A stretch of DNA of 64,000 bases from positions 186,001 through 250,000 of the forward strand of contig NZ_CP079110.1 in NCBI RefSeq assembly GCF_019357495.1, given 5' to 3'. A program made the translations under genes and the position numbers. Source of the DNA: Nosocomiicoccus ampullae. GTDB taxonomy: Bacteria > Bacillota > Bacilli > Staphylococcales > Salinicoccaceae. Below the pieces are notes generated by a model. It was not told the DNA's origin, made no database searches, and saw nothing but the letters and a program-made list of their open reading frames with translations. This document shows, piece after piece, positions 1 to 64,000 of the stretch; position 1 is the stretch's first letter; each line of letters begins with the position of its first letter.

Positions 1-1
1 A

Positions 2-2098
2 GACGAATATAAAAAGGTAGTTGAGTTAATCGGAAGAAAACCGAACTATACTGAAACAGGAATCTTCGCGTCAATGTGGAGTGAACATTGTAGCTATAAA
101 ACTTCAAAAACATTTTTACGTCAATTTAATTCTAAAGGTGAACGCGTATTAATGGGGCCTGGTGAAGGTGCAGGTGTTGTTGATATTGGAGATAATGAAG
201 CGGTCGTATTTAAAGTTGAATCACACAACTCACCATCAGCAGTTGCGCCATTCCACGGTGCAGCAACAGGTATTGGTGGTATTTTACGTGACATCGTATC
301 AATCGGATCGACACCAATCGCACTTGTAAACTCACTTCGTTTTGGAGAGTTAGATAATGATAACAGTAAATGGTTATTAAAAGAAGCGACAGACGGATTA
401 GAATTCTATGGTAATACGATGGATATTAGTTCGGTTACTGGAGAAGTTGAATTCGACGAGCGTTTCCAAGGACGCCCACTCGTAAATGCGATGGCAGTTG
501 GCTTAATTAAACACGATAAAATTCAAAAGGGCCTTGCAAAAGGTGTTGGCAATAAAGTTGTATACGCAGGACTTGAAACAGGTAAAGACGGTATTTTAGG
601 TGCATCATTCTCAAGTGAAGAACTTGGTGACGACCGTAAAGTAGAAATTCCGGATACTCAAGAAGGATATCCTGAAGTTGGTAAAAAATTAATGCACGCA
701 ACTCTAGAAGCAATTGACCATGACAAATTAGTCGGTATCCAAGATATGGGTGCAGCTGGGTTAACGTCATCATCTGCTGAAATGGCAGCAAAAGGTGGAC
801 ACGGTATTGAAATGCACTTAGATAAAGTACCAGTATCTGACGATACGATTTCACCATTTGAAATGATGTTATCTGAAACACAAGAAAGAATGCTACTCGT
901 TGTTGAAGATGGTTATGAAGAAGAGTTCGTAGAAACATTTAAAAAACACGGACTACCAGCAGCAGTAATTGGTGAAGTTATTGAAGATGAGTCACTCGTT
1001 CTTTACTATGACGGTGAAAAATATGCAGATCTTCCGACGCATCATTTAGAAAATGCACCAGAAGTGATTTTAGAAGGTGAAGAAATAGCGCTTGATGAAG
1101 CGAGAACAGACTATAGTAATGAAGACTTAAAAGAAATATTTAAGCAACTTATTCACCATCCAACACTTGGTGATAAATCATATATCTACAATAAATTTAA
1201 ACGTAAAGAAGATACGTTACAAGGTTCTGGATTTGGTGCGGGAATCGTTCAAATTGGGGACAGTAAAAAAGCTATTGCTGTAACGATTGATGGTAAAGGC
1301 CGCTACGTTGAAGCAGATCCATATAACGGTGGTAAAGAAACAGTGCTTCATGCGTTTAGAACGACTCTAGCAACAGGTGCGTTACCAGTTGCAATGACAG
1401 ACGGTTTAAACTACGGTAACCCTGAAAATAAAGAGATGTATGAAATTATAAAACAATCTACTAAAGGAATGGCAGAAGCATCTATTGCAGTAAATACTCC
1501 AGTTGTATCGGGTAACGTTTCATTATATAACGAAACAAAAGAAGGTCCAGTATTACCAACACCAATTATCGGTATGGTCGGTTTAATTGAAGATACAGAT
1601 TACTTAAAAGACCGTTTCGTAGAAGAAGGTAATAGTATTTATATCGTTGGAGATTTAAAGACTGAATTTAGCGGAAGTCAAATTGAAAAACTTGTTGATA
1701 ATAAAGTTCGTCGTACTAAGCGTCAAGTAAACCTTGAAGAAGAATATACACGCGGTATGGATTTAAGACAGTTATTATTAGATGGTGATTTAGAAAAAAT
1801 CGCACCGATTGGTCGTGGTGGTTTCATCGTTAAACTTGCACAACTACTCTCTCACTATGATTTAGGTGCAGATGTAAACTTAAATGTACGCGGAGACTTA
1901 CTATTTAGTGAAACGCCAGGTACGTACATCGTTATTGGTAAACCAGGATTAGATATTAAAGATGCAGTTGAAATTGGTACGGTGACTGGTAAAGAATTCA
2001 AAGTTAAAGCAGAAGACTTTGAGTTAGATTTACCAATGAAAGAAGTAAAAGAATTATATGAAACAGCGATCACAAGTCGCTTAGACCTGGATAACTAA
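2..2098 (+). CDS. purL: Phosphoribosylformylglycinamidine synthase subunit PurL (5' end cut by window)
   Basis: PurL converts FGAR, glutamine and ATP to FGAM, the fourth step of purine synthesis, together with PurS and PurQ, which should lie just upstream. The frame is open from base 2 and reads through GRKPNYTETGIF before the MWSEHCSYK motif, whose His is catalytic in the family, so the ATG at 74 is internal and roughly 28 N-terminal residues are missing. Glycine-rich AIRS-like domains follow (GPGEGAGVVDIGDNEAVVF; SGSQ), as expected for the small PurL of Gram-positives (about 740 aa). The stop is followed directly by the purF ribosome binding site, so purL and purF are one transcript. Identification is secure; only the N-terminus is unseen. 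Confidence 0.96.
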   Translation, partial: DEYKKVVELIGRKPNYTETGIFASMWSEHCSYKTSKTFLRQFNSKGERVLMGPGEGAGVVDIGDNEAVVFKVESHNSPSAVAPFHGAATGIGGILRDIVSIGSTPIALVNSLRFGELDNDNSKWLLKEATDGLEFYGNTMDISSVTGEVEFDERFQGRPLVNAMAVGLIKHDKIQKGLAKGVGNKVVYAGLETGKDGILGASFSSEELGDDRKVEIPDTQEGYPEVGKKLMHATLEAIDHDKLVGIQDMGAAGLTSSSAEMAAKGGHGIEMHLDKVPVSDDTISPFEMMLSETQERMLLVVEDGYEEEFVETFKKHGLPAAVIGEVIEDESLVLYYDGEKYADLPTHHLENAPEVILEGEEIALDEARTDYSNEDLKEIFKQLIHHPTLGDKSYIYNKFKRKEDTLQGSGFGAGIVQIGDSKKAIAVTIDGKGRYVEADPYNGGKETVLHAFRTTLATGALPVAMTDGLNYGNPENKEMYEIIKQSTKGMAEASIAVNTPVVSGNVSLYNETKEGPVLPTPIIGMVGLIEDTDYLKDRFVEEGNSIYIVGDLKTEFSGSQIEKLVDNKVRRTKRQVNLEEEYTRGMDLRQLLLDGDLEKIAPIGRGGFIVKLAQLLSHYDLGADVNLNVRGDLLFSETPGTYIVIGKPGLDIKDAVEIGTVTGKEFKVKAEDFELDLPMKEVKELYETAITSRLDLDN

Positions 2099-2115
2099 AG
2101 GAGGAATATAGCGTG
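2099..2115 (+). promoter_or_regulatory. Ribosome binding site and GTG start that fix the purF N-terminus
   Basis: A perfect AGGAGG (2099-2104) lies 8 nt before GTG at 2113. In the same frame upstream there is a TAA at 2092-2094, and the codons between (CTA AAG GAG GAA TAT AGC) contain no possible start. The protein therefore cannot begin earlier than GTG 2113, which excludes the usual PurF propeptide and its catalytic cysteine. Confidence 0.85.
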
Positions 2116-3495
2116 TTTGGTATATGGGGTCATGAAAATGCATCAGAACTCACATATATCGCGCTTCATAGTTTACAACATCGTGGACAAAATGGTGCTG
2201 GTATCGTCGCATCAAATGAGGACTACTTATTTGGTGCGCGCGGTATGGGACTTTTAAATGATGCGATATCAAAAGAGCAACTCGAATCACTAAAACCATT
2301 TAAAAATGCGATTGGTCACGTAAGATATGCTACAAAGACATCATCAGAACTCGCAAATGTCCAACCGATTTTACTAAAAAGTTATTCTGGAGACTTAGGA
2401 ATTTGTCATAATGGTAACTTAACGAACGCGATACAATTAAGAAAAGCTTTAGAATCTGAAGGGTCGATTTTCCAAACGACGACAGACGTTGAAGTGATGG
2501 CGCATTTATTAAAGCGTTCTAAAGCTAGAACGAATAAAGACCGAATTAAAAGTGCATTACGTCAAATTAAAGGTGCATTTGTATTTTTACTGTTACAAGA
2601 AAATAGTTTAACAATCGCAATGGATAACCATGGTGTACGTCCATTAATGCTCGGAAGAATCGATGATGCGTGGTGTGTTGCGAGTGAGACATGTGCGTTT
2701 ACTGCGATTGGCGCAGAGTATGTTCGAGACATTGAACCAGGTGAATTTATAACGATTACTGATGACGGGATAGATTTTGATAAGTATTCTTACGTTGAGC
2801 ATCCAAATTTATGCTCGATGGAGTATATTTACTTCTCACGTGCAGATTCAGAGTTTCGTCATCAGTCAACGTACCGTATACGTAAAGCGCTTGGTGAAGC
2901 ACTTGCTAAAGAGTTTAAACATGACGCAGATCTCGTTATAGGGGTGCCAGACTCAAGTCTTGCTGCAGCAAAAGGATTCTCTACAGAATCTGGTATACCG
3001 CAAGAAGCTGGACTATTAAAAAATAGATACGTTGGTCGTACGTTTATCACCCCGGGTCAAGAAGCAAGAGAACGTGCTGTACGTATGAAGTTATCCCCAG
3101 TACGAGATATCGTTGAAGGTAAAAGAGTCATCGTTATCGACGACTCAATCGTACGTGGAACGACAAGTAAATTTATCGTTAGATCACTTAAAAAAGCAGG
3201 CGCAACAGAGGTACATATGGGTGTATCATCGCCACCGTTAAAAGACCCTTGTTATTACGGAATCGATGTATCGACACATGCTGAGATTATCGCTTCGCAA
3301 AAATCAGTGGAAGAAATATGTGAAGAAATCGGTGCAGACTCACTGACATATTTATCTGTTGACGGTATGCATGATGTATATAAGCAATTTGGTTCTAGAG
3401 GCGAGTGTGATGCATGCTTTACAGGAAATTACCCGATAGAAATTGTCGATGATTTATTACCACAAGAAAAAGAACAAAAATCTAAAGGAGTTTAA
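2113..3495 (+). CDS. purF: Amidophosphoribosyltransferase PurF lacking the N-terminal catalytic cysteine
   Basis: PurF makes phosphoribosylamine from PRPP and glutamine, the committed step of purine synthesis. The protein (460 aa) keeps the class II glutaminase fold: GHVRYAT with R71, the CHNGNLTN loop, and D125. It also has the PRPP motif [13 protein letters not shown] (about 339-351) and four cysteines (C234, C380, C432, C435) at the positions of the Bacillus 4Fe-4S ligands. Bacillus and Staphylococcus PurF carry a short propeptide cleaved before Cys1 (...LNEECGVFGIW). Here translation starts at the Val of that motif and the preceding codons read LKEEYS after an in-frame stop, so Cys1 is absent. 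The family predicts loss of glutamine use with possible ammonia-dependent activity. An assembly error is the main alternative, but the ideal RBS argues against it. Confidence 0.93.
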
Positions 3496-3497
3496 TT

Positions 3498-4517
3498 ATG
3501 TCTGAGCAATATAAAAAAGCTGGCGTAGATATTGAGGCAGGTTACGAAGCGGTTAAACAAATGAAAGTACACGTTCAAGAAACGATGCGTAAAGAAGTAC
3601 TTGGTGGACTTGGAGGGTTTGGTGCAGCGTTTGATTTATCACAGTTAAATTTAAAAGAGCCTGTACTCGTTTCAGGCACTGATGGTGTCGGAACGAAATT
3701 ACAACTCGCAATCGATTCTAACCGTCACGATACGATTGGAATTGATGCGGTTGCGATGTGTGTAAATGATATTTTAACGACAGGCGCTGAACCACTATAC
3801 TTTTTAGACTACATCGCTGTAAATAAAGTCGTACCTGAACAAGTTGCGGCTCTCGTTAAAGGTGTGAGTGAAGGATGTAAACAAGCAGGTTGTGCCTTAA
3901 TTGGTGGAGAAACTGCAGAGATGGGTGATATGTACGACGAAGGTTCGTATGATATCGCAGGATTTGCAGTTGGTGCTGTTGAGAAATCAGAATACGTGGA
4001 TTTTGATAGTGTCAATGCTGGAGATGCTATTATCGGGTTACCATCAAGTGGTATTCACTCAAACGGTTACTCACTCGTTCGTAAAATCATTAAAGACAAT
4101 AATGTTGATGTAACTAAAACGTTAAACGGCACACCGTTAATTGATTTACTTCTAGAACCAACACGTATTTACGTACAGCAAATACTTAAACTTCAAGAAG
4201 ACGTTAAAATTAAAGCGATGAGCCATATTACAGGTGGCGGTTTCTATGAAAACATTCCACGTGCGTTACCAGAAGAACTTGGTGCTGAAGTTGACGTAAC
4301 AGACGTTAAAGTACCAGAGATTTTAAAGTGGTTAATCGAAACAGGTAATATTGACCGTGACGAAGCATATAACGTCTTTAATATGGGAATTGGATTTATG
4401 ATTGTCGTCGACGAAAAAGATAAAGAAACAGCACTTGAAAATTTAAAAGCATCTGGAGAAAATCCAGTTGTATTAGGTAAAGTAGTCGATAAAAAAGGAC
4501 TTACAATCAATGGCTAA
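3498..4517 (+). CDS. purM: Phosphoribosylformylglycinamidine cyclo-ligase (AIR synthetase)
   Basis: PurM closes the imidazole ring, converting FGAM and ATP to AIR in the cytoplasm. The 339-residue length is typical. Near the N-terminus [15 protein letters not shown] is the family hallmark, followed by [12 protein letters not shown], the ATP/Mg motif [13 protein letters not shown] and the [11 protein letters not shown] segment; [13 protein letters not shown] marks the C-terminal half. It starts 2 nt after the purF stop with AAAGGAG upstream, and its end overlaps purN by 8 nt, which implies translational coupling. Confidence 0.97.
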
Positions 4518-5067
4518 TGTTGCAGTATTTGCTTCAGGAAGTGGGAGTAACTTTGAAAATATCGCAACGAGTGATTTAAATATTGATATTAAAGTGCTCA
4601 TTGTCGACAACAAAGATGCCAAAGCAATTGAACGCGCCAAGCGTTTAAACGTACCGTATAAAATTGTAGAACGAACTGGTAAAACGAGAGATCAATTTGA
4701 ACAAGACATATTAGAGATATTAAAACAAGGAAATGTTGAGTACATATTACTCGCAGGGTTTATGAAAATTTTATCAGCAAAGTTTATCGAACAATATGAC
4801 CGTAAAATTATTAACATACACCCGTCATTACTTCCAAGTTTTAAAGGGAAAGACGGTATATTAGATGCTTATAATTACGGTGTTAAAGTCAGTGGTGTGA
4901 CAGTGCATTATGTTGATAGTGGTATCGATACTGGAGAAATTATCGATCAAGCACCTGTTATTATTGAAGACGATGATACGTTAGAAACTTTTGAAGATAA
5001 AATTCACGCGACAGAATATGAATTATATATTCGTGCGTTGAAAAAAGTGTTGGAGGTAAACGAATGA
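4510..5067 (+). CDS. purN: Phosphoribosylglycinamide formyltransferase (GART)
   Basis: PurN transfers the formyl group of 10-formyltetrahydrofolate to GAR. The 185-residue protein begins with the substrate loop [13 protein letters not shown]. It carries the catalytic [12 protein letters not shown] segment (Asn and His) and the [12 protein letters not shown] segment containing the catalytic Asp, all in the expected order. The ATG lies inside the last codons of purM, and its TGA overlaps the ATG of purH (ATGA), so all three genes are coupled. Confidence 0.97.
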
Positions 5068-6542
5068 GAGCGTTACTTAGTGTTTCAGACAAGACAGGTA
5101 TTACTGAATTTGGACAAAAACTCGTTGATAACGGGTACGAGTTATTCAGTACAGGTGGTACGTTAAAAGCTTTACAAGATGCGAACGTAGCAGTGAAAAG
5201 TGTATCAGAATTAACAAATTTCCCAGAGATTATGGATGGTCGTGTAAAGACATTACATCCAGCAGTTCATGGAGGATTACTTGCTGATCGTAGTAAACAG
5301 TCACATTTAGATGAGTTAAAAGAACAAGATATTGATTTAATCGATATGGTCGTTGTAAATTTATATCCATTTGAAGAAACAGTTAAAGACGAAAACGTAA
5401 CGATTGAAGACGCGATTGAAAATATCGATATCGGCGGACCGACGATGTTACGTGCAGCAGCAAAAAACTATAAACACGTACTATCTATCGTTAATCCAGC
5501 AGATTACGATGAAGTGATTAGTCGTATTCAATCTGATGATTTAACAGAAGACTTCAGAAGAGAGTTAATGGTTAAAGTATTTAAACATACGACAAATTAC
5601 GACCAAGCGATTACTAACTTCTTTAGCCAAGCTGAAAAAACACTTCGTTATGGAGAAAACCCACATCAAAACGCGCGTTACATCCGTACGACAAGCGCAT
5701 CAAATACCATTTTAAATGCAAAAATTTTAAATGGAAAAGAGTTATCATATAATAACTTCCGTGACGCAGACAGCGCGTATTTACTTGCGCGTAAATTTAG
5801 TGGACCAGTTGCGGTTGCGGTTAAACATATGAACCCTTGTGGAGTAGGTGTAGGAAATACAATTCACGATGCATTTATGAATGCGTATGAAGCAGACTCA
5901 CAATCTATTTTCGGTGGGATTGTCGCATTAAATAAAGAAGTAGATTTAGAAACAGCTGAAGCATTAAGTAAAATTTTCTTAGAAGTAATTATTGCGCCTA
6001 AATATACAGCAGCAGCACTTGAAAAACTTCAAGAGAAGAAAAATTTACGTGTATTAGAAATCGACTTCACCGAGCAAACTGGCGACGAAGAAATTGTCAG
6101 TGTATCTGGTGGATATCTAATTCAAGATAGAGATAATACACCGTTAAATATGGACGATGTGACAGTCGTGACGAAAAAAGAGCCAACAGAAAGTGAGTAT
6201 CGTGCACTTACACTCGCGTTAGAAGTTGTAAAACACGTAAAATCAAACGCAATTGTACTCGCTGACGAACATCGTACAGTCGGTATTGGTGCAGGTCAAA
6301 TGAATAGAGTAGGTGCTTTAAAGATTGCGATTGAGCGTGCGACAAAAGAATTAGATGGTACGGTTGTTATGGCAAGTGATGGATTCTTCCCGATGCCGGA
6401 CTCAGTACAAGTTGCACATGAAGCGGGAATTAATGCAATTATTCAACCAGGTGGATCTAAACGTGACCAAGAGTCTATTGATTACTGTGACGCACATGAT
6501 ATGACGATGGTAACAACTGGTATGAGACACTTTAAACATTAG
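5064..6542 (+). CDS. purH: Bifunctional AICAR transformylase/IMP cyclohydrolase
   Basis: PurH catalyses the last two steps to IMP. The first 115 or so residues are the MGS-like cyclohydrolase domain ([36 protein letters not shown]). The remainder is the transformylase domain with [14 protein letters not shown], the [11 protein letters not shown] segment (the Lys-His pair is catalytic in the family) and the terminal [10 protein letters not shown]. At 492 residues it is slightly shorter than the Bacillus protein (about 512). It is coupled to purN and separated from purD by 13 nt. Confidence 0.97.
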
Positions 6543-6555
6543 GAGAGAATAATTT

Positions 6556-7797
6556 ATGAATACTTTAGTTATTGGAAGTGGCGGGCGAGAGCACGCAATT
6601 GTACGTGCATTGAATCGTTCAGAAAAAGTAAATGAAGTATTTGCGTTACCAGGTAACGACGGTATGACTGAAGCGACACTTGTTGAGGGAATTCCAGTTT
6701 CTGAGTTCGATCAAATCGGTGAATTTTGTAAAGAAAATGATATCGAATGGGTAGTCGTTGGTCCAGAGGATCCGTTATCAGAGGGAATTGTAGATACACT
6801 TGAAGATAAATTTAAATTGAATGTATTTGGCCCACGAAAAAAAGAAGCCCAAATGGAGTCTTCAAAGTCATTTACAAAACATTTAATGAAAAAGTATGAC
6901 ATTCCAACAGCCAGTTACGAAGTGTTTACTGATAAAGAACAAGCAAAAAGTTATTTAGAAAATGGCAACTTCCCAGCCGTTATTAAAAAAGATGGACTCG
7001 CTGCAGGCAAAGGCGTTATCATCGCTCAAGACTTAAATGAAGCATTAAACGCACTCGATGAATTAATGGAAACTGACGGTGAAGTCGTTATTGAAGAATT
7101 TTTAGATGGCGATGAATTTAGTCTAATGGTACTCGTTAACGGCGATACATTTACACCGTTTAACATTATTGCTCAAGATCATAAACGCGCGTTTGATAAC
7201 GATGAAGGTCCAAACACAGGTGGAATGGGTGCGTATGCACCGGTGGATTACATTTCAGAAAATATCATCGAAGAAGCGGTTGAAAAAATTGTTCGTCCAA
7301 CAGTAAATGCTATGGTTGAAGAAGGATTAAACTACTTCGGTGTATTATATCTTGGCGCAATTATTACAACAGACGGTGTTAAAACAATCGAGTATAACGC
7401 AAGATTTGGTGATCCAGAAGCACAAATTCTTCTCGATTTACTTGAAACAGATTTTATCGACATGTTAGAAGGTATGAAAAGAAAAGAACCTTTAGCACTC
7501 AATTTTAGAGAAGAATACGTAGTAGGAGTCATTTTAGCGTCTGAAGGTTATCCAGGAGATTATGAAAAAGCAAAAGAAATTGTTATTAAAAAAGATTTAA
7601 TGAAAGGTATTTACGTCAGTGCATTAAAACATCTTGAAAATGACATATATGAATCAAATGGTGGACGTGTATTACTTGCGGTTGGCCGTGGTAATACAAT
7701 TGAAGACGCAAAAAATCAAGCATATAGAACGTTAAACGAAGTAAAGTATGACGAAAAAGATTTCTTCTATCGTAAAGACATTGCATATAAAGCATAA
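6556..7797 (+). CDS. purD: Phosphoribosylamine-glycine ligase (GARS)
   Basis: PurD ligates glycine to the phosphoribosylamine made by PurF. The 413-residue protein starts with VIGSGGREHAIVRAL, followed by the ATP-grasp core with VIKKDGLAAGKGVI, EEFLDGDEFSLMVL, the GPNTGGMGAYAP loop and the metal-binding EYNARFGDPEAQ. It is the last gene of the pur operon; a strong hairpin with a T-run begins at its stop codon. An AGGAGAG ribosome binding site lies before ATG 6556. Confidence 0.97.
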   Translation: MNTLVIGSGGREHAIVRALNRSEKVNEVFALPGNDGMTEATLVEGIPVSEFDQIGEFCKENDIEWVVVGPEDPLSEGIVDTLEDKFKLNVFGPRKKEAQMESSKSFTKHLMKKYDIPTASYEVFTDKEQAKSYLENGNFPAVIKKDGLAAGKGVIIAQDLNEALNALDELMETDGEVVIEEFLDGDEFSLMVLVNGDTFTPFNIIAQDHKRAFDNDEGPNTGGMGAYAPVDYISENIIEEAVEKIVRPTVNAMVEEGLNYFGVLYLGAIITTDGVKTIEYNARFGDPEAQILLDLLETDFIDMLEGMKRKEPLALNFREEYVVGVILASEGYPGDYEKAKEIVIKKDLMKGIYVSALKHLENDIYESNGGRVLLAVGRGNTIEDAKNQAYRTLNEVKYDEKDFFYRKDIAYKA

Positions 7798-7830
7798 AAA
7801 AACTAGCGCTAAGCGCTAGTTTTATTTTTG
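7797..7830. terminator. Bidirectional terminator between purD and a convergent small gene
   Basis: Stem AAAACTAGCGCT (7799-7810) pairs with AGCGCTAGTTTT (7812-7823), with T-rich sequence on both strands. It ends the purine operon and, read on the minus strand, the gene ending at 7822. Confidence 0.9.
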
Positions 7831-8100
7831 GTGTGCTCTAACATCTTTAGAAGTGAAGCCTTTAAAGTGGTAAAATGCACCGTAAATTAAACCGAATGGA
7901 ATTAAAATTAAAATTAAGAAGAAAAGGCTTCCAACAAATTGTCTTAAACCAAACTCACTAAAGAATTCCCCGCTCGTTGCATCGAGTAGTGGGGGTAAAA
8001 ATGCAAAGTAGTAAATTGCTGCTACAACTACGAACGTAAATATGTAAAAGATAAAGTTTTTGATATAGTAAGGTTTTGTATCTTTATCGTACTTGAACAT
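7822..8100 (-). CDS. Small two-TM membrane protein, unknown function
   Basis: A 92-residue protein with a charged N-terminus (MFKYDKDTKPYY), one hydrophobic segment at about 15-35, a short polar loop, a second segment at about 60-82, and a basic tail. GGGTGG lies upstream of the start on the minus strand. It ends in the terminator shared with purD. I do not recognise a family; a two-helix inner membrane protein is all that can be said. Confidence 0.65.
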   Translation of the reverse strand: MFKYDKDTKPYYIKNFIFYIFTFVVVAAIYYFAFLPPLLDATSGEFFSEFGLRQFVGSLFFLILILIPFGLIYGAFYHFKGFTSKDVRAHQK

Positions 8101-8208
8101 TTAGGCACCACCCTTTTTCAAAATTGTCTTTAAATTTAAATATATATCTGTATAATATCATGTATAAAGATTATTTTAAAGCACTTATTTTAACGAGGGA
8201 AGTCTATT

Positions 8209-8712
8209 ATGAGTATAAGAAAAGGCCAACTATCTGATATTGATACGGTGATGTCAATAAAAGATAGTGTTGTAAAACTGATGAAAGAAAGCGGAAACAA
8301 TCAGTGGGATGATAGTTATCCATCACGAGATGTACTTCTAAATGATATAAAGAATGATCACTTGTTTGTCTATGAAGAAGATGATGCAGTGTTAGGGTTT
8401 ATCGTCGCGGATGATAATCATGCATTCGAGTATGATGATATCCCTTGGGAACTTGCGCGTTTAGATAGTATTGCATTTCATAGAGCAGCCGTAGATCCAA
8501 ATGCACAAGGTAAAGGTGTTGCTTCTAAATTAATGGATGAGGTCGAATCATTTTTTAAACATAAAGGTTATCTCGGCGTTCATACAGATACAAATCTTAA
8601 TAACATTCCAATGCAACGTCTATTTGAAAAACGTGGTTATGAATACCGCGGAAAGTTAAACTTACATAATAATTTAGATGAATGGTATGTTGCCTACGAA
8701 AAAGTGTTTTAA
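8209..8712 (+). CDS. GNAT family N-acetyltransferase
   Basis: A 167-residue single-domain GNAT protein. The acetyl-CoA pyrophosphate loop is visible as AVDPNAQGKGVASKLM (about 100-115), preceded by the beta-4 strand LDSIAFHRAAV and followed by the N-x-x-M-QRLFEKRGYEYRG segment typical of motif B. The substrate is unknown. It starts with a good GGGAAG ribosome binding site and precedes the symporter gene by 29 nt, so the two may be cotranscribed. Confidence 0.88.
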   Translation: MSIRKGQLSDIDTVMSIKDSVVKLMKESGNNQWDDSYPSRDVLLNDIKNDHLFVYEEDDAVLGFIVADDNHAFEYDDIPWELARLDSIAFHRAAVDPNAQGKGVASKLMDEVESFFKHKGYLGVHTDTNLNNIPMQRLFEKRGYEYRGKLNLHNNLDEWYVAYEKVF

Positions 8713-8741
8713 AATAAAAGTGTTAAATAGGAGGGGTAAAG

Positions 8742-9929
8742 TTGAAGCTACTTGCTAAGTTGTTCTCAGGTATTATCGCCGGTATCGTTGTAGGTACTAT
8801 TTATTTTTACACTGCTGATGGTACAGCGTTCCATAGTTTTATGGAAGTAGTTACAAGATTATTTATAACGATGCAAGATATCCTTGGTTCGTTTATTTTC
8901 TTCTTAATTCCATTAATTATATTTTTCTTCATCGCAGATGGGGTATCATCAATCGGAACCGGAGCTGGTAAAGTTGTCGGTGCAACGCTAGGTGTTGCAT
9001 ATATTTCAACAGTTATCGCAGGGTTACTTGCATATACAGTTGCACGATTTTTAATGCCTATAGTAACTAAGGGTGGATCGGTACCTGAAGAAGGTTCTGA
9101 GTTAACAGGACTATTAGAGTTTGACATCCCACCGCCATTAGATATTTTAACAGCACTTGTTTTAGCATTCTCTGTAGGTATTGTAATTAACATTATAAAA
9201 GCAGAAACGATGAAAAAATGGGTGCATGATGGTAAAGAGATTGTAGAATTTTTAATTGAAAAAGTGATTATCACAATTTTACCATTCTATATCGCAGGTG
9301 TATTCGCAGGAATGTCATCTGCAGGAACAGTATTTAAAACATTATCAGTATTTGGTATCGTGTTACTCATCGCGATAACGTTACACTGGGTATGGATTAC
9401 AATTCAGTACACAGTTTCAGGATCTATGCTTGGTAAGAATCCATTTAGTATGATTAAAACGATGTTCCCAGCATACGTTACAGCGCTCGGTACGATGAGT
9501 AGTGCAGCGACAATTTCTGTCACACTACCAAAGACAAAAGAATTGGGTGTACGCGAAAAAATTGCTGACTTTGTCGTTCCACTCGGTGCGAACATTCACT
9601 TATCCGGTTCAGCAATTACAATTACATCATGTTCAGTAGCTGTAATGACAGTATTACCTGAATATGATACACCAGGATTATTAAAAATGCTCGGATTTGT
9701 ATTACTTATAGGTATCGTAATGGTTGCAGCACCTGGAGTTCCAGGTGGGGCAGTAATGGCTGCGAGTGGTATTTTAGTATCACACTTAGGATTTAACGAT
9801 GCAGCAGTTGCATTAATGATTGCATTATACATGGCACAAGATAGCTTTGGTACAGCAGCAAATATCACTGGAGACGGTGCAATCGCTGGTATTATCGACG
9901 CATATGAACAAAAGTTAGATAAAAATTAA
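8742..9929 (+). CDS. Dicarboxylate/amino acid:cation symporter (SDF/DAACS family)
   Basis: A 395-residue integral membrane protein with about eight helices and two re-entrant regions. Recognisable family features are a serine-rich stretch in the first half, the ALGTMSSAATISVTLP segment (hairpin 1, like the SSxATLP motif of glutamate transporters), and APGVPGGAVMAASGIL near the C-terminus. It should import a dicarboxylate or acidic/neutral amino acid with Na+ or H+; the exact substrate cannot be read. The start is TTG with GGAGGGG 8 nt upstream. A strong terminator follows. Confidence 0.87.
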   Translation: MKLLAKLFSGIIAGIVVGTIYFYTADGTAFHSFMEVVTRLFITMQDILGSFIFFLIPLIIFFFIADGVSSIGTGAGKVVGATLGVAYISTVIAGLLAYTVARFLMPIVTKGGSVPEEGSELTGLLEFDIPPPLDILTALVLAFSVGIVINIIKAETMKKWVHDGKEIVEFLIEKVIITILPFYIAGVFAGMSSAGTVFKTLSVFGIVLLIAITLHWVWITIQYTVSGSMLGKNPFSMIKTMFPAYVTALGTMSSAATISVTLPKTKELGVREKIADFVVPLGANIHLSGSAITITSCSVAVMTVLPEYDTPGLLKMLGFVLLIGIVMVAAPGVPGGAVMAASGILVSHLGFNDAAVALMIALYMAQDSFGTAANITGDGAIAGIIDAYEQKLDKN

Positions 9930-9934
9930 ACGAT

Positions 9935-9975
9935 TAAAATACACTTCTAATTACTATTAGAAGTGTATTTTTTTA
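9935..9975 (+). terminator. Rho-independent terminator after the symporter
   Basis: A 14-bp perfect stem, AAATACACTTCTAA (9937-9950) with TTAGAAGTGTATTT (9957-9970), six-base loop and T-run. Confidence 0.93.
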
Positions 9976-9993
9976 TAATGTAATATGGGGTTC

Positions 9994-10022
9994 ATGACAT
10001 TATATATGAGTTTTAATATAAT
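9994..10022 (+). promoter_or_regulatory. Probable sigma-A promoter for the MFS gene at 10057
   Basis: ATGACA (9994-9999), 17-bp spacer, then TATAAT (10017-10022), located 34 bp before the start codon and just after a terminator. The -10 is perfect and the -35 differs from TTGACA at one base. Confidence 0.6.
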
Positions 10023-10056
10023 AGAACTATTACTTTAAAGTAGGGAAGGTTTAAGT

Positions 10057-11202
10057 TTGAGAAAGTTAATATATGTAATTATCGTTATATGCTTCTTAGA
10101 CCTATTTGTACAATTTCCCATTGTTACGCCTTACGCACTTGAGTTAGGTGCGAGCGAATTTATGGCAAGTATTGTCGTCGCTACGTATTCGGTGACAAAC
10201 TTGTTAGGTAACGTCATCGGGGGATATGCTTCAGATAGGTTTGGAAGAAAGAGAACGCTCGTTTTAGGGATGTTCTTACAAGTTTTAATTATAAGTACGT
10301 ACGTTACATCTCCATCGATTGCACTTTTACTTGGAATTCGTATCGTGCATGGATTTACAAGCGGGATGATCACACCAGCTGCGTTTAGTTTAGTTCAGGA
10401 TGTATCTAGACGTGAAGCAATTGGTAAAGCGATGGCGCTAACTGGGGTATCAATTGGGTTAGCTGCCGTATTTGGTCCAGCAACAAGCGGTATTATATCG
10501 AGTATTTACGGTTATAGTAATACGTACTTAGTACTCGCGATAGTTTACGTTATTGGATTACTATTAACATTAGTTGCGGTTAAAGAAAGTACTACTACTC
10601 AATCTAGAAAAGAATATAAAGATACGTCGTGGAAGACTTTAATTACAAGACGCCCACTAGTGGTTGCATATATTGCTTCACTTTCATTAATGACATCGAT
10701 GGGGGCATTGTCTTTTGCATTACCAATTAAAACAATGTCACTTGATTTAGATGATAGGGTGACAGGGATGTTATTAAGTGTGTTCGGTATTACAGCAATC
10801 ATCGTATTCGGAACGCCTTTAAATAATATGTTTAACAAAGTAACGGCAAATATTTTAATTAAAATTGGATTAGTCGTTATATCACTCGCGATGTTAACGA
10901 TTCACTTTGCTGAAAACTTATCGGTTTTATATATTGCACTTGGTGTATATGGTGTTGGATATGCATTTGTATTCCCATCAATGAATAAGTTAATTGGACA
11001 ATTTACGTCATTAAATGAACGTGGTAAAGCAAACGGTATATTTTACGCCTTTTTCTCCATCGGTTCAGTGGTCGGTTCGACACTCGCAGGTTATTTTACA
11101 AAACTATTTACGATTCCATTTTTTGGTATGGCGGTCGTACTTTTAATATTACTTATTGTATTTTCAATACTCGATAGGGGTATTGACTTTACAGAGGTGT
11201 AA
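10057..11202 (+). CDS. MFS transporter (drug/H+ antiporter-like)
   Basis: A 381-residue protein with 12 predicted helices. Between helices 2 and 3 lies GGYASDRFGRKRTLVLG, the MFS signature loop; helix 4 has RIVHGFTSG and helix 5 has GVSIGLAAVFGPATSG, resembling the antiporter motif C. These features suit efflux of small hydrophobic compounds, but the substrate is not determinable. The start is TTG with a GGGAAGG-like site. The next gene begins 2 nt after the stop, so both form a two-gene operon. Confidence 0.87.
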   Translation: MRKLIYVIIVICFLDLFVQFPIVTPYALELGASEFMASIVVATYSVTNLLGNVIGGYASDRFGRKRTLVLGMFLQVLIISTYVTSPSIALLLGIRIVHGFTSGMITPAAFSLVQDVSRREAIGKAMALTGVSIGLAAVFGPATSGIISSIYGYSNTYLVLAIVYVIGLLLTLVAVKESTTTQSRKEYKDTSWKTLITRRPLVVAYIASLSLMTSMGALSFALPIKTMSLDLDDRVTGMLLSVFGITAIIVFGTPLNNMFNKVTANILIKIGLVVISLAMLTIHFAENLSVLYIALGVYGVGYAFVFPSMNKLIGQFTSLNERGKANGIFYAFFSIGSVVGSTLAGYFTKLFTIPFFGMAVVLLILLIVFSILDRGIDFTEV

Positions 11203-11204
11203 TT

Positions 11205-12107
11205 ATGAAAAAAATATTACTCATGGGAATCTATGGAGATATTGGCTATCACTTATATGAAACGTTAAAAGATGATAACGAAGTATACGCATTTATGAGT
11301 CCTTATAAAAATAATACTCTAAAAAATGTGCATCCGATTTATTTAAATCCGTACGACTTAGAAGATATGAATGAAGCGGTAAAAGGTAAAGACTTAGTCA
11401 TATTTTTTGAAGATCCGATTATGCGATTTAACAAAATGACACAAGGTAGATTCGATACGTTTTTTGAATTGATTGCAGATAACGTGGGTCGAGCACTTGA
11501 AAATGAAAATATCAAAGATATTATCTATATTTCAGAAGAAATCCAACACGAAGATGTTAAAAGTATTTTATCATCATATAATTTAAATGTTAGAGCGACA
11601 AATACGAAAGTGAAGCGTCTCGGTAAAAGTTTAAAATATAAAAACCCAAACAACCGAACGATGCGTAGCGCACAGCGTGCTGAAATACCGAAAAATTGGA
11701 CGCTAGAAGGTGTCGCTAAGTATTATTTTAAGTGGCTTGACGAGATTATTTTTGGTATATTTAAAATTACTGAAAAAGATGATGAAGTACGTATTACACT
11801 TGAACAATCGACAATGCCTTTACTTATACTAAGAAAGAGAACAAATACAGCAAGAAGGCAGATTATATATGACGTCGTTGGAGGCAAGTTATTGAGAAAA
11901 CAAGGTAGTTGGTTAGAGTTTAGAGCATTAAAAGATGAAGCATCGTTTATAATGGCATTACATGATTTTGATCCTGCGTTGCCATGGCCGTTATATGCAT
12001 TAACACAAGCGCCACTACATGGTTTAGTCAGTAGAATTTACCAAATGGAAATGATTATTAATGATTCAATACTCGAAGAAAATATAAAAAATAATCCGAA
12101 CAAATAG
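11205..12107 (+). CDS. NAD(P)-binding Rossmann protein with DUF2867-like C-terminus
   Basis: A 300-residue protein. Residues 1-130 look like an atypical Rossmann domain (LLMGIYGDIGYHLYETL gives a GxxGxxGxxL nucleotide motif; YISEE follows strand 5). The C-terminal half (about 165-295) contains KLLRKQGSWLEFRA and ALTQAPLHGLVSRIYQMEM, resembling the DUF2867 domain found behind such Rossmann domains in Firmicutes. No SDR catalytic Tyr-Lys pair is evident, so it may bind a cofactor or ligand rather than act as a classical dehydrogenase. Function unknown. It is cotranscribed with the MFS gene upstream. Confidence 0.7.
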   Translation: MKKILLMGIYGDIGYHLYETLKDDNEVYAFMSPYKNNTLKNVHPIYLNPYDLEDMNEAVKGKDLVIFFEDPIMRFNKMTQGRFDTFFELIADNVGRALENENIKDIIYISEEIQHEDVKSILSSYNLNVRATNTKVKRLGKSLKYKNPNNRTMRSAQRAEIPKNWTLEGVAKYYFKWLDEIIFGIFKITEKDDEVRITLEQSTMPLLILRKRTNTARRQIIYDVVGGKLLRKQGSWLEFRALKDEASFIMALHDFDPALPWPLYALTQAPLHGLVSRIYQMEMIINDSILEENIKNNPNK

Positions 12108-12134
12108 AGGTATAATAGCCTCTATTTTTTTATT
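12102..12134 (+). terminator. Rho-independent terminator
   Basis: Stem AATAGAGG (12103-12110) with CCTCTATT (12119-12126), followed by a T-run; it overlaps the stop of the preceding gene. Confidence 0.85.
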
Positions 12135-12144
12135 TTAAAAATAA

Positions 12145-12210
12145 CTGTATTATTTTAAGCGATACAGTTGTATTTTTTAGGAAAATCCGTATTATTATAA
12201 GTAGTACAGT
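12145..12210 (+). promoter_or_regulatory. Promoter with two operator-like sites for the GntR-ABC operon
   Basis: Two 24-bp near-copies lie 42 bp apart (12145-12168 and 12187-12210), matching at about 18 of 24 positions and sharing GTATTAT and TACAGT. The first is an inverted repeat, ACTGTA...TACAGT (12144-12168). A promoter TTGTAT (12168-12173), 16-bp spacer, TATTAT (12190-12195) is sandwiched so that one site touches the -35 and the other covers the -10. That arrangement suits repression by the GntR protein encoded next. The operator function is inference. Confidence 0.6.
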
Positions 12211-12227
12211 AAGGGTGGAGGTGCCAG

Positions 12228-12608
12228 ATGTATAGTTTAAGATTTAACAAGGAAGCGCCCGTTTACGAACAGCTCGTCAATCATATTAAAAGAATGATTA
12301 TTAAGCGAGTTTTATTACCAGATGAAAAAATGCCATCTGTAAGAGAACTTGCGCGGCAATTAACATTGAATCCAAATACAATTCAAAAAGCATATCGAGA
12401 ACTCGAACACCAAGGTTATATATATTCTCTGCCAGGTAAAGGGAGCTACGTAAAAGAAAATGATGACATTCAAAGTGAAGCGTATGTTGAAAATCTTTAC
12501 AGTCAGTTTAACCAAATTGTCTTAGAACTTCTACATATGAATGAATCTAAAGAAGATATAAAAAAATATATTGATGAGGTTGAATCTCGTATTAAGGAGG
12601 GGAACTAA
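12228..12608 (+). CDS. GntR family regulator, YtrA subfamily
   Basis: A 126-residue regulator. The N-terminal 70 residues are a winged helix (VYEQLVNHIKRMI, MPSVRELARQLTLNPNTIQKAY, then the wing SLPGKGSYV). The short C-terminal dimerisation helix without a ligand domain defines the YtrA class, whose members usually repress an adjacent ABC transporter. Its TAA overlaps the ATG of the ATPase gene. Length and layout resemble the S. aureus PmtR and Bacillus YtrA systems, but this locus has a single permease, so I do not assign either name. Confidence 0.88.
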   Translation: MYSLRFNKEAPVYEQLVNHIKRMIIKRVLLPDEKMPSVRELARQLTLNPNTIQKAYRELEHQGYIYSLPGKGSYVKENDDIQSEAYVENLYSQFNQIVLELLHMNESKEDIKKYIDEVESRIKEGN

Positions 12609-13513
12609 TGGATATAAAAACAGTACAGTTAAGTAAAAGTTTTGACCGTGAAAAGGCGCTAGACACGGTTGATCTTTTTGTAAAAAGTGGGACAATACAC
12701 GGTTTAATTGGTTCGAATGGTGCGGGTAAAACAACGCTGTTAAAAGTGTTAACAGGTATTTATAAAGAAGATAAAGGACACGTATTTTATAATGATGCTC
12801 CTGTATTTGAAAATATCAGCGTCAAAGAAAAGGTGATATTTATTGGTGATACACCGTTTTTCTTTAGTGGATTTTCACTTTTACAAATGGCAAATTATTA
12901 CAAAACTATTTACAAAAATTGGAGCGATACACGATTTAAAACACTTTATGAACATTTTAAAATTGACCCTAAAAAGTCATTAAATGAAATGTCAAAAGGG
13001 ATGAGACGTCAAGCGTCATTTATACTTGCTTTCTCATCAAAACCTGATGTTTTAGTCCTAGATGAACCATTCGATGGGTTAGATCCAATTGTCAGACGAC
13101 AAGTTAAAAATATTATCTTACAAGATATGGATAGTTACGGGTTAACAGTCGTTCTATCAAGTCATAATTTACTTGAAATGGAAAACATTTGTGACGCAAT
13201 CTCAATTATGCATAACGGTAAAATTTTGTATACAAATAATATTAATCAGATGAAACACACACACTGTAAACTGCAAATTGCGTTTAAAGAACTACCAGAC
13301 GAATCATTTTATAAAGCGTTAAACGTCGTTCAGCACACCGTTCAAGGAAGAGTGATTACGTGCATCATCGAAGGAGATATTGAAAACATTGAGGAAAAAA
13401 TATCTAAATTTAATCCATTAATGTACGATATCTTACCGATAACGTTAGATGAAATGTTCGCTTACGAAATGGGGGAAATTGGTTATGCAATCGAAGACAT
13501 CATTATTGAGTAA
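12608..13513 (+). CDS. ABC transporter ATP-binding protein
   Basis: A 301-residue nucleotide-binding subunit of an ABC-2 type exporter. Walker A is GSNGAGKTTLL (about 38-48), the signature region reads NEMSKGMRRQASF (degenerate LSGGQ), Walker B is VLVLDEPFDGLDP, and the switch His lies in LSSHNL. A roughly 80-residue C-terminal extension follows. It is translationally coupled to the GntR gene, and its 3' end overlaps the permease start by 29 nt, so a regulator-ATPase-permease operon is clear. The cargo is unknown. Confidence 0.92.
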   Translation: MDIKTVQLSKSFDREKALDTVDLFVKSGTIHGLIGSNGAGKTTLLKVLTGIYKEDKGHVFYNDAPVFENISVKEKVIFIGDTPFFFSGFSLLQMANYYKTIYKNWSDTRFKTLYEHFKIDPKKSLNEMSKGMRRQASFILAFSSKPDVLVLDEPFDGLDPIVRRQVKNIILQDMDSYGLTVVLSSHNLLEMENICDAISIMHNGKILYTNNINQMKHTHCKLQIAFKELPDESFYKALNVVQHTVQGRVITCIIEGDIENIEEKISKFNPLMYDILPITLDEMFAYEMGEIGYAIEDIIIE

Positions 13514-15461
13514 GGTACTATTAAAAAATTTTACAAACTCAATATTTTGGTTAACAATTGGGTATCTTTTACTCACAATCTTATCGTTACCACTACCGCT
13601 TTATATTGCGTCATTTGGTTCCTTTATAGGAGAAAGCGAGTATAATTTTAATCCGCTATTTTGGTACGGGATGGTACATTTTTTATTTGGATTAGTATAC
13701 GCGATGATGCTTGCGGTAAGTATCTTTAATTTTAAAAATAAAGCTGAAACAAACGATTATATTCATAGTCTACCAATTAAGCGCACGACGATTTTTAGCA
13801 GTGGTATTTTCGTCGGTATCATTGCGATTATTGCCCCAGCACTCATTACAAGTGTCATTTTACTATTAGAACAGTCAGTTTTAACATTCGAACTTTCAGT
13901 TCAGCACATTATTATATGGGTATCATTTGTGATATTCGCGCAAATATTAATGTTTTTCTTAAGTGTGCTTGCAGGTATGTTTGTTAACTCAATTACACTC
14001 CATATTGAAATGATCTTAATACTATTATTTTTACCATTCTTATTATGGTTAAGTATTGTATTTAATGCTTCAACATTTTTTGATGGACTTGCAGTGTATT
14101 CGAGATTCGGTTTTTCAGAGCTCATTAAACCCGTGCGAGAAACGAGTTTAATGGTGTATTTATTTGAAACTTTTACGTCGTACTCTTTTCCTAAAGGAAA
14201 AATGATAATATGGGCAGTCATTGGTATAGCGATGCTTATATTAGCTTTAGTATTATATAAAGTAAGAAAAAATGAACGTGTGAATAAGCCATTTAACTTC
14301 CCAATAATTTATTACGTATTGGTTGTATTACTTACGTTACTTGGTACGTTATTCTTGAGCAGTGCGATTTCATCTATACTCCCAGAAATTAAAAATTTAT
14401 CATTTATGATTATTTTACTTAGTGCAGTAGTTTCTTACGTATTTGTGTTAATGTTTATGCAAGATACTGTCCGTATAAAATTTAGAAAAAAAGAACTCAT
14501 CATTACAATAGTAAGTATGGTAGTATTCTTTGTCGGATTCTTTGTTCTTTGGGGACGTTATGTTTCATATTTACCAGATGAGTCTCAAATTGAAGGTGTT
14601 TACTTCAACAATGGTACAGCTATTAACAATACACATATTGAAGATCTAGATGTACTAGATAGTAAGTATATGTTTGATGACGACAAAGAAACAATCAAAG
14701 ATGTCAGAAATCTTCATAAAGATATTATCGATAGTAATCAAAAAGCAGATGTGAATAATTCGTTATATACAGTAAACATTTCTTACTTACTAAAAAATGG
14801 TAAAGTCGTCACAAGAGAATATAACCAAATTGACGCAAATAGTGAACTCGGTAAAGAGATTTTAAACAGTAAAATTCCATCATATACAAAAGATAAAGAT
14901 CTCTTATATAAAATTAAAGAAGATAAACTGAAAAGTTTACAAAATATGAATATTGGCATCTACAATTTTAGTTATCAAGATATATCATTAAAAGAATTTA
15001 GAATGTTTGCTAAGGATTATAAGAATAAGATGCCTGAATTTAGTAAAAAGAATTCAATTTTTACTGAAACTGGGGTAATTAATGTAGATATTTATAGTGC
15101 AGACAATTACAATAACTATTCAGGTGCAGCAACGTTATATAACCCGTCACTACAACAGTTCTTAAAAAATAAAGGATTTAGCTTTGAAGACTATAACTAC
15201 AACTCTTTAGTCGAAATTGATTTAAATGGTGTAGACGATAAACATAGACTATTTGAAGAGTTATCTACAATATCTTATAAAGAATTTAAGAAAAAATATA
15301 ATGTCAAAGAATTAGATGAAAGCGAAAAAGCAGAAAAAATCAATGAATTCAACGATTTTAACTTTAACTCGGAAGGTAACACGCTTTATATCTTTGCAGA
15401 CATTCCATATAGTGACAATGACGTGATTCCTTATATAGAACTGAGCATTGTTTTAGACTAA
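13485..15461 (+). CDS. ABC transporter permease with large C-terminal soluble domain
   Basis: I start it at ATG 13485 (658 aa), preceded by GGGGGA, rather than at ATG 13449 deep inside the ATPase gene. The first 360 residues contain about ten hydrophobic helices with the ABC-2 permease pattern (N-terminal KVLLKNFTNSIFWL). After the helix ending near VVFFVGFFVLWG there is a hydrophilic domain of nearly 300 residues to the C-terminus with no closing helix, which the helix count suggests is extracytoplasmic. This resembles permeases of YtrA-regulated exporters with added outer domains. Substrate unknown. Confidence 0.8.
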   Translation: MQSKTSLLSKVLLKNFTNSIFWLTIGYLLLTILSLPLPLYIASFGSFIGESEYNFNPLFWYGMVHFLFGLVYAMMLAVSIFNFKNKAETNDYIHSLPIKRTTIFSSGIFVGIIAIIAPALITSVILLLEQSVLTFELSVQHIIIWVSFVIFAQILMFFLSVLAGMFVNSITLHIEMILILLFLPFLLWLSIVFNASTFFDGLAVYSRFGFSELIKPVRETSLMVYLFETFTSYSFPKGKMIIWAVIGIAMLILALVLYKVRKNERVNKPFNFPIIYYVLVVLLTLLGTLFLSSAISSILPEIKNLSFMIILLSAVVSYVFVLMFMQDTVRIKFRKKELIITIVSMVVFFVGFFVLWGRYVSYLPDESQIEGVYFNNGTAINNTHIEDLDVLDSKYMFDDDKETIKDVRNLHKDIIDSNQKADVNNSLYTVNISYLLKNGKVVTREYNQIDANSELGKEILNSKIPSYTKDKDLLYKIKEDKLKSLQNMNIGIYNFSYQDISLKEFRMFAKDYKNKMPEFSKKNSIFTETGVINVDIYSADNYNNYSGAATLYNPSLQQFLKNKGFSFEDYNYNSLVEIDLNGVDDKHRLFEELSTISYKEFKKKYNVKELDESEKAEKINEFNDFNFNSEGNTLYIFADIPYSDNDVIPYIELSIVLD

Positions 15462-15486
15462 GAAGAACCGAGAGGTTCTTCTTTTA
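15461..15486 (+). terminator. Rho-independent terminator after the ABC operon
   Basis: Stem AGAAGAACC (15461-15469) with GGTTCTTCT (15474-15482), GAGA loop, T-run following. Confidence 0.88.
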
Positions 15487-15546
15487 ATTTGTTATAGTAT
15501 ACTTTTACAAAGTAAATTTTGTATACTTATAGAAGGAGTTGAGGCG

Positions 15547-16086
15547 ATGAAGACAAAGTATTTAGATAAGAAGAACTGGCGCCGAATTAAACATTCCGAC
15601 TATGAGGAAATTTTAACGAAATACGATGGACAAAATGTCTTAATCGGTTGTTTTTATATTAAAAAGGTATACCACCCACTTGTTATAAATATCGTTGGAG
15701 AAAAAGTTAAAGTTGTAGACAACAACTATAAATGGATAACGATGATGGGGGAAGACGAAAACTTTAGTCTGACTGTTATGTTTGATGATAATGATCAACC
15801 ACTTCAATACTATTTTGACATCAACAAGTCACATACCCTAGAACTTGGACACGCAAGGCGTGAAGATATGTATTTAGATGTACTCGCATTGCCAGATGGA
15901 CGAAGTGAAATTGTTGACGAGGACGACGTTATTCGAGCGCTAAAGCAAGGTAAAATGACACCGGAAGAACGTGATTTTGCGTATAAAATCGCCTATGATC
16001 TAGAAAATCTCATTCAATTTCAGTTTGACAAAGTTGTAAATCGTGGAAAATTTATGTATCAGGCAATAATGGAGAGAAACCAATGA
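15547..16086 (+). CDS. DUF402 (FomD-like) protein
   Basis: A 179-residue protein containing the DUF402 core: FDDNDQPLQYYFDI, then HARREDMYLDVLALPDGR and EIVDEDDVIRALKQGKMT. Some members of this family hydrolyse nucleoside diphosphates or cytidylyl conjugates in a metal-dependent way, and acidic residues of the type used there (ED, DEDD) are present. The start has GAAGGAG upstream. The stop overlaps the start of the LysR gene (ATGA), so the two are coupled. Confidence 0.85.
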   Translation: MKTKYLDKKNWRRIKHSDYEEILTKYDGQNVLIGCFYIKKVYHPLVINIVGEKVKVVDNNYKWITMMGEDENFSLTVMFDDNDQPLQYYFDINKSHTLELGHARREDMYLDVLALPDGRSEIVDEDDVIRALKQGKMTPEERDFAYKIAYDLENLIQFQFDKVVNRGKFMYQAIMERNQ

Positions 16087-16931
16087 GATTTGATGATTAT
16101 GAGCTACTCGTAACGCTCGACAAAGAAAAAACATTACGTCAAGCAGCAGAAAAGCTGTATATTTCTCAACCTGCCGTTTCTCAGCGTTTAAAAACGATTG
16201 AGAATTACTGGGGAGTGCAGATTTTTATCCGTACAAAAAAGGAACTCATTAAAACGAGTGCGGGTGAAAAAATTATTGAGCATGCGAAACAAATAGTTGA
16301 GACAGAGGGGCTTTTAAAAGAAAATATTTTAATTAATAAAAACCAGGTGGAAGGTAAATTAACCATTGGAGTCGCATCGTTACTCGGTTATTTAATTATG
16401 CCAGATCTTTTACGTAAATTTTTAAAAGAGTATCCGAACGTTAACGTACAATTAGAAGTTGGATCATCATCTAAAATTATTGAAAACGTCGACAGATATC
16501 ACCTCGCGATTATTCGAGGAAATAAAATTTTAAACTTAGAAAATGAGTTATTATTTACAGACGAGCATTATTTAGTCGCGCCGAAAAACCGTAATTTAGA
16601 AGATGAGCCTTTAATCGAATTTCAAGCAGATCCGTGGTATATTAACCAGATGAAACAATTTTTTGAGACACGTTTTAATGAGCCGTATAACCCGCAGCTC
16701 TATGTCGATCAGATTATTACGTGTCGGGAATTGCTTTTAAAAGGTGTTGGGATGACAGTGTTACCGAGTGTTATTACGGATACGATGGACTTAACTCAGT
16801 TTCATACTGAAAAAGTTGAAGTGGATAATATTCCTTTACTAAGGTCTACATATGTTTCGTATGACAACCAGATGCTAGAATTGCCTCAAGTGAAAACTTT
16901 TTTAAAATTATTAGAAGACGAATATAAGTAG
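16083..16931 (+). CDS. LysR family transcriptional regulator
   Basis: A 282-residue LysR protein. The winged helix (LRQAAEKLYISQPAVSQRLKTIE, about residues 15-40) is classical, with the linker helix following and a periplasmic-binding-like effector domain from about 90 (GKLTIGVASLLGYLIMPDLL). The effector is unknown. It is coupled to the DUF402 gene and followed 8 nt later by an MFS gene it may control. Confidence 0.92.
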   Translation: MRFDDYELLVTLDKEKTLRQAAEKLYISQPAVSQRLKTIENYWGVQIFIRTKKELIKTSAGEKIIEHAKQIVETEGLLKENILINKNQVEGKLTIGVASLLGYLIMPDLLRKFLKEYPNVNVQLEVGSSSKIIENVDRYHLAIIRGNKILNLENELLFTDEHYLVAPKNRNLEDEPLIEFQADPWYINQMKQFFETRFNEPYNPQLYVDQIITCRELLLKGVGMTVLPSVITDTMDLTQFHTEKVEVDNIPLLRSTYVSYDNQMLELPQVKTFLKLLEDEYK

Positions 16932-16939
16932 GAATATAT

Positions 16940-18145
16940 ATGCTTAAAAAATTATTTAAAATACAAAACTATAAACTATTTTTAGTAAATATGATTTTAT
17001 ACGGAATGGCAGTTGCAATTACAACGCCATTCCTTGTGCTTTATATGACTGATAATCACGGCTTAACTGTCACTCAATTTGGTATATTTATGGCTGCTGG
17101 TGCGATAGGTTCGTTCGTTGTGAATACAATTGTCGGACGATTTAGTGACCAATTATCATTTGATAGAAAGTATTTATTACTTATCGCAATTGTCATGGAA
17201 ATTATTACGTTCTCGCTATTTTTAGTTTTAAATCATACAGTGATTTTAGTCATCGGTTATATTATATTTTTCTCTCTTGGTGCGCCTGGACTTCCACAGT
17301 TATATGCATCAGCAAGAGAATCTGTTAATAAAAATAATAGTAACGATACACGTTTAAAAATATTTGCAAATACTGTACTTCGTTCGATGTTTAGTTTTGG
17401 GTTTCTATTTGGTCCGTTAATTGGATCGATATTAATTGCAAGATATGATTTTACTGGATTATTTGTTGGTACGGTTGTTATATTTATGGTTGTTTTTGTT
17501 GTAACGTTATTTATTAAGCCGACAAAAGTAGACCGTGAAGTATCGATTAGTCAGATAGATGAAAAATCAGCACCAAGTTTAATTAGTGCACCAGTATTAA
17601 TTTTACCGTTTATTGCGATTATTTTATTATACGTCGGTCAGTGGGGGTATTTACTCAATATGCCACTATACGTGACAGAAGTTCTTGGTGAAGACCGTGG
17701 AAAAGTAGGAGTCCTCGCGTCACTTTGTGCCGGATTAGAAGTACCATTTATGATAGGAATTGGCTGGATCGCATCTAAATTTGAAACGAAACATTTATTA
17801 ATGTTTGCTGGAGTATTAGGTGGATTGTTCTTTATGTCAATCGGACTTTTCCAAAGTTTTACAGTCATTTTAGTTGGCCAAGTTGTCCTCGCATTTTTCT
17901 TAGCTATATTACTTGGTCTTGGTATTAGTTATTTCCAAGACTTATTACCTGACTTCCCAGGATACGCGTCAACATTATTTGCGAATGGTATGGTTATTGG
18001 ACAGTTACTTGGGAATTTACTTGGCGGTTTAATTTCAGATATGTTTAGTGTAAACACTGCATTTTTATTTAGTAGTGGATTAATGTTTACTTCAGTATTA
18101 TTATTTGCATTTACAAAATCACAATTGAGAGTAGGTGAAATCTAA
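16940..18145 (+). CDS. MFS transporter (sugar efflux/SotB-like)
   Basis: A 401-residue, 12-helix protein. After helix 2 it has the variant loop NTIVGRFSDQLSFDRKYLL, and helix 4 is followed by GAPGLPQLYASARES, which resembles sugar efflux transporters of the SetA group more than classical drug exporters. Helix 5 (RSMFSFGFLFGPLIG) is glycine rich. The substrate is uncertain. It is part of the DUF402-LysR-MFS-DUF456 operon; the next gene starts directly after its stop. Confidence 0.85.
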   Translation: MLKKLFKIQNYKLFLVNMILYGMAVAITTPFLVLYMTDNHGLTVTQFGIFMAAGAIGSFVVNTIVGRFSDQLSFDRKYLLLIAIVMEIITFSLFLVLNHTVILVIGYIIFFSLGAPGLPQLYASARESVNKNNSNDTRLKIFANTVLRSMFSFGFLFGPLIGSILIARYDFTGLFVGTVVIFMVVFVVTLFIKPTKVDREVSISQIDEKSAPSLISAPVLILPFIAIILLYVGQWGYLLNMPLYVTEVLGEDRGKVGVLASLCAGLEVPFMIGIGWIASKFETKHLLMFAGVLGGLFFMSIGLFQSFTVILVGQVVLAFFLAILLGLGISYFQDLLPDFPGYASTLFANGMVIGQLLGNLLGGLISDMFSVNTAFLFSSGLMFTSVLLFAFTKSQLRVGEI

Positions 18146-18628
18146 GTGGAAACTATATTATGGATTTTAATTATTTTATCATTTTTAATGGGATATGTTG
18201 GACTAGTATATCCGGTCATCCCGTCTATTCTTATGTACTGGATTGGTGCTCTAATTTACACATTTTTCGTTGGAGATAATCTAGGCATTATGTTCTGGTT
18301 AATACTCGGAGTATTTACGATTCTCGTCTTTATTAGTGATATGGCCATTACGAAATACTACGTCGGAAAACTCGGTGGTACAACTCAAGGTGAGTGGGCA
18401 GCAATCATCGGTGTAATTTTAGGTATGTTTATATATCCGCCACTTGGTGTAATATTCGTTCCGTTATTTTTAGTATTCATTACAGAAATGTTTATGTATA
18501 AAGATGCGTCGAAAGCATTAAAAGCAGCACTTGGTAGTCTCGCAGCTTTCGTAACGACAACATTATTTAAAATAGTCGTGTACACATTAATTATTTTATG
18601 GTTCGTACTCGATGTCTTTGTATTTTAA
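18146..18628 (+). CDS. DUF456 membrane protein
   Basis: A 160-residue membrane protein with about four helices. The YVGLVYPVIPSILMYWIGALIY segment and IGVILGMFIYPPLGVIFVPLF are characteristic of the DUF456 family (YqgC-like). The molecular function is unknown. GTG start immediately after the MFS stop; the GTGAAATC stretch at the end of the MFS gene is a weak ribosome binding site, so translation probably depends on coupling. Confidence 0.8.
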   Translation: METILWILIILSFLMGYVGLVYPVIPSILMYWIGALIYTFFVGDNLGIMFWLILGVFTILVFISDMAITKYYVGKLGGTTQGEWAAIIGVILGMFIYPPLGVIFVPLFLVFITEMFMYKDASKALKAALGSLAAFVTTTLFKIVVYTLIILWFVLDVFVF

Positions 18629-18656
18629 AAACGTCCCCTTAGGGACGTTTTATTTT
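18627..18656. terminator. Bidirectional terminator
   Basis: Stem AAAACGTCCC (18628-18637) with GGGACGTTTT (18642-18651) and T-rich flanks on both strands; it lies between convergent genes. Confidence 0.9.
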
Positions 18657-18916
18657 TATTCATCATTTAGTTTTAAAGCTTTAAGGATCAACACTGCAAA
18701 AATCGTTATAATTACAAAGTAGACTACACTCAAAATAGAATCGACGAGCGGTTCGTTACCGATAAAAAATCGGAGTGAAAATATAATTATCGAGTGAAGA
18801 ATTAATAATATAATTAACCAATTTAAAACATTTTTCTTTTTAAAAAACACGATGACCATCAAAATAATAAATATAATTGTGACACCGAGTTTTACCCATT
18901 CAAACATAAATAGCAC
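18656..18916 (-). CDS. Small membrane protein, unknown function
   Basis: An 86-residue protein with three hydrophobic segments (about 8-25, 33-52, 62-80) separated by short charged loops (FFKKKNVLNW; GNEPLVDS). AAAGAGGTG lies upstream of the start. I cannot assign a family. It converges on the DUF456 operon and shares its terminator. Confidence 0.65.
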   Translation of the reverse strand: MLFMFEWVKLGVTIIFIILMVIVFFKKKNVLNWLIILLILHSIIIFSLRFFIGNEPLVDSILSVVYFVIITIFAVLILKALKLNDE

Positions 18917-19012
18917 CTCTTTGTTTAAGTATCTCTTATCAAGGAATTATACTCAAGTAAATTTTAATCGCTGAAGTGAAGTGATATAATTACTATATAT
19001 GTAGGTGATAAT

Positions 19013-19219
19013 ATGAAACGTGCCTTAATCGTGTTACTTAGTACGGTAGTTCTTACAGCTTGTAGTAGTCCAAGTCAAAAAGAACAAGACATACAAGCGC
19101 TTGAAGAAAGTATTACAGATTTAGAACGTCAAATTAATGAATTAAAGAGTGACAATGAAGATTTAAAGCAAAAAGTAAAAGCAAAAGAAGATGAATTAAA
19201 CCAGATGGAAAAAGAATAG
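19013..19219 (+). CDS. Small lipoprotein with a coiled coil
   Basis: A 68-residue protein with a lipoprotein signal peptide (lipobox LTAC, Cys17) followed by a continuous heptad-like helix rich in E, K and L (DIQALEESITDLERQINEL...). It should be anchored in the outer leaflet of the membrane and form a dimeric coiled coil. No further function can be inferred. The next gene starts 12 nt downstream. Confidence 0.75.
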   Translation: MKRALIVLLSTVVLTACSSPSQKEQDIQALEESITDLERQINELKSDNEDLKQKVKAKEDELNQMEKE

Positions 19220-19231
19220 GAGAAGATAGTT

Positions 19232-19543
19232 ATGTACGAAAGTGATTTTGTGTTAATGGAAAACGAAAAAATGTCTTTAGAAGAATTACAGCAAGAGCTC
19301 GGTACAGTTGTACAAAATGAAGTAATTTTTAATGAGTTAGCATCTAAACGTAGTGTATCTCAGCAACCAATGCCTGAAGATACGTTTGACACGTTTTATT
19401 TACACTTTGATATTAAAGATTCACAAGATTTTATAAGTGTCGTGACAAATGTGAGTAAAGAAAAACACCTCGTTGATTATGATTTACACAAGAAAAAATT
19501 AGACATTCAACTGATTAATTATAACCATCGAGACGAGAAATGA
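19232..19543 (+). CDS. Hypothetical cytoplasmic protein
   Basis: A 103-residue soluble acidic protein without recognisable motif; KMSLEELQQELG looks like an N-terminal helix and the second half reads as beta strands (FDTFYLHFDI, LVDYDLHKKKLDIQLINY). AGGAGAAG ribosome binding site upstream. Its TGA overlaps the ATG of the acetyltransferase gene, so it is a real coupled gene of that operon. Confidence 0.65.
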   Translation: MYESDFVLMENEKMSLEELQQELGTVVQNEVIFNELASKRSVSQQPMPEDTFDTFYLHFDIKDSQDFISVVTNVSKEKHLVDYDLHKKKLDIQLINYNHRDEK

Positions 19544-20091
19544 CATATATAAAAACAAAGCGTTTATTGTTTAGAGATTATAATCATTCTGATGTTGAAT
19601 GTTTAAAAGAAATAATGCAAGAGCGGGATACGATGCAGTATTTTCCGAGCGTGTTTTCAAATAGCGAAGTCGAAGCACTCGTTAAAGAAATGTCAGGTAG
19701 TATACGCGATAGAGGGTTCGGATTATTTTCGCTCGAGAAAAAATCGACTAAAGAAATGATTGGTATTGCGGGAATTCGAATTAAGCAATATGACGAATGT
19801 TTACATCTCGATGAAATTGAAGATTTATTCCCTGCAGTGGAGTTGTTTATCTTACTTGATAAAAAACATTGGAATCAAGGGTTAGCGACAGAAGCAGCAA
19901 ATGCTATTTTAAAATTTGTTCGTAAAAAAACAGATATTAAAGAAGTGTATGCGTTTGTTTCAAAAAAGAATTTACCAGCGCTTAATGTAATTGATAAAAT
20001 TGGAATGGAAAAATTCTATGAATATATCGATCCATATTTTATAGAAGGCCATAGAAAAGCACCAAGCTTAATATTTAAAAAAGAAATTTAA
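19540..20091 (+). CDS. GNAT acetyltransferase, RimJ/RimL-like
   Basis: A 183-residue GNAT protein of the RimL type: TKRLLFRDYNHSDVECL at the N-terminus, WNQGLATEAANAILKF as the acetyl-CoA loop (about 107-122), and SKKNLPALNVIDKIGMEKF for motif B. Members acetylate protein N-termini or small amines; the substrate is unknown. It is coupled to the preceding hypothetical gene and ends in a terminator shared with the convergent LOG gene. Confidence 0.85.
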   Translation: MTYIKTKRLLFRDYNHSDVECLKEIMQERDTMQYFPSVFSNSEVEALVKEMSGSIRDRGFGLFSLEKKSTKEMIGIAGIRIKQYDECLHLDEIEDLFPAVELFILLDKKHWNQGLATEAANAILKFVRKKTDIKEVYAFVSKKNLPALNVIDKIGMEKFYEYIDPYFIEGHRKAPSLIFKKEI

Positions 20092-20130
20092 AAGCGGACA
20101 TCTGAAATTAATCACGATGTCCGCTTTCTA
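20091..20130. terminator. Bidirectional terminator
   Basis: Stem AAAGCGGACAT (20091-20101) with ATGTCCGCTTT (20117-20127), 15-base loop. It overlaps the end of the minus-strand LOG gene. Confidence 0.85.
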
Positions 20131-20704
20131 TATCTTCTCTCGTACGCCCTTCAACAGGTCTGTATGATTTTAATTGATTAATAACGTCATCAACAGAATC
20201 GACTTTCATAATAAGATCTAAAAATCTTCTTTCTAAAAAGTCATTTTCAATAAATGTCTCAAATAACTCAAATAATGAGTCATAATAACCGTCTGTATTG
20301 ACAAGGGCAATCGGTTTTTGCTGAAACCCAATTTGTCCGGAAACGAACACTTGGAAAAATTCTTCCATTGTTCCAGCTCCACCTGGTAATACAATGATTG
20401 CATCTGCTTCGTCGATGAGCATATCTTTACGAATACTCATCGTGTCGACGACTTTCATATTTTTAACACGCGGATGCGCCATTTCTTTATCGACTAAGAC
20501 GGTTGGTATAATACCTGTCACATCACCGCCAGCATCTAGCGCGCCGTCTGCAGTTGCGCCCATTAAACCAAGGCCTCCACCACCATAGATGAGTTCTACT
20601 TCTTCTTTAGCGAGAATTTCACCGAGGCGATATGCGTCTTCTTTAAACTGATTACTGTTACCTAAACGTGCACCACAAAAAACAGAAACTCTATTAATTT
20701 TCAT
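20108..20704 (-). CDS. LOG family protein (TIGR00730)
   Basis: A 198-residue Rossmann-like protein with the family signatures VFCGARLGN (residues 8-16), GGGGLGLMG and the catalytic PGGAGTMEEF motif. Plant and bacterial LOG proteins hydrolyse nucleoside 5'-monophosphates to base and ribose 5-phosphate; the bacterial physiological role is often unclear. The start overlaps the stop of the upstream minus-strand gene (TAATG), indicating translational coupling. Confidence 0.9.
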   Translation of the reverse strand: MKINRVSVFCGARLGNSNQFKEDAYRLGEILAKEEVELIYGGGGLGLMGATADGALDAGGDVTGIIPTVLVDKEMAHPRVKNMKVVDTMSIRKDMLIDEADAIIVLPGGAGTMEEFFQVFVSGQIGFQQKPIALVNTDGYYDSLFELFETFIENDFLERRFLDLIMKVDSVDDVINQLKSYRPVEGRTREDIESGHRD

Positions 20705-21456
20705 TAGTTGTTATGCTTTTCCTTCCAGTCTTGGAATTCTCGAAGTGAATCAGATTTTTGATACGCTTCGCCGTAACCAGTTTTTCTGCCGATATTTTGA
20801 ATGTGACGTTCGTTTTCACGGCGATGTTTACCGAATAATGATTCGTCTCTTGAAGCTTCTCTTTTTTCTTTTAGATCTTTACTCTCTTCACGAAGACGTG
20901 CACTTTTAGGATCTAAAGCATCTTTATGTTTTCGGTGAAGACTACCGGGTTCATAGCTTTCTTCATACTCTGTACCTTCAACGAATCTCTCGTTTAATTC
21001 ACGTACGTTTTTAGTATCTGGTTTTTGAATGTTCAATTTTTGACTTCCTTTCGAAACTTGCATGCGTGACTCTAACTCTTCGTTACTTGGTGTAGAAACG
21101 CCTGCTTCTTTTTCTAAACGCGCGTTACGATGTGCGTCTTTATCTTTTTCAAAATCAGCTTCTAATTTTTCAAGTTCTTTTTGTAGTTTGTTGTAATCTT
21201 TAATTTGTTTATTATACGCATGTTTTTGTTTAGAATTCTGATATTTTGATGAAATAAAGTCGCGGGTTTCGTTATAACCTGTTGCACCAACTTCAGTAAC
21301 GACTTGAGCTTTATCTTTTACTTTATCATATAAAATATTTGAGTTTTTAGCGAGTTTTTTTACGTCAGGATGTTTTTTAACTTCTTTTCTGTTTTTAATT
21401 AATGGGACGAGTAGGACAGGGAGCACTGTCGCTGCCATTCTAATCTTATCTTTCAT
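20704..21456 (-). CDS. Membrane-anchored coiled-coil protein, unknown
   Basis: A 250-residue protein with a single N-terminal hydrophobic segment (MAATVLPVLLVPLI, about 7-20) followed by a basic, highly charged region with predicted coiled coil (YNKLQKELEKLEADFEKD, about 83-110). The C-terminal 100 residues are disordered-looking and rich in E, K and R. The topology suggests a cytoplasmic tail tethered to the membrane. I do not recognise a family. GGAGG lies upstream of the start and the gene is coupled to the LOG gene. Confidence 0.7.
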   Translation of the reverse strand: MKDKIRMAATVLPVLLVPLIKNRKEVKKHPDVKKLAKNSNILYDKVKDKAQVVTEVGATGYNETRDFISSKYQNSKQKHAYNKQIKDYNKLQKELEKLEADFEKDKDAHRNARLEKEAGVSTPSNEELESRMQVSKGSQKLNIQKPDTKNVRELNERFVEGTEYEESYEPGSLHRKHKDALDPKSARLREESKDLKEKREASRDESLFGKHRRENERHIQNIGRKTGYGEAYQKSDSLREFQDWKEKHNN

Positions 21457-21586
21457 AATTTTTTAAACCTCCGTTACACTGTTTACTTATTATTATAACT
21501 TACCCGTAAACGATTTACATGAAACTGTGTGTTTGAAATTACACATAAACGGCAATATAAGAAGTAATAATTAGGAGGCGATCAAC

Positions 21587-22213
21587 ATGGCGCTAGACAA
21601 AAACACGAAAGTACAAAAATTATTTATAGATTATCCAAATATTGGTGAGGTTTTAAGACCACTGTCATTAGAATTTGTTGTAAATGAAAACTTAACAGTA
21701 GAGGACATTGCGAATAAAGCGGATTTAGAAAATGATGCACTCGTGAACGACTTAAAATCATTTATAGAAGATGAGGCAGTGACAAATTACGTCAACCATA
21801 CACCACAAGATTTATCAAAAACAGTAACTGACCGTTACATCGAAGATTTTAAAGATGAACTTCCTGTACTTCATGAGTATATTAAAAAAGTGTCAGATAA
21901 AATCCTTAAAGATGAGAACGTCCACCAAGCGTATGATCAGTTAAAAGAAAAAATTGAAGAGTACGTTAATTTATTAGAAGATACAGTACATCCACTCATT
22001 GAGGAAAGAAAACCGAGTGACGTGTATGACGCAGATTTACAGAAAAAAGAAGTTGAAATTATCGACGCGTTATACAAAGTTAAACGACTCACAAATGACT
22101 ACAATTCTGATAACACGAATAGTGAAGTTAGCTTTGTTTACAAACGACTCGAGCGTTTGGAAAAGCAAGTAACTGAAATGATTACGCTAGAAAACTTAAT
22201 CAGAAGACAATAA
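21587..22213 (+). CDS. ScdA/RIC-like protein lacking the cysteines and iron ligands
   Basis: A 208-residue helical protein that follows the ScdA (YtfE/RIC) layout. Residues 8-60 match the DUF1858-like N-terminus (LFIDYPNIGEVLRPLSLEF then LTVEDIANKADL). Residues 70-208 follow the hemerythrin-like four-helix region, with DELPVLHEYIKKV, VKRLTNDY and a terminal LENL. In true ScdA the N-terminal domain ends in FCC and the di-iron site uses several His. Here FCC reads FVV (30-32), the His-His pair reads R83-Y84, the EHD His reads E155, and HIHLEN reads MITLEN (197-203). Metal binding is therefore unlikely. The homology is by eye and needs a profile search. Confidence 0.6.
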   Translation: MALDKNTKVQKLFIDYPNIGEVLRPLSLEFVVNENLTVEDIANKADLENDALVNDLKSFIEDEAVTNYVNHTPQDLSKTVTDRYIEDFKDELPVLHEYIKKVSDKILKDENVHQAYDQLKEKIEEYVNLLEDTVHPLIEERKPSDVYDADLQKKEVEIIDALYKVKRLTNDYNSDNTNSEVSFVYKRLERLEKQVTEMITLENLIRRQ

Positions 22214-22244
22214 AAAAACTCGCCATTAGGCGAGTTTTTTGTAT
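22213..22244 (+). terminator. Rho-independent terminator
   Basis: Stem AAAAACTCGCC (22215-22225) with GGCGAGTTTTT (22230-22240), ATTA loop. Confidence 0.92.
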
Positions 22245-22258
22245 CAACATTATTTTAT

Positions 22259-24022
22259 TTACTTCTCAAACGTAACTGTAAACGTTGTGTGTTCTCCTTC
22301 AATACTGTCTACAGCTATTGTTCCGCCATGCAGTTCGACAAGGTGCTTAACAATCGCTAATCCTAAACCAGTGCCACCGTCTTTTTTACTTCTCGCGGTA
22401 TCGACTCTGTAAAATCTTTCGAATAATCTATCGATACTTTCTTCAGGAATTCCAGCACCAGTATCGTGGACGATGAGTTTCATGAATTCTTCAGTTTCTT
22501 CGATTCGAACTTCAACATCATCACCATCTTGAGTATAATTGACGGCATTTGATAGTAAGTTTATGAGTATTTGTCCAACTCTTTCTTTATCTGCAAAAAG
22601 TATGTGCTCAGATTTTTCAGGTAACGTAAGATTTAATTGTTTATCTTTAAATAATCGTTTCATTGGTCGAACGGTCGTATAGACGAGTTCGGTTAAATCG
22701 AAATTCGTTTCGTTTAATTTAATTTGTTGTTTCTCTATTTTAGATAAATTTAAAATATCGGCAATTAGTGCATTTAACCGTACACTTTCGTCAAAAATAA
22801 TTTGTAAAAATTCCTTTTCGACTTCTTTTGGCAATTCATCATTTTCAATTAACGTTTCTGCGAACCCTTTTATTGACGTAATTGGTGTTTTTAATTCGTG
22901 TGAAACATTTGCGACAAAGTCACGGCGGACATTTTCTAATCGTTTAATGTCACTAATATTATGAAGCGCGACAATGACTCCACGTCTTTCCCATCGTTGA
23001 CCGTAATAAGGCGCTGCGTAAAAATTTAATACTGTTTCTTCAGGTGTATATAAGTAAACGTCATGGTTGATGATTTTATCGTATTTATAGACGTGGCGAA
23101 TATCTCTTAAAATATTTAATGGCACTAAACTTTCGCGGTAGTCACTATCAATAACGTTTTCGCGCGTCAGACTAGTTAAATTTAGTGCTGCTTCATTCGC
23201 AACGACGATCTTACCTTCAGGGTTTATGAGTATTACACCTGTAATTAAATTCGATAAAATACTCTCCAGCTGTTTAGATTGGTCTACAATTTCTGTCACG
23301 TATTCGTTTAAACTCCCAGCAAGTGAATTAATCGATTCACTTAGCGTATTTAATTCAGCGGGGAAAGGCTCGTTAATACGTGCACTATAATCTTTTTCTT
23401 CTAAACGTTTAGTGGCGTCATTAATCTTTTGAATGGGTTGTGTAATTTTATATGAAAGTAGTGCAGCTGAAATTAGTGTTGCAACTAAAATTAAAGTAAA
23501 TACGACAAGTAAGGATACCCAGATTTTATTCGTTACTGCTTCAATTGTTTTTAGCGCTGTTGAAACTCTAACGAAACCAACGATTTCCCCATCTGACTGA
23601 ATTGGTGAAGCGATATACATCATATTGACTTTTTCAGTGTCACTTTCCCGAAGGAATGATTCACTCACCGATTCATTTTTTAACGCTGACCGAACTTCCG
23701 GACGATCTAGGTGGTTCTCCATATGTAATGAGTTCGCTTCGCTATCGTAAATGACTTGACCAGTACGATTGATTATCGTGTAGCGGTTTGAATCTGAAAG
23801 TTTTAAACTTTCGATCCATGGTTGTATACTTTTATAATTTAAATCAATCGTATCATTTTCAATTAAACTTGAAACGAGTTCGCTATCTTCTTTTAAGCGT
23901 TGGCTGGATAGTGATTCATACGTCGTTCGGTTCACGTTTTCTACAAAGAAAAACATAATACATAATCCAACAATTGAAATGATGAAAAACGAAACAGTAA
24001 TTCTAATCCATAACTTATTCAT
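22259..24022 (-). CDS. phoR: Sensor histidine kinase PhoR
   Basis: A 587-residue membrane kinase. TM1 is at about 7-27, an extracytoplasmic sensor domain at about 28-165, TM2 at about 168-190, HAMP to about 245, a PAS domain at about 250-360, HisKA with VSHELKTP (H375), and a HATPase with NLLSNAVNYT, DTGAGIP and GTGLGLAIVKHL. The order and the OmpR-type partner immediately upstream fit Firmicute PhoR, the phosphate-limitation sensor. WalK has a similar layout, but the extra domains and small sensor suit PhoR better. Its start overlaps the phoP stop by 8 nt. Confidence 0.88.
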   Translation of the reverse strand: MNKLWIRITVSFFIISIVGLCIMFFFVENVNRTTYESLSSQRLKEDSELVSSLIENDTIDLNYKSIQPWIESLKLSDSNRYTIINRTGQVIYDSEANSLHMENHLDRPEVRSALKNESVSESFLRESDTEKVNMMYIASPIQSDGEIVGFVRVSTALKTIEAVTNKIWVSLLVVFTLILVATLISAALLSYKITQPIQKINDATKRLEEKDYSARINEPFPAELNTLSESINSLAGSLNEYVTEIVDQSKQLESILSNLITGVILINPEGKIVVANEAALNLTSLTRENVIDSDYRESLVPLNILRDIRHVYKYDKIINHDVYLYTPEETVLNFYAAPYYGQRWERRGVIVALHNISDIKRLENVRRDFVANVSHELKTPITSIKGFAETLIENDELPKEVEKEFLQIIFDESVRLNALIADILNLSKIEKQQIKLNETNFDLTELVYTTVRPMKRLFKDKQLNLTLPEKSEHILFADKERVGQILINLLSNAVNYTQDGDDVEVRIEETEEFMKLIVHDTGAGIPEESIDRLFERFYRVDTARSKKDGGTGLGLAIVKHLVELHGGTIAVDSIEGEHTTFTVTFEK

Positions 24023-24713
24023 CGGAGTATTCCATCTTATAACCGAAGCCTCTCACTGTATGAATGTACTTTGGTGATTTAGGATTATCTTCGATTTTTT
24101 CTCTTAACTTACCAATATGAACGTCGACAATACGAGTGTCTCCGTCAAAATCAAAATTCCAAATACCATTTAATAACTGATCTCTAGAAAGTACACGTTG
24201 ATTATTTTTAGCAAGATAAACTAATAGCTCGTACTCTTTTTTTGTAAGTTCGATTTTTTTATCGTTTTTATAGACGGAGTAGTTGGTTAAATCGAGAGTT
24301 AACTCGCCAATTTGAATCGTCTCGTCGACTTCTTCTGTATGTGACTCAAGATTGATACGTCTTAAAATTGCACGGACTCTTGCAACGACTTCTCGTGGAC
24401 TAAAAGGTTTTGTCATATAATCGTCAGCGCCAATTTCTAAGCCGAGAATTTTATCGAGTTCGTCGTCTTTTGCTGTAAGCATTAAAATTGGCGTATGAAT
24501 CTTATCGAGGCGAAGTGATCTTGCAACGTCCATACCATCCATTTTCGGAAGCATTAAATCTAATACGATGACGTCTGGTGATTCCTTTTTCACTTGTTCA
24601 ATCGCTTCTAATCCGTCACTTGCCGTAATGACTTCAAAACCATTTTGTTCTAAATTAAATTTTAGCAATGTTACGATAGACGTTTCATCGTCTACAACGA
24701 GAATTTTATGCAT
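24015..24713 (-). CDS. phoP: Response regulator PhoP (OmpR family)
   Basis: A 232-residue regulator. The receiver domain has the acidic pair DD (8-9), phosphoacceptor D52 in VLDLMLPKMDG, and conserved Thr and Lys (LMLTAKDDE; DDYMTKPFSPREV). The C-terminal winged helix has LTKKEYELLVYLAKN and VDVHIGKLREKIE. With PhoR it should control the phosphate-starvation response. AGGAGG precedes the start, and a likely promoter sits at 24772-24801. Confidence 0.9.
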   Translation of the reverse strand: MHKILVVDDETSIVTLLKFNLEQNGFEVITASDGLEAIEQVKKESPDVIVLDLMLPKMDGMDVARSLRLDKIHTPILMLTAKDDELDKILGLEIGADDYMTKPFSPREVVARVRAILRRINLESHTEEVDETIQIGELTLDLTNYSVYKNDKKIELTKKEYELLVYLAKNNQRVLSRDQLLNGIWNFDFDGDTRIVDVHIGKLREKIEDNPKSPKYIHTVRGFGYKMEYSDE

Positions 24714-24771
24714 AATAACCTCCTGAATATCGATACATATATTTGTAAGTTATTTTATCATGTTTAAGAAA

Positions 24772-24801
24772 ATTATCTTAATATTTACATATTCTTTACA
24801 A
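24772..24801 (-). promoter_or_regulatory. Probable phoPR promoter
   Basis: Read on the minus strand: TTGTAA (24801-24796), 18-bp spacer, GATAAT (24777-24772), about 60 bp before phoP. Both hexamers are close to consensus. PhoP boxes were not evident by eye. Confidence 0.45.
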
Positions 24802-24870
24802 AGCAGAACGCTCATCGTACCTTATAAAATATGGTATTCTAATTTAGATGATTAAACTCAAGGTGAAATT

Positions 24871-25872
24871 ATGAATATTGAACGTTATAGTCGACAAATT
24901 TTATATAAAAATATTGGTGAAGATGGTCAACAAAAGCTGCTGGATAGTACAGTCCTTATTGTTGGTGTTGGAGCGTTAGGATCAGTGTCTAGTGAGATGC
25001 TTACCCGTCTAGGTATTGGGAAACTCATTTTAATCGACAGAGATTACGTTGAACTTTCTAACTTACAGCGTCAAACACTTTACACTGAAAAAGATGTTGA
25101 CGATCAAAAGCCTAAAGCAATAGCTGCTTATGAGCATTTAAAAGAAATACGTGAGGACCTTGATATTGAAGTACACGTTAACCATGTGGACGCACTCTTT
25201 TTAGAGTCGCTAGTCAAAGAACATGACGTTGATTTAATTTTAGATGGTACAGATAACTTTGAAACGAGACTATTAATTAATGATGTGTCTTATAAACACG
25301 AAATCCCGTGGGTACACGCAGCTGTTATAGAATCATCTTACGTTAGCGCACCATTTACTAAGGATTCGCCGTGCTATAGATGCATAATGCCGGTGCTTCC
25401 ATCGAATACGTTAACGTGTGACACAGCAGGTGTGATTTCACCAGCTGTCCATACAGCAGTATCAATACAAGTCACAACCGCAATTCAACTACTTGTCGGT
25501 GAATCATTTAATAAGCACTATATGACGTTTGGTGACTTATGGTCAGGCGAGCATAGTCGTATCGCATTTGATAATATTAAAAATAAAGACTGTGAAACGT
25601 GTGTCCATGAAAACTACCCGTCATATAACGATAATCACCAAGCACTAAGTCTATGTGGTAGAGACACTGTTCAAATTTACGACGATAATATTACGTATGA
25701 TCTTGCACTTCAAACGGCAAAACGTCTCGGAGATTTCAAAGAAACACCGTACTTCATCGAATTCTATTATGATGATTACCGAATTGTTGTCTTTAAAAAT
25801 GGGCGCATGTTAATACACGGTTTAAATAAAGAAGATAAAGCACGCACGATTGTCGCACAATTATTTGGATAG
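24871..25872 (+). CDS. moeB: MoeB/ThiF-type adenylyltransferase
   Basis: A 333-residue E1-like enzyme that adenylates the C-terminal glycine of MoaD (or ThiS). The nucleotide motif GVGALGSVSSEMLTRLGIG (about 31-49), RQTLYTEKDV, and DGTDNFETRLLIND are diagnostic. Two CxxC pairs (CYRC; CETC) match the structural zinc site. About 90 C-terminal residues diverge and show no rhodanese active-site loop. Its position at the head of the molybdenum cofactor genes supports MoeB over ThiF. Confidence 0.88.
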   Translation: MNIERYSRQILYKNIGEDGQQKLLDSTVLIVGVGALGSVSSEMLTRLGIGKLILIDRDYVELSNLQRQTLYTEKDVDDQKPKAIAAYEHLKEIREDLDIEVHVNHVDALFLESLVKEHDVDLILDGTDNFETRLLINDVSYKHEIPWVHAAVIESSYVSAPFTKDSPCYRCIMPVLPSNTLTCDTAGVISPAVHTAVSIQVTTAIQLLVGESFNKHYMTFGDLWSGEHSRIAFDNIKNKDCETCVHENYPSYNDNHQALSLCGRDTVQIYDDNITYDLALQTAKRLGDFKETPYFIEFYYDDYRIVVFKNGRMLIHGLNKEDKARTIVAQLFG

Positions 25873-25882
25873 GAGAGATTTT

Positions 25883-26389
25883 ATGAGTATTGTAGAAAAA
25901 ATCGATAGAGATATTGCCGTCGGTGTGATCACAGTCAGTGATACGCGTACAAAAGAAACTGACAAAGGTGGAAAACTCGTCATCGAAAAACTCGGTGACC
26001 TAAACGCAGTTGTTGAAGATGAGAATCACTTAATCGTGACAGACGATAAAGACAATATCCGTGAAGCAGTAAAAGAGCTACTGGAAAAAGGTTTAGACGT
26101 CGTGATCACAACAGGTGGTACAGGAATTGCTAAACGAGATGTTACAATTGAAGCGGTAAGTGAGTTATTTGATAAAGAAGTCGAAGGATTCGGTGAGTTA
26201 TTTAGAATGCTGTCGTATACAGAAGACATCGGATCAAGAAGCCTTTTATCTCGCGCAGCTATGGGGACACACGATAATCAACTTATCGTCAGTCTACCTG
26301 GCTCAACAGGTGCGGTAAAATTAGGAATGGATAAGCTTATCGTTCCAGAGTTAAATCATTTAGTATTTGAATTAAATAAAGAAAATTAA
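25883..26389 (+). CDS. moaB: Molybdenum cofactor biosynthesis protein MoaB
   Basis: A 168-residue MogA/MoaB-fold protein that adenylates molybdopterin before metal insertion. I start it at ATG 25883 behind AGGAGAG; an in-frame TTG at 25850 lies inside moeB and has no such site. Motifs include GVITVSDTR, ITTGGTGIAKRDVT and SLPGSTGAVKLGM, which form the molybdopterin-binding face in the family. Confidence 0.92.
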   Translation: MSIVEKIDRDIAVGVITVSDTRTKETDKGGKLVIEKLGDLNAVVEDENHLIVTDDKDNIREAVKELLEKGLDVVITTGGTGIAKRDVTIEAVSELFDKEVEGFGELFRMLSYTEDIGSRSLLSRAAMGTHDNQLIVSLPGSTGAVKLGMDKLIVPELNHLVFELNKEN

Positions 26390-26393
26390 AAAT

Positions 26394-26428
26394 AAGCCCG
26401 AATAGTGACTTTTGCTATTCGGGTGTTT
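26394..26428 (+). terminator. Rho-independent terminator after moaB
   Basis: Stem CCCGAATAG (26397-26405) with CTATTCGGG (26415-26423), followed by TGTTTT. Confidence 0.8.
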
Positions 26429-26650
26429 TAATTGAGTTGGAAAAGTTTATTTAACAAAATTGAGGCTGAAGGACCTTTATTTGTTAGATAAAAAGCTTTA
26501 TTTAACAAAATTCGCACGGTAATACTGAAATATGTTCAATAAAAAATTATATTTAACAAAAATCGTCATCTTTCTAAAATATATGTTAAATAAATCAATA
26601 TAATGAACAAAACCCGAGAAAAAGTGTTAAATAAAACATTTCTCGGGTTT
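26424..26650. repeat. Array of AT-rich palindromes (copy A)
   Basis: Left arms of the type TGTTAAATAAA occur at 26424 (degenerate), 26482, 26533, 26584 and 26625. Right arms of the type TTTATTTAACAAAA follow within about 20 bp in the first three units and a weaker one in the fourth. Between units are 20-22 bp of non-repeated sequence. The offsets 0, 58, 109, 160 and 201 are the same as in the copy at 43043. The gene-free stretch 26390-26660 holds only this array and two terminators. Confidence 0.75.
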
Positions 26651-26652
26651 AA
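26608..26652 (-). terminator. Hairpin downstream of moaC
   Basis: A 12-bp stem, AAACCCGAGAAA (26610-26621) with TTTCTCGGGTTT (26639-26650). The 17-base loop contains the last unit of the palindrome array. On the minus strand the stem is followed by TTTTGTT. Confidence 0.7.
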
Positions 26653-26660
26653 AATTATAT

Positions 26661-27137
26661 TTAGATAAAGTAATCTCCTGATTTCCCACCAGATTTACTT
26701 AACAGTTTTGTTTCTCTAATAATCATACCTTTATCGAGTGCTTTACACATGTCGTACACTGTAAGTGCCGCAGCACTTGCAGCTGTCAAGGCTTCCATTT
26801 CTACACCGGTTTGTCCCTTGACTTTTACCGTCGCTTTAATGTGTAATTTATAACCGTCATCAGTATCCCAATTAAACGAGATATCAATACCTGAAAGTTG
26901 AAGCGGATGACACATTGGGATGATTTGATGCGTGTTTTTTGCTGCCATAATGCCAGCGACTTGTGCGACGGCTAATACGTCACCTTTTTTCATCTTTTCG
27001 TTGATGATTCCTTCATATATATCTTTACTAACTTCGATAATACTTTCTGCAGTTGCAACGCGTGACGAGACATTCTTTTCTGATACATCAACCATTTTCG
27101 CGCGTCCTTCTTCGTTAAAGTGAGTAAACTTAGACAT
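26661..27137 (-). CDS. moaC: Cyclic pyranopterin monophosphate synthase MoaC
   Basis: MoaC converts the MoaA product to cyclic pyranopterin monophosphate. I start it at ATG 27137 ([18 protein letters not shown], 158 aa) with an AGGGGT site just upstream; a longer reading from 27182 has no ribosome binding site. Conserved segments are [24 protein letters not shown] (catalytic His/Lys region), [23 protein letters not shown] and the final KSGGKSGDY. It is divergent from moeA and the only minus-strand gene of the cluster. Confidence 0.95.
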
Positions 27138-27204
27138 AAAAACCCCTCTTTTTGTATAATAGTTCATAAGTATTACGTTCATTATATCAAAAGGAGAGGT
27201 TTTA

Positions 27205-28452
27205 GTGACTTTAAATAGACAACCGATTTCAGTATTTGATGCGGTAAGTAAAGTAGTAGAAAATGTATCACATATAGATGTTGAAACGGTTAAACTTGAA
27301 GATAGTTACAATCGTTATCTTGCAGAAGATTTAACAGCAACGCACAACGTACCTTTATTTACACGTTCTGCGATGGATGGTTTCGCGATTCGTAGTCAAG
27401 ATTCAGCAAAAGGTGCGGAATTTAAAGTAGTTGAAGAAGTACCTGCAGGTAGTATGAGTGATTATGAACTAAAAGAATATGAAGCATTCCGTATTATGAC
27501 AGGTGCAGAGTTGCCAAAATCTGCAGACACTGTAGTAATGTTCGAGCAAGCAAACGTTACTGAAGATACGTTTACGTTACGTAAAACATTCGAGCCGTAC
27601 GATAACGTTGCAATAGAAGGTGAGGAATGTGAAAAAGGTGAAGTCATTCTTCATAAAGGGAGTCAAATTAACCCAGGTACTGTCGCAACACTCGCAACAT
27701 TTGGTTACGCTGAAGTTAAAGTGTACCGCGTACCGGTTGTAGGTGTGTTATCTACAGGTAGTGAGTTACTTGAAGTATCTGATGAATTAGAGCGCGGTAA
27801 AATTAGAAACTCTAACACACCGATGATTATGGCGCAGCTAGAAAGAATCGGTGTACACGCAAAACGTTATAACCTTGAAGAAGATAATTTAGAAACGTTA
27901 CTTGAAAAAATTGAAAAGATGTTTAATGAAGTCGACGCAGTGATTACAACAGGCGGTGTGTCTGTTGGAGATTACGACTTACTTCCAAAAGTGTATGACA
28001 AACTTGGCGCGGAAGTTCTATTTAACAAAGTCGCTATGCGTCCAGGAAGTGTAACAACAGTAGCGAGAGCACAAGGCAAATTCTTATTCGGCTTAAGTGG
28101 TAATCCGTCCGCATGTTATTCAGGTTTTGAATTGTTCGCACGTCCTGCGATTTTACTCATGCAAGGTTCTACACGTGCATTTGCACCGTTTATCAATGCA
28201 AAGCTCGGTGAAGACTTTAAAAAAGCAAATCCATTTACACGTTTCATCCGTGCTGAAATTGACTTTATTGATGGTACAGTCATTTCTAAACCTGCAGGAT
28301 TTAATAAGTCGAACGCAGTTACTTCAATTGCAAAAAGTAACGGAGTAATCGTCTTACCAGGTGGTACTCGTGGATTTGAAGCGGGAGATGAAGTACAAGT
28401 GATGATGACAGACGTAACGAGTGGCGTTTCTCATTTTCAAGTGAAACAATGA
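27205..28452 (+). CDS. moeA: Molybdopterin molybdotransferase MoeA
   Basis: MoeA inserts molybdate into adenylated molybdopterin. The 415-residue protein begins at GTG 27205 behind GGAGAGG. Key segments are [32 protein letters not shown], the [14 protein letters not shown] motif and [11 protein letters not shown]; the C-terminal beta-barrel domain IV is present. The gene overlaps mobB by 4 nt. Confidence 0.96.
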
Positions 28453-28895
28453 AAATTCTACAAGTCGTCGGATATAAAGACACAGGAAAAACAACTCTAA
28501 TCGTAGAATTTTTAAAAATTTTGAAGTCATTAAATTTAAAAGCTGCTGTCATTAAACATCATCACGTCGATATCGATGATACGACTGACACTGGAAAATT
28601 TAGTCGTTATAGTGAATTTACAATTATGAATACACCGAACTATATCATTCAACATGAACATAGAAGACCGAATTTAAATGATCAAATTAAAACACTTAAC
28701 GATAAAGTCGATGTAGTCTTAATTGAAGGATATAAAAACGAAGACTATGAAAAGATTGTACTTACACATTCATTCACTGGTGAAAAAGGCGACATAAGAG
28801 ATTTAAGCCTAACGAATGTGGTAAACTACTATAATGTAGCATCTGAAAAAGATGCGATATTACAATGGTTTGAAGGTTGGAGTATAGATAAATGA
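28449..28895 (+). CDS. mobB: Molybdopterin-guanine dinucleotide biosynthesis protein MobB
   Basis: A 148-residue P-loop GTPase-like accessory protein. Walker A is GYKDTGKTTLI (residues 8-18), followed by VIKHHHVDIDDTTDTGKFSRY and VDVVLIEGYKNE, all family hallmarks. It assists MobA in attaching GMP to the cofactor. Coupled to moeA upstream and moaE downstream by ATGA overlaps. Confidence 0.93.
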   Translation: MKILQVVGYKDTGKTTLIVEFLKILKSLNLKAAVIKHHHVDIDDTTDTGKFSRYSEFTIMNTPNYIIQHEHRRPNLNDQIKTLNDKVDVVLIEGYKNEDYEKIVLTHSFTGEKGDIRDLSLTNVVNYYNVASEKDAILQWFEGWSIDK

Positions 28896-29347
28896 AGCAG
28901 TTCGAAATAGTAACTGAACCAATAGATATCGTTAAATATCAGCAGTATGTTCTCGATGAACATCAAGGCGGTGTTGTGACATTTACTGGTCACGTTCGTG
29001 AATGGACACAAGGCACTCGAACAGTGTACTTAGAGTATGAGGCGTACATTCCGATGGCCGAAAAAATGCTCGCACAAATTGCTGATGAAATTAGCGAAAA
29101 ATGGCCAGGCGTTAAAACGAGTATCGCTCACCGTATCGGGAAACTCGATGCGACTGAAATCGCAGTCGTTATTTTAACGTCTGCACCACACCGACATAAC
29201 GCATACCGCGCGAATATGTATGCTGTCGACAGACTAAAAGAAATTGTTCCAATATGGAAAAAAGAAATTTGGGAAGACGGCGAAGAGTGGATTGGTGACT
29301 CAAGACATTATCATTCAAGTGTGGAGGTGGATAGAAGTGAAAATTAA
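28892..29347 (+). CDS. moaE: Molybdopterin synthase catalytic subunit MoaE
   Basis: A 151-residue large subunit of molybdopterin synthase. It shows GGVVTFTGHVREWTQG, YLEYEAYIPMAEKML, and the active-site region IAHRIGKLDATEIAVVI with HRHNAYRA, ending in KKEIWEDGEEWI (catalytic Lys). It overlaps moaD by 11 nt, which suits the equimolar MoaD-MoaE heterotetramer. Confidence 0.95.
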   Translation: MKQFEIVTEPIDIVKYQQYVLDEHQGGVVTFTGHVREWTQGTRTVYLEYEAYIPMAEKMLAQIADEISEKWPGVKTSIAHRIGKLDATEIAVVILTSAPHRHNAYRANMYAVDRLKEIVPIWKKEIWEDGEEWIGDSRHYHSSVEVDRSEN

Positions 29348-29570
29348 AGTATTTGCAGGCATTAAAGAAAAAATTGGCGATGATCATATCGAATTGCCGG
29401 TTCAAGATACGATTACGGTTAAAGAATTAAAGGACCGTATATATATTGATTATCCAGAATTAGACGGTGAAGTCTTCCAGGTTGCAGTCAACGAATCGTT
29501 TGAAACAGATGATTCAGTCATTAAAGAAACCGACATCGTCGCGCTAATTCCACCAGTGAGTGGTGGTTAA
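29337..29570 (+). CDS. moaD: Molybdopterin synthase sulfur carrier subunit MoaD
   Basis: A 77-residue ubiquitin-like protein starting at GTG 29337 behind GGAGGTGG. The start is chosen because KIKVFAGIKEKIG is the first strand of the family; an upstream in-frame ATG lies far inside moaE. It ends in PPVSGG, the Gly-Gly tail that MoeB adenylates and that carries the thiocarboxylate. Confidence 0.93.
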   Translation: MKIKVFAGIKEKIGDDHIELPVQDTITVKELKDRIYIDYPELDGEVFQVAVNESFETDDSVIKETDIVALIPPVSGG

Positions 29571-30137
29571 ATGGTTATCGGTGCAGTCTTAGCAGGTGGA
29601 AATTCAACGCGTTTTGGTACAGATAAGTCATTATATGAGTTAAACGATACACCGATGTATATGCACGTTGTGAATCGTTTAAAGAATAGTACTGTCTGTG
29701 ATACAATCGTTGTCAACACAAATTTAAGACTTAAAGATAAATTTCATCCGTTTAAAACGATTGTCGACGATAGTGAATTTGAAGATCACGGACCACTCGG
29801 CGGTATATATGCATTACTTAAAGAGTATAAAAACGATTACGTCGTAGTTGTTTCAACAGATACACCGTATATACCGAGTGAATGGTTAAAAATACTCGTC
29901 GATACTGCGATTGAAACAGGAAAAATTGTTATTACTGAAGGTGAACAACTCCATCCGTTAGTTGGAGTCTATCACGGTGAAACGATCGTTGAAGATTTAA
30001 AACAGCAACTCGAAAGTAAAAAGCTGAGTATCCGTCAGTTTTTAAAACACCAAGACTATGTTGCGTTAAACATTAAAGAATATGGATTTACTGAATCGAT
30101 GTTTCAAAACATCAATCGTAAAACGGATATTCTCTAG
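29571..30137 (+). CDS. mobA: Molybdenum cofactor guanylyltransferase MobA
   Basis: A 188-residue nucleotidyltransferase that attaches GMP to Mo-molybdopterin. The GTP loop VLAGGNSTRFGTDKSLYEL (about 6-24) is diagnostic, with DHGPLGGIYALL and the metal-binding VVSTDTPYI further on. The ATG is adjacent to the moaD stop. Presence of MobA/MobB implies the organism uses MGD-type enzymes, such as nitrate reductase or formate dehydrogenase, none of which lie in the window. Confidence 0.94.
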   Translation: MVIGAVLAGGNSTRFGTDKSLYELNDTPMYMHVVNRLKNSTVCDTIVVNTNLRLKDKFHPFKTIVDDSEFEDHGPLGGIYALLKEYKNDYVVVVSTDTPYIPSEWLKILVDTAIETGKIVITEGEQLHPLVGVYHGETIVEDLKQQLESKKLSIRQFLKHQDYVALNIKEYGFTESMFQNINRKTDIL

Positions 30138-30149
30138 AGGAGGATATAT

Positions 30150-31169
30150 ATGAAACAAGTGACTGACAAATTTGGTCGACCGCTTCGAGATCTCCGTATT
30201 TCAGTGACAGATAAATGTCAATTTAGATGTCAGTACTGTATGCCAAAAGAAATTTTTGGTGACGATTATGCTTTCTTACCACAAGAGCATTTGTTATCTT
30301 TCGAAGAAATTGAAAGACTTGCTCGCGTATATGCAGACTTAGGTGTTAAAAAATTACGTATTACTGGTGGAGAACCACTCATGCGTAAAGATTTATATAA
30401 ATTAATCGAAAAATTAAATGACATTCCAGGTATCGAAGATATCGGAATGACGACCAATGCACTACTGCTTAAAAAGCATGGTAAAAAGCTATATGATGCG
30501 GGACTAAAACGTTTAAATATATCGTTAGATGCTTTAGACAGCGAACTATTCGGTCAAATTAACGACCGAGGAATCGGTACATCGAGAATTTTAGAAAATA
30601 TCGATTATGCAATTTCTCTTGGGTACGATATTAAAGTGAACATGGTCGTTCAAAAGGGGTTAAATGACCATCAAATTGTACCGATGGCGCGTCATTTTAA
30701 AGATACACCAGTAACGCTACGTTTTATTGAATTTATGGACGTTGGTAATGATAACGGTTGGAACTTTGAAAAAGTAGTATCTAAAGAAGAAATTTTAGAT
30801 ATGTTACGTGAAGAGTTCACGCTCGACCCGTTAGAGCCAGCGTATTTTGGAGAAGTAGCAAAAGTCTATAAACATAGAGATACAGATTCACACTTAGGTT
30901 TTATTACGAGTGTGTCTGAAAACTTCTGTTCATCTTGTACACGTGCAAGACTTTCTGCAGATGGTAAATTTTACGGATGTCTATTTGCAACTGAAGGATT
31001 TGATATTAAGTCGCTTCTACGTAGCGGTATTTCTGATGAAGATTTAGAAGACGTACTGATGGGCGTATGGAATAAGCGCGATGATCAGTACTCAGCAATT
31101 CGTCATAAAATTACCGAAGAAGAAAGAAAAGCACGTAACAAAATTAACATGAGCTATATCGGGGGATAA
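30150..31169 (+). CDS. moaA: GTP 3',8-cyclase MoaA
   Basis: A 339-residue radical SAM enzyme for the first step of molybdopterin synthesis. The SAM cluster motif is CQFRCQYC (near residue 24) followed by [19 protein letters not shown] binds SAM; the C-terminal cluster motif is [18 protein letters not shown]. The protein ends in GG, as in active MoaA. It closes the cofactor operon before a strong terminator. Confidence 0.96.
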
Positions 31170-31171
31170 TA

Positions 31172-31204
31172 AGCGTGGGAGAAATGATCTCCCACGTTTT
31201 TTTA
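31172..31204 (+). terminator. Terminator of the molybdenum cofactor operon
   Basis: Stem CGTGGGAGA (31174-31182) with TCTCCCACG (31188-31196) and a T7 run. Confidence 0.93.
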
Positions 31205-31218
31205 ATGGAGGTGGAGTG

Positions 31219-32754
31219 TTGAAATTAGATATTGATAAAATGTATTTAGTAAAGTATACGTTAATATCGGTATTCATCGCATTATTTTATATATTATTTG
31301 GTCACGAACTATCTAAATTACTCGAAAGGCTAATTATATTTAAAACAGATGTCAGTAACTCTTTAATATTAATGGTCGTTTACTTTTTACTCTTTGTACT
31401 TGTGACTTTTATGTACAACAAATACTCGGGGCAAGTGGCGAGTACAATAGTTACTGAAAAAGCATATCAGCTATTAGATAGTATTGACGTTAACTCTAAA
31501 CGAGAGAGTGAATCGATATTAAACGCGTTATTTGTACATTTAGAAAAATATCGCCCATATCAAATGAGCTTTATACCGACAGTTGTTTTAACGACGACAA
31601 AAGTCGTTTTAATAATTGCGGTGTTATTTTTCATTGAACCAATTGCTGCAATTATTTTACTAACTACTGCGCCTTTTATACCACTATTTTATATATTAGT
31701 CGGCCTTAAAACTGAAGATGAAGCACTCACTCAAGCGACAGAGTTCGATGAGATGGGAACGCTATTTTTAAATTTAGTACGTGGTAAAGATACAGTGAAG
31801 TTTACAAATGCTGAAAAAGAAGCGAACGATACACTTGAAACAAGCAATGAAAATTTTTTAACGACGACGATGCACATTTTAAAATACGCATTCCAATCGA
31901 CTTTAATGTTAGAATTTATAACGATTTTAGGTATTGGACTTACGGCTTTAGAAGTCGGTCTTAGAATTATTATTTTTGAAAATATAACGTTTTACCAAAG
32001 TTTCTTTGTTTTACTGATGGCGCCAGAATTTTACGCGTCATTAAAAGTGATGGGTACAGAATTTCATAACGGAAAACTCGCGGATGGTCATTTAGAAAAG
32101 TTTAACGAGAGTATAAAGCCGAAAGCGAGAGAATATCGTACTTTCGGAGATATTCTTCAACTTAAAAATATTACATTAAAAACAGACCGAGAGTTATTAA
32201 AAAATACGACATTAAATTTTAATGATACAGGTCTTATCGCGATTACTGGAAAATCCGGTGTCGGAAAGACAACACTTTTAAATTCAATCGGGGGCTTAAA
32301 ACCTGTAGAGTCTGGTGAAATTATAATCCCACATGATGATTTTGGTTACATTTCAGACGATCTATATCTTTCAGATATTACGTTTAAACAATACTTTGAA
32401 AATGTAGATGATGAGACAATTAACGAAGTACTCAAAGATTTAAACTTATATACGAGTATTATGTCGCTAGATGACGGGTTAAATACGCTAATTGTAAATA
32501 ATAATGTGCCATTAAGTGGTGGAGAAATCGTTCGTTTAAAACTTGCGAGAGTGTTACTGTTAAAACCTAAAATTATTTTAATGGACGAACCGACAGAATT
32601 TTTAGATGAAGAAACAGAAAGAGTCGTGTTAGAGCATTTAAAAGAATTAAAGAACAATCATTTAATTATCGCCGTCGTTCATAAAGAAAAATTATTAGAT
32701 ATCGCAGATACACATATCAAAATGAAAAATGAAACGCTAGAGGTGAGTGCATGA
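31219..32754 (+). CDS. CydD-like ABC transporter (TM domain plus compact NBD)
   Basis: A fused ABC exporter half-transporter of about 511 residues. I favour TTG 31219, 7 nt after GGAGG; GTG 31216 is the alternative. The membrane domain has six helices, and ALEVGLRIIIFEN then LMAPEFYASLKVMGTEFH is the typical CydD sequence. The NBD has Walker A GKSGVGKTTLL, signature LSGGEIVRL and Walker B ILMDEPTEFLD. The Q-loop position reads GYISDD without an obvious Gln, and the stretch after Walker A is short. CydDC exports thiols needed for cytochrome bd assembly; cydAB are not in the window. Confidence 0.75.
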   Translation: MKLDIDKMYLVKYTLISVFIALFYILFGHELSKLLERLIIFKTDVSNSLILMVVYFLLFVLVTFMYNKYSGQVASTIVTEKAYQLLDSIDVNSKRESESILNALFVHLEKYRPYQMSFIPTVVLTTTKVVLIIAVLFFIEPIAAIILLTTAPFIPLFYILVGLKTEDEALTQATEFDEMGTLFLNLVRGKDTVKFTNAEKEANDTLETSNENFLTTTMHILKYAFQSTLMLEFITILGIGLTALEVGLRIIIFENITFYQSFFVLLMAPEFYASLKVMGTEFHNGKLADGHLEKFNESIKPKAREYRTFGDILQLKNITLKTDRELLKNTTLNFNDTGLIAITGKSGVGKTTLLNSIGGLKPVESGEIIIPHDDFGYISDDLYLSDITFKQYFENVDDETINEVLKDLNLYTSIMSLDDGLNTLIVNNNVPLSGGEIVRLKLARVLLLKPKIILMDEPTEFLDEETERVVLEHLKELKNNHLIIAVVHKEKLLDIADTHIKMKNETLEVSA

Positions 32755-34283
32755 ACTTCTTAAAAAATGAACAATTAAAAGTGTTTTTCAGCATTATCCT
32801 CGGAGTACTAAGTGGACTTGTTGGCGTTTTAATTTTTGGTTTAAGTGGTTACATGATAAGCCTGAGTTATTTTAACCCACCACTTATTACGATTATTTTA
32901 ATTATCGTCATCATCAAATTAAGTGGTATGTCTAAAGGTGTATTTAAATATTTCGAGAGACTTTACTCGCATGAAGCGACGTTTCAAATGATTAACCGCC
33001 TCCGTGTTGGATTTTTAAGAGAAACGTTAACACGTAGAAACAATATGAGAGACGTTCGTTTAATTGAAAAACTGAATCAATACTTTGATGAGATTGAAAA
33101 CTACTATATTCGTATGATCTACCCAATCATTACTGCGATTACAATCGCACTGATTATTACTCTGTTGTCACTATATATCGATATAAAATTACTGATTATC
33201 CTCAGTTTATTTTCGTTATTTGTATTACTTTTTATCCCAGTTTTATTTAAGCGTAGAAGTACTAAGCTTTATGATGAAAAAGAAAGCACAGAGTCTGAAT
33301 TATATTTAAATATTTACGGTTTGATTTACGGATATTCAGATCTCTTTATCAATAAAGAAGTCGAAGAAAAAAGAAACAAAATTAAAGCGTTAATTGAGGA
33401 ACATGCGAAATTAAATAAAAGTCGACAAGATGCTGTAAGTTATATCAAGATGTACGCACAGATTCTACAGATTATTGGTATTGCACTTATTATTATGTAT
33501 ACGAACGATGTACTTCTTCTTCCGATGATTATTCTTATTTTTATAAACGTTGTAGAAGTACTTATCCCTGTTATGCAGCCGATAAGTGAAGTTCAACGTG
33601 TAAGAAATACTGTAAATATGCTAGAAGCAAGTACTGAAAGTAAAGAAATATTTAATAACAATTTAGCGGTTGAAAACTTAACGTATCGATATGAAAATTC
33701 AAAACGTGACGTACTAAAAAACGTGACGTTAAATATAAATGAAGGTGAAAAGCACGTTATTATTGGACCAAGTGGATCAGGAAAGTCTACACTACTTCAC
33801 CAACTGATTACAAAAGATTCCAGTGTCATGCCACAATTTTTAGATTTTTATAATGGCACACTCGAAGATAATTTAACGATGTTTGGTAAAAATGATGTCG
33901 ACCATCATACGTTAAACGACTATCTTGAATACTTTGAACTGAAATCATTAAAATTAGACGATTATATATTTTCAAGCGCACAAATTTCAGCCGGTGAAAG
34001 AAAACGACTGCACGCAATCCGAATGTCTTTAGAACATAAAAGCACATGGATAATGGATGAGCCAACCGCACATTTAAATGAGAAATTAAGAGAAAAAATG
34101 TGGCAATTAATTTTAAAAAAAGAAACGCTAATTGTTGTCACACATGACTTTAGTCATTTAGAATCGTTTGATTATATTCACTATTTAAAAGATGGAGAAA
34201 TTATAGAAACAGTGACGCGTGAAGGCTTAAAAAGTAAGACGTCAAAAGTAGCACTTATTCAGCAAGGTTTTCTTCAACAATAA
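32751..34283 (+). CDS. CydC-like ABC transporter (TM domain plus reduced NBD)
   Basis: A 510-residue partner of the CydD-like protein, coupled to it by a 4-nt overlap. The membrane domain contains KGVFKYFERLYSHEATFQMINRLRV, matching the CydC ERLxSHDATF segment. Walker A is GPSGSGKSTLL and Walker B is WIMDEPTAHLN, but the signature reads ISAGERKRL. Only about a dozen residues separate Walker A from the Q-loop (MPQFLDFYNGTLEDN), where about 35 to 40 are usual. The pair is probably a heterodimer. The compact NBD could mean altered ATP use; the fold is otherwise complete. Confidence 0.75.
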   Translation: MNFLKNEQLKVFFSIILGVLSGLVGVLIFGLSGYMISLSYFNPPLITIILIIVIIKLSGMSKGVFKYFERLYSHEATFQMINRLRVGFLRETLTRRNNMRDVRLIEKLNQYFDEIENYYIRMIYPIITAITIALIITLLSLYIDIKLLIILSLFSLFVLLFIPVLFKRRSTKLYDEKESTESELYLNIYGLIYGYSDLFINKEVEEKRNKIKALIEEHAKLNKSRQDAVSYIKMYAQILQIIGIALIIMYTNDVLLLPMIILIFINVVEVLIPVMQPISEVQRVRNTVNMLEASTESKEIFNNNLAVENLTYRYENSKRDVLKNVTLNINEGEKHVIIGPSGSGKSTLLHQLITKDSSVMPQFLDFYNGTLEDNLTMFGKNDVDHHTLNDYLEYFELKSLKLDDYIFSSAQISAGERKRLHAIRMSLEHKSTWIMDEPTAHLNEKLREKMWQLILKKETLIVVTHDFSHLESFDYIHYLKDGEIIETVTREGLKSKTSKVALIQQGFLQQ

Positions 34284-34375
34284 TTGTATAATTATATTCA
34301 AAATTAAAGGGATATGGTAAAATATCAATACTATATTGAAAAAAGTAAAGAGACTTATTTTTCTATAGTTATACT

Positions 34376-35740
34376 ATGGAGGTGAACCCGAAGTTCGGGA
34401 ACGTATTGGCTACGACCACAATCTTAAATTTATTTATATTTGTCCTACTTATTTTACTAACGATGATGTTTGTAGGATCTGAATTTGCATTTGTTAAAGC
34501 AAGACTATCTAAAATTGATCAATATATCGACGAAGGTAATAAAAAGGCAGAGCTTGTAAAACATATGATTTTACATCTCGATTATTATTTATCAGCATGT
34601 CAATTGGGAATTACAATTACAGCGCTTGGACTTGGTTGGATTGGTGAATCAACATTCTCAATACTTTTAAATCCATTATTTAATTTAATTCATATACCTG
34701 CAGAATATATGACGGTAGTGAGTTTTATCGTTGCGTTTACTATAGTGACGTTCATTCACGTTGTGATTGGTGAACTTGCACCTAAGACAGTCGCAATTCA
34801 ATATGCTGAAAAAATGACGTTAATTTTTTCAAGACCATTATATATTTTCGGAGCAATTATGAAACCATTTATATGGTCAATGAATGGTAGTGCACGTGCA
34901 CTCGTACGACTTATCGGTATTAAAGATTTATCGACAGAACATGCACACTCAGAAGAAGAATTGAAAATTATCATGACACAAAGTTATAAAAGTGGAGAAA
35001 TTAACTTAACAGAACTTGCGTACATGAAAAATATATTTTCATTTGATGAAAGAACCGCTAAAGATATTATGGTTCCAAGAACTCAAATGGTTTCTCTACA
35101 ACAACCAATTACTTTAGATAGTGTATTAGAAGCGGTAAACGAATATAGTTATACGCGTTATCCAGTTACTGACGAGTCTGGTGACAAAGACCAGATTATT
35201 GGATTTATAAATGTGAGAGAATATTTCACACAACATTTATCTGGTGAGGATCACGATATTGAAGACTATATTCATGAACTTCCAGTAATTACCGAAGTTT
35301 CACACATATCAGATGCCTTAATTAAAATGCAACGTGAACGTGTCCATATCGCACTCGTCATCGATGAGTACGGTGGAACCGCTGGTATGATGACAATGGA
35401 AGACATACTAGAAGAAATCGTTGGTGAAATTCGTGACGAATTCGATGAAGATGAAGAGCCAGAAATCATTAAAGTTGAGCATGAAAGCAATGTTTATCAT
35501 ATAAATGGAAGAATGTTGCTTTCAGACTTAGAAGAAATGTTTGGTATCGAATTTGAAAATAGTGAAGATATCGACACGATTGGTGGATGGTTACAAAATA
35601 TTAGCCCTGAACTAGAAGAGGGCGATGCGGTAGATACAACAGAAGATAAATGGGTCGTATTAGAAACAGACAACCACACAATAAAAACAGTTGCATTATA
35701 TCGTAATATATATGGTTACGATGAAGTAGAAGAAGATTAA
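34376..35740 (+). CDS. CNNM/CorC-HlyC family membrane protein
   Basis: A 454-residue protein with a DUF21 domain of about four helices ([36 protein letters not shown]), two CBS domains ([41 protein letters not shown]) and a C-terminal CorC/HlyC domain ([13 protein letters not shown]). Family members take part in magnesium or cobalt homeostasis and efflux. The start is uncertain. ATG 34376 has no ribosome binding site, while GGAGGTG lies just inside it; a TTG at 34406 would give an N-terminus closer to the family. Confidence 0.87.
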
Positions 35741-35782
35741 AAAAGCGTCTAAAACGGATATCCGCTTTAGACGCTTTTTTTA
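35738..35782. terminator. Strong bidirectional terminator
   Basis: Stem AAAAAAGCGTCTAAA-CGGA with TCCG-TTTAGACGCTTTTTT (35739-35777), almost 20 bp with one internal mismatch, between convergent genes. Confidence 0.93.
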
Positions 35783-35789
35783 TTATTTA

Positions 35790-36047
35790 CTAGCCTCGTT
35801 TTTTAAGGGCACTAAAGATAAATGATACAATTAAGATTAAGATAATTGCACCAAGTAATGTACCAACGATACTCATACCGCCAACTGTTGGTCCAATATC
35901 TAATCCGAGTGCGTTACCAATTGACGCACCGATTAAACCTGCGATGATGTTACCAATCACACCACCTGGAATATCTTTACTAATAATTGCTCCGGCGATC
36001 CAACCAAGGATACCACCGACGATTAATGTCCATAACCAACCGAACAT
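35790..36047 (-). CDS. GlsB/YeaQ/YmgE-type small membrane protein
   Basis: An 85-residue glycine-rich protein. The start is ATG 36047 with GGAGGGAA upstream, not the earlier ATG 36062. Three hydrophobic segments carry the family pattern: GGILGWIAGAIISK, GGVIGNIIAGLIGASIG and a final helix ending in FSALKKRG. Members are often induced by cell envelope or general stress; their molecular role is not known. Confidence 0.88.
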   Translation of the reverse strand: MFGWLWTLIVGGILGWIAGAIISKDIPGGVIGNIIAGLIGASIGNALGLDIGPTVGGMSIVGTLLGAIILILIVSFIFSALKKRG

Positions 36048-36178
36048 AATAATTCCCTCCAAAAGTTTATCTCAAAAATAAACATTAAATTTAATTTTAA
36101 ATACCAGTATTATTATCTGATAGTTAGTGTATTCCCCTTAACAAATTTACTAAACATAAACCTGAAATAAAATTTAAT

Positions 36179-37357
36179 TTATTTATCTTTTTTTAATGTC
36201 AGAACGAATAGTAAATAAATACTAAACGCTACGATGATACTGATCGCGCTAATTAAATAAATATATGAATATCCAAAAAAGTCAGAGACAATACCGAATA
36301 TTAATGCTCCGAGTCCAACACCTAAGTCAAAGAATGAGAAAAATGTTGCATTAGCCATTCCGCGACGGTTAGGTGCAGCGCGATTCACTGCCATCGCTTG
36401 GAGAGCGGGTTGTACGAATCCAAATCCTAAACCATAAAAGATTGCTGCGATATATAAAGTCTTAGGTGCTGTCATTGAAAACATCATAATCATCGCTGTT
36501 AAAATCATCATGATTCCTGGTATAAATACAATAGACATACCGTGGCGGTCAAATAATTGACCTGCATAGAAACGTGTGGATAATAGTGCTAAAGCATAAA
36601 CGACAAAGTAAATTTGAACAGAATGTGATGGAAAGTCCAGTTCAATCGTATATGCTGGTAAAAATGACGCGATACCACCAAAAGTAAATGTTACAAACAT
36701 AAGTAAAAATGACGCAGGCAATGCTGTTTTTTCAAATACGTCAAAGCGGTGGTAAGTATTATCTTCATACGTCTCACGATCTGGTTTTACGTAATTAAGT
36801 TGGGTAGCTAATAAAAACGCAATTAGAATTAATGTTCCACAGATGATGAATAATAATTTAAACGAAATGTAATCGACTAAAAATAATCCAAGCGCAGGAC
36901 CTAATGCGAGTGCGATGTTACCGCTAATTGAGAAGAAACCTAAACCTTCCCCGCGTCGTTCTGGTGGGACTAAGTCAGTGGCGATTGTACCTGTTGCTGT
37001 TGTAAGATACCCCCAGCCAACACCTTGAGCAACTCTCACGATGAGTAATAAAAGTAGCATTGTACTCACTGTTAATGAATAAGTAGAAACTAAAAAGATA
37101 AGTAAACCAGAGTAAAATACGTAGCGTCGACCTTTTGTGTCTAACCAAGTGCCGGCGACTGGTCGGATAAGTAATGCACTAAATGTAAAAATCCCAACGA
37201 CAAGTCCGACGTATTTGTTATTTAATCCTAGATCCTGTACGAAAAGTGGTAATGTCGGTAACGTCATTTGGAATGATAAGAATATAAAGAAATTCGCGAA
37301 TAAAATAATGATAAAATCTTTCGTCCATATTTTTAGACGTGTATAGTTATTTCCCAC
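36179..37357 (-). CDS. MFS transporter
   Basis: A 392-residue, 12-helix protein. The loop after helix 2 reads RPVAGTWLDTKGRRYVFYSG, helix 4 has RVAQGVGWGYLTTATGTIA, and NRRGMANATFFSFFDLGVGLG marks helix 11. The pattern resembles Bacillus and staphylococcal efflux proteins of the YwoG/multidrug group; the substrate is unknown. It stands alone between a GlsB-type gene and the divergent pab operon. Confidence 0.85.
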   Translation of the reverse strand: MGNNYTRLKIWTKDFIIILFANFFIFLSFQMTLPTLPLFVQDLGLNNKYVGLVVGIFTFSALLIRPVAGTWLDTKGRRYVFYSGLLIFLVSTYSLTVSTMLLLLLIVRVAQGVGWGYLTTATGTIATDLVPPERRGEGLGFFSISGNIALALGPALGLFLVDYISFKLLFIICGTLILIAFLLATQLNYVKPDRETYEDNTYHRFDVFEKTALPASFLLMFVTFTFGGIASFLPAYTIELDFPSHSVQIYFVVYALALLSTRFYAGQLFDRHGMSIVFIPGIMMILTAMIMMFSMTAPKTLYIAAIFYGLGFGFVQPALQAMAVNRAAPNRRGMANATFFSFFDLGVGLGALIFGIVSDFFGYSYIYLISAISIIVAFSIYLLFVLTLKKDK

Positions 37358-37500
37358 ATTTTTTCCTTCTTTCTTTAATATTTAAATTGTAAGTAGAGAA
37401 TATTTAAATATATAAATCATACAAATGCAACTTTATATTTTATATATAATAAATTTTCATATAAAATATAAGAATAACTAATTTGCAGAGGATTTTTAAA

Positions 37501-38079
37501 ATGAACTTACTAATGATTGATAACTACGACTCATTTACTTATAACTTAGTTCACTATTTACAAGCGAACAAAAAAGATGTAAATGTAATCGTAAAACAAC
37601 CACATGAACTTTACAATGATATCATAGATGAGAAAAGTATTATAGGGGTCGTGGTTTCACCTGGCCCATCTCATCCAAAAGACCGACCAGAAGTCATTGA
37701 CTTTTTAAGAGAAATTTGGGGTGAAACTCCAATTTTTGGCATTTGCTTAGGTCATCAAATGTTATGGCATATGACAGGTGGAGAAGTGAGCCACTTAAAT
37801 CGTCCAGTTCATGGTGAAACATATACATTAACTCACGACGAAACATATATATTTAACAATATTAAAAATAATATTGATATCACACGTTATCACTCACTCG
37901 TTTGTAAAGGTGAAAATGACGAGTTTTTAATTGCCGGTACTGCGGATGATGAAATTATGGCCATTCGCCATAAAGAATATGACATCTTTGGCGTTCAATA
38001 TCATCCAGAATCTATTCTTTCAGAGTTCGGTCATGAACAAATTAATAATTTTATAAACATAGCATTGGAGAGATATTAA
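37501..38079 (+). CDS. pabA: Aminodeoxychorismate synthase component II (glutamine amidotransferase)
   Basis: A 192-residue class I amidotransferase. I start it at ATG 37501 (MNLLMIDNYDSFTYNLVHYL, AGAGGA upstream) instead of TTG 37483. The catalytic nucleophile is the Cys in GICLGHQ; the His and Glu are in FGVQYHPESI. It supplies ammonia to PabB for p-aminobenzoate, and hence folate. TrpG is an alternative for this family, but the pabB-pabC neighbours decide the name. Confidence 0.92.
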   Translation: MNLLMIDNYDSFTYNLVHYLQANKKDVNVIVKQPHELYNDIIDEKSIIGVVVSPGPSHPKDRPEVIDFLREIWGETPIFGICLGHQMLWHMTGGEVSHLNRPVHGETYTLTHDETYIFNNIKNNIDITRYHSLVCKGENDEFLIAGTADDEIMAIRHKEYDIFGVQYHPESILSEFGHEQINNFINIALERY

Positions 38080-39162
38080 ATGAAAGCACATATGAATTTT
38101 ACAAAAAATGGAGTCGTCGAAGATTTATATTTCATTGACCCAGTCGCTGTATATGATGAAAATATATCTCTTCAAGAAGCACTCGATAATCTAGAAACTG
38201 CTCAGAAAAATGGTCAATACGGTATTTTTGCAGTAACGTATGAGTCACATGATGACAATAAAAAAGAATTTTTAGCAGCAGTGTACGACACACCTGTCTC
38301 ACGTGAAGAATTTTTATTATCTAGAGAAAATGGCGACTATGTAATTTCAAAATATAAAATGGCTGAAACTCAAGAAGAAATTGAAAATAATATCGAAAAA
38401 GTACGTGACTATATTCGTGATGGTCACACGTATCAAGTGAACTACACGACGAGAATGTACGGCGAGTTTTCTGGTGATGCGCATACGCTATATGAAACGT
38501 TAACAAAAAAGAATAATGGTGGGTATACGGCGTATATTGAACATGACGATTTACAAATTGTTAGCTGTTCTCCGGAATTATTTTTTGAAATCGATAAAGA
38601 CAGAACAATCCGCACGCGTCCAATGAAAGGGACAGCCCCAAGAGGTGAAACAGATGCGGAAGATAAAGCAAACTACGATTTTTTAAGAAACTCTAAAAAA
38701 GATCGTGCAGAAAACGTCATGATTGTTGACCTATTAAGAAATGACGTTTCAAAAGTGTCAGAACCTGGATCGGTGAAAGCGCCGAAATTATTTACGATTG
38801 AAAAATACAACACAGTATTTCAAATGACGTCTACAGTTGAAGGAAAACTGCTAGATATACCATTTAGAGAGATATTTACTTCATTATATCCATGTGGCTC
38901 GATTACAGGGGCACCAAAACTAATGACGATGAAAATCATCGAAGAGCTTGAATCGACAAAACGTGGCTACTACTGCGGCGCAATAGGTATGTTCCATGAC
39001 GATGAAACAGTCGTTGTCAACGTACCAATTCGTACAATCGTTATCGAAGGTAACGAGTATACTTACGCAGCAGGTGGCGGAATTACGTATAATTCAAATA
39101 AAACGAGTGAATATAAAGAGATTCTTGCAAAATCTAAGTTTTTAGAGCAAGCGTATGTTTAG
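38080..39162 (+). CDS. pabB: Aminodeoxychorismate synthase component I
   Basis: A 360-residue chorismate-binding enzyme, shorter than the roughly 450 aa of E. coli PabB because the N-terminal region is reduced. The core has YQVNYTTRM, CSPELFFEI, RTRPMKGTAPRG, AENVMIVDLLRNDVSKV and the C-terminal CGSITGAPKLMTMKIIEELE with GAIGM and the AAGGGITYNS motif. It starts next to the pabA stop and overlaps pabC by 8 nt. Confidence 0.93.
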   Translation: MKAHMNFTKNGVVEDLYFIDPVAVYDENISLQEALDNLETAQKNGQYGIFAVTYESHDDNKKEFLAAVYDTPVSREEFLLSRENGDYVISKYKMAETQEEIENNIEKVRDYIRDGHTYQVNYTTRMYGEFSGDAHTLYETLTKKNNGGYTAYIEHDDLQIVSCSPELFFEIDKDRTIRTRPMKGTAPRGETDAEDKANYDFLRNSKKDRAENVMIVDLLRNDVSKVSEPGSVKAPKLFTIEKYNTVFQMTSTVEGKLLDIPFREIFTSLYPCGSITGAPKLMTMKIIEELESTKRGYYCGAIGMFHDDETVVVNVPIRTIVIEGNEYTYAAGGGITYNSNKTSEYKEILAKSKFLEQAYV

Positions 39163-39751
39163 TTTAATTGAAACGATGCGCTTAGATAATGGTGAAGTGA
39201 AGCGGTTGTCTTATCATAAGAAACGGATAGACGGTGCAATTCATCATTTTAAATTGAACGCGTTTGATTTTGAAGATGCACTACGCTCTTATGTTGAAAA
39301 AAATGGTTTATATACTGGTATTTATAGGTTGCGTGTTGAATATAATAATGACTTAAAAATTACCCACGATTTACTAGAAGATAAAGAAGAAGTCGATGCG
39401 AATGTATTAAAAATGGCACCGACCGACTCAGAATTTTTAGAGTATAAAACAACTGTTAGAAGTCAGTATGTGACAACAACTTACCCATTTGCGTTATATT
39501 ATGACAGTGAAAATAGAATTACAGAATTTAATATTGGTAACGTTGTTGTTAAAGAAGCTGATGGATATTATACACCGCGAGAAAATGGGTTATTAAATGG
39601 TGTAATGAGACAGTTTTTAATTGACAGTGGTAAGATTAAAATACGTGATTATACGTTAGAGGAATTCATTGAACTTTATCATGAGAAAAAAATAGATATC
39701 TATTTAATTAACAGCTTAAGAGAGTGGGTAAAAGTAAACTTGCATGTTTAG
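39155..39751 (+). CDS. pabC: Aminodeoxychorismate lyase (short form)
   Basis: A 198-residue protein of PLP fold type IV, about 80 residues shorter than E. coli PabC and lacking most of the N-terminal domain; short forms also occur in staphylococci. The probable PLP lysine lies in EYKTTVRSQYV, and ITEFNIGNVVVKEADGYYTP with NGLLNGVMRQFL is the family C-terminus. It releases p-aminobenzoate from aminodeoxychorismate. Assignment rests strongly on operon context. Confidence 0.8.
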   Translation: MFSLIETMRLDNGEVKRLSYHKKRIDGAIHHFKLNAFDFEDALRSYVEKNGLYTGIYRLRVEYNNDLKITHDLLEDKEEVDANVLKMAPTDSEFLEYKTTVRSQYVTTTYPFALYYDSENRITEFNIGNVVVKEADGYYTPRENGLLNGVMRQFLIDSGKIKIRDYTLEEFIELYHEKKIDIYLINSLREWVKVNLHV

Positions 39752-39760
39752 GGGTGAATC

Positions 39761-39973
39761 ATGTTTACGCTGATATTATTTATTGTGCTAATCGTAATTG
39801 TAATAGCATCATTTTATATTAGTACATATTTATATGAAAACGACATTACACTTATTGCTTTAAGTGTAGTTTTAGTTGGAATACTATTAAGCGTCGTAAC
39901 TGTCGGTTTTATTATGGACGGTGTGATTGATTTTATCAGTCAAAAATTAGAAATATTTTATAGCGAAAGTTAG
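39761..39973 (+). CDS. Small two-TM membrane protein
   Basis: A 70-residue hydrophobic protein with helices at about 3-25 and 32-54 and a short acidic tail. AGGGGTG ribosome binding site upstream; 9 nt separate it from both neighbours, so it belongs to the pab-kip transcript. No family recognised. Confidence 0.65.
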   Translation: MFTLILFIVLIVIVIASFYISTYLYENDITLIALSVVLVGILLSVVTVGFIMDGVIDFISQKLEIFYSES

Positions 39974-39982
39974 GAGAGTATT

Positions 39983-40228
39983 ATGATTTTTGAAAATGGC
40001 GAGTGCGTAATAACGTACCAAAGCGACAAAGCATTTACTGATGATGAAAAAGAGTCAATGTTAACACGATTTAACGCGATTAAATCCGACGAAATTTATG
40101 ACATCGTAATGACTCAATCGACTGTAAATCTGTTATATTATCCAACGAAAATAATGGAACGACTCAGTGTCGTCGATCCGTCAGAAATCGTTATAGAAAA
40201 GCTTGTAGAAGTGGTAGGTGTGAAATAA
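39983..40228 (+). CDS. KipI/PxpB-like fragment (N-terminal domain only)
   Basis: An 81-residue protein that resembles the first third of KipI (PxpB, 5-oxoprolinase subunit): ENGECVITYQSDKAF corresponds to the first strand and the D-x-A-like loop, and IVMTQSTVNLLYYPTKI corresponds to the EVVPAYRSLLVYYDP segment. The cyclophilin-like domain that normally completes the roughly 240-residue protein is missing. The ORF is intact, has AGGAGAG upstream, and overlaps the KipA-like start by 1 nt. It may be a functional remnant or a decaying gene. Confidence 0.55.
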   Translation: MIFENGECVITYQSDKAFTDDEKESMLTRFNAIKSDEIYDIVMTQSTVNLLYYPTKIMERLSVVDPSEIVIEKLVEVVGVK

Positions 40229-41133
40229 TGAGTATTATAATTCAAGATAAAGGACTACTTTCAACAGTTGTGACTTCGTCTGATGCACTCGATCAGTTAT
40301 CTCCACAAATCGCAAATAAGCTTGTCGGTAACGATGTTGATGAAAAAACAATCGAAATGGTGATTCGACCAGCAAAAATCCAGTTTACTGAACCTACAGT
40401 CATCGCTTTTTCTGGAGCGTTGTTTGACGTAACAGTTGGTGATAAAACATTGTCAGCGAACCGTATGTATATTCTAGACCGCGGTGACGTCCTGACGTTT
40501 CACAGTTCGGACCGTGGCGGAAGAGTATACTTAGCAGTTGCTGGCGGCATTAAAAAGAGTGGCTCGAATGTGTTAGAATCTGGCGATGAGTTGACGATGA
40601 GAAGAAACTATACAGAACAGCATCATGAAATATTTAGTATGATGCGTAATAAACCAACAGTTGCTTGGGGAATTGGTTCGTATTCACTTGCTGAAGTTTA
40701 CCTTTCGGATAATTTTCACGTCGTAAGACGTCCTGGAGTACCTGAATCGGTCTACGAGCAGTTAGAAGATACTTATACTGTCATCGGTGAAACATACCGT
40801 TATTCAATTAAATTAGACGGAAATACGATCGATTATAATAATGAAGCGATGGATAATTACGGTGTACAAGGTGGTATATTTTTAAAAGACAACAAGCCAT
40901 TTATTGCGTTAAATGATTTTGATATGTCGACAGAATACACCCACATCGGTACAATTCCGAGTTATCATATGCATAAAATCGCACAGAAAACAAAAGACTC
41001 AAAAGTTCAGTTTACTGTGATTGACGCAGAGCATGCATACGTGAATTTGTATAACCATGAAATGTGGAAGAAAAGCTTATTTAAAGCAATCGACTATAAA
41101 ATCAGTAAAGAACTCGTTAAAGAGAAAATGTAA
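40228..41133 (+). CDS. KipA/PxpC-like protein (divergent 5-oxoprolinase subunit)
   Basis: A 301-residue protein of the carboxyltransferase/KipA family (usual length about 330). Visible anchors are IIIQDKGLLSTVV at the N-terminus, VYLAVAGGI (about 110), and YGVQGGIFLKDNKPFIALND then YTHIGTIPSYHMHKIAQ, which match the GxIQxPxxGxPIxLxxD...GGYPxIGxV region. Several normally conserved residues are changed (GGY reads EYT). PxpA, the third subunit, is absent nearby. Activity on 5-oxoproline is therefore doubtful. Confidence 0.65.
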   Translation: MSIIIQDKGLLSTVVTSSDALDQLSPQIANKLVGNDVDEKTIEMVIRPAKIQFTEPTVIAFSGALFDVTVGDKTLSANRMYILDRGDVLTFHSSDRGGRVYLAVAGGIKKSGSNVLESGDELTMRRNYTEQHHEIFSMMRNKPTVAWGIGSYSLAEVYLSDNFHVVRRPGVPESVYEQLEDTYTVIGETYRYSIKLDGNTIDYNNEAMDNYGVQGGIFLKDNKPFIALNDFDMSTEYTHIGTIPSYHMHKIAQKTKDSKVQFTVIDAEHAYVNLYNHEMWKKSLFKAIDYKISKELVKEKM

Positions 41134-41161
41134 AGCACCGATTAATATCGGTGCTTTTAAT
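41131..41161 (+). terminator. Rho-independent terminator
   Basis: Stem AAAGCACCGAT (41132-41142) with ATCGGTGCTTT (41147-41157), TAAT loop. Confidence 0.92.
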
Positions 41162-41227
41162 TTGAATAACTTTATCATTTAGAACTTTTAATGTATAATA
41201 AATTAGCTTAAAAGTTGGACGATTGGA

Positions 41228-43003
41228 ATGAGTAGTATGGAATCTGTGTTAAAGAAATCATTTGGTTTAGAGACATTTCGACCAAAGCAAAAAGAAATTA
41301 TAGAGTCTGTATTAAAAAAACATAATACGCTTGGCGTATTACCAACAGGGTCTGGTAAATCGCTATGTTACCAAGTACCTGCGTTAATATTAGAAGGTAC
41401 AACTATCGTTATATCGCCACTGATTTCGTTAATGCAAGATCAAGTAAATACATTACAAGAAAAAGGAATCAACGCGCAGTATATTAACTCGAATATGAGT
41501 AAAAAAGATCAAGAAGATGTGGATCGATTAGTCTTTAATGGAGAAGTAGATTTACTCTACGTCGCACCAGAGCGGTTTAATAGTAGCGAATTTTTAGCAC
41601 TTATCGATAGTATTCATATCCCACTCGTTGCATTTGATGAGGCCCACTGTATTTCTAAATGGGGGCACGACTTTAGACCGAGTTACCAAGAAGTCATTCC
41701 TGTGATTAATGCGCATATTAACGACGCGATAAAAGTTGCATTAACCGCAACAGCAACTGAAGACGTTGAAAAAAATATCGTAGACTTATTAAATATCGAA
41801 AATGATCATGTATATAAAACATCAGTTAAGCGTGATAACCTAGAACTCATCGTCAATAATACGTATCAACGTGAACGTTTCATATTAGATTATTTAAATA
41901 ATCATAAGGACGATAGTGGTATTATTTACGCGGCGACACGTAAAGAAACTGAAAAAATAAGTGGATTTCTAAAAGATAACGGTATTGACAGTTTAATCTA
42001 TCACGCGGGACTGAGTAAAAAAGAGCGCGAAGAAAATCAATATAGATTTATTAATAATGACGTTAAAGTGATCGTCGCAACAAACGCTTTTGGTATGGGA
42101 ATTGATAAAGAAAACATTCGTTTCATCATTCACTTTAATTTACCGGGTGATTTAGAAAGTTATTATCAAGAAATTGGGCGCGCGGGGCGTGACGGTAAAA
42201 TGAGTCAATGTATTTTACTCTCTAACTCTAGAGATATTTTACTGCAGCAGTTTTTCATCGACCGTTCACCAGCGAGTGATGACGTCAAAGAAAGTATGCG
42301 TGAAAAACTGGATCGAATGATTCAATATAAAGAAACGTCGAAATGCTTATCCGCGTCAATCGTTAAATATTTCGATAAAAACGAATACGTCGAACCATGT
42401 GGAATGTGTTCGAATTGTTTAAACGTTAATCGAACAGTAGACATGACAAAAGAAGCGAAATTTCTAATTGAGCTTTCAAAAGACTACGAAATTTCACCAG
42501 AGAAGGCGATCCAAATTTTAAGAGGAGAGTCTGCGGATAATATTATTCATGCAAGTCTTCATCATGCAAAACAATATGGTAGTCTTTCAAATTATTTAAC
42601 GAGTGAAGTGCACCATATTATTGAAGAAGTTGTCTATCAAGGTTACTTACACTTAAAAAACAATACGCTCTATTTAGTAGATAAAAGTTATCGTGTGCTA
42701 GATGATCTCGACAAAGTGTACACAGTAACGTATCGTACACAGTTTAAAGAAAAGGTAGACGTATCGACAGAAACGAGTTTTAATGAGTCACTTTATCAGC
42801 AATTAAAAGATAAACGTGAAGAACTCGCAGTAGAAAAAAATATAGAAGAATCACAAATATTTACAGATACGTTACTAAAAGAAATCGCAAAAAAAATGCC
42901 AGAAAATAAAAGCGATATGATTAAAATCTCTGGAATTGGAAACTATAAGTTAAAACACTATAGTCCACACTTTTTAAAAGTGATTGAAGAATATAAGAAG
43001 TAA
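41228..43003 (+). CDS. recQ: ATP-dependent DNA helicase RecQ
   Basis: A 591-residue superfamily 2 helicase acting in recombination and fork repair. Motif 0 is RPKQKEII, Walker A LPTGSGKSLCYQ, DEAH box AFDEAHCISKWGHDFRP with the aromatic-rich loop, motif VI QEIGRAGRDGK. A four-Cys zinc site (KCLSAS...EPCGMCSNC) and winged helix follow, and a short HRDC-like end (MIKISGIGNYKLKHY). Weak GGACGATTGG lies before the ATG. It is a single-gene unit with its own terminator. Confidence 0.94.
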   Translation: MSSMESVLKKSFGLETFRPKQKEIIESVLKKHNTLGVLPTGSGKSLCYQVPALILEGTTIVISPLISLMQDQVNTLQEKGINAQYINSNMSKKDQEDVDRLVFNGEVDLLYVAPERFNSSEFLALIDSIHIPLVAFDEAHCISKWGHDFRPSYQEVIPVINAHINDAIKVALTATATEDVEKNIVDLLNIENDHVYKTSVKRDNLELIVNNTYQRERFILDYLNNHKDDSGIIYAATRKETEKISGFLKDNGIDSLIYHAGLSKKEREENQYRFINNDVKVIVATNAFGMGIDKENIRFIIHFNLPGDLESYYQEIGRAGRDGKMSQCILLSNSRDILLQQFFIDRSPASDDVKESMREKLDRMIQYKETSKCLSASIVKYFDKNEYVEPCGMCSNCLNVNRTVDMTKEAKFLIELSKDYEISPEKAIQILRGESADNIIHASLHHAKQYGSLSNYLTSEVHHIIEEVVYQGYLHLKNNTLYLVDKSYRVLDDLDKVYTVTYRTQFKEKVDVSTETSFNESLYQQLKDKREELAVEKNIEESQIFTDTLLKEIAKKMPENKSDMIKISGIGNYKLKHYSPHFLKVIEEYKK

Positions 43004-43007
43004 TATA

Positions 43008-43040
43008 GTCCCGTAAGGTATTACCTTACGGGATTTTTTG
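43008..43040 (+). terminator. Terminator after recQ
   Basis: Stem TCCCGTAAGGTA (43009-43020) with TACCTTACGGGA (43022-43033) and a T6 run. Confidence 0.93.
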
Positions 43041-43042
43041 TG

Positions 43043-43260
43043 TGTTAAGGGGTGTAACGAATGGAGTTATTAACAAAATTGACGTGAGAAATCTAAGATT
43101 TGTTAAATAAAATTGTTTATTTAACAAAAATTACTTGTATAAACTAAAATATGTTAAATATAATCATATAATTAACAAAATCTTGGTTGATTTAAGAAAA
43201 TATGTAAATTAATTAGCGTTATCTTACAAAAACAACTTAAAACTGTTAAATAAAATTTAG
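43043..43260. repeat. Array of AT-rich palindromes (copy B)
   Basis: Left arms TGTTAAATAAA or close variants start at 43043, 43101, 43152, 43203 and 43244, the same offsets (0, 58, 109, 160, 201) as copy A. The best unit is TGTTAAATAAAATTG joined to TTTATTTAACAAAA (43101-43129). Spacers of about 20 bp differ from copy A except near unit borders. The rest of the gene-free 43004-43387 interval holds the recQ terminator, an unremarkable AT-rich stretch (43261-43346) and the terminator of the minus-strand permease. Confidence 0.75.
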
Positions 43261-43345
43261 AAATAAGATATCTCCAACCTTTACAAGATAAAATGCCTAC
43301 TCCAACCTAAAAAACTCACCCACATTTTAAAATTCACGTGTAACC

Positions 43346-43376
43346 AACAAAAAAGCGAGACCTCTCGGTCTCGCTA
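43346..43376 (-). terminator. Terminator of the DMT permease gene
   Basis: Stem AGCGAGACC (43354-43362) with GGTCTCGCT (43367-43375); on the minus strand it is followed by TTTTTTGTT. Confidence 0.88.
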
Positions 43377-43387
43377 CCAATTAATTT

Positions 43388-44257
43388 CTAGACTTTTGTA
43401 CGACTTCCTTTTGGTGGTAAGTTTTTCATGTACATGTAGAAACTTGCTGCAAATATAATAATATAACCGATAATTGAGAATACGTCCGGATACTCTCCAA
43501 AGAATACGATACTGAAGATTGCTGTAAATATAATTGTCGTGTAGAAGAATATCGAGATTTCTCTCGCTGGTGCGTAACTATAAGCAATCGTTAGACCAAA
43601 CTGTCCAACTGATGCTGCAACTCCTGCGAGTAGTAAGAAAATCAGTTGTTCCATCGTCATCGGTTCGTAGTTATAGATGAAAAACGGCAGTAGCGCAACT
43701 GTTGAGAACCCTGAAAAGTAAAATACGACAGTATAGAATTTTTCACGATCCCCGAGAACTCTTAACACAGTATATGCTCCTGCAGCGGCAAGTGCTCCGA
43801 TAACACCGACTAATGCATCGAACGATGCACTTTCAAACGACGGTTTAATAATAAAAATCGCACCGATAAATGCAATCACAATAGACGTCATTTGGAATCT
43901 TCTAATATATTCCTTTAAAAAGATTGCTGATAAAATAATCGTAAAGAATGGACTTAGTTTATTTAAAATATCAGCGTCACTTAACACGAGTTTGTCTAGT
44001 GTGTAGAAGTTTAATATGACCCCGAGGAGTCCAAGTGTCGAGCGGAGTAAGAGTAGTTTTTGGTTTTCTTTTTTACCAAATAATGGCTCTCTATAACGAA
44101 CAACTAGAATGAGTGCAATAAGCATTGCGACAAAATTTCTAAAAAATGCTTTTTGCACTGTTGGTAAGTCACCTGAATACTTAACAAACAAAGACATTAA
44201 ACTAAAACCAAGTGAAGAGATTATTAATGCGATAATCCCTTTAGTTATATTATTCAA
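43388..44257 (-). CDS. EamA/DMT family permease
   Basis: A 289-residue protein with ten helices formed by two EamA repeats (GIIALIISSLGFSLMSLFVKY; LVGVIGALAAAGAYTVLRVLG). I prefer TTG 44257, which has AGAGGG 6 nt upstream, over ATG 44308, which would add a charged 17-residue leader without a binding site. The family exports or imports amino acids, nucleosides and related metabolites; the substrate is unknown. Confidence 0.85.
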   Translation of the reverse strand: MNNITKGIIALIISSLGFSLMSLFVKYSGDLPTVQKAFFRNFVAMLIALILVVRYREPLFGKKENQKLLLLRSTLGLLGVILNFYTLDKLVLSDADILNKLSPFFTIILSAIFLKEYIRRFQMTSIVIAFIGAIFIIKPSFESASFDALVGVIGALAAAGAYTVLRVLGDREKFYTVVFYFSGFSTVALLPFFIYNYEPMTMEQLIFLLLAGVAASVGQFGLTIAYSYAPAREISIFFYTTIIFTAIFSIVFFGEYPDVFSIIGYIIIFAASFYMYMKNLPPKGSRTKV

Positions 44258-44431
44258 TTTAATACCCTCTTTATTATAAAAATTACTATCATAGTGTAAC
44301 ACAGTCATTTAAAAAGTAACGTAAAATGCACACTTGCTTCTACTTTCGAAAATTATACACAATTTAACTTTTAGGAATAAAATTTGTTGTGCTATTCTAA
44401 AGGTATTACGATTTAATCTAGGGGGATACAT

Positions 44432-44836
44432 ATGAAAAAATTATTTGGGACATTGTTTTTATCAAGTGCACTAGTACTTACAGCTTGCGGTAATGAGACT
44501 GAAGAAGCGCATGACGAGCATAGTGACCACGAACATGATGAAGTTGCGGGTCTTGACGTTGAGTTAACGACACCTGAAACTACTGAAGCAGGTGAAGAAG
44601 TAGAGTTCGTCGCACACGTGACATCAAACGATGAAGATGTAAACGATGCAGACAAAGTCGTATTCGAAGTACTAAAAGATGATGAAAGTCTTGATCACAT
44701 TGACGGTGAATTCGATGAGAACGGAAAATATAAAATTAAATACACATTCGAAGAATCAGGAACTTATGAAGTTATCTCACACGTAGACGCAAATGGTTTA
44801 CACACAATGCCTAAAAATGAAGTCGTTGTAGAGTAA
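44432..44836 (+). CDS. YtkA-like lipoprotein with histidine-rich segment
   Basis: A 134-residue lipoprotein. The signal peptide ends in the lipobox LTAC (Cys19), followed by the acidic, His-rich stretch EEAHDEHSDHEHDE (about 24-37) and a YtkA-like beta-sandwich domain (GLDVELTTPETTEAGEEVEF...YTFEESGTYEVISHVDANGLH). The His-rich segment could bind zinc, copper or cobalt. YtkA-like domains occur near copper and cytochrome oxidase systems, but no such genes are adjacent here. GGGGGA precedes the ATG. Confidence 0.82.
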   Translation: MKKLFGTLFLSSALVLTACGNETEEAHDEHSDHEHDEVAGLDVELTTPETTEAGEEVEFVAHVTSNDEDVNDADKVVFEVLKDDESLDHIDGEFDENGKYKIKYTFEESGTYEVISHVDANGLHTMPKNEVVVE

Positions 44837-44916
44837 CTACATTTCTAGACGAAAATATTGTTATGACGTAAAATAAGTATCTAGGAATGGGTATCATTCT
44901 ACTGGAGGTACTTATT

Positions 44917-45582
44917 ATGAATAAGACATATATTATAACAGATGCGCTGACTTCAATTGGCCAACGTCTCGCACAAGAATTGTCAAAAAACGGACATAAC
45001 TTAATACTTTCTGGAGACGACTATAGTGGCCTTGAAGAACTTCACAAAAATATAAGTGAAAATAGTGACGCACATCATGAAGTATTTTTACTTGAACAAG
45101 CAAAAGAAATTGATTGGCTAAATATGGTTGAAAAAATAGAATCAACGTATGACGGTTTAAATGGGATAATTTTCATTCACTCAATTCATACAGAAGATAA
45201 TAGTGTTTATAACGTTTCTTATGATGAATTTACTGAAGTTATGGATGAACACGTATGGGGGACGTACTTAGGTGTTCGTACGTTACGTAATCAGTTAATC
45301 GAAACGAAAGAAACAAAAATTATAAATTTAGTTGAACCAACAGATGAAGAAGTGTTTGAACATAACTTATATTATGCAGTGACAGGTGCGATTGAGGGGT
45401 TAACACACGCTTTAGAACGTGAACTTCGTAAAGAGGATCTAGACGTGTACACACTCAGTTATCGTCCACCAGTTAATAATGACGATTTTAATACGAACGA
45501 TAATCGTGCGTTAAACACTATTTTAAAAATTCTAGATGATGAGTATTTAAATGATAACGGCGAAACGATAGTAATTCATTAA
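44917..45582 (+). CDS. SDR-like protein without the canonical catalytic residues
   Basis: A 221-residue Rossmann protein starting at ATG 44917 behind CTGGAGG. Strand 1 and the nucleotide loop read YIITDALTSIGQRLAQEL where SDRs have TGASSGIG; the NAG position reads FIHSIH; the active-site region is YYAVTGAIEGLTHALERELR, so the Tyr is present but the Lys four residues on is replaced by Gly or Thr. NAD(P)-dependent oxidoreduction is therefore doubtful and a binding or structural role is possible. Confidence 0.7.
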   Translation: MNKTYIITDALTSIGQRLAQELSKNGHNLILSGDDYSGLEELHKNISENSDAHHEVFLLEQAKEIDWLNMVEKIESTYDGLNGIIFIHSIHTEDNSVYNVSYDEFTEVMDEHVWGTYLGVRTLRNQLIETKETKIINLVEPTDEEVFEHNLYYAVTGAIEGLTHALERELRKEDLDVYTLSYRPPVNNDDFNTNDNRALNTILKILDDEYLNDNGETIVIH

Positions 45583-45612
45583 GACCACTCAGAAATGAGT
45601 GGTTTTTATATA
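45582..45612 (+). terminator. Rho-independent terminator
   Basis: Stem ACCACTC (45584-45590) with GAGTGGT (45597-45603) and a T5 run. Confidence 0.82.
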
Positions 45613-45618
45613 TACTTC

Positions 45619-45646
45619 TTGTAAATGAGATGTATTGTAGTATAAT
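45619..45646 (+). promoter_or_regulatory. Promoter of the siderophore transport operon
   Basis: TTGTAA (45619-45624), 16-bp spacer, TATAAT (45641-45646), followed by the Fur box. Confidence 0.6.
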
Positions 45647-45663
45647 GATAAATAGAAAACCAA

Positions 45664-45683
45664 TGAGAATGATTATCAATTAG
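45664..45683 (+). promoter_or_regulatory. Fur box upstream of the sst operon
   Basis: TGAGAATGATTATCA (45664-45678) matches the 7-1-7 Fur consensus TGATAATNATTATCA at all but one position. It lies between the promoter and the first permease gene, so iron repression is expected. Confidence 0.85.
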
Positions 45684-45693
45684 GCGGTTTCTT

Positions 45694-46662
45694 ATGGCAA
45701 AAAAATTATTTCGACTAGACATATTAATAATCGTGCTCATATTCACATCTATACTTTCAATATTTGTCGGTGTGAGTAGTTTGCCGCTGAGTGACATATT
45801 TAATTTAAGCGATCAACAAAAAACAGTTTTATTACATAGCAGAATCCCGCGTACTGTGTCGATTATTATTGCAGGAGCGGCGCTTTCGACGTGTGGTCTT
45901 ATTATGCAACAACTCACGCGTAACAAATTCGTATCACCAACGACAGCAGGAACGATGGAGTGGGCACAGCTTGGTATTTTAATCGGTATGATATTCTTCC
46001 CAGCTGCGAGCATGTTAATGAGATTATCATTCGCGACAGCACTCGCATTAATAGGGACTTTAATTTTTATGCAAATTATTACACGTATTAAATTTAAAGA
46101 TATCATTTTTGTACCACTGATCGGTATTATGCTTGGTGGCGTTGTTTCGAGTGTTGGGACATTTTTAGCACTCCGCACGAATAATTTACAATCTATTTCA
46201 ACTTGGATGCATGGTAGTTTCTCTACACTTGTAACTGGACGATATGAAATTTTATATATTAGTATTCCGTTGTTTATATTAGCAATTTTTTATGCACATC
46301 AATTTACAGTTGCAGGTATGGGAGAAGATTTCTCTAAAAACTTAGGCTTAAATTACAGAAGAGTCGTTAATATTGGCTTATTTATTACTGCAGCGATTAC
46401 AGCAATTGTCGTTGTAACCGTTGGTATGCTTCCGTTTTTAGGGTTAATTGTTCCGAATATCGTTTCGATATTTAGAGGAGATCATCTAAGGAGTACGATT
46501 TTCTTAACCGCAACACTTGGTGGGATATTCGTAATGATATGTGACATTATTGGTCGTGTTATCATTTACCCGTACGAAGTGTCAGTTGGTCTTGTCATTG
46601 CCGTATTCGGTAGTGCAATCTTCCTATTTATGATTTATAGGAGGGTGAAATATGCGGAGTAA
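45694..46662 (+). CDS. sstA: Iron-siderophore ABC permease (FecCD family), SstA-like
   Basis: A 322-residue permease with about nine to ten helices. The FecCD hallmarks are RIPRTVSIIIAGAALSTCGLIMQQLTRN (shown by the R-P-R loop and GxxLxxxGxxxQ pattern) and GMLPFLGLIVPNIVSIFRGDHLR near the C-terminus, the ATPase-coupling loop. It overlaps the second permease by 11 nt. Together with the next three genes it matches staphylococcal SstABCD, importer of catechol-type siderophores; naming is by similarity of the SBP and gene order. Confidence 0.85.
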   Translation: MAKKLFRLDILIIVLIFTSILSIFVGVSSLPLSDIFNLSDQQKTVLLHSRIPRTVSIIIAGAALSTCGLIMQQLTRNKFVSPTTAGTMEWAQLGILIGMIFFPAASMLMRLSFATALALIGTLIFMQIITRIKFKDIIFVPLIGIMLGGVVSSVGTFLALRTNNLQSISTWMHGSFSTLVTGRYEILYISIPLFILAIFYAHQFTVAGMGEDFSKNLGLNYRRVVNIGLFITAAITAIVVVTVGMLPFLGLIVPNIVSIFRGDHLRSTIFLTATLGGIFVMICDIIGRVIIYPYEVSVGLVIAVFGSAIFLFMIYRRVKYAE

Positions 46663-47614
46663 TAAAAAGCTCAATATACAACTGATAGTACTCGCATTAA
46701 TTGCGTTAGCGTTAATCGCATTTTACATGTTTTACGGCTTAAATTTTAAAATTTTACATTATCAGTTGCCATCAAGAGTGTTAAGAACGGCTGCGATTAT
46801 CGTTGTAGCGACTGCAATCGCAGTTTCTACAGTGATATTTCAAACGATTGTTAAAAATAGAATTATCACCCCAACAATAATGGGACTTGATTCAGTCTAT
46901 GTATTTATACAAACGACGATTGTATTTATTGCAGGAGTGAGTTCACCATTATTATTAAATAGTGCATACAACTATTTTTTAAGTATGGCTATACTCGTTA
47001 TTTTTACAGTAATCGTATTTAAATACTTATTCAAAATGACGAGAAACAACGTATTTATATTATTATTAATCGGTATTATACTTGGTACATTTTTCGGAAA
47101 CTTAGCGACATTTATGCAAGTGTTAATTAGTCCAGAAGACTTCCTCGTATTACAAGGGCAACTGTTCGGCTCTTTTACATCGATTAATGAGACATTGTTA
47201 TACATCACACTCGGAATTGTGAGCATAATGGTGATTATTATTTTACTCGATTTTTCATCACTCGATGTGATGTCACTTGGTAGAGATCATGCAATCAACC
47301 TCGGAATTAACTATGATCGTAAAGTATCTGAACTTCTTATTATTGTTGCGATACTTGTGTCAGCATCAACAGCACTTGTCGGTCCGATTATGTTTTTAGG
47401 ACTTTTAGTCATTAACCTTGCACATGAAGTGTTAAAAACATATAAACACTTCTACATCATTATAGGAACGACATTAATTAGTGTTATCGCACTTTTAATC
47501 GGTCAAATGGTTGTACAGTTTGTATTTAAGAATAACATTGAACTAAGTGTTATCATTAACTTAGTAGGTGGGGTGTACTTCATCTATTTAATGCTAAGGA
47601 GGAGTAAGGCTTGA
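46652..47614 (+). CDS. sstB: Iron-siderophore ABC permease (FecCD family), SstB-like
   Basis: A 320-residue second permease. It shows LPSRVLRTAAIIVVATAIAV with FQTIVKNRIITPTIMGLDS at the N-terminal repeat and ALVGPIMFLGLLVINLAHEVLKTYKH at the coupling loop. Two different FecCD subunits suggest a heterodimeric permease, as in FatCD, YclNO and SstAB. GGAGGG precedes the ATG inside the end of the first gene. Confidence 0.85.
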   Translation: MRSNKKLNIQLIVLALIALALIAFYMFYGLNFKILHYQLPSRVLRTAAIIVVATAIAVSTVIFQTIVKNRIITPTIMGLDSVYVFIQTTIVFIAGVSSPLLLNSAYNYFLSMAILVIFTVIVFKYLFKMTRNNVFILLLIGIILGTFFGNLATFMQVLISPEDFLVLQGQLFGSFTSINETLLYITLGIVSIMVIIILLDFSSLDVMSLGRDHAINLGINYDRKVSELLIIVAILVSASTALVGPIMFLGLLVINLAHEVLKTYKHFYIIIGTTLISVIALLIGQMVVQFVFKNNIELSVIINLVGGVYFIYLMLRRSKA

Positions 47615-48408
47615 TTCAAATAAAAGGTCTTTCTAAGGCGTATGGTAACAAAAAAGTAGTAGATAACGTATCTCTCGATATAGAAAAAGGTAAACTGATG
47701 TCACTTATCGGCCCAAACGGTGCAGGTAAAAGTACAGTTATTTCAATGGTGACACGTTTAATGGATAAAAATAGCGGAGAAGTTTTGTTAGAAGGTGAAA
47801 ACTTATTTACAAAACCAGATAACGAACTCGCTAAAAAAATCTCTATTTTAAAACAGAGTAACCATTTAAATTTAAATATTACAGTTAGAGAACTGATTGC
47901 ATTTGGTCGTTACCCATATTGTAAAGGTCGACTGAAAGCAGAAGATAACGAAAAAATTGACGAAGCCATTAAATATATGGGACTTCAAGATTTAGAAGAT
48001 CGTATGATTGATGAGTTATCCGGTGGTCAACGTCAACGTGCGTATATTGCGATGACTATCGCACAAGATACGGAGTACATCTTTTTAGATGAACCATTGA
48101 ATAACTTAGATATGAAACACTCGGTTCAAATTATGCAAATTTTACGTAGATTATGCCGAGAAAGAAACAAGACGATTATTATTGTAATCCACGATATTAA
48201 CTTCGCGTCATGTTACTCGGATAATATCGCTGCATTAAAAGATGGTAAACTTCAAATTTCGGGTACGAAAGATGAAGTCATCCAAGAAGATATTTTACGA
48301 GATATTTATGATATGGATATTCAAATACAAAGCGTATGTGGTCACCAAATTTGTATATACTTTGATGGTGAAGCAGCAGAATCACGTCAAGTATTTGGGG
48401 GCGTATAA
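47611..48408 (+). CDS. sstC: Iron-siderophore ABC ATP-binding protein, SstC-like
   Basis: A 265-residue FecE-type ATPase beginning at TTG 47611, which overlaps the permease stop, behind AGGAGG. Walker A GPNGAGKSTVI (about 33-43), Q-loop ILKQSNHLN, signature ELSGGQRQRAYIAMTIAQD, Walker B YIFLDEPLNNLD, switch VIHDINFA. A roughly 80-nt spacer with a hairpin separates it from the binding protein gene. Confidence 0.92.
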   Translation: MIQIKGLSKAYGNKKVVDNVSLDIEKGKLMSLIGPNGAGKSTVISMVTRLMDKNSGEVLLEGENLFTKPDNELAKKISILKQSNHLNLNITVRELIAFGRYPYCKGRLKAEDNEKIDEAIKYMGLQDLEDRMIDELSGGQRQRAYIAMTIAQDTEYIFLDEPLNNLDMKHSVQIMQILRRLCRERNKTIIIVIHDINFASCYSDNIAALKDGKLQISGTKDEVIQEDILRDIYDMDIQIQSVCGHQICIYFDGEAAESRQVFGGV

Positions 48409-48421
48409 AAAATACCATTTA

Positions 48422-48466
48422 AGGAGGTGATGAGTGCGCTACAACTTGAAATTTAGTGGGGGCTAA
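48422..48466 (+). other. Candidate 10-codon reading frame with a perfect Shine-Dalgarno
   Basis: AAGGAGGTGA (48421-48430), an unusually complete anti-SD match, is followed 6 nt after AGGAGG by GTG 48434, which opens MRYNLKFSGG and stops at 48466. The binding protein gene has its own site at 48474-48479, so the first site appears dedicated to this short frame. An alternative ATG at 48430 gives an 8-codon frame but is only 2 nt from AGGAGG. Translation is unproven. Confidence 0.4.
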
Positions 48467-48470
48467 ATTT
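48449..48470 (+). other. Intercistronic hairpin before the binding protein gene
   Basis: Perfect 8-bp stem AAATTTAG (48449-48456) with CTAAATTT (48463-48470), TGGGGG loop, no T-run, placed just upstream of the sstD ribosome binding site. It overlaps the stop of the short frame. It could be an mRNA stabiliser or processing site that raises binding-protein expression. Confidence 0.5.
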
Positions 48471-48486
48471 AGAAAGGAAAGTTTAA

Positions 48487-49545
48487 ATGAACATTAAAAA
48501 ATTATCAGCATTAGTTTTATTATTTTTAGGAATTATCGTGCTTTCAGCGTGTAGTAGTGATGCAACATCAGAAGAGAGTAGCGACGAAAGTAGCTCAGAA
48601 AAAGAAACAATTTCTTACGAAAATAAATTCGATATGAGATTAACAGACAAGCCGGATGGAGACACAGAAGCAGTCAATGAAACGATTGACGTCCCTAAAA
48701 ACTCAGAAAAAGTCGTGTTATTAGATATTGGTGTAGCATCTACATTTGATGCACTTGACTTAGAAGATAATATTATTGGATTAACAAAAGGAGATAACAA
48801 GTCTTCATTAGGTGAAGACCTTGAAACTTTTAAAGATGACAAGTATGCAAATCTTGGTGGTTTAAAAGAGCCTGACTACGAAAAAATTGCAGAATTAGAT
48901 CCAGAAATTATTATGACTGGTGCACGTCAAACAAATAAAGATACGATTGAAGAATTAAAAAAAGCTGCGCCTAATGCAGTAGTCATTAACGTTGCAGCAC
49001 AATCAGATAATTTCTTTAACGATATTAAAGATATGACAAGCTTTATTGGTCAATTATACGACAAAGAAACAGAAGCAGATGAACTTAACAAAGAATTAGA
49101 TGAAAAAATCGATGAAACTAATCAAGCAGTTAATGAAAATGATAAAACGATGATGTTCATCCAAACAAATGGTGGCGACTTATCACTTCATGGTCCAGGT
49201 GGACGCTATGATTACTTATATCATCCAATTGGATTTGAAGCATCTGGTGAAGAACCTGATCAAGAAAAAACAGCATCACACGGTAACCAAATTTCTTATG
49301 AGTACATCTCGAAACAAAATCCAGGTATCGTACTAGTTATGGATAGAGGTGCAGCGATTAGTAATGGTAAAGACGCAACTAAAGTTGACGTAATTAAAAC
49401 AGATGTTACAAACAACGTTGATGCAGTTAAAGATGACAATATCTTTGAATTAGACTCAGTTAGATGGTACTTAAATTCTGGTGGTCATATTACAGCTATG
49501 AAGCAACTGGAAGAAATCGAAGAGATTTTAAGTGAAGTTAAATAA
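48487..49545 (+). CDS. sstD: Siderophore-binding lipoprotein, SstD-like
   Basis: A 352-residue substrate-binding lipoprotein. The signal ends in LSAC (Cys22), then a Ser/Glu-rich linker and the class III binding fold. VDVPKNSEKVVLLDIG-type and KYANLGGLKEPDYEKIAELDPEIIMTG segments, then GPGGRYDYLYHPIGF and GIVLVMDRGAAIS, closely parallel staphylococcal SstD and Bacillus YclQ, which bind iron-catecholates and petrobactin-type siderophores. AAAGGAAAG ribosome binding site. It ends the Fur-controlled operon. Confidence 0.88.
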   Translation: MNIKKLSALVLLFLGIIVLSACSSDATSEESSDESSSEKETISYENKFDMRLTDKPDGDTEAVNETIDVPKNSEKVVLLDIGVASTFDALDLEDNIIGLTKGDNKSSLGEDLETFKDDKYANLGGLKEPDYEKIAELDPEIIMTGARQTNKDTIEELKKAAPNAVVINVAAQSDNFFNDIKDMTSFIGQLYDKETEADELNKELDEKIDETNQAVNENDKTMMFIQTNGGDLSLHGPGGRYDYLYHPIGFEASGEEPDQEKTASHGNQISYEYISKQNPGIVLVMDRGAAISNGKDATKVDVIKTDVTNNVDAVKDDNIFELDSVRWYLNSGGHITAMKQLEEIEEILSEVK

Positions 49546-49546
49546 T

Positions 49547-49584
49547 AAAAATCCGAATCAAGATTATTCTTGATTCGGATTTTT
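49547..49584. terminator. Bidirectional terminator between sstD and murB
   Basis: Stem AATCCGAATCAAGA (49550-49563) with TCTTGATTCGGATT (49568-49581), TTAT loop. It overlaps the last codons of the minus-strand murB. Confidence 0.92.
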
Positions 49585-50487
49585 TGTATGTTCACCGATA
49601 ATTCTTACTTCACGCTGTAACTCGACATCAAATTTCTCTTTAACAACTTTTTGAACGTAGTGAATTAATTCTTCGTAATCACTACCTGTACCGTTATCGA
49701 TATTGACCATAAATCCAGCATGTTTTTTAGATACTTCAACACCACCAATTCGATGTCCTTGAAGTTTACTATCTTGAATAAGCTTTCCAGCAAAATGTCC
49801 CGGTGGTCTTTGGAACACTGATCCACATGACGGCAGTTCAAGTGGCTGTTTACTTTCACGTAATCGAGTGAGTTCTGTCATTACAGCATTGATTTCATCT
49901 ATATTACCTTCAGCAAGCTTAAACGTTGCCTCGACGACTAAATATCCATTTTCTTGGACGATACTTTGTCTATATCCAAGGTGTAATTCATCGCGGTGAA
50001 GTGTTAGTAATTCACCTTCAGGTGTAACGACTTTAACTTCTTCTAGGCAGTCTTTTAGTTCACCACCATACGCACCAGCATTCATATACACAGCGCCCCC
50101 GACGCTACCAGGAATACCACAAGCAAACTCTAAACCAGTGAGTGATTCATCTCTTGCAAAGCGAGATACGTCGATAATTCGACTTCCACTACCAGCGATA
50201 ATATAATCTCCTTCACGTTTAATGTCTTTTAGTTCTAGCGTATTTAAAACGATGCCTCGAATACCACCGTCACGAATAATTAAGTTAGAACCATTTCCTA
50301 GATACGTTAAAGGAATGTTATGTTCTCGCGCAAAATGGATAGTTTCCATTGCATCGTGTATATTATATACTGTAATATAGTAATCTGCGATACCGCCTGT
50401 GTGCGAGTACGTGTAGTTTTTTAAAGGTTCATTTACTTTAATAGAAGAACCATTTAGTTTTTCACGTAAGGATTTTTCAATATTCAT
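49564..50487 (-). CDS. murB: UDP-N-acetylenolpyruvoylglucosamine reductase
   Basis: A 307-residue flavoenzyme that reduces UDP-GlcNAc-enolpyruvate to UDP-MurNAc for peptidoglycan. FAD-binding features are [28 protein letters not shown] and [20 protein letters not shown]; the catalytic Ser is in [13 protein letters not shown], with [14 protein letters not shown] and HAGFMVN following, as in type II MurB. AAAGGAC upstream of the start. Confidence 0.96.
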
Positions 50488-50586
50488 AATTAAAGTCCTT
50501 TCTAAAATGAATCAATTACTATTATAAACATGTATATAAAAAAAGACTAGAATAACCATGCAGATTAAGAGGGGTGTAACTCTAGC

Positions 50587-51480
50587 ATGTATAAGATATT
50601 TAAAGTCGCAACACTTTCAATAATTGTATTACTCCTTTGTGCGTGTCGTTCATCGTTAAGTAATGATCTCGAAATGTACGAATCTTCGATGAAAAAAATA
50701 TATGCGCTCGATAAAAAGTATTATGAACATTTATCTGAAATAGATTTAGAAAAAATTGAACATGTCAGTACGAGAACTGAAAAAGATATTGAAAGAAGTG
50801 AAGTCGATAAGCTAAAGAAAAATATCGATGACAATCTTATTCCAATTTCTGAAGAGATGGTTGAAGAACTAGAAAAAATTGACATTACAAATGAAGAAAT
50901 TAAAAAAATTCATAAAGACTATGCTGAAAGTATACATCTAAAAGAATCTTTTTCTAAAGAACTCGGAGCTGGTACAGATCTTTTCATTGCATATGAAGAA
51001 TCGACAGATCAACTGATTAAAGACAGTGAAGCGGTGAGTGCTGCTAAAGAAGAGCGTCAAAGTATTATTCAAAAAGATCATTCTAAACAAGCGAACAATG
51101 AAATTGATGAAGTTATAGATATCGTCAACGAAAAAAGTAAAGAATTAGAAGACAACGTGACGTTACTTCAAGGTGATGACGATGCAGATGAAAAAGAAAG
51201 AATCGTAGAAGAAGTACTAATGCCAATTTTAGATGATCAAATCGAAAAGCTAAATCAACTGTCACTTGAAACAGATGATGCTAAAGCAGTGCGTAGTATG
51301 AGTCTAGAGATGTTTTACACGTTTAAGTCTTATTACCGTGAAAGAATTAATATCATTAAAATTTACGAAGAAGAGCAAGATATTCAAACTCAAAAAAGTA
51401 TTTCTAAAATCGAGACGTTTAAAAAATTAGATGATACGTATCACGAAGAATTAAATAAATTAAAAGAAGAAACAAAATAA
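50587..51480 (+). CDS. YkyA-like lipoprotein
   Basis: A 297-residue lipoprotein with lipobox LCAC (Cys20) and an almost entirely helical, charged, coiled-coil-rich remainder. The EMYESSMKKIYALDKKYYEHL start after the lipid Cys is typical of YkyA-family putative cell-wall-binding lipoproteins of Bacilli. Function is unknown; it should sit on the outer face of the membrane. AGAGGGG precedes the ATG. Confidence 0.68.
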   Translation: MYKIFKVATLSIIVLLLCACRSSLSNDLEMYESSMKKIYALDKKYYEHLSEIDLEKIEHVSTRTEKDIERSEVDKLKKNIDDNLIPISEEMVEELEKIDITNEEIKKIHKDYAESIHLKESFSKELGAGTDLFIAYEESTDQLIKDSEAVSAAKEERQSIIQKDHSKQANNEIDEVIDIVNEKSKELEDNVTLLQGDDDADEKERIVEEVLMPILDDQIEKLNQLSLETDDAKAVRSMSLEMFYTFKSYYRERINIIKIYEEEQDIQTQKSISKIETFKKLDDTYHEELNKLKEETK

Positions 51481-51508
51481 ACTGCACGTCGTGCAGTTTA
51501 TTATTTTT
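51478..51508. terminator. Hairpin terminator between convergent genes
   Basis: Stem AAACTGCACG (51481-51490) with CGTGCAGTTT (51492-51501); T-rich on the plus strand, A-rich upstream. Confidence 0.75.
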
Positions 51509-51740
51509 TATCGTTAAGTTGGTCATATGGATTGTCCATTTTACCTTCCCTAATTCGAGAAATGACAATATTTCTTGAAATTACTGTTACAATCCAAAAG
51601 GCAAATACGACGACAAAAATCCAAGAGACTAACGCATTGTTTTGAAAATCTAAAACAAATAAAAATACGATGATTAAAAGTGTAGCGTTAATCGTATCTA
51701 AAATTGTCCAGCGTTTTAATTCTTTAGGCACTATATTCAC
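51501..51740 (-). CDS. Small two-TM membrane protein
   Basis: A 79-residue protein with two hydrophobic helices (about 14-32 and 36-54) and a charged C-terminal tail (REGKMDNPYDQLNDKK). GAAAGGGTG lies before the start. No family recognised. Confidence 0.6.
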   Translation of the reverse strand: MNIVPKELKRWTILDTINATLLIIVFLFVLDFQNNALVSWIFVVVFAFWIVTVISRNIVISRIREGKMDNPYDQLNDKK

Positions 51741-51827
51741 CCTTTCATATTGTTTTTATTGTATTTTAATTTGATTTTAACAATAAACCGTGATAAATTA
51801 ATTAAAGTTAATAAGGAGTTGTTCAAG

Positions 51828-52148
51828 ATGTTAACAAAGATAACATCAATCGAGTCATTTGACCGATTGCTCGAAGAGAAACCATACTTTTACTTTATGA
51901 AACATAGCGACACTTGTCCAATATCTGCGAGAGCATTTGATGAGTTTCAAAAGTTTCACTATGAACGTGATATCGATGGTTTTTATTTAGTCGTTCGAGA
52001 ACATAGAGAACTTTCAAATTACATTGCTGAAAAATTTAATATTAAACATGAATCACCACAAGCATTTTACTTTGAAAATGGCGAAGTCAAGTGGCATGAT
52101 TCTCATGGTAAGATAACAGTTCAAGCACTTGGAAGTGTTGAAGATTAA
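51828..52148 (+). CDS. brxC: Bacilliredoxin-like protein BrxC (YtxJ family)
   Basis: A 106-residue thioredoxin-fold protein starting at ATG 51828 behind AAGGAG; the longer reading from 51750 lacks such a site. The single-Cys motif FMKHSDTCPISARAF matches the TCPIS motif of YtxJ, a monothiol bacilliredoxin that removes bacillithiol from proteins. The cis-Pro loop is SPQAFYF. Confidence 0.9.
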   Translation: MLTKITSIESFDRLLEEKPYFYFMKHSDTCPISARAFDEFQKFHYERDIDGFYLVVREHRELSNYIAEKFNIKHESPQAFYFENGEVKWHDSHGKITVQALGSVED

Positions 52149-52178
52149 AGCAGGAATTTTATTCCTGCTTTTTTTTAA
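52146..52178 (+). terminator. Rho-independent terminator after brxC
   Basis: Stem AAGCAGGAAT (52148-52157) with ATTCCTGCTT (52161-52170) and a T8 run. Confidence 0.92.
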
Positions 52179-53228
52179 TTATCCAATAGGTGCAAACATA
52201 ATCCGGTTTTGCCCTTGTTTTTTTGCGGCAAACAGCATATTGTCCGCTTCACGAATAATATCTTTTTTGACGTTTTTATTTTCTGTTTTAAAGCCGATAC
52301 CAATGGACACTGTCATGTTGATGACGTGTGTATTATCCACGTGAAATTTTGTTGATTCAACAGCATTTCGAATCGCTTCAGCGAGTCTCACAGTTTGGTC
52401 AAAAGAAATATCTGGAATCACCATTGAAAACTCTTCGCCTGTACTTCTAAATAACTTTCCACCAGTTGGGATGTGGTTATTTAATAAACGAGCGACTTGT
52501 TTAATCAACTGGTCTCCAGTTTCATAACCTTGCATATCGTTAAACAGTTTAAAGTTATCGATATCAATTAATAGAATACTGACTGTTTCATTCTTTTTAA
52601 ATGCATCATCTATAAAACGATCGAGCATTCTTACGTTACCAAGACTAGTGAGTGAATCATAATACTGATATTTCTCTTGATTTATAAAATGAGTAAATAT
52701 TTTGTCGATATCTTCGTACACTTTAATCACTAATATTGTTGCACATAATGAGAAAATGAAAAATGCAACTAACGTTTTGTCACTAATAGGTGTAACAAAC
52801 GCGTATAATAAAATTAAGTAAATGACTGTAAATAAGCCACTGGATAATATCGTAACACTCATTTTCGGAGTTTTTATAAACGGCACGATCAATTGATACA
52901 CAGTAATTAAAGCTAAAAATATGATGAACTGAACGAGGTCATATTGAAACAGAAAATAGTAAAACATAAAAACGATAACTACTGATAATAGCTTATACTG
53001 AATTTTGTTGTATAAGAATAATAAGAGCATCGGTATGTAGTAAAACGACAACGTCACATCACCAATATAGAGTGGAATGATGAGAGAAAATATAGCGAGT
53101 GTGGTCATCATTACACTTTGAAATAAGTTTTTATTTTTAACGCCTTTTCTAAAATAATATTGTAATCGGTAAAATACATATATGCCACTTATGATTAAAG
53201 CGATATTTAAGATGAATTTTAAAATCAT
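52179..53228 (-). CDS. Membrane GGDEF-domain protein with altered active-site motif (GdpS-like)
   Basis: A 349-residue protein with about six N-terminal helices (to residue 172) and a C-terminal GGDEF domain (DSLTSLGNVRMLDRF; LLIDIDNFKLFNDMQGYETGDQLI). The signature loop reads TGEEF (263-267) instead of GG[DE]EF. Staphylococci carry one similar protein, GdpS, in the same neighbourhood. A change at the first Gly would be expected to weaken or abolish diguanylate cyclase activity, so a structural or regulatory role is likely. Confidence 0.85.
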   Translation of the reverse strand: MILKFILNIALIISGIYVFYRLQYYFRKGVKNKNLFQSVMMTTLAIFSLIIPLYIGDVTLSFYYIPMLLLFLYNKIQYKLLSVVIVFMFYYFLFQYDLVQFIIFLALITVYQLIVPFIKTPKMSVTILSSGLFTVIYLILLYAFVTPISDKTLVAFFIFSLCATILVIKVYEDIDKIFTHFINQEKYQYYDSLTSLGNVRMLDRFIDDAFKKNETVSILLIDIDNFKLFNDMQGYETGDQLIKQVARLLNNHIPTGGKLFRSTGEEFSMVIPDISFDQTVRLAEAIRNAVESTKFHVDNTHVINMTVSIGIGFKTENKNVKKDIIREADNMLFAAKKQGQNRIMFAPIG

Positions 53229-53356
53229 TATTGAAACCGCCTTTCAAAAGTCCCGGTAATATTATACACCGTTTTAAGTGAAATAGAAATGAAGTGAGAT
53301 GAGTATTTAAACGAAATTTATGATATAGTATATAAGAATAATTAGCAGGTGAGGGT

Positions 53357-54409
53357 ATGTATACATTATTTCTTTTAATATTATCTGCAATCATATCTTT
53401 CATCGTTGCACCGATATTTATAAAACTGAGCTATAAGTTTGGATATGTAGATTATCCAAACCATAGAAAACAACATTCAAAACCGATGCCATTCTCAGGT
53501 GGTATATCGATATTTGTATCTTTTGTAATTACATTAATTATTGCGCGTCCAATGGAAGTAGAATATATGCCGATTATACTTGGTGGTGGATTAATCGTCC
53601 TTATTGGTATTATTGACGATAAGTATGATTTAAAACCAAGTGTAAAATTTATTGGCCAACTTGTCGTTATAACGATTCCAGTCATGTTTGGAATTGTCAT
53701 TGATACGATTACTCCGTTTGGTATTACAGTAGACTTCGGAGTGTTTGCGATACCGTTTACTTATTTATGGATTGCGGTCATCATTAATGCGATTAACTTA
53801 ATCGACGGTTTAGATGGTTTAGCATCTGGTGTAACGATCATTGCATTAGCAAGTATTGCAGTCATTGGTATTTTACAAAACAATATATTTGTCATGATGA
53901 TTAGTGTGATATTAATCGGATCGACACTTGGAGTATTATATTATAATTTCTATCCGGCAAAATTATTTTTAGGCGATAACGGATCGATGTTTTTAGGTTA
54001 CGTACTCGGTGTACTATCGATTTTAGGATTTAAAAATATTACGTTTTTCTCAATCTTATTCCCAATCATCATTTTAGGGGTGCCTTTTATCGATATTATA
54101 TTTGCAGCAGTGAGACGTTATAGAGAAGGCGTATCATTAACGCGAGCAGATAGAGGGCATTTACATCATAAGTTGCAGTACTTAGGGTTCACACATCGTC
54201 AAAGTGTGATTTTACTATACTTTATGGCCGCATTATTTGCGATAGCGTCCGTAATTTTATATTTATCAACAATTACAGGTGCAGTATTAATTTGTTTACT
54301 ACTGATATTATCTGTTGTCATAATCGTAGAAGCGACGGATTTAATTGGAACAAACCGCCGCCCAATTTTACGATTTGTTAAACGAATGTTTATATATATG
54401 TCTCGTTAA
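53357..54409 (+). CDS. tagO: Undecaprenyl-phosphate GlcNAc-1-phosphate transferase TagO
   Basis: A 350-residue polytopic enzyme of the WecA/MraY family that starts wall teichoic acid synthesis by loading GlcNAc-1-P on undecaprenyl phosphate. Motifs are DYPNHRKQHSKPMPFSGG, the DDKYDLKPSVKF aspartates, NAINLIDGLDGLASG, FLGDNGSMFLGY and the RADRGHLHHKL C-terminal loop. CAGGTGAGGG lies before the ATG. Its stop overlaps the convergent yigZ stop. Confidence 0.93.
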   Translation: MYTLFLLILSAIISFIVAPIFIKLSYKFGYVDYPNHRKQHSKPMPFSGGISIFVSFVITLIIARPMEVEYMPIILGGGLIVLIGIIDDKYDLKPSVKFIGQLVVITIPVMFGIVIDTITPFGITVDFGVFAIPFTYLWIAVIINAINLIDGLDGLASGVTIIALASIAVIGILQNNIFVMMISVILIGSTLGVLYYNFYPAKLFLGDNGSMFLGYVLGVLSILGFKNITFFSILFPIIILGVPFIDIIFAAVRRYREGVSLTRADRGHLHHKLQYLGFTHRQSVILLYFMAALFAIASVILYLSTITGAVLICLLLILSVVIIVEATDLIGTNRRPILRFVKRMFIYMSR

Positions 54410-55041
54410 ACGAGTGTGCGTTCTGCCATTTCTACTTCTGAAGTAGTCATCGTAAACGTATCACTCGTTATTTTTTGTAGTTCGCTTTCTACACTTTCTA
54501 CTTTTTCTTCAGGAATGATGAGATCATAACTCACTTTGTCTGTATATTGTTGATTTCTAATTTCAATATTTTCTTGTTCTAAAAAGTATTCAAATCGACT
54601 TGTAAACGTATAGTCAAGTAACACTGTTGCAGGTATCATCGGAACAAGATATACTTTACCACTCGCTTTTACTGCTTCAGCAGCCCCACTTGAATACGCG
54701 CGAATTAAACCACCTGCACCAAGTTTTATTCCCCCGAAATAACGCGTAACAACGACAGTCGTGTTGTATAATTCTTCACGCTTTAATACTTCTAAAATAG
54801 GAATTCCAGCAGTTCCTTGTGGTTCGCCATCGTCATCTGCACGCTGGATGAGTGCGTTCTCTCCGATAATATACGCACTACAATTATGCGTAGCGTCACG
54901 GTGTTTTTCTTTAATTGTATCAATAAATTCTTTTGCGTCGTCTTCAGTTTCAGTACGTGCAATATAAGATATAAAAGTTGAACGTTTAATATCTATTTCT
55001 GTCGACGTGTCTAGTTTATTCATATAAATTTGTTCCATCAT
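54406..55041 (-). CDS. YigZ/IMPACT family protein
   Basis: A 211-residue protein with the UPF0029 domain: STFISYIARTETEDDAKEFI, then HRDATHNCSAYIIG, ADDDGEPQGTAGIPILEVL and VVVTRYFGGIKLGAGGLIRAYSSG, all diagnostic. The C-terminal ferredoxin-like DUF1949 domain follows. The biochemical role is unsettled. In staphylococci this gene also sits beside tagO. Confidence 0.92.
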   Translation of the reverse strand: MMEQIYMNKLDTSTEIDIKRSTFISYIARTETEDDAKEFIDTIKEKHRDATHNCSAYIIGENALIQRADDDGEPQGTAGIPILEVLKREELYNTTVVVTRYFGGIKLGAGGLIRAYSSGAAEAVKASGKVYLVPMIPATVLLDYTFTSRFEYFLEQENIEIRNQQYTDKVSYDLIIPEEKVESVESELQKITSDTFTMTTSEVEMAERTLV

Positions 55042-55120
55042 TTACACCTCTTTAAAACAGTTTAACATAGGGTGATTTTAGTGTACTATATAATGGAGTG
55101 CTAATATGTGAGGGATATAT

Positions 55121-56002
55121 ATGAAAATAGCAGTTGTTGTAGATTCAACATCATACTTATCAGATGAAATTAAACGTAGAAATAACATTTATACGATACC
55201 TTTAAATACGATTTTCGACGATGAAATTTACAGAGAAGACATTGATATTACTCCAGAGGAATTTTACGACAAAATGCGAGACCGTGAGGAACTTCCAACG
55301 ACGAGTCAACCTTCGATTGGAGATTATATTATTTTACTTGAAGATCTTCATAAAAAAGGGTACACAGATGTAATCAGTTTACATCTATCAGGAAATATTA
55401 GTGGAACAATTCAAAACGCAGTTGCAGCAGGACAAAGCGTTGATGGCATAGAAGTTCATCCGATAGATTCTGATATCGCTTGTACGCCTCTTGGATTACT
55501 TGCAGTCTATGCCGCACAGCAAAAAGATAAATTACCACTGGATGAATTGTTAGAAAGACTCGAACGTTTTAAATCGAAAGAATTTATTGATTCATATTTT
55601 GTTGTAGATGATTTAACAAATTTAAAAAAAGGTGGACGTCTATCAAACGCACAAGCTTTTGTTGGGCAACTTTTAAAAATAAAGCCAATTTTACGATTTG
55701 AAGATGGTAAAATTGTCGCGATTCAAAAAATACGCACAAAGAAAAAAGCGTTAAATACTGTAGTGGGCCTTATTAAAGATACAATCGATAGACAAAATGT
55801 TGAAAATGAAGCAGTCACTTTAACAGTAATTCACGCGAATATCGATGACGAAGCGGATGAGTTTATAAAAGAGTTAGAAGCACACTTTAAAGGTGCAACA
55901 GTACTAAAAAGTCACTTCGGTCCAGTAATTGGTACGCATTTAGGAGAAAAAGCAATCGGAGTTGCAATTACATCATTCAATGCTGATATTACAGGATTCT
56001 AA
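55121..56002 (+). CDS. DegV family fatty-acid-binding protein (FakB-like)
   Basis: A 293-residue DegV-fold protein. The fatty-acid-binding residues lie in VVDSTSYLSDE, LPTTSQPSIGDY, SLHLSGNISGTIQNA and the C-terminal FGPVIGTHLGEKAIGVA. Members present fatty acids to the kinase FakA for phosphorylation; which FakB subtype is not clear. GAGGGATAT before the ATG. Confidence 0.92.
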   Translation: MKIAVVVDSTSYLSDEIKRRNNIYTIPLNTIFDDEIYREDIDITPEEFYDKMRDREELPTTSQPSIGDYIILLEDLHKKGYTDVISLHLSGNISGTIQNAVAAGQSVDGIEVHPIDSDIACTPLGLLAVYAAQQKDKLPLDELLERLERFKSKEFIDSYFVVDDLTNLKKGGRLSNAQAFVGQLLKIKPILRFEDGKIVAIQKIRTKKKALNTVVGLIKDTIDRQNVENEAVTLTVIHANIDDEADEFIKELEAHFKGATVLKSHFGPVIGTHLGEKAIGVAITSFNADITGF

Positions 56003-56016
56003 ATTAAAATAATCAT

Positions 56017-56048
56017 TTAACACGCAGCTTATTAGTTGCGTGTTTTTT
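56017..56048 (+). terminator. Terminator after the DegV gene
   Basis: Stem AACACGCA (56019-56026) with TGCGTGTT (56037-56044) and a T6 run. Confidence 0.85.
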
Positions 56049-56059
56049 ATGGAGAATAT

Positions 56060-57316
56060 ATGAAATTTACGAGAAATATAGATGCAAAAGTTTACGCAGA
56101 ATGTGGTGTTGTTAAGGACAGATATAAATACAAATGTGTACGTTGTGGAAATAGTAATCATGGACTTTTTTATACGTACACTGACTACTACGGTGAAGTC
56201 ACGTACTGTTTAAGGTGTGTAAATTTAGGTCGGAGCGACTCTCGAACACCTTTAAGAGTAGTTGAACCATCAAGATACCGAGAATTAATCGCATACAAAT
56301 TATCGTTTCAATTAAATAAAGAACAACAATACGCACAAGAAAGAATCGTTGACGCAATTAAACATCATCATGATTTGATGATCTATGCTGTAACAGGTGC
56401 TGGTAAAACCGAAATTACGTTTCGTGGAATTCAATTTGCGAGAAGTCTTGGTATGAACGTATTATTCGTCTCACCGCGTGTAGATGTAATCCGTGAAATC
56501 TATTTAAGACTTACGGACGCATTTAAAAATGCGAGAATCGACTTACTATATGGCGATGAAAAAATTGAAGCGGATTTTGTATTTACCGTTTCAACAGTTC
56601 ATCAATTATATAACTTTAGAAATCATTATGACGTTATTATCGTTGACGAAGTCGATGCTTTTCCGTTAACAAAGGATCAGTTACTAAAAACACAAATCGA
56701 CAAAGCCAAAACGGATAGTGGAGTCATTATATATTTAACCGCAACACCAGAAGCTTCACTCATTCGTAAAGTGAAAAAAGAAAATATCGTTTCAATTACG
56801 CGCCGTTATCACAAAGAACCACTCGTCATGCCTGAAGTTTATTATACAAATATAAAAAAGACGTTAAGGAAAAAGAAGTTACCAGAAATATTTTTAAGCC
56901 GATTGAGAGAATCACTCGCACCTCGTAATAGAAAAGTTTTTATTTTTGTGCCGAATATTGATTTGTTAGTACCAATGAAAGAAGTATTAAATAAGGAATT
57001 TGAAAAAGTGGAAACGATTTTTAGTGGAGATCCATTAAGGAAAGAAAAAATCGACCGCATGCGTAATGGTGAAATTGACATTATGATTACGACGACAATT
57101 CTTGAAAGAGGTGTGACATTTAAACGACTTGATGTATTCGTCGTGCACGGTGAATATTTTGATGATACGTCACTCATACAAATTGCAGGACGCGCAGGAA
57201 GAAAGTTAGAAGATACTAAAGGTAACGTCTACATTTTTACAAAATACAATACACGAGGGATTATGAAAGCGAGAGAAAAAACATTTCAATTTAATAAAGG
57301 AAAAGTGAAATTATGA
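56060..57316 (+). CDS. comFA: Competence helicase ComFA
   Basis: A 418-residue DEAD-box-like ATPase that helps pull single-stranded DNA into the cell. Start ATG 56060 follows TGGAGAA; the reading from 56036 begins in the terminator stem. A four-Cys zinc site (CVRCGN...CLRC, about 32-58) precedes Walker A AVTGAGKTE, Walker B IIVDEVDAFP, and motif VI QIAGRAGRKLED. It overlaps comFC by 4 nt. Late competence genes need not be expressed in standard conditions. Confidence 0.92.
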   Translation: MKFTRNIDAKVYAECGVVKDRYKYKCVRCGNSNHGLFYTYTDYYGEVTYCLRCVNLGRSDSRTPLRVVEPSRYRELIAYKLSFQLNKEQQYAQERIVDAIKHHHDLMIYAVTGAGKTEITFRGIQFARSLGMNVLFVSPRVDVIREIYLRLTDAFKNARIDLLYGDEKIEADFVFTVSTVHQLYNFRNHYDVIIVDEVDAFPLTKDQLLKTQIDKAKTDSGVIIYLTATPEASLIRKVKKENIVSITRRYHKEPLVMPEVYYTNIKKTLRKKKLPEIFLSRLRESLAPRNRKVFIFVPNIDLLVPMKEVLNKEFEKVETIFSGDPLRKEKIDRMRNGEIDIMITTTILERGVTFKRLDVFVVHGEYFDDTSLIQIAGRAGRKLEDTKGNVYIFTKYNTRGIMKAREKTFQFNKGKVKL

Positions 57317-57921
57317 ATTGCTTACATTGTCATGAATTAATTATAGAGAATATTCATTTAGTTAATATATTTCAAAAACAACCATTAATATGTCATAGAT
57401 GTTTAGATGAGTATGAAGCGTTAAGAGTAAACGAGAAGTTTAACTTTAATGGTATGAACGTCCATGCACTTTTTAATTATGAAGGTATTGTAAAGCGAAT
57501 GTTGAGACGCTATAAATTCCAAGGTGATGCGGTGCAATCTAAAGTTATTGCGATGTTTATAAAATCACATTTACGGTTATATGAAATAGTAGTACCGGTT
57601 CCAATTTCAGATGTTCGGTTAAAAGAACGTGGCTTTAATCAAGTGACGAAAATATTAGACGAATTAAATGTAAAATATACAGATTGTTTAACGTCAAGTA
57701 GAGTGAAACGACAATCAGAAATGTCTAAAATTGACCGAGAAAATGAAAAGAACCCATTCAGTTTAAAGGACGGGAATATTTGCATAAAAAACAAGTCGAT
57801 ATTAATCATCGACGACATTTTCACTACAGGTGAAACAGTGCGCCAAGTTGCAGAAATACTTAGGCACGAACAGCCGAAGTCAATGGATGTGTTAACGTTT
57901 TCTATATCTAGAAAACTTTGA
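57313..57921 (+). CDS. comFC: Competence protein ComFC (phosphoribosyltransferase-like)
   Basis: A 202-residue protein with an N-terminal four-Cys zinc site (CLHC...CHRC) and a PRT domain with VPVPISDVRLKERGFNQV and the PRPP-type loop ILIIDDIFTTGETV. It partners ComFA in transformation. The hpf gene starts 40 nt later with its own AGGAGG. Confidence 0.92.
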   Translation: MNCLHCHELIIENIHLVNIFQKQPLICHRCLDEYEALRVNEKFNFNGMNVHALFNYEGIVKRMLRRYKFQGDAVQSKVIAMFIKSHLRLYEIVVPVPISDVRLKERGFNQVTKILDELNVKYTDCLTSSRVKRQSEMSKIDRENEKNPFSLKDGNICIKNKSILIIDDIFTTGETVRQVAEILRHEQPKSMDVLTFSISRKL

Positions 57922-57961
57922 TATAATTTAAGTAAGAAGAGAACATTAGGAGGTTTTCATC

Positions 57962-58516
57962 ATGATTAGAGTTGAAATAAGAGGAGAAAACATCGAGGTT
58001 ACTGACGCGATTCGTACATTTATTGAAGATAAAGTCAATAAGTTAGACCGCTATTTCAGCGATGACCGAGACGTTTTTGCTCATGCGAACATCAAAACTT
58101 ACCAAAACAAAATGGGTAAAGTAGAAATTACTGTACCAATGAAAGGTTTAACATTACGTGCTGAAGAAAGACACGACGACTTATATGTTGCAGTCGATGC
58201 GGTCGTTGAAAAGTTAGAACGTCAAATTAGAAAACATAAAACAAAAATTAACCGTAAGTTCCGTGAACAAGATGAGAATCACGTGGACTTATTCCAAGTA
58301 TTAAATGATCAAGAGGAAGAAGAGTCAAACGAAGATGAAATCAAAGTAGTGAAATCTAAAGAATTCACTTTAAAACCAATGGATGCTGAAGAAGCAATTC
58401 TTCAAATGAACATGCTCGGTCATGATTTCTTCGTATTTAATGACCGTTATACTGAATCTACAAGTATCGTATATAAACGTAAAGACGGTAAATATGGTTT
58501 AATTGAAACAAACTAA
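57962..58516 (+). CDS. hpf: Long-form ribosome hibernation promoting factor
   Basis: A 184-residue long HPF. The N-terminal S30AE domain (about 1-100: IEVTDAIRTFIEDKVNKLDRYF, AEERHDDLYVAVDAVVEKLERQI) binds the 30S decoding region. A linker joins it to the C-terminal domain (about 125-184: EFTLKPMDAEEAILQMNMLGHDFFVF), which dimerises to form 100S ribosomes. AGGAGG precedes the ATG. A terminator follows. Confidence 0.95.
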   Translation: MIRVEIRGENIEVTDAIRTFIEDKVNKLDRYFSDDRDVFAHANIKTYQNKMGKVEITVPMKGLTLRAEERHDDLYVAVDAVVEKLERQIRKHKTKINRKFREQDENHVDLFQVLNDQEEEESNEDEIKVVKSKEFTLKPMDAEEAILQMNMLGHDFFVFNDRYTESTSIVYKRKDGKYGLIETN

Positions 58517-58522
58517 TTGTTA

Positions 58523-58552
58523 TAGCCTCTAGTACACACTAGGGGCTTTTTG
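58523..58552 (+). terminator. Terminator after hpf
   Basis: Stem AGCCTCTAGT (58524-58533) with ACTAGGGGCT (58538-58547), one G-T pair, T5 run. Confidence 0.87.
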
Positions 58553-58624
58553 TGTGTAAACTTTTATTTTCATAGAAATATTTGGTAAAATATAGTGATA
58601 ATGATTTTATAAGGAGATATATCG

Positions 58625-61147
58625 ATGAGCATTTTGCGTAAAATATTCGATGGCAATAAACGCGAACTCAAATCTCTAGAAAAAGAGATGGAAAAAGTGA
58701 CTGCGTTAGAAGATGTATATCGCGCATACTCTGACGCTGAGCTTCAAGCGGAGACGGAAAAGTTTAAAGCACAATTAGCTGAACATAGTGACAATATAAA
58801 AAAACAAGAAGAAATATTAAATAAAATTTTACCAGAAGCATTCGCGGTCGTACGTGAAGCTTCTACGCGTACACTCGGTTTAAAACCGTATCCAGTCCAA
58901 ATTATGGGCGGAATTGCGCTTCATAAAGGTGACATCGCAGAGATGAAAACTGGTGAAGGTAAGACGTTAACAGCGACGATGCCCGTGTATTTAAACGCAT
59001 TAACTGGGCGCGGTGTACACGTTATTACAGTTAACGAGTATTTATCTTCAGTACAAAGTGAAGAAATGGCGCAACTATATAACTTTTTAGGTTTAACAGT
59101 TGGACTAAACTTAAATCAAAAAAATAGTGAAGAGAAACGTGAAGCATATAACTGTGATATTACGTATACGACAAATAACGAACTCGGATTCGATTACTTA
59201 AGAGACAATATGGTCGCGTACAAAAAAGATCGTGTTCAAAAACCATTAAATTACTGCGTGGTGGACGAAGTCGACTCTATTTTAATCGACGAAGCACGTA
59301 CACCGTTAATTATTTCAGGACAAGCAGACGAGAGAGTCACTGAGTATCAGCAAGCACAATTATTTGTAACGACACTTAAAAAAGAACAAGACTTTACGTA
59401 TGACGTGCGTAAAAATACGATTCTTTTAACAGAAGACGGTATGACAAAAGCCGAAAAATGGTTTAAATTAGATAATCTTTACGACGTAAAAAACGTTGCG
59501 ATTCTCCACCATATTAACCAAGCATTAAAAGCAAATTACACAATGGAAAGAAACGTAGACTACGTCGTGAATGACGGAGAAGTTTTAATCGTCGATAAAT
59601 TTACAGGACGTACGATGCCAGGACGTAGATTTTCTGAGGGGCTTCACCAAGCGCTAGAAGCTAAAGAAGCAGTTGAAATTCAAAGAGAATCTAAAACACT
59701 CGCATCAATTACGTTCCAAAACTTCTTTAGACTATACAACAAACTCTCAGGGATGACGGGTACAGCAAAAACTGAAGAAGAAGAATTTTTAGATATTTAC
59801 AACATGCGCGTGACACAAATTCCAACCAACCGTCCGGTTCAGCGTGAAGACTTAAACGATAGAATTTACTCTACAAAAGACAATAAGTTTAAAGCTGTTG
59901 TTGATGAAGTTGTTGAGCGTTATAAAAAAGGGCAACCGGTTTTAATCGGTACAGTTGCGGTTGAAACGTCAGAAATTATTTCGAATTTACTTCGTAAAGC
60001 TGGCGTACGCCATAACGTCTTAAACGCTAAAAACCACGAGCAAGAAGCACAAATCGTTGAAGATGCTGGTCAGCGCGGTCAAGTGACGATCGCAACGAAC
60101 ATGGCTGGTCGTGGTACGGATATTAAACTCGGTGAAGGTGTTAGAGAACTTGGTGGTCTTGCGGTGATCGGTACAGAACGTCACGAATCACGTCGTATTG
60201 ACGATCAGCTGCGCGGACGTTCTGGGCGTCAAGGTGACGTTGGAATCAGTACGTTTTATTTATCACTTGAAGATGACTTAATGAAGCGATTTGGTTCAGA
60301 GCGTATTCAAGGAATGATGGAAAAACTTGGTATGCAAGACGAAATGTTAGAAAGTAAATTTATTACGCGTAATGTTGAGTCTGCACAAAAACGTGTCGAA
60401 GGAAATAACTTCGATGCACGTAAACGTGTATTAGAATATGACGAAGTGCTAAGAACACAACGTGAAATTATATATGGTGAACGTAACGAGATTATCGATA
60501 AACAAGATGTTAGAGATTTACTTCATGGTATGATTGATAGCTCTATTGAACGTACAGTCAGTTACTATAACGATAATTCTGAAATGACAGATTACGAGAC
60601 GTTTAAAGAATTACTCGAACAATATTACGTCCAAGAAGACGATATTTCACTCGATGATTTAGAAGGACATTCCACTGAAGAGATTATTACTCTCGTAAAA
60701 GAAAAAGCATACGAAGAATTAAATAGAAAAGAAGAAATTTTAACTTCTGAACGTATGCGTCAATTCGAGCGAATGATGATGTTACGTACGATTGACCAAA
60801 AATGGACAGAACATATCGATTCTATGGACCAACTACGTACAGGAATTCACTTAAGATCTTACGGACAAATTAACCCGTTAAGAGAATATCAAAACGAAGG
60901 TCTAGAGATGTTTGAAAACATGATGGATGCTATCGAAGACGATGTGTCTCGTATGACATTAAAAACTGAAGTTCAAACAGATGAAGAAATTAGACGTGAA
61001 CAAGTTGTTGATAAAAACAAAATGCAAGCATCTGACGGTAAAAAGAAAGTCAAAAAACAACCGGTTAGAAAAAAACAAACTGTCGGTCGAAATGATCCAT
61101 GTCCATGTGGATCAGGTAAAAAATATAAAAACTGCCACGGTGCGTAA
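58625..61147 (+). CDS. secA: Preprotein translocase ATPase SecA
   Basis: An 840-residue motor of the Sec pathway. Walker A is [14 protein letters not shown], Walker B region [17 protein letters not shown], with the preprotein cross-linking domain after it, then motif [16 protein letters not shown] and [15 protein letters not shown] in NBD2, and the C-terminal zinc motif [14 protein letters not shown]. Length and ends match SecA1. AAGGAGA before the ATG; prfB follows 10 nt after the stop. Confidence 0.97.
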
Positions 61148-61157
61148 GGTGATTTAA

Positions 61158-62265
61158 ATGGAAATTAGTGAAATTAAAAGTTTTATAAATGACATGCATG
61201 ACAAGCTAGAAAAATTTAGGGGGTCTCTTTGACTTAGAAGAAAAAGAGACTCAAATTAGAGAATATGAAGAAAAAATGGTCGACCCAACATTTTGGGACG
61301 ACCCAGACAAAGCAAATGAAATCATTGAAAAGAATAATCAGTTAAAAAAAGTGGTCGACGGATTTAATACGCTAGAATCTGAAGTGAATGATATTGAAGT
61401 ATCATTAGAATTATTAGCTGAAGAAGATGATGATGACTTAAAAGAAATGATGGAAGCAACAATCGAAGACGTTAATGATAAATCAAAAGAATTTGAATTA
61501 AATATTCTTTTAAGTGAAGATCACGATGGTGAAGACGCAATTCTAGAGCTTCACCCGGGTGCAGGTGGGACTGAAGCACAAGACTGGGCAGATATGCTGT
61601 TAAGAATGTATAACCGTTTTATTGAAGATGAAGGCTTTAAAGTAGAAACATTAAACTATTTAGCTGGCGATGAGGCAGGAGTTAAAAGTGTGACGCTGAG
61701 TGTGAAAGGACCATTTGCTTATGGATTATTAAAAGGTGAAAAAGGTGTTCACAGACTCGTGCGTATTTCACCGTTTGATTCATCTGGACGTAGACATACG
61801 TCATTTGTATCTTGTGAAGTTACACCTCAATTTAAAGACTCGGATATCAATATCGAAGTGAACCAAGAAGATATTTCAATCGATACGTACCGAGCAAGTG
61901 GTGCTGGTGGTCAGCACGTTAACACAACAGACTCAGCAGTTAGAATTACTCACCATCCGACAGGAGTTGTTGTGACGTGTCAAAACGAACGTTCACAAAT
62001 TAAAAACCGTGAAACTGCAATGAAAATGCTAAAGTCAAAACTGTATCAGTTAGAGCTTGAAAAGCAACAAGAAGAAATTTCAAAATTAAAAGGTGAACAA
62101 AAAGAAATCGGATGGGGATCTCAAATTCGTTCGTATGTGTTCCATCCATATTCAATGATTAAAGATCACCGTACAAATTATGAAGTCGGTAACGTCGACA
62201 AAGTGATGGACGGAGATTTAATGCCATTTATAGATAGTTATTTACGCTGGCATTTAAATATGTAA
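61158..62265 (+). CDS. prfB: Peptide chain release factor 2 (programmed +1 frameshift)
   Basis: RF2 reads UAA and UGA stops. Translation begins at ATG 61158 ([20 protein letters not shown]...) and meets an in-frame TGA at 61230-61232. A +1 slip on CTT TGA C at 61227-61233 continues with GAC TTA GAA in the frame ending at 62265, giving about 368 residues, the usual RF2 length. The catalytic GGQ is in [17 protein letters not shown]. The tripeptide anticodon region [10 protein letters not shown] is present. The long downstream frame opening at 61276 is not an independent gene. Confidence 0.96.
61218..61233 (+). promoter_or_regulatory. prfB programmed frameshift site
   Basis: AGGGGG (61218-61223) acts as the internal Shine-Dalgarno three bases before CTT TGA C (61227-61233), the classical RF2 autoregulatory slip site: low RF2 leaves UGA unread and favours the +1 shift. 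Confidence 0.95.
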
Positions 62266-62349
62266 ATACAATTATTATAAAAAGTGTTTATTTCTGTTAG
62301 AATATAGGTATAGTATTTTATACTAAAAAATTTATTAGGGGTGGACACA

Positions 62350-62670
62350 ATGAAAAAGTACTTATCAACATTTTTATTAGGTTCAACGTTAGTTCTAGCA
62401 GCATGCGGCGGGGGCGATGATGCTACAGATAACGATTCAGACAATGCAGATTCAGGGGATGCACAAGCTGGTGAAGAAATTGCTAAAGATAACTGTCAAT
62501 CATGTCACGGTAGTGACTTCACAGGTGCAACTGGCCCAGCATTAGCAGGTACTGACTTAAGTAAAGACGAATTTGCTGACACAGTTAAAAATGGTAAAGG
62601 ACAAATGCCAGCATTCGAAAGTCTTTCAGATGATGAAATTGATGACTTATACAATTACTTTCAAGAATAA
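62350..62670 (+). CDS. cccB: Cytochrome c lipoprotein (c551-like)
   Basis: A 106-residue lipid-anchored cytochrome. I start at ATG 62350 (AGGGGTGG upstream). Lipobox LAAC (Cys19) is followed by an acidic linker and a monohaem domain with CQSCHG, GPALAG and the axial Met in GQMPAF. It should carry electrons on the outer face of the membrane to a terminal oxidase. Bacillus cccB occupies the same position after prfB. Confidence 0.9.
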   Translation: MKKYLSTFLLGSTLVLAACGGGDDATDNDSDNADSGDAQAGEEIAKDNCQSCHGSDFTGATGPALAGTDLSKDEFADTVKNGKGQMPAFESLSDDEIDDLYNYFQE

Positions 62671-62681
62671 TAATTAGTTAT

Positions 62682-62712
62682 AAGCTTTGTCTACGGGCAA
62701 AGCTTTTTTACA
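62682..62712 (+). terminator. Rho-independent terminator
   Basis: Stem AAGCTTTG (62683-62690) with CAAAGCTT (62699-62706) and a T-run. Confidence 0.82.
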
Positions 62713-62727
62713 TAGTTGGTGATATAT

Positions 62728-63048
62728 ATGAAAAAATTTATATTTGGTCTTTCGGCGATCGTTATTTTGTCAGCATGTAATTCTGACGGTGCGGAAGAAT
62801 CCGTGAGTAAAAATGCATCTGACATGCATAGAGGAGAAATTGTTTATAAACAAACTTGTATTGGTTGCCACGGTGAAGATTTAAAAGGACGCGGAAGTAG
62901 TGGTAAAGACTTGTCTCATATCGGAAGCGAGAAATCTCCGGAATATATACGATCAGTGATTGAAAACGGCACAAGAAGTATGCCCAGTAATTTAGTCGAA
63001 GGTGAAGATTTAGATGCTGTTGTTGAGTGGTTGTCAGAGCAAAAATAG
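62728..63048 (+). CDS. Second cytochrome c lipoprotein
   Basis: Also 106 residues, starting at ATG 62728 behind TTGGTGATAT. Lipobox LSAC, haem motif CIGCHG, GRGSSGKDLSHIG and axial Met in RSMPSN. It shares the layout of the preceding gene but only moderate sequence identity, so it is an old duplication or a second class of c-type cytochrome. A terminator between the two allows separate expression. Confidence 0.87.
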   Translation: MKKFIFGLSAIVILSACNSDGAEESVSKNASDMHRGEIVYKQTCIGCHGEDLKGRGSSGKDLSHIGSEKSPEYIRSVIENGTRSMPSNLVEGEDLDAVVEWLSEQK

Positions 63049-63070
63049 TATAAGAAATATTACATAAACA

Positions 63071-63101
63071 CTAGGCACTGTTACATACAGCGCCTTTTTG
63101 T
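63071..63101 (+). terminator. Rho-independent terminator
   Basis: Stem AGGCACTGT (63073-63081) with ACAGCGCCT (63087-63095), one mismatch, T5 run. Confidence 0.75.
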
Positions 63102-63120
63102 TATGGCGATATAACTATTC

Positions 63121-63137
63121 TATTACAGTTATGTTAC
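63121..63137 (+). promoter_or_regulatory. Possible WalR-type box upstream of the LysM gene
   Basis: TATTAC-N5-TGTTAC resembles the WalR consensus TGTWAH-N5-TGTWAH with one mismatch. WalR controls cell wall hydrolases in Staphylococcaceae, which suits the downstream gene. The site is short and could be chance. Confidence 0.3.
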
Positions 63138-63285
63138 AAAGAGTATTTCACGATTTTTCTATGTTATAGTTCTAATTACGTTAGATTTTTATGAACTAAT
63201 TGATTAAATTAACCGTACATATTTTTAGAAACTTTATATATTGAATTAAAAACTATTTGATAGAACGCAGGAGGAAATCGATACT

Positions 63286-64000
63286 ATGAAAAAGACAGTA
63301 TTTTCAGTTGCAACTATTACAGCATTAACAGGTACATCATTAACAGCTAACGCTGAAGAAGTTATTGTAAAAGAAGGCGACACTCTTTGGGGTATTGCTA
63401 ACGAAGTTGGAACTACAGTAGAGGCGCTTAAACAAGCAAATAACCTTAAGAGTGACTTAATTAAACCTGAAGACGTATTAACTTATGACTTAGATGCAGA
63501 AGTTACATACGAAGAAGATGCAGAAGGTTCATACACTGTAAGATCAGGTGACACATTATGGTCAATCGCTGAACAATTTGGTGTATCTTTAGATGAGTTA
63601 TATGCATTAAACAACTTATCTTCAGACTTAATTCATCCAGGACTTGTGTTAAACGTTGGTGGAGAAGTTGCATCAGCACCAGCTGTTAACGAAGTAGAAG
63701 TCGAAGAAGTTGAAAAAGTAGAATTACCAGCTGAAAACGCTGAAGTCGAAGAAGTAGAAGTACCAGCAGCTTCAGGTGCATATGTTGTAGAAGCAGGCGA
63801 TACACTTTACTCAATCGCTAGAGCAACAGGCGTATCAATCGATGAGTTAAAAGCACTAAACGGATTATCAAGTGATTTAATTACAGTTGGACAAGTACTT
63901 GTATTAGAAGGTGCAGTCGAAGAAGTAGAAGTTGTAGAAGAGAACAACGACGTTGAAGCTGTAGAAGAAGACAACGTAGTAGTCGAAGAAGTTACTGAAG
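63286..64000 (+). CDS. Secreted LysM-repeat protein (3' end beyond window)
   Basis: The frame opens at ATG 63286 behind GGAGG and stays open to the window end (238 codons). A Sec signal peptide (MKKTVFSVATITALTGTSLT, cleavage after ANA near residue 24) is followed by three LysM repeats (about 27-68, 80-124, 165-208), each with a GDTLW or GDTLY core, which bind peptidoglycan. Linkers are acidic repeats of the VEEVE type. The unseen C-terminus probably carries a hydrolase domain such as CHAP, but that is inference. Confidence 0.88.
   Translation, partial: MKKTVFSVATITALTGTSLTANAEEVIVKEGDTLWGIANEVGTTVEALKQANNLKSDLIKPEDVLTYDLDAEVTYEEDAEGSYTVRSGDTLWSIAEQFGVSLDELYALNNLSSDLIHPGLVLNVGGEVASAPAVNEVEVEEVEKVELPAENAEVEEVEVPAASGAYVVEAGDTLYSIARATGVSIDELKALNGLSSDLITVGQVLVLEGAVEEVEVVEENNDVEAVEEDNVVVEEVTE

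Follow-up and report, generated by a model that had tools for sequence, protein, structure and literature searches.

A genus-restricted intergenic repeat of Nosocomiicoccus in which palindrome arms and their spacing are under purifying selection

Directly behind the terminator of a RecQ-like helicase gene, the 64,000-nucleotide window (the whole stretch of DNA analysed here) carries an intergenic array of palindromes, copy B, that resembles a second array in the window, copy A. These arrays raise the question of whether their spacing is maintained, and for what. The original prediction described arms at identical offsets of 58, 51, 51 and 41 bp in both copies and attributed them either to common descent with selection on spacing or to fairly recent copying of an element of roughly 220 bp. 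On recount, the offsets of 51, 51 and 41 bp agreed base for base between copies A and B (Table 1), and further copies of the array were present elsewhere. A palindrome pattern allowing up to 3 mismatches matched the window 7 times, compared with 0.12 matches expected in shuffled sequence. The offset of 58 bp did not hold. The site at 43043, taken as the first arm, reads TGTTAAGGGG in copy B and TGTTTTAATT at the same offset in copy A, and agreed with the arm at 6/10 and 5/10 bases in these copies and at 1-4/10 bases in the other eleven copies checked in this genome. No 58-bp spacing occurred among the arm-to-arm distances of the family. Thus, the resemblance at this site is due to chance, and the true outer-left feature is an inverted half-site. 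The third unit of copy B, at 43203, was as decayed as had been claimed. It reads TGTAAATTAATTAG... here and TGTAAATTAATTAGAG... in the sister species, with arms unchanged between the two, so that the decayed variant is old and has been kept.

Table 1. Features of copies A and B and of a site without the element, in window positions
Feature	Position	Strand	Remark	Basis
Intrinsic terminator of upstream RecQ-like helicase gene	43007..43035	+	directly before copy B	gene name from ORF translation
Copy B outer left half-site TTATTAACA	43067..43075	-	right-type arm, 34 bp ahead of P1	sequence; offset recurs in other copies
Copy B spacer S0	43076..43100	.	25 bp; family-wide 25 or 15	
Copy B palindrome P1 TGTTAAATAAAATTGTTTATTTAACA	43101..43126	.	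arms identical in sister-species orthologue	pattern match
Copy B spacer S1	43127..43151	.	25 bp; length fixed, sequence free	
Copy B palindrome P2 TGTTAAATATAATCATATAATTAACA	43152..43177	.		pattern match
Copy B spacer S2	43178..43202	.	25 bp	
Copy B palindrome P3, diverged arms TGTAAATTA...TATCTTACA	43203..43228	.	sister species carries same diverged arms	
Copy B spacer S3	43229..43243	.	15 bp, about one helical turn shorter	
Copy B outer right half-site TGTTAAATA	43244..43252	+	left-type arm	sequence
Copy A	26448..26633	+	half-site 26448-26456 TATTTAACA, P1 26482-26507, P2 26533-26558, P3 26584-26609, half-site 26625-26633	
Lost site	35741..35800	.	element in Ca. N. stercorigallinarum and N. 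massiliensis orthologues; here only a short terminator region	

The anatomy of the element was defined from copies in three Nosocomiicoccus genomes: that of the window (G000), that of the sister species Ca. N. stercorigallinarum (G001) and that of N. massiliensis (G002), each species being represented by a single genome and two of the three genomes being drafts. Followed in a single orientation, the element is made up of a half-site (TATTTAACA type), 25 or 15 bp, P1, 25 bp, P2, 25 bp, P3, 15 bp and a second half-site (TGTTAAATA type). Each of the three palindromes spans 26 bp (9 + 8 + 9; TGTTARATA-N8-TAWYTAACA) and recurs at a pitch of 51 bp, the eight 9-bp half-sites of an element forming three inverted pairs and two outer half-sites. 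The fixed distances of 51, 51 and 41 bp correspond to approximately five, five and four helical turns at 10.2 bp per turn. Across the family, arm-to-arm distances were 51 bp (166 cases), 102 bp (74), 41 bp (52) and 92 bp (52), with a few of 50 or 101 bp and almost nothing else, and the only common spacer lengths were 25 and 15 bp. Alignment of 42 copies from the three species was gap-free over 152 columns. The information content was 1.78 bits in the arms versus 0.60 in the spacers. P1, P2 and P3 are each distinguished by centre and arm variants seen again at other loci (such as TGTTAGATAAAAA... in P2), indicating descent of whole elements rather than chance assembly. The duplicating unit is longer than this core, at about 235-266 bp, and is found in tandem in N. 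massiliensis. No clear helical phase was apparent in the distances that separate tandem elements. Some arrays have a 50-bp pitch or decayed units (at 886, 646 and 1415 kb), and the constraint is thus not absolute. In copy A, the last half-site sits in the loop of the minus-strand moaC terminator stem CCCGAGAAA...TTTCTCGGG (window 26612-26655).

Approximately 16 arrays were found in the 1.55 Mb genome of the window (dnaA at the start of contig 1), in intergenic positions. Array numbers were similar or larger in the two sister species, with more in N. massiliensis, whose copy number is a lower bound because contig ends often fall within arrays. The palindrome pattern was enriched in Nosocomiicoccus only, its three genomes having 41, 42 and 81 forward matches, and was at background elsewhere. 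Of 157 genomes from the order, 3 had two palindromes at the exact pitch, and a reversed control gave 0 matches. A three-palindrome pattern, searched against a collection of 84,980 species with one genome each that may omit the window's own genome, was found only in Nosocomiicoccus massiliensis NP2 and Candidatus N. stercorigallinarum. The genome of the window accordingly belongs to a further species of the genus, probably N. ampullae. There was no match to the array patterns in the phages, plasmids and viral contigs searched, and no earlier description of the element was found in the literature searched. By the patterns used, the element family is found only in Nosocomiicoccus, small bacteria related to the staphylococci, and nowhere else in public collections.

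Within the genome of the window, the 14 arrays classified by the orientation of their neighbouring genes were distributed among 6 convergent, 7 co-directional and 1 divergent setting, so that the bias toward convergent pairs (6/14) was weak. The upstream plus-strand terminator and convergent setting noted in the original prediction are therefore features of copies A and B, and not of the family as a whole. The majority of arrays are found at the 3' ends of genes or in the gap of a convergent pair, and the neighbouring genes have no common function. A few lie upstream of genes, including a TM2 gene after the 1386 array and a LytTR-type gene before the 885 array. No near-exact solitary palindromes were found in this genome outside arrays or array fragments. 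A NERD-domain (nuclease-related) gene is located between the 1384 and 1386 kb arrays (G000 C1:1385.05-1385.96 kb; L025 2154-3065), and arrays of N. massiliensis also lie near such a gene.

Selection on the element was measured in 14 orthologous array pairs from the window's genome and G001, the flanks of which were mostly 91-96% identical. In these pairs, 30/754 arm sites differed (4.0%), compared with 229/1594 sites in spacers and palindrome centres (14.4%), 273/2567 sites in neighbouring intergenic DNA (10.6%) and a divergence of 7.3% in nearby coding DNA. Arms were less diverged than the free columns (spacers plus centres) in 13/14 pairs (arms versus free columns overall, p = 8e-16), and copies A and B each had 0/54 arm changes. 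Insertions and deletions were distributed in a different manner: there were 3 such events in free columns (229 substitutions), 2 in arms and 50 in neighbouring intergenic DNA (273 substitutions), corresponding to 0.013 indels per substitution in free columns versus 0.183 in intergenic DNA (p = 9e-10). Gene conversion among copies would not be expected to spare 9-bp arms while 25-bp spacers drift. The low divergence of the arms and the rarity of spacer indels demonstrate that the half-sites and the distances between them are under purifying selection and that the spacer sequence is not. The orthologue comparison thus bore out the proposal that the copies share descent and that their spacing is selected.

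Repeats between bacterial genes are commonly regarded as mobile relics or as RNA hairpins, and the position of many arrays after gene ends would suit an RNA structure at transcript 3' ends, formed either by hairpins of P1-P3 or by stems joining a right-type arm across a spacer to a left-type arm. Standard pairs were present in 83% and 79% of cells in two hairpin sets; however, some 80% of cells are paired because the arms are inverted repeats. The consensus fold reached only -0.35 kcal/mol and contained no compensated pair, the stems across spacers scored below shuffles, and variable arm positions mostly changed on one side only. The covariation score of the palindrome stems was slightly above shuffles (11/500 shuffles reach the score), a level that relatedness could explain. 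A mutual-information scan of the element detected no helices, its top pairs resembling relatedness, and no Rfam family matched the window at the gathering threshold. Further, the orientation of the element relative to genes is not fixed, and 'loops' of a fixed 25 bp free of indels are not expected of RNA. A role in 3'-end RNA structure, one of those suggested in the original prediction with covariation as its check, is accordingly disfavoured and we regard it as highly improbable. A coding repeat with a 17-codon unit (51 = 3 x 17) was rejected, as the best frame contained stops in 31/44 copies. The absence of convincing compensatory pairing and of a kept reading frame places the constraint on the DNA letters and their spacing. 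A CRISPR array was also rejected: the repeats vary in arms and centres, there are three units per array, and the spacers are partly common to duplicates. The neighbouring genes that were read look unrelated to cas. The published genome of N. massiliensis lists 0 CRISPR repeats (PMC3910558).

At most array sites in the window's genome, the element was also present at the same place in G001, and at several in N. massiliensis too, at about 78% DNA identity. Other sites differed between species. In addition to the lost site in the window (Table 1), two further sites carry tandem copies in N. massiliensis and none in the window's genome. Near-identical copies at 1464.6 and 1465.8 kb of the window's genome flank two small ORFs, and G001 has one copy there and lacks the ORFs. 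These ORFs (G000 C1 near 1464.9-1465.4 kb; L028 ~2310-2800) encode a 71-aa bacteriocin-like product followed by a 59-aa hydrophobic one, neither of which matched a Pfam or NCBIfam family. One G001 copy consists of a single palindrome between two half-sites, exactly two units having been lost. Because the occupied sites vary from one species to another through gain and loss, none of them is individually essential, and this turnover together with local copying makes a mobile or recombinational ancestry of the element likely. Another tandem array, unrelated to this element and built from an exact 52-bp unit, AAAGAGATAGTGCATAGTTACACTATGACTTGCGATAAAGCGCCGTCTATCC, was observed with 8 copies in the window's genome (C1:299615-300029; L126 716-1130) and 6 in G001 (L128 3109-3420); at this position, N. 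massiliensis carries the 51-bp-pitch element, in three complete copies and a partial one. Elsewhere in N. massiliensis, the end of an IS3-type transposase gene, judged from its sequence only, is no more than about 100 bp away from an array (G002 contig C2, L073 1-300) of four full palindromes and one partial one, an insertion beside or into the array.

Collectively, the orthologue data separate a constraint on length from a constraint on sequence: the DNA between sites changes faster than neighbouring intergenic DNA, and its length almost never changes. Changing sequence at fixed length is what one would expect to see where a protein complex counts helical turns. Judged from the layout, proteins that assemble along a single face of the helix would be expected to give rise to the five-turn distance of 51 bp, the outer half-site at four turns and spacers of either 25 or 15 bp. 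The element probably serves as a DNA platform on which a sequence-specific binding protein occupies several sites, and is more likely a chromosome-structural node than the operator of one promoter. Protein dimers would bind each palindrome on one helix face and assemble across neighbouring palindromes, giving a compact or bridging nucleoprotein complex. Such a complex could act as a node in the structure of the chromosome, in folding, in bridging, as a domain boundary or in a similar role. Among the roles listed in the original prediction, multimeric protein binding or chromosome organisation is thus favoured but unproven. The arrays would offer a testable handle on a chromosome-scale DNA-protein system in one small genus.

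A structural node is preferred to an operator because the arrays are intergenic in all gene orientations and the motif occurs almost only within arrays. The few arrays upstream of genes, such as the TM2 and LytTR-type genes, would fit ordinary local operators of one regulator; however, most arrays are at gene 3' ends or in convergent pairs, their neighbours have no function in common and genes are not preceded by near-exact single sites, making a regulon of this kind very unlikely. The mixed orientations, the unrelated neighbours and the absence of near-exact single palindromes outside arrays favour a structural complex. Known operators were also considered. Rex- and BirA-like half-sites read TTGTTAA, and sites of this type were rejected, as the 14 bp between half-sites here do not fit these motifs.

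Two further explanations invoke DNA rearrangement. The family could be an interspersed mosaic repeat, MITE- or BOX-like, that originated as a non-autonomous mobile element, spread in a Nosocomiicoccus ancestor, possibly by a transposase acting at the arms, and is now mostly inert. Such an origin is supported by the many copies dispersed between genes, the tandem copies found locally in N. massiliensis, places occupied in one species and empty in another, and the recent duplication bracketing two small ORFs. However, inert relics would decay evenly, whereas copies that have not moved keep their arms and distances while the rest drifts. The outer half-sites are inverted, but no autonomous partner was present in the loci read. 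No clean target duplication was detected at element-lacking sites, the intergenic flanks there having diverged too far for a duplication to be delimited, and the phages, plasmids and viral contigs searched contained no copies. The suggestion of a non-autonomous mobile element therefore accounts for the local duplication and turnover of the family but leaves the constraint at unmoved sites unexplained, and we consider an inert mobile repeat unlikely as the full account. Less probable again is that a site-specific recombinase uses the palindromes as accessory or crossover sites, in a res-like layout of three dimer sites about five turns apart. The three 26-bp inverted dimer-type sites per element, outer spacers that differ by one helical turn, changes in length by whole 51-bp units and the presence of genes between pairs of direct copies would accord with this reading. 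Against it, the serine resolvase domain PF00239 had no match in G000 or G001 (the control was positive in 10/14 genomes), and none of the tyrosine recombinases, three in G000 and two in G002, was tied to arrays. Purifying selection at scattered sites is also unexpected for recombination sites in direct orientation, which would not be kept because recombination between them would delete genes.

For the favoured protein-binding platform, a candidate binder is encoded between the 885 and 886 kb arrays by a 154-aa gene (C1:885619-886080; L020 2217-2681). This gene is present in all three Nosocomiicoccus genomes at 90-91% identity and was absent from every other genome searched in its family. Some members of two other families in the order have relatives with about 29-36% identity, and no such arrays lay beside the six to seven relatives read. 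The protein matched no Pfam, NCBIfam or PHROG family. Its structural model had a pLDDT of 52.6 at first and of 78.6 with a small alignment, and in the latter model the C-terminal half aligned to MarR-type winged helices (best Z 7.8, rmsd 2.7, 67 residues), although a Z of this level can also reflect merely a common arrangement. A Foldseek match of the model was not significant (E 0.64). The 154-aa protein is thus a candidate binder and a lead only, its C-terminal half predicted to be winged-helix-like at a level below significance. It is a speculative and rather doubtful possibility that the genus possesses a restricted chromosome-architecture system of phased triplet sites and a dedicated winged-helix-like binder, perhaps the product of this gene. 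If true, a complete system of cis sites and protein would have newly evolved in a small 1.5 Mb genome.

Among described repeats, the element is a composite intergenic repeat in kind, of the BOX or BIME sort, that fails the structural hallmark of BOX. BOX elements of Streptococcus pneumoniae are described as structured repeats with predicted RNA folding that are thought to be mobile (PMC3049150). Like BOX, the Nosocomiicoccus element is modular, dispersed and intergenic, with a variable number of internal units and a restricted host range; unlike BOX, it lacks conserved pairing, and the constraint falls on arm letters and exact distances. BIMEs, the palindromic-unit arrays of enterobacteria, are named in the same work (PMC3049150). 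They likewise place several palindromic units in regular order between genes, whereas the arms here are AT-rich, the pitch is fixed at 51 bp and the spacers are length-locked. Some BIMEs bind gyrase or IHF. In the res site of Tn3/gamma-delta, three dimer-binding sites occupy about 114 bp, with one centre spacer nearly one helical turn longer (PMC9943657). P1-P2-P3 resemble res in layout only, as three inverted, putative binding sites with helical spacing, and differ from it in their equal 51-bp pitch and approximately 16 chromosomal copies in a genome, that of the window, in which a serine resolvase was not found. In Firmicutes, the parS/ParB and Noc sites are scattered palindromes to which a DNA-binding dimer attaches, whatever the orientation of the genes, and they are mostly single and short. 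With no sequence relation claimed, the Nosocomiicoccus palindromes are similarly dispersed and independent of gene orientation, but are organised as phased triplets with two outer half-sites.
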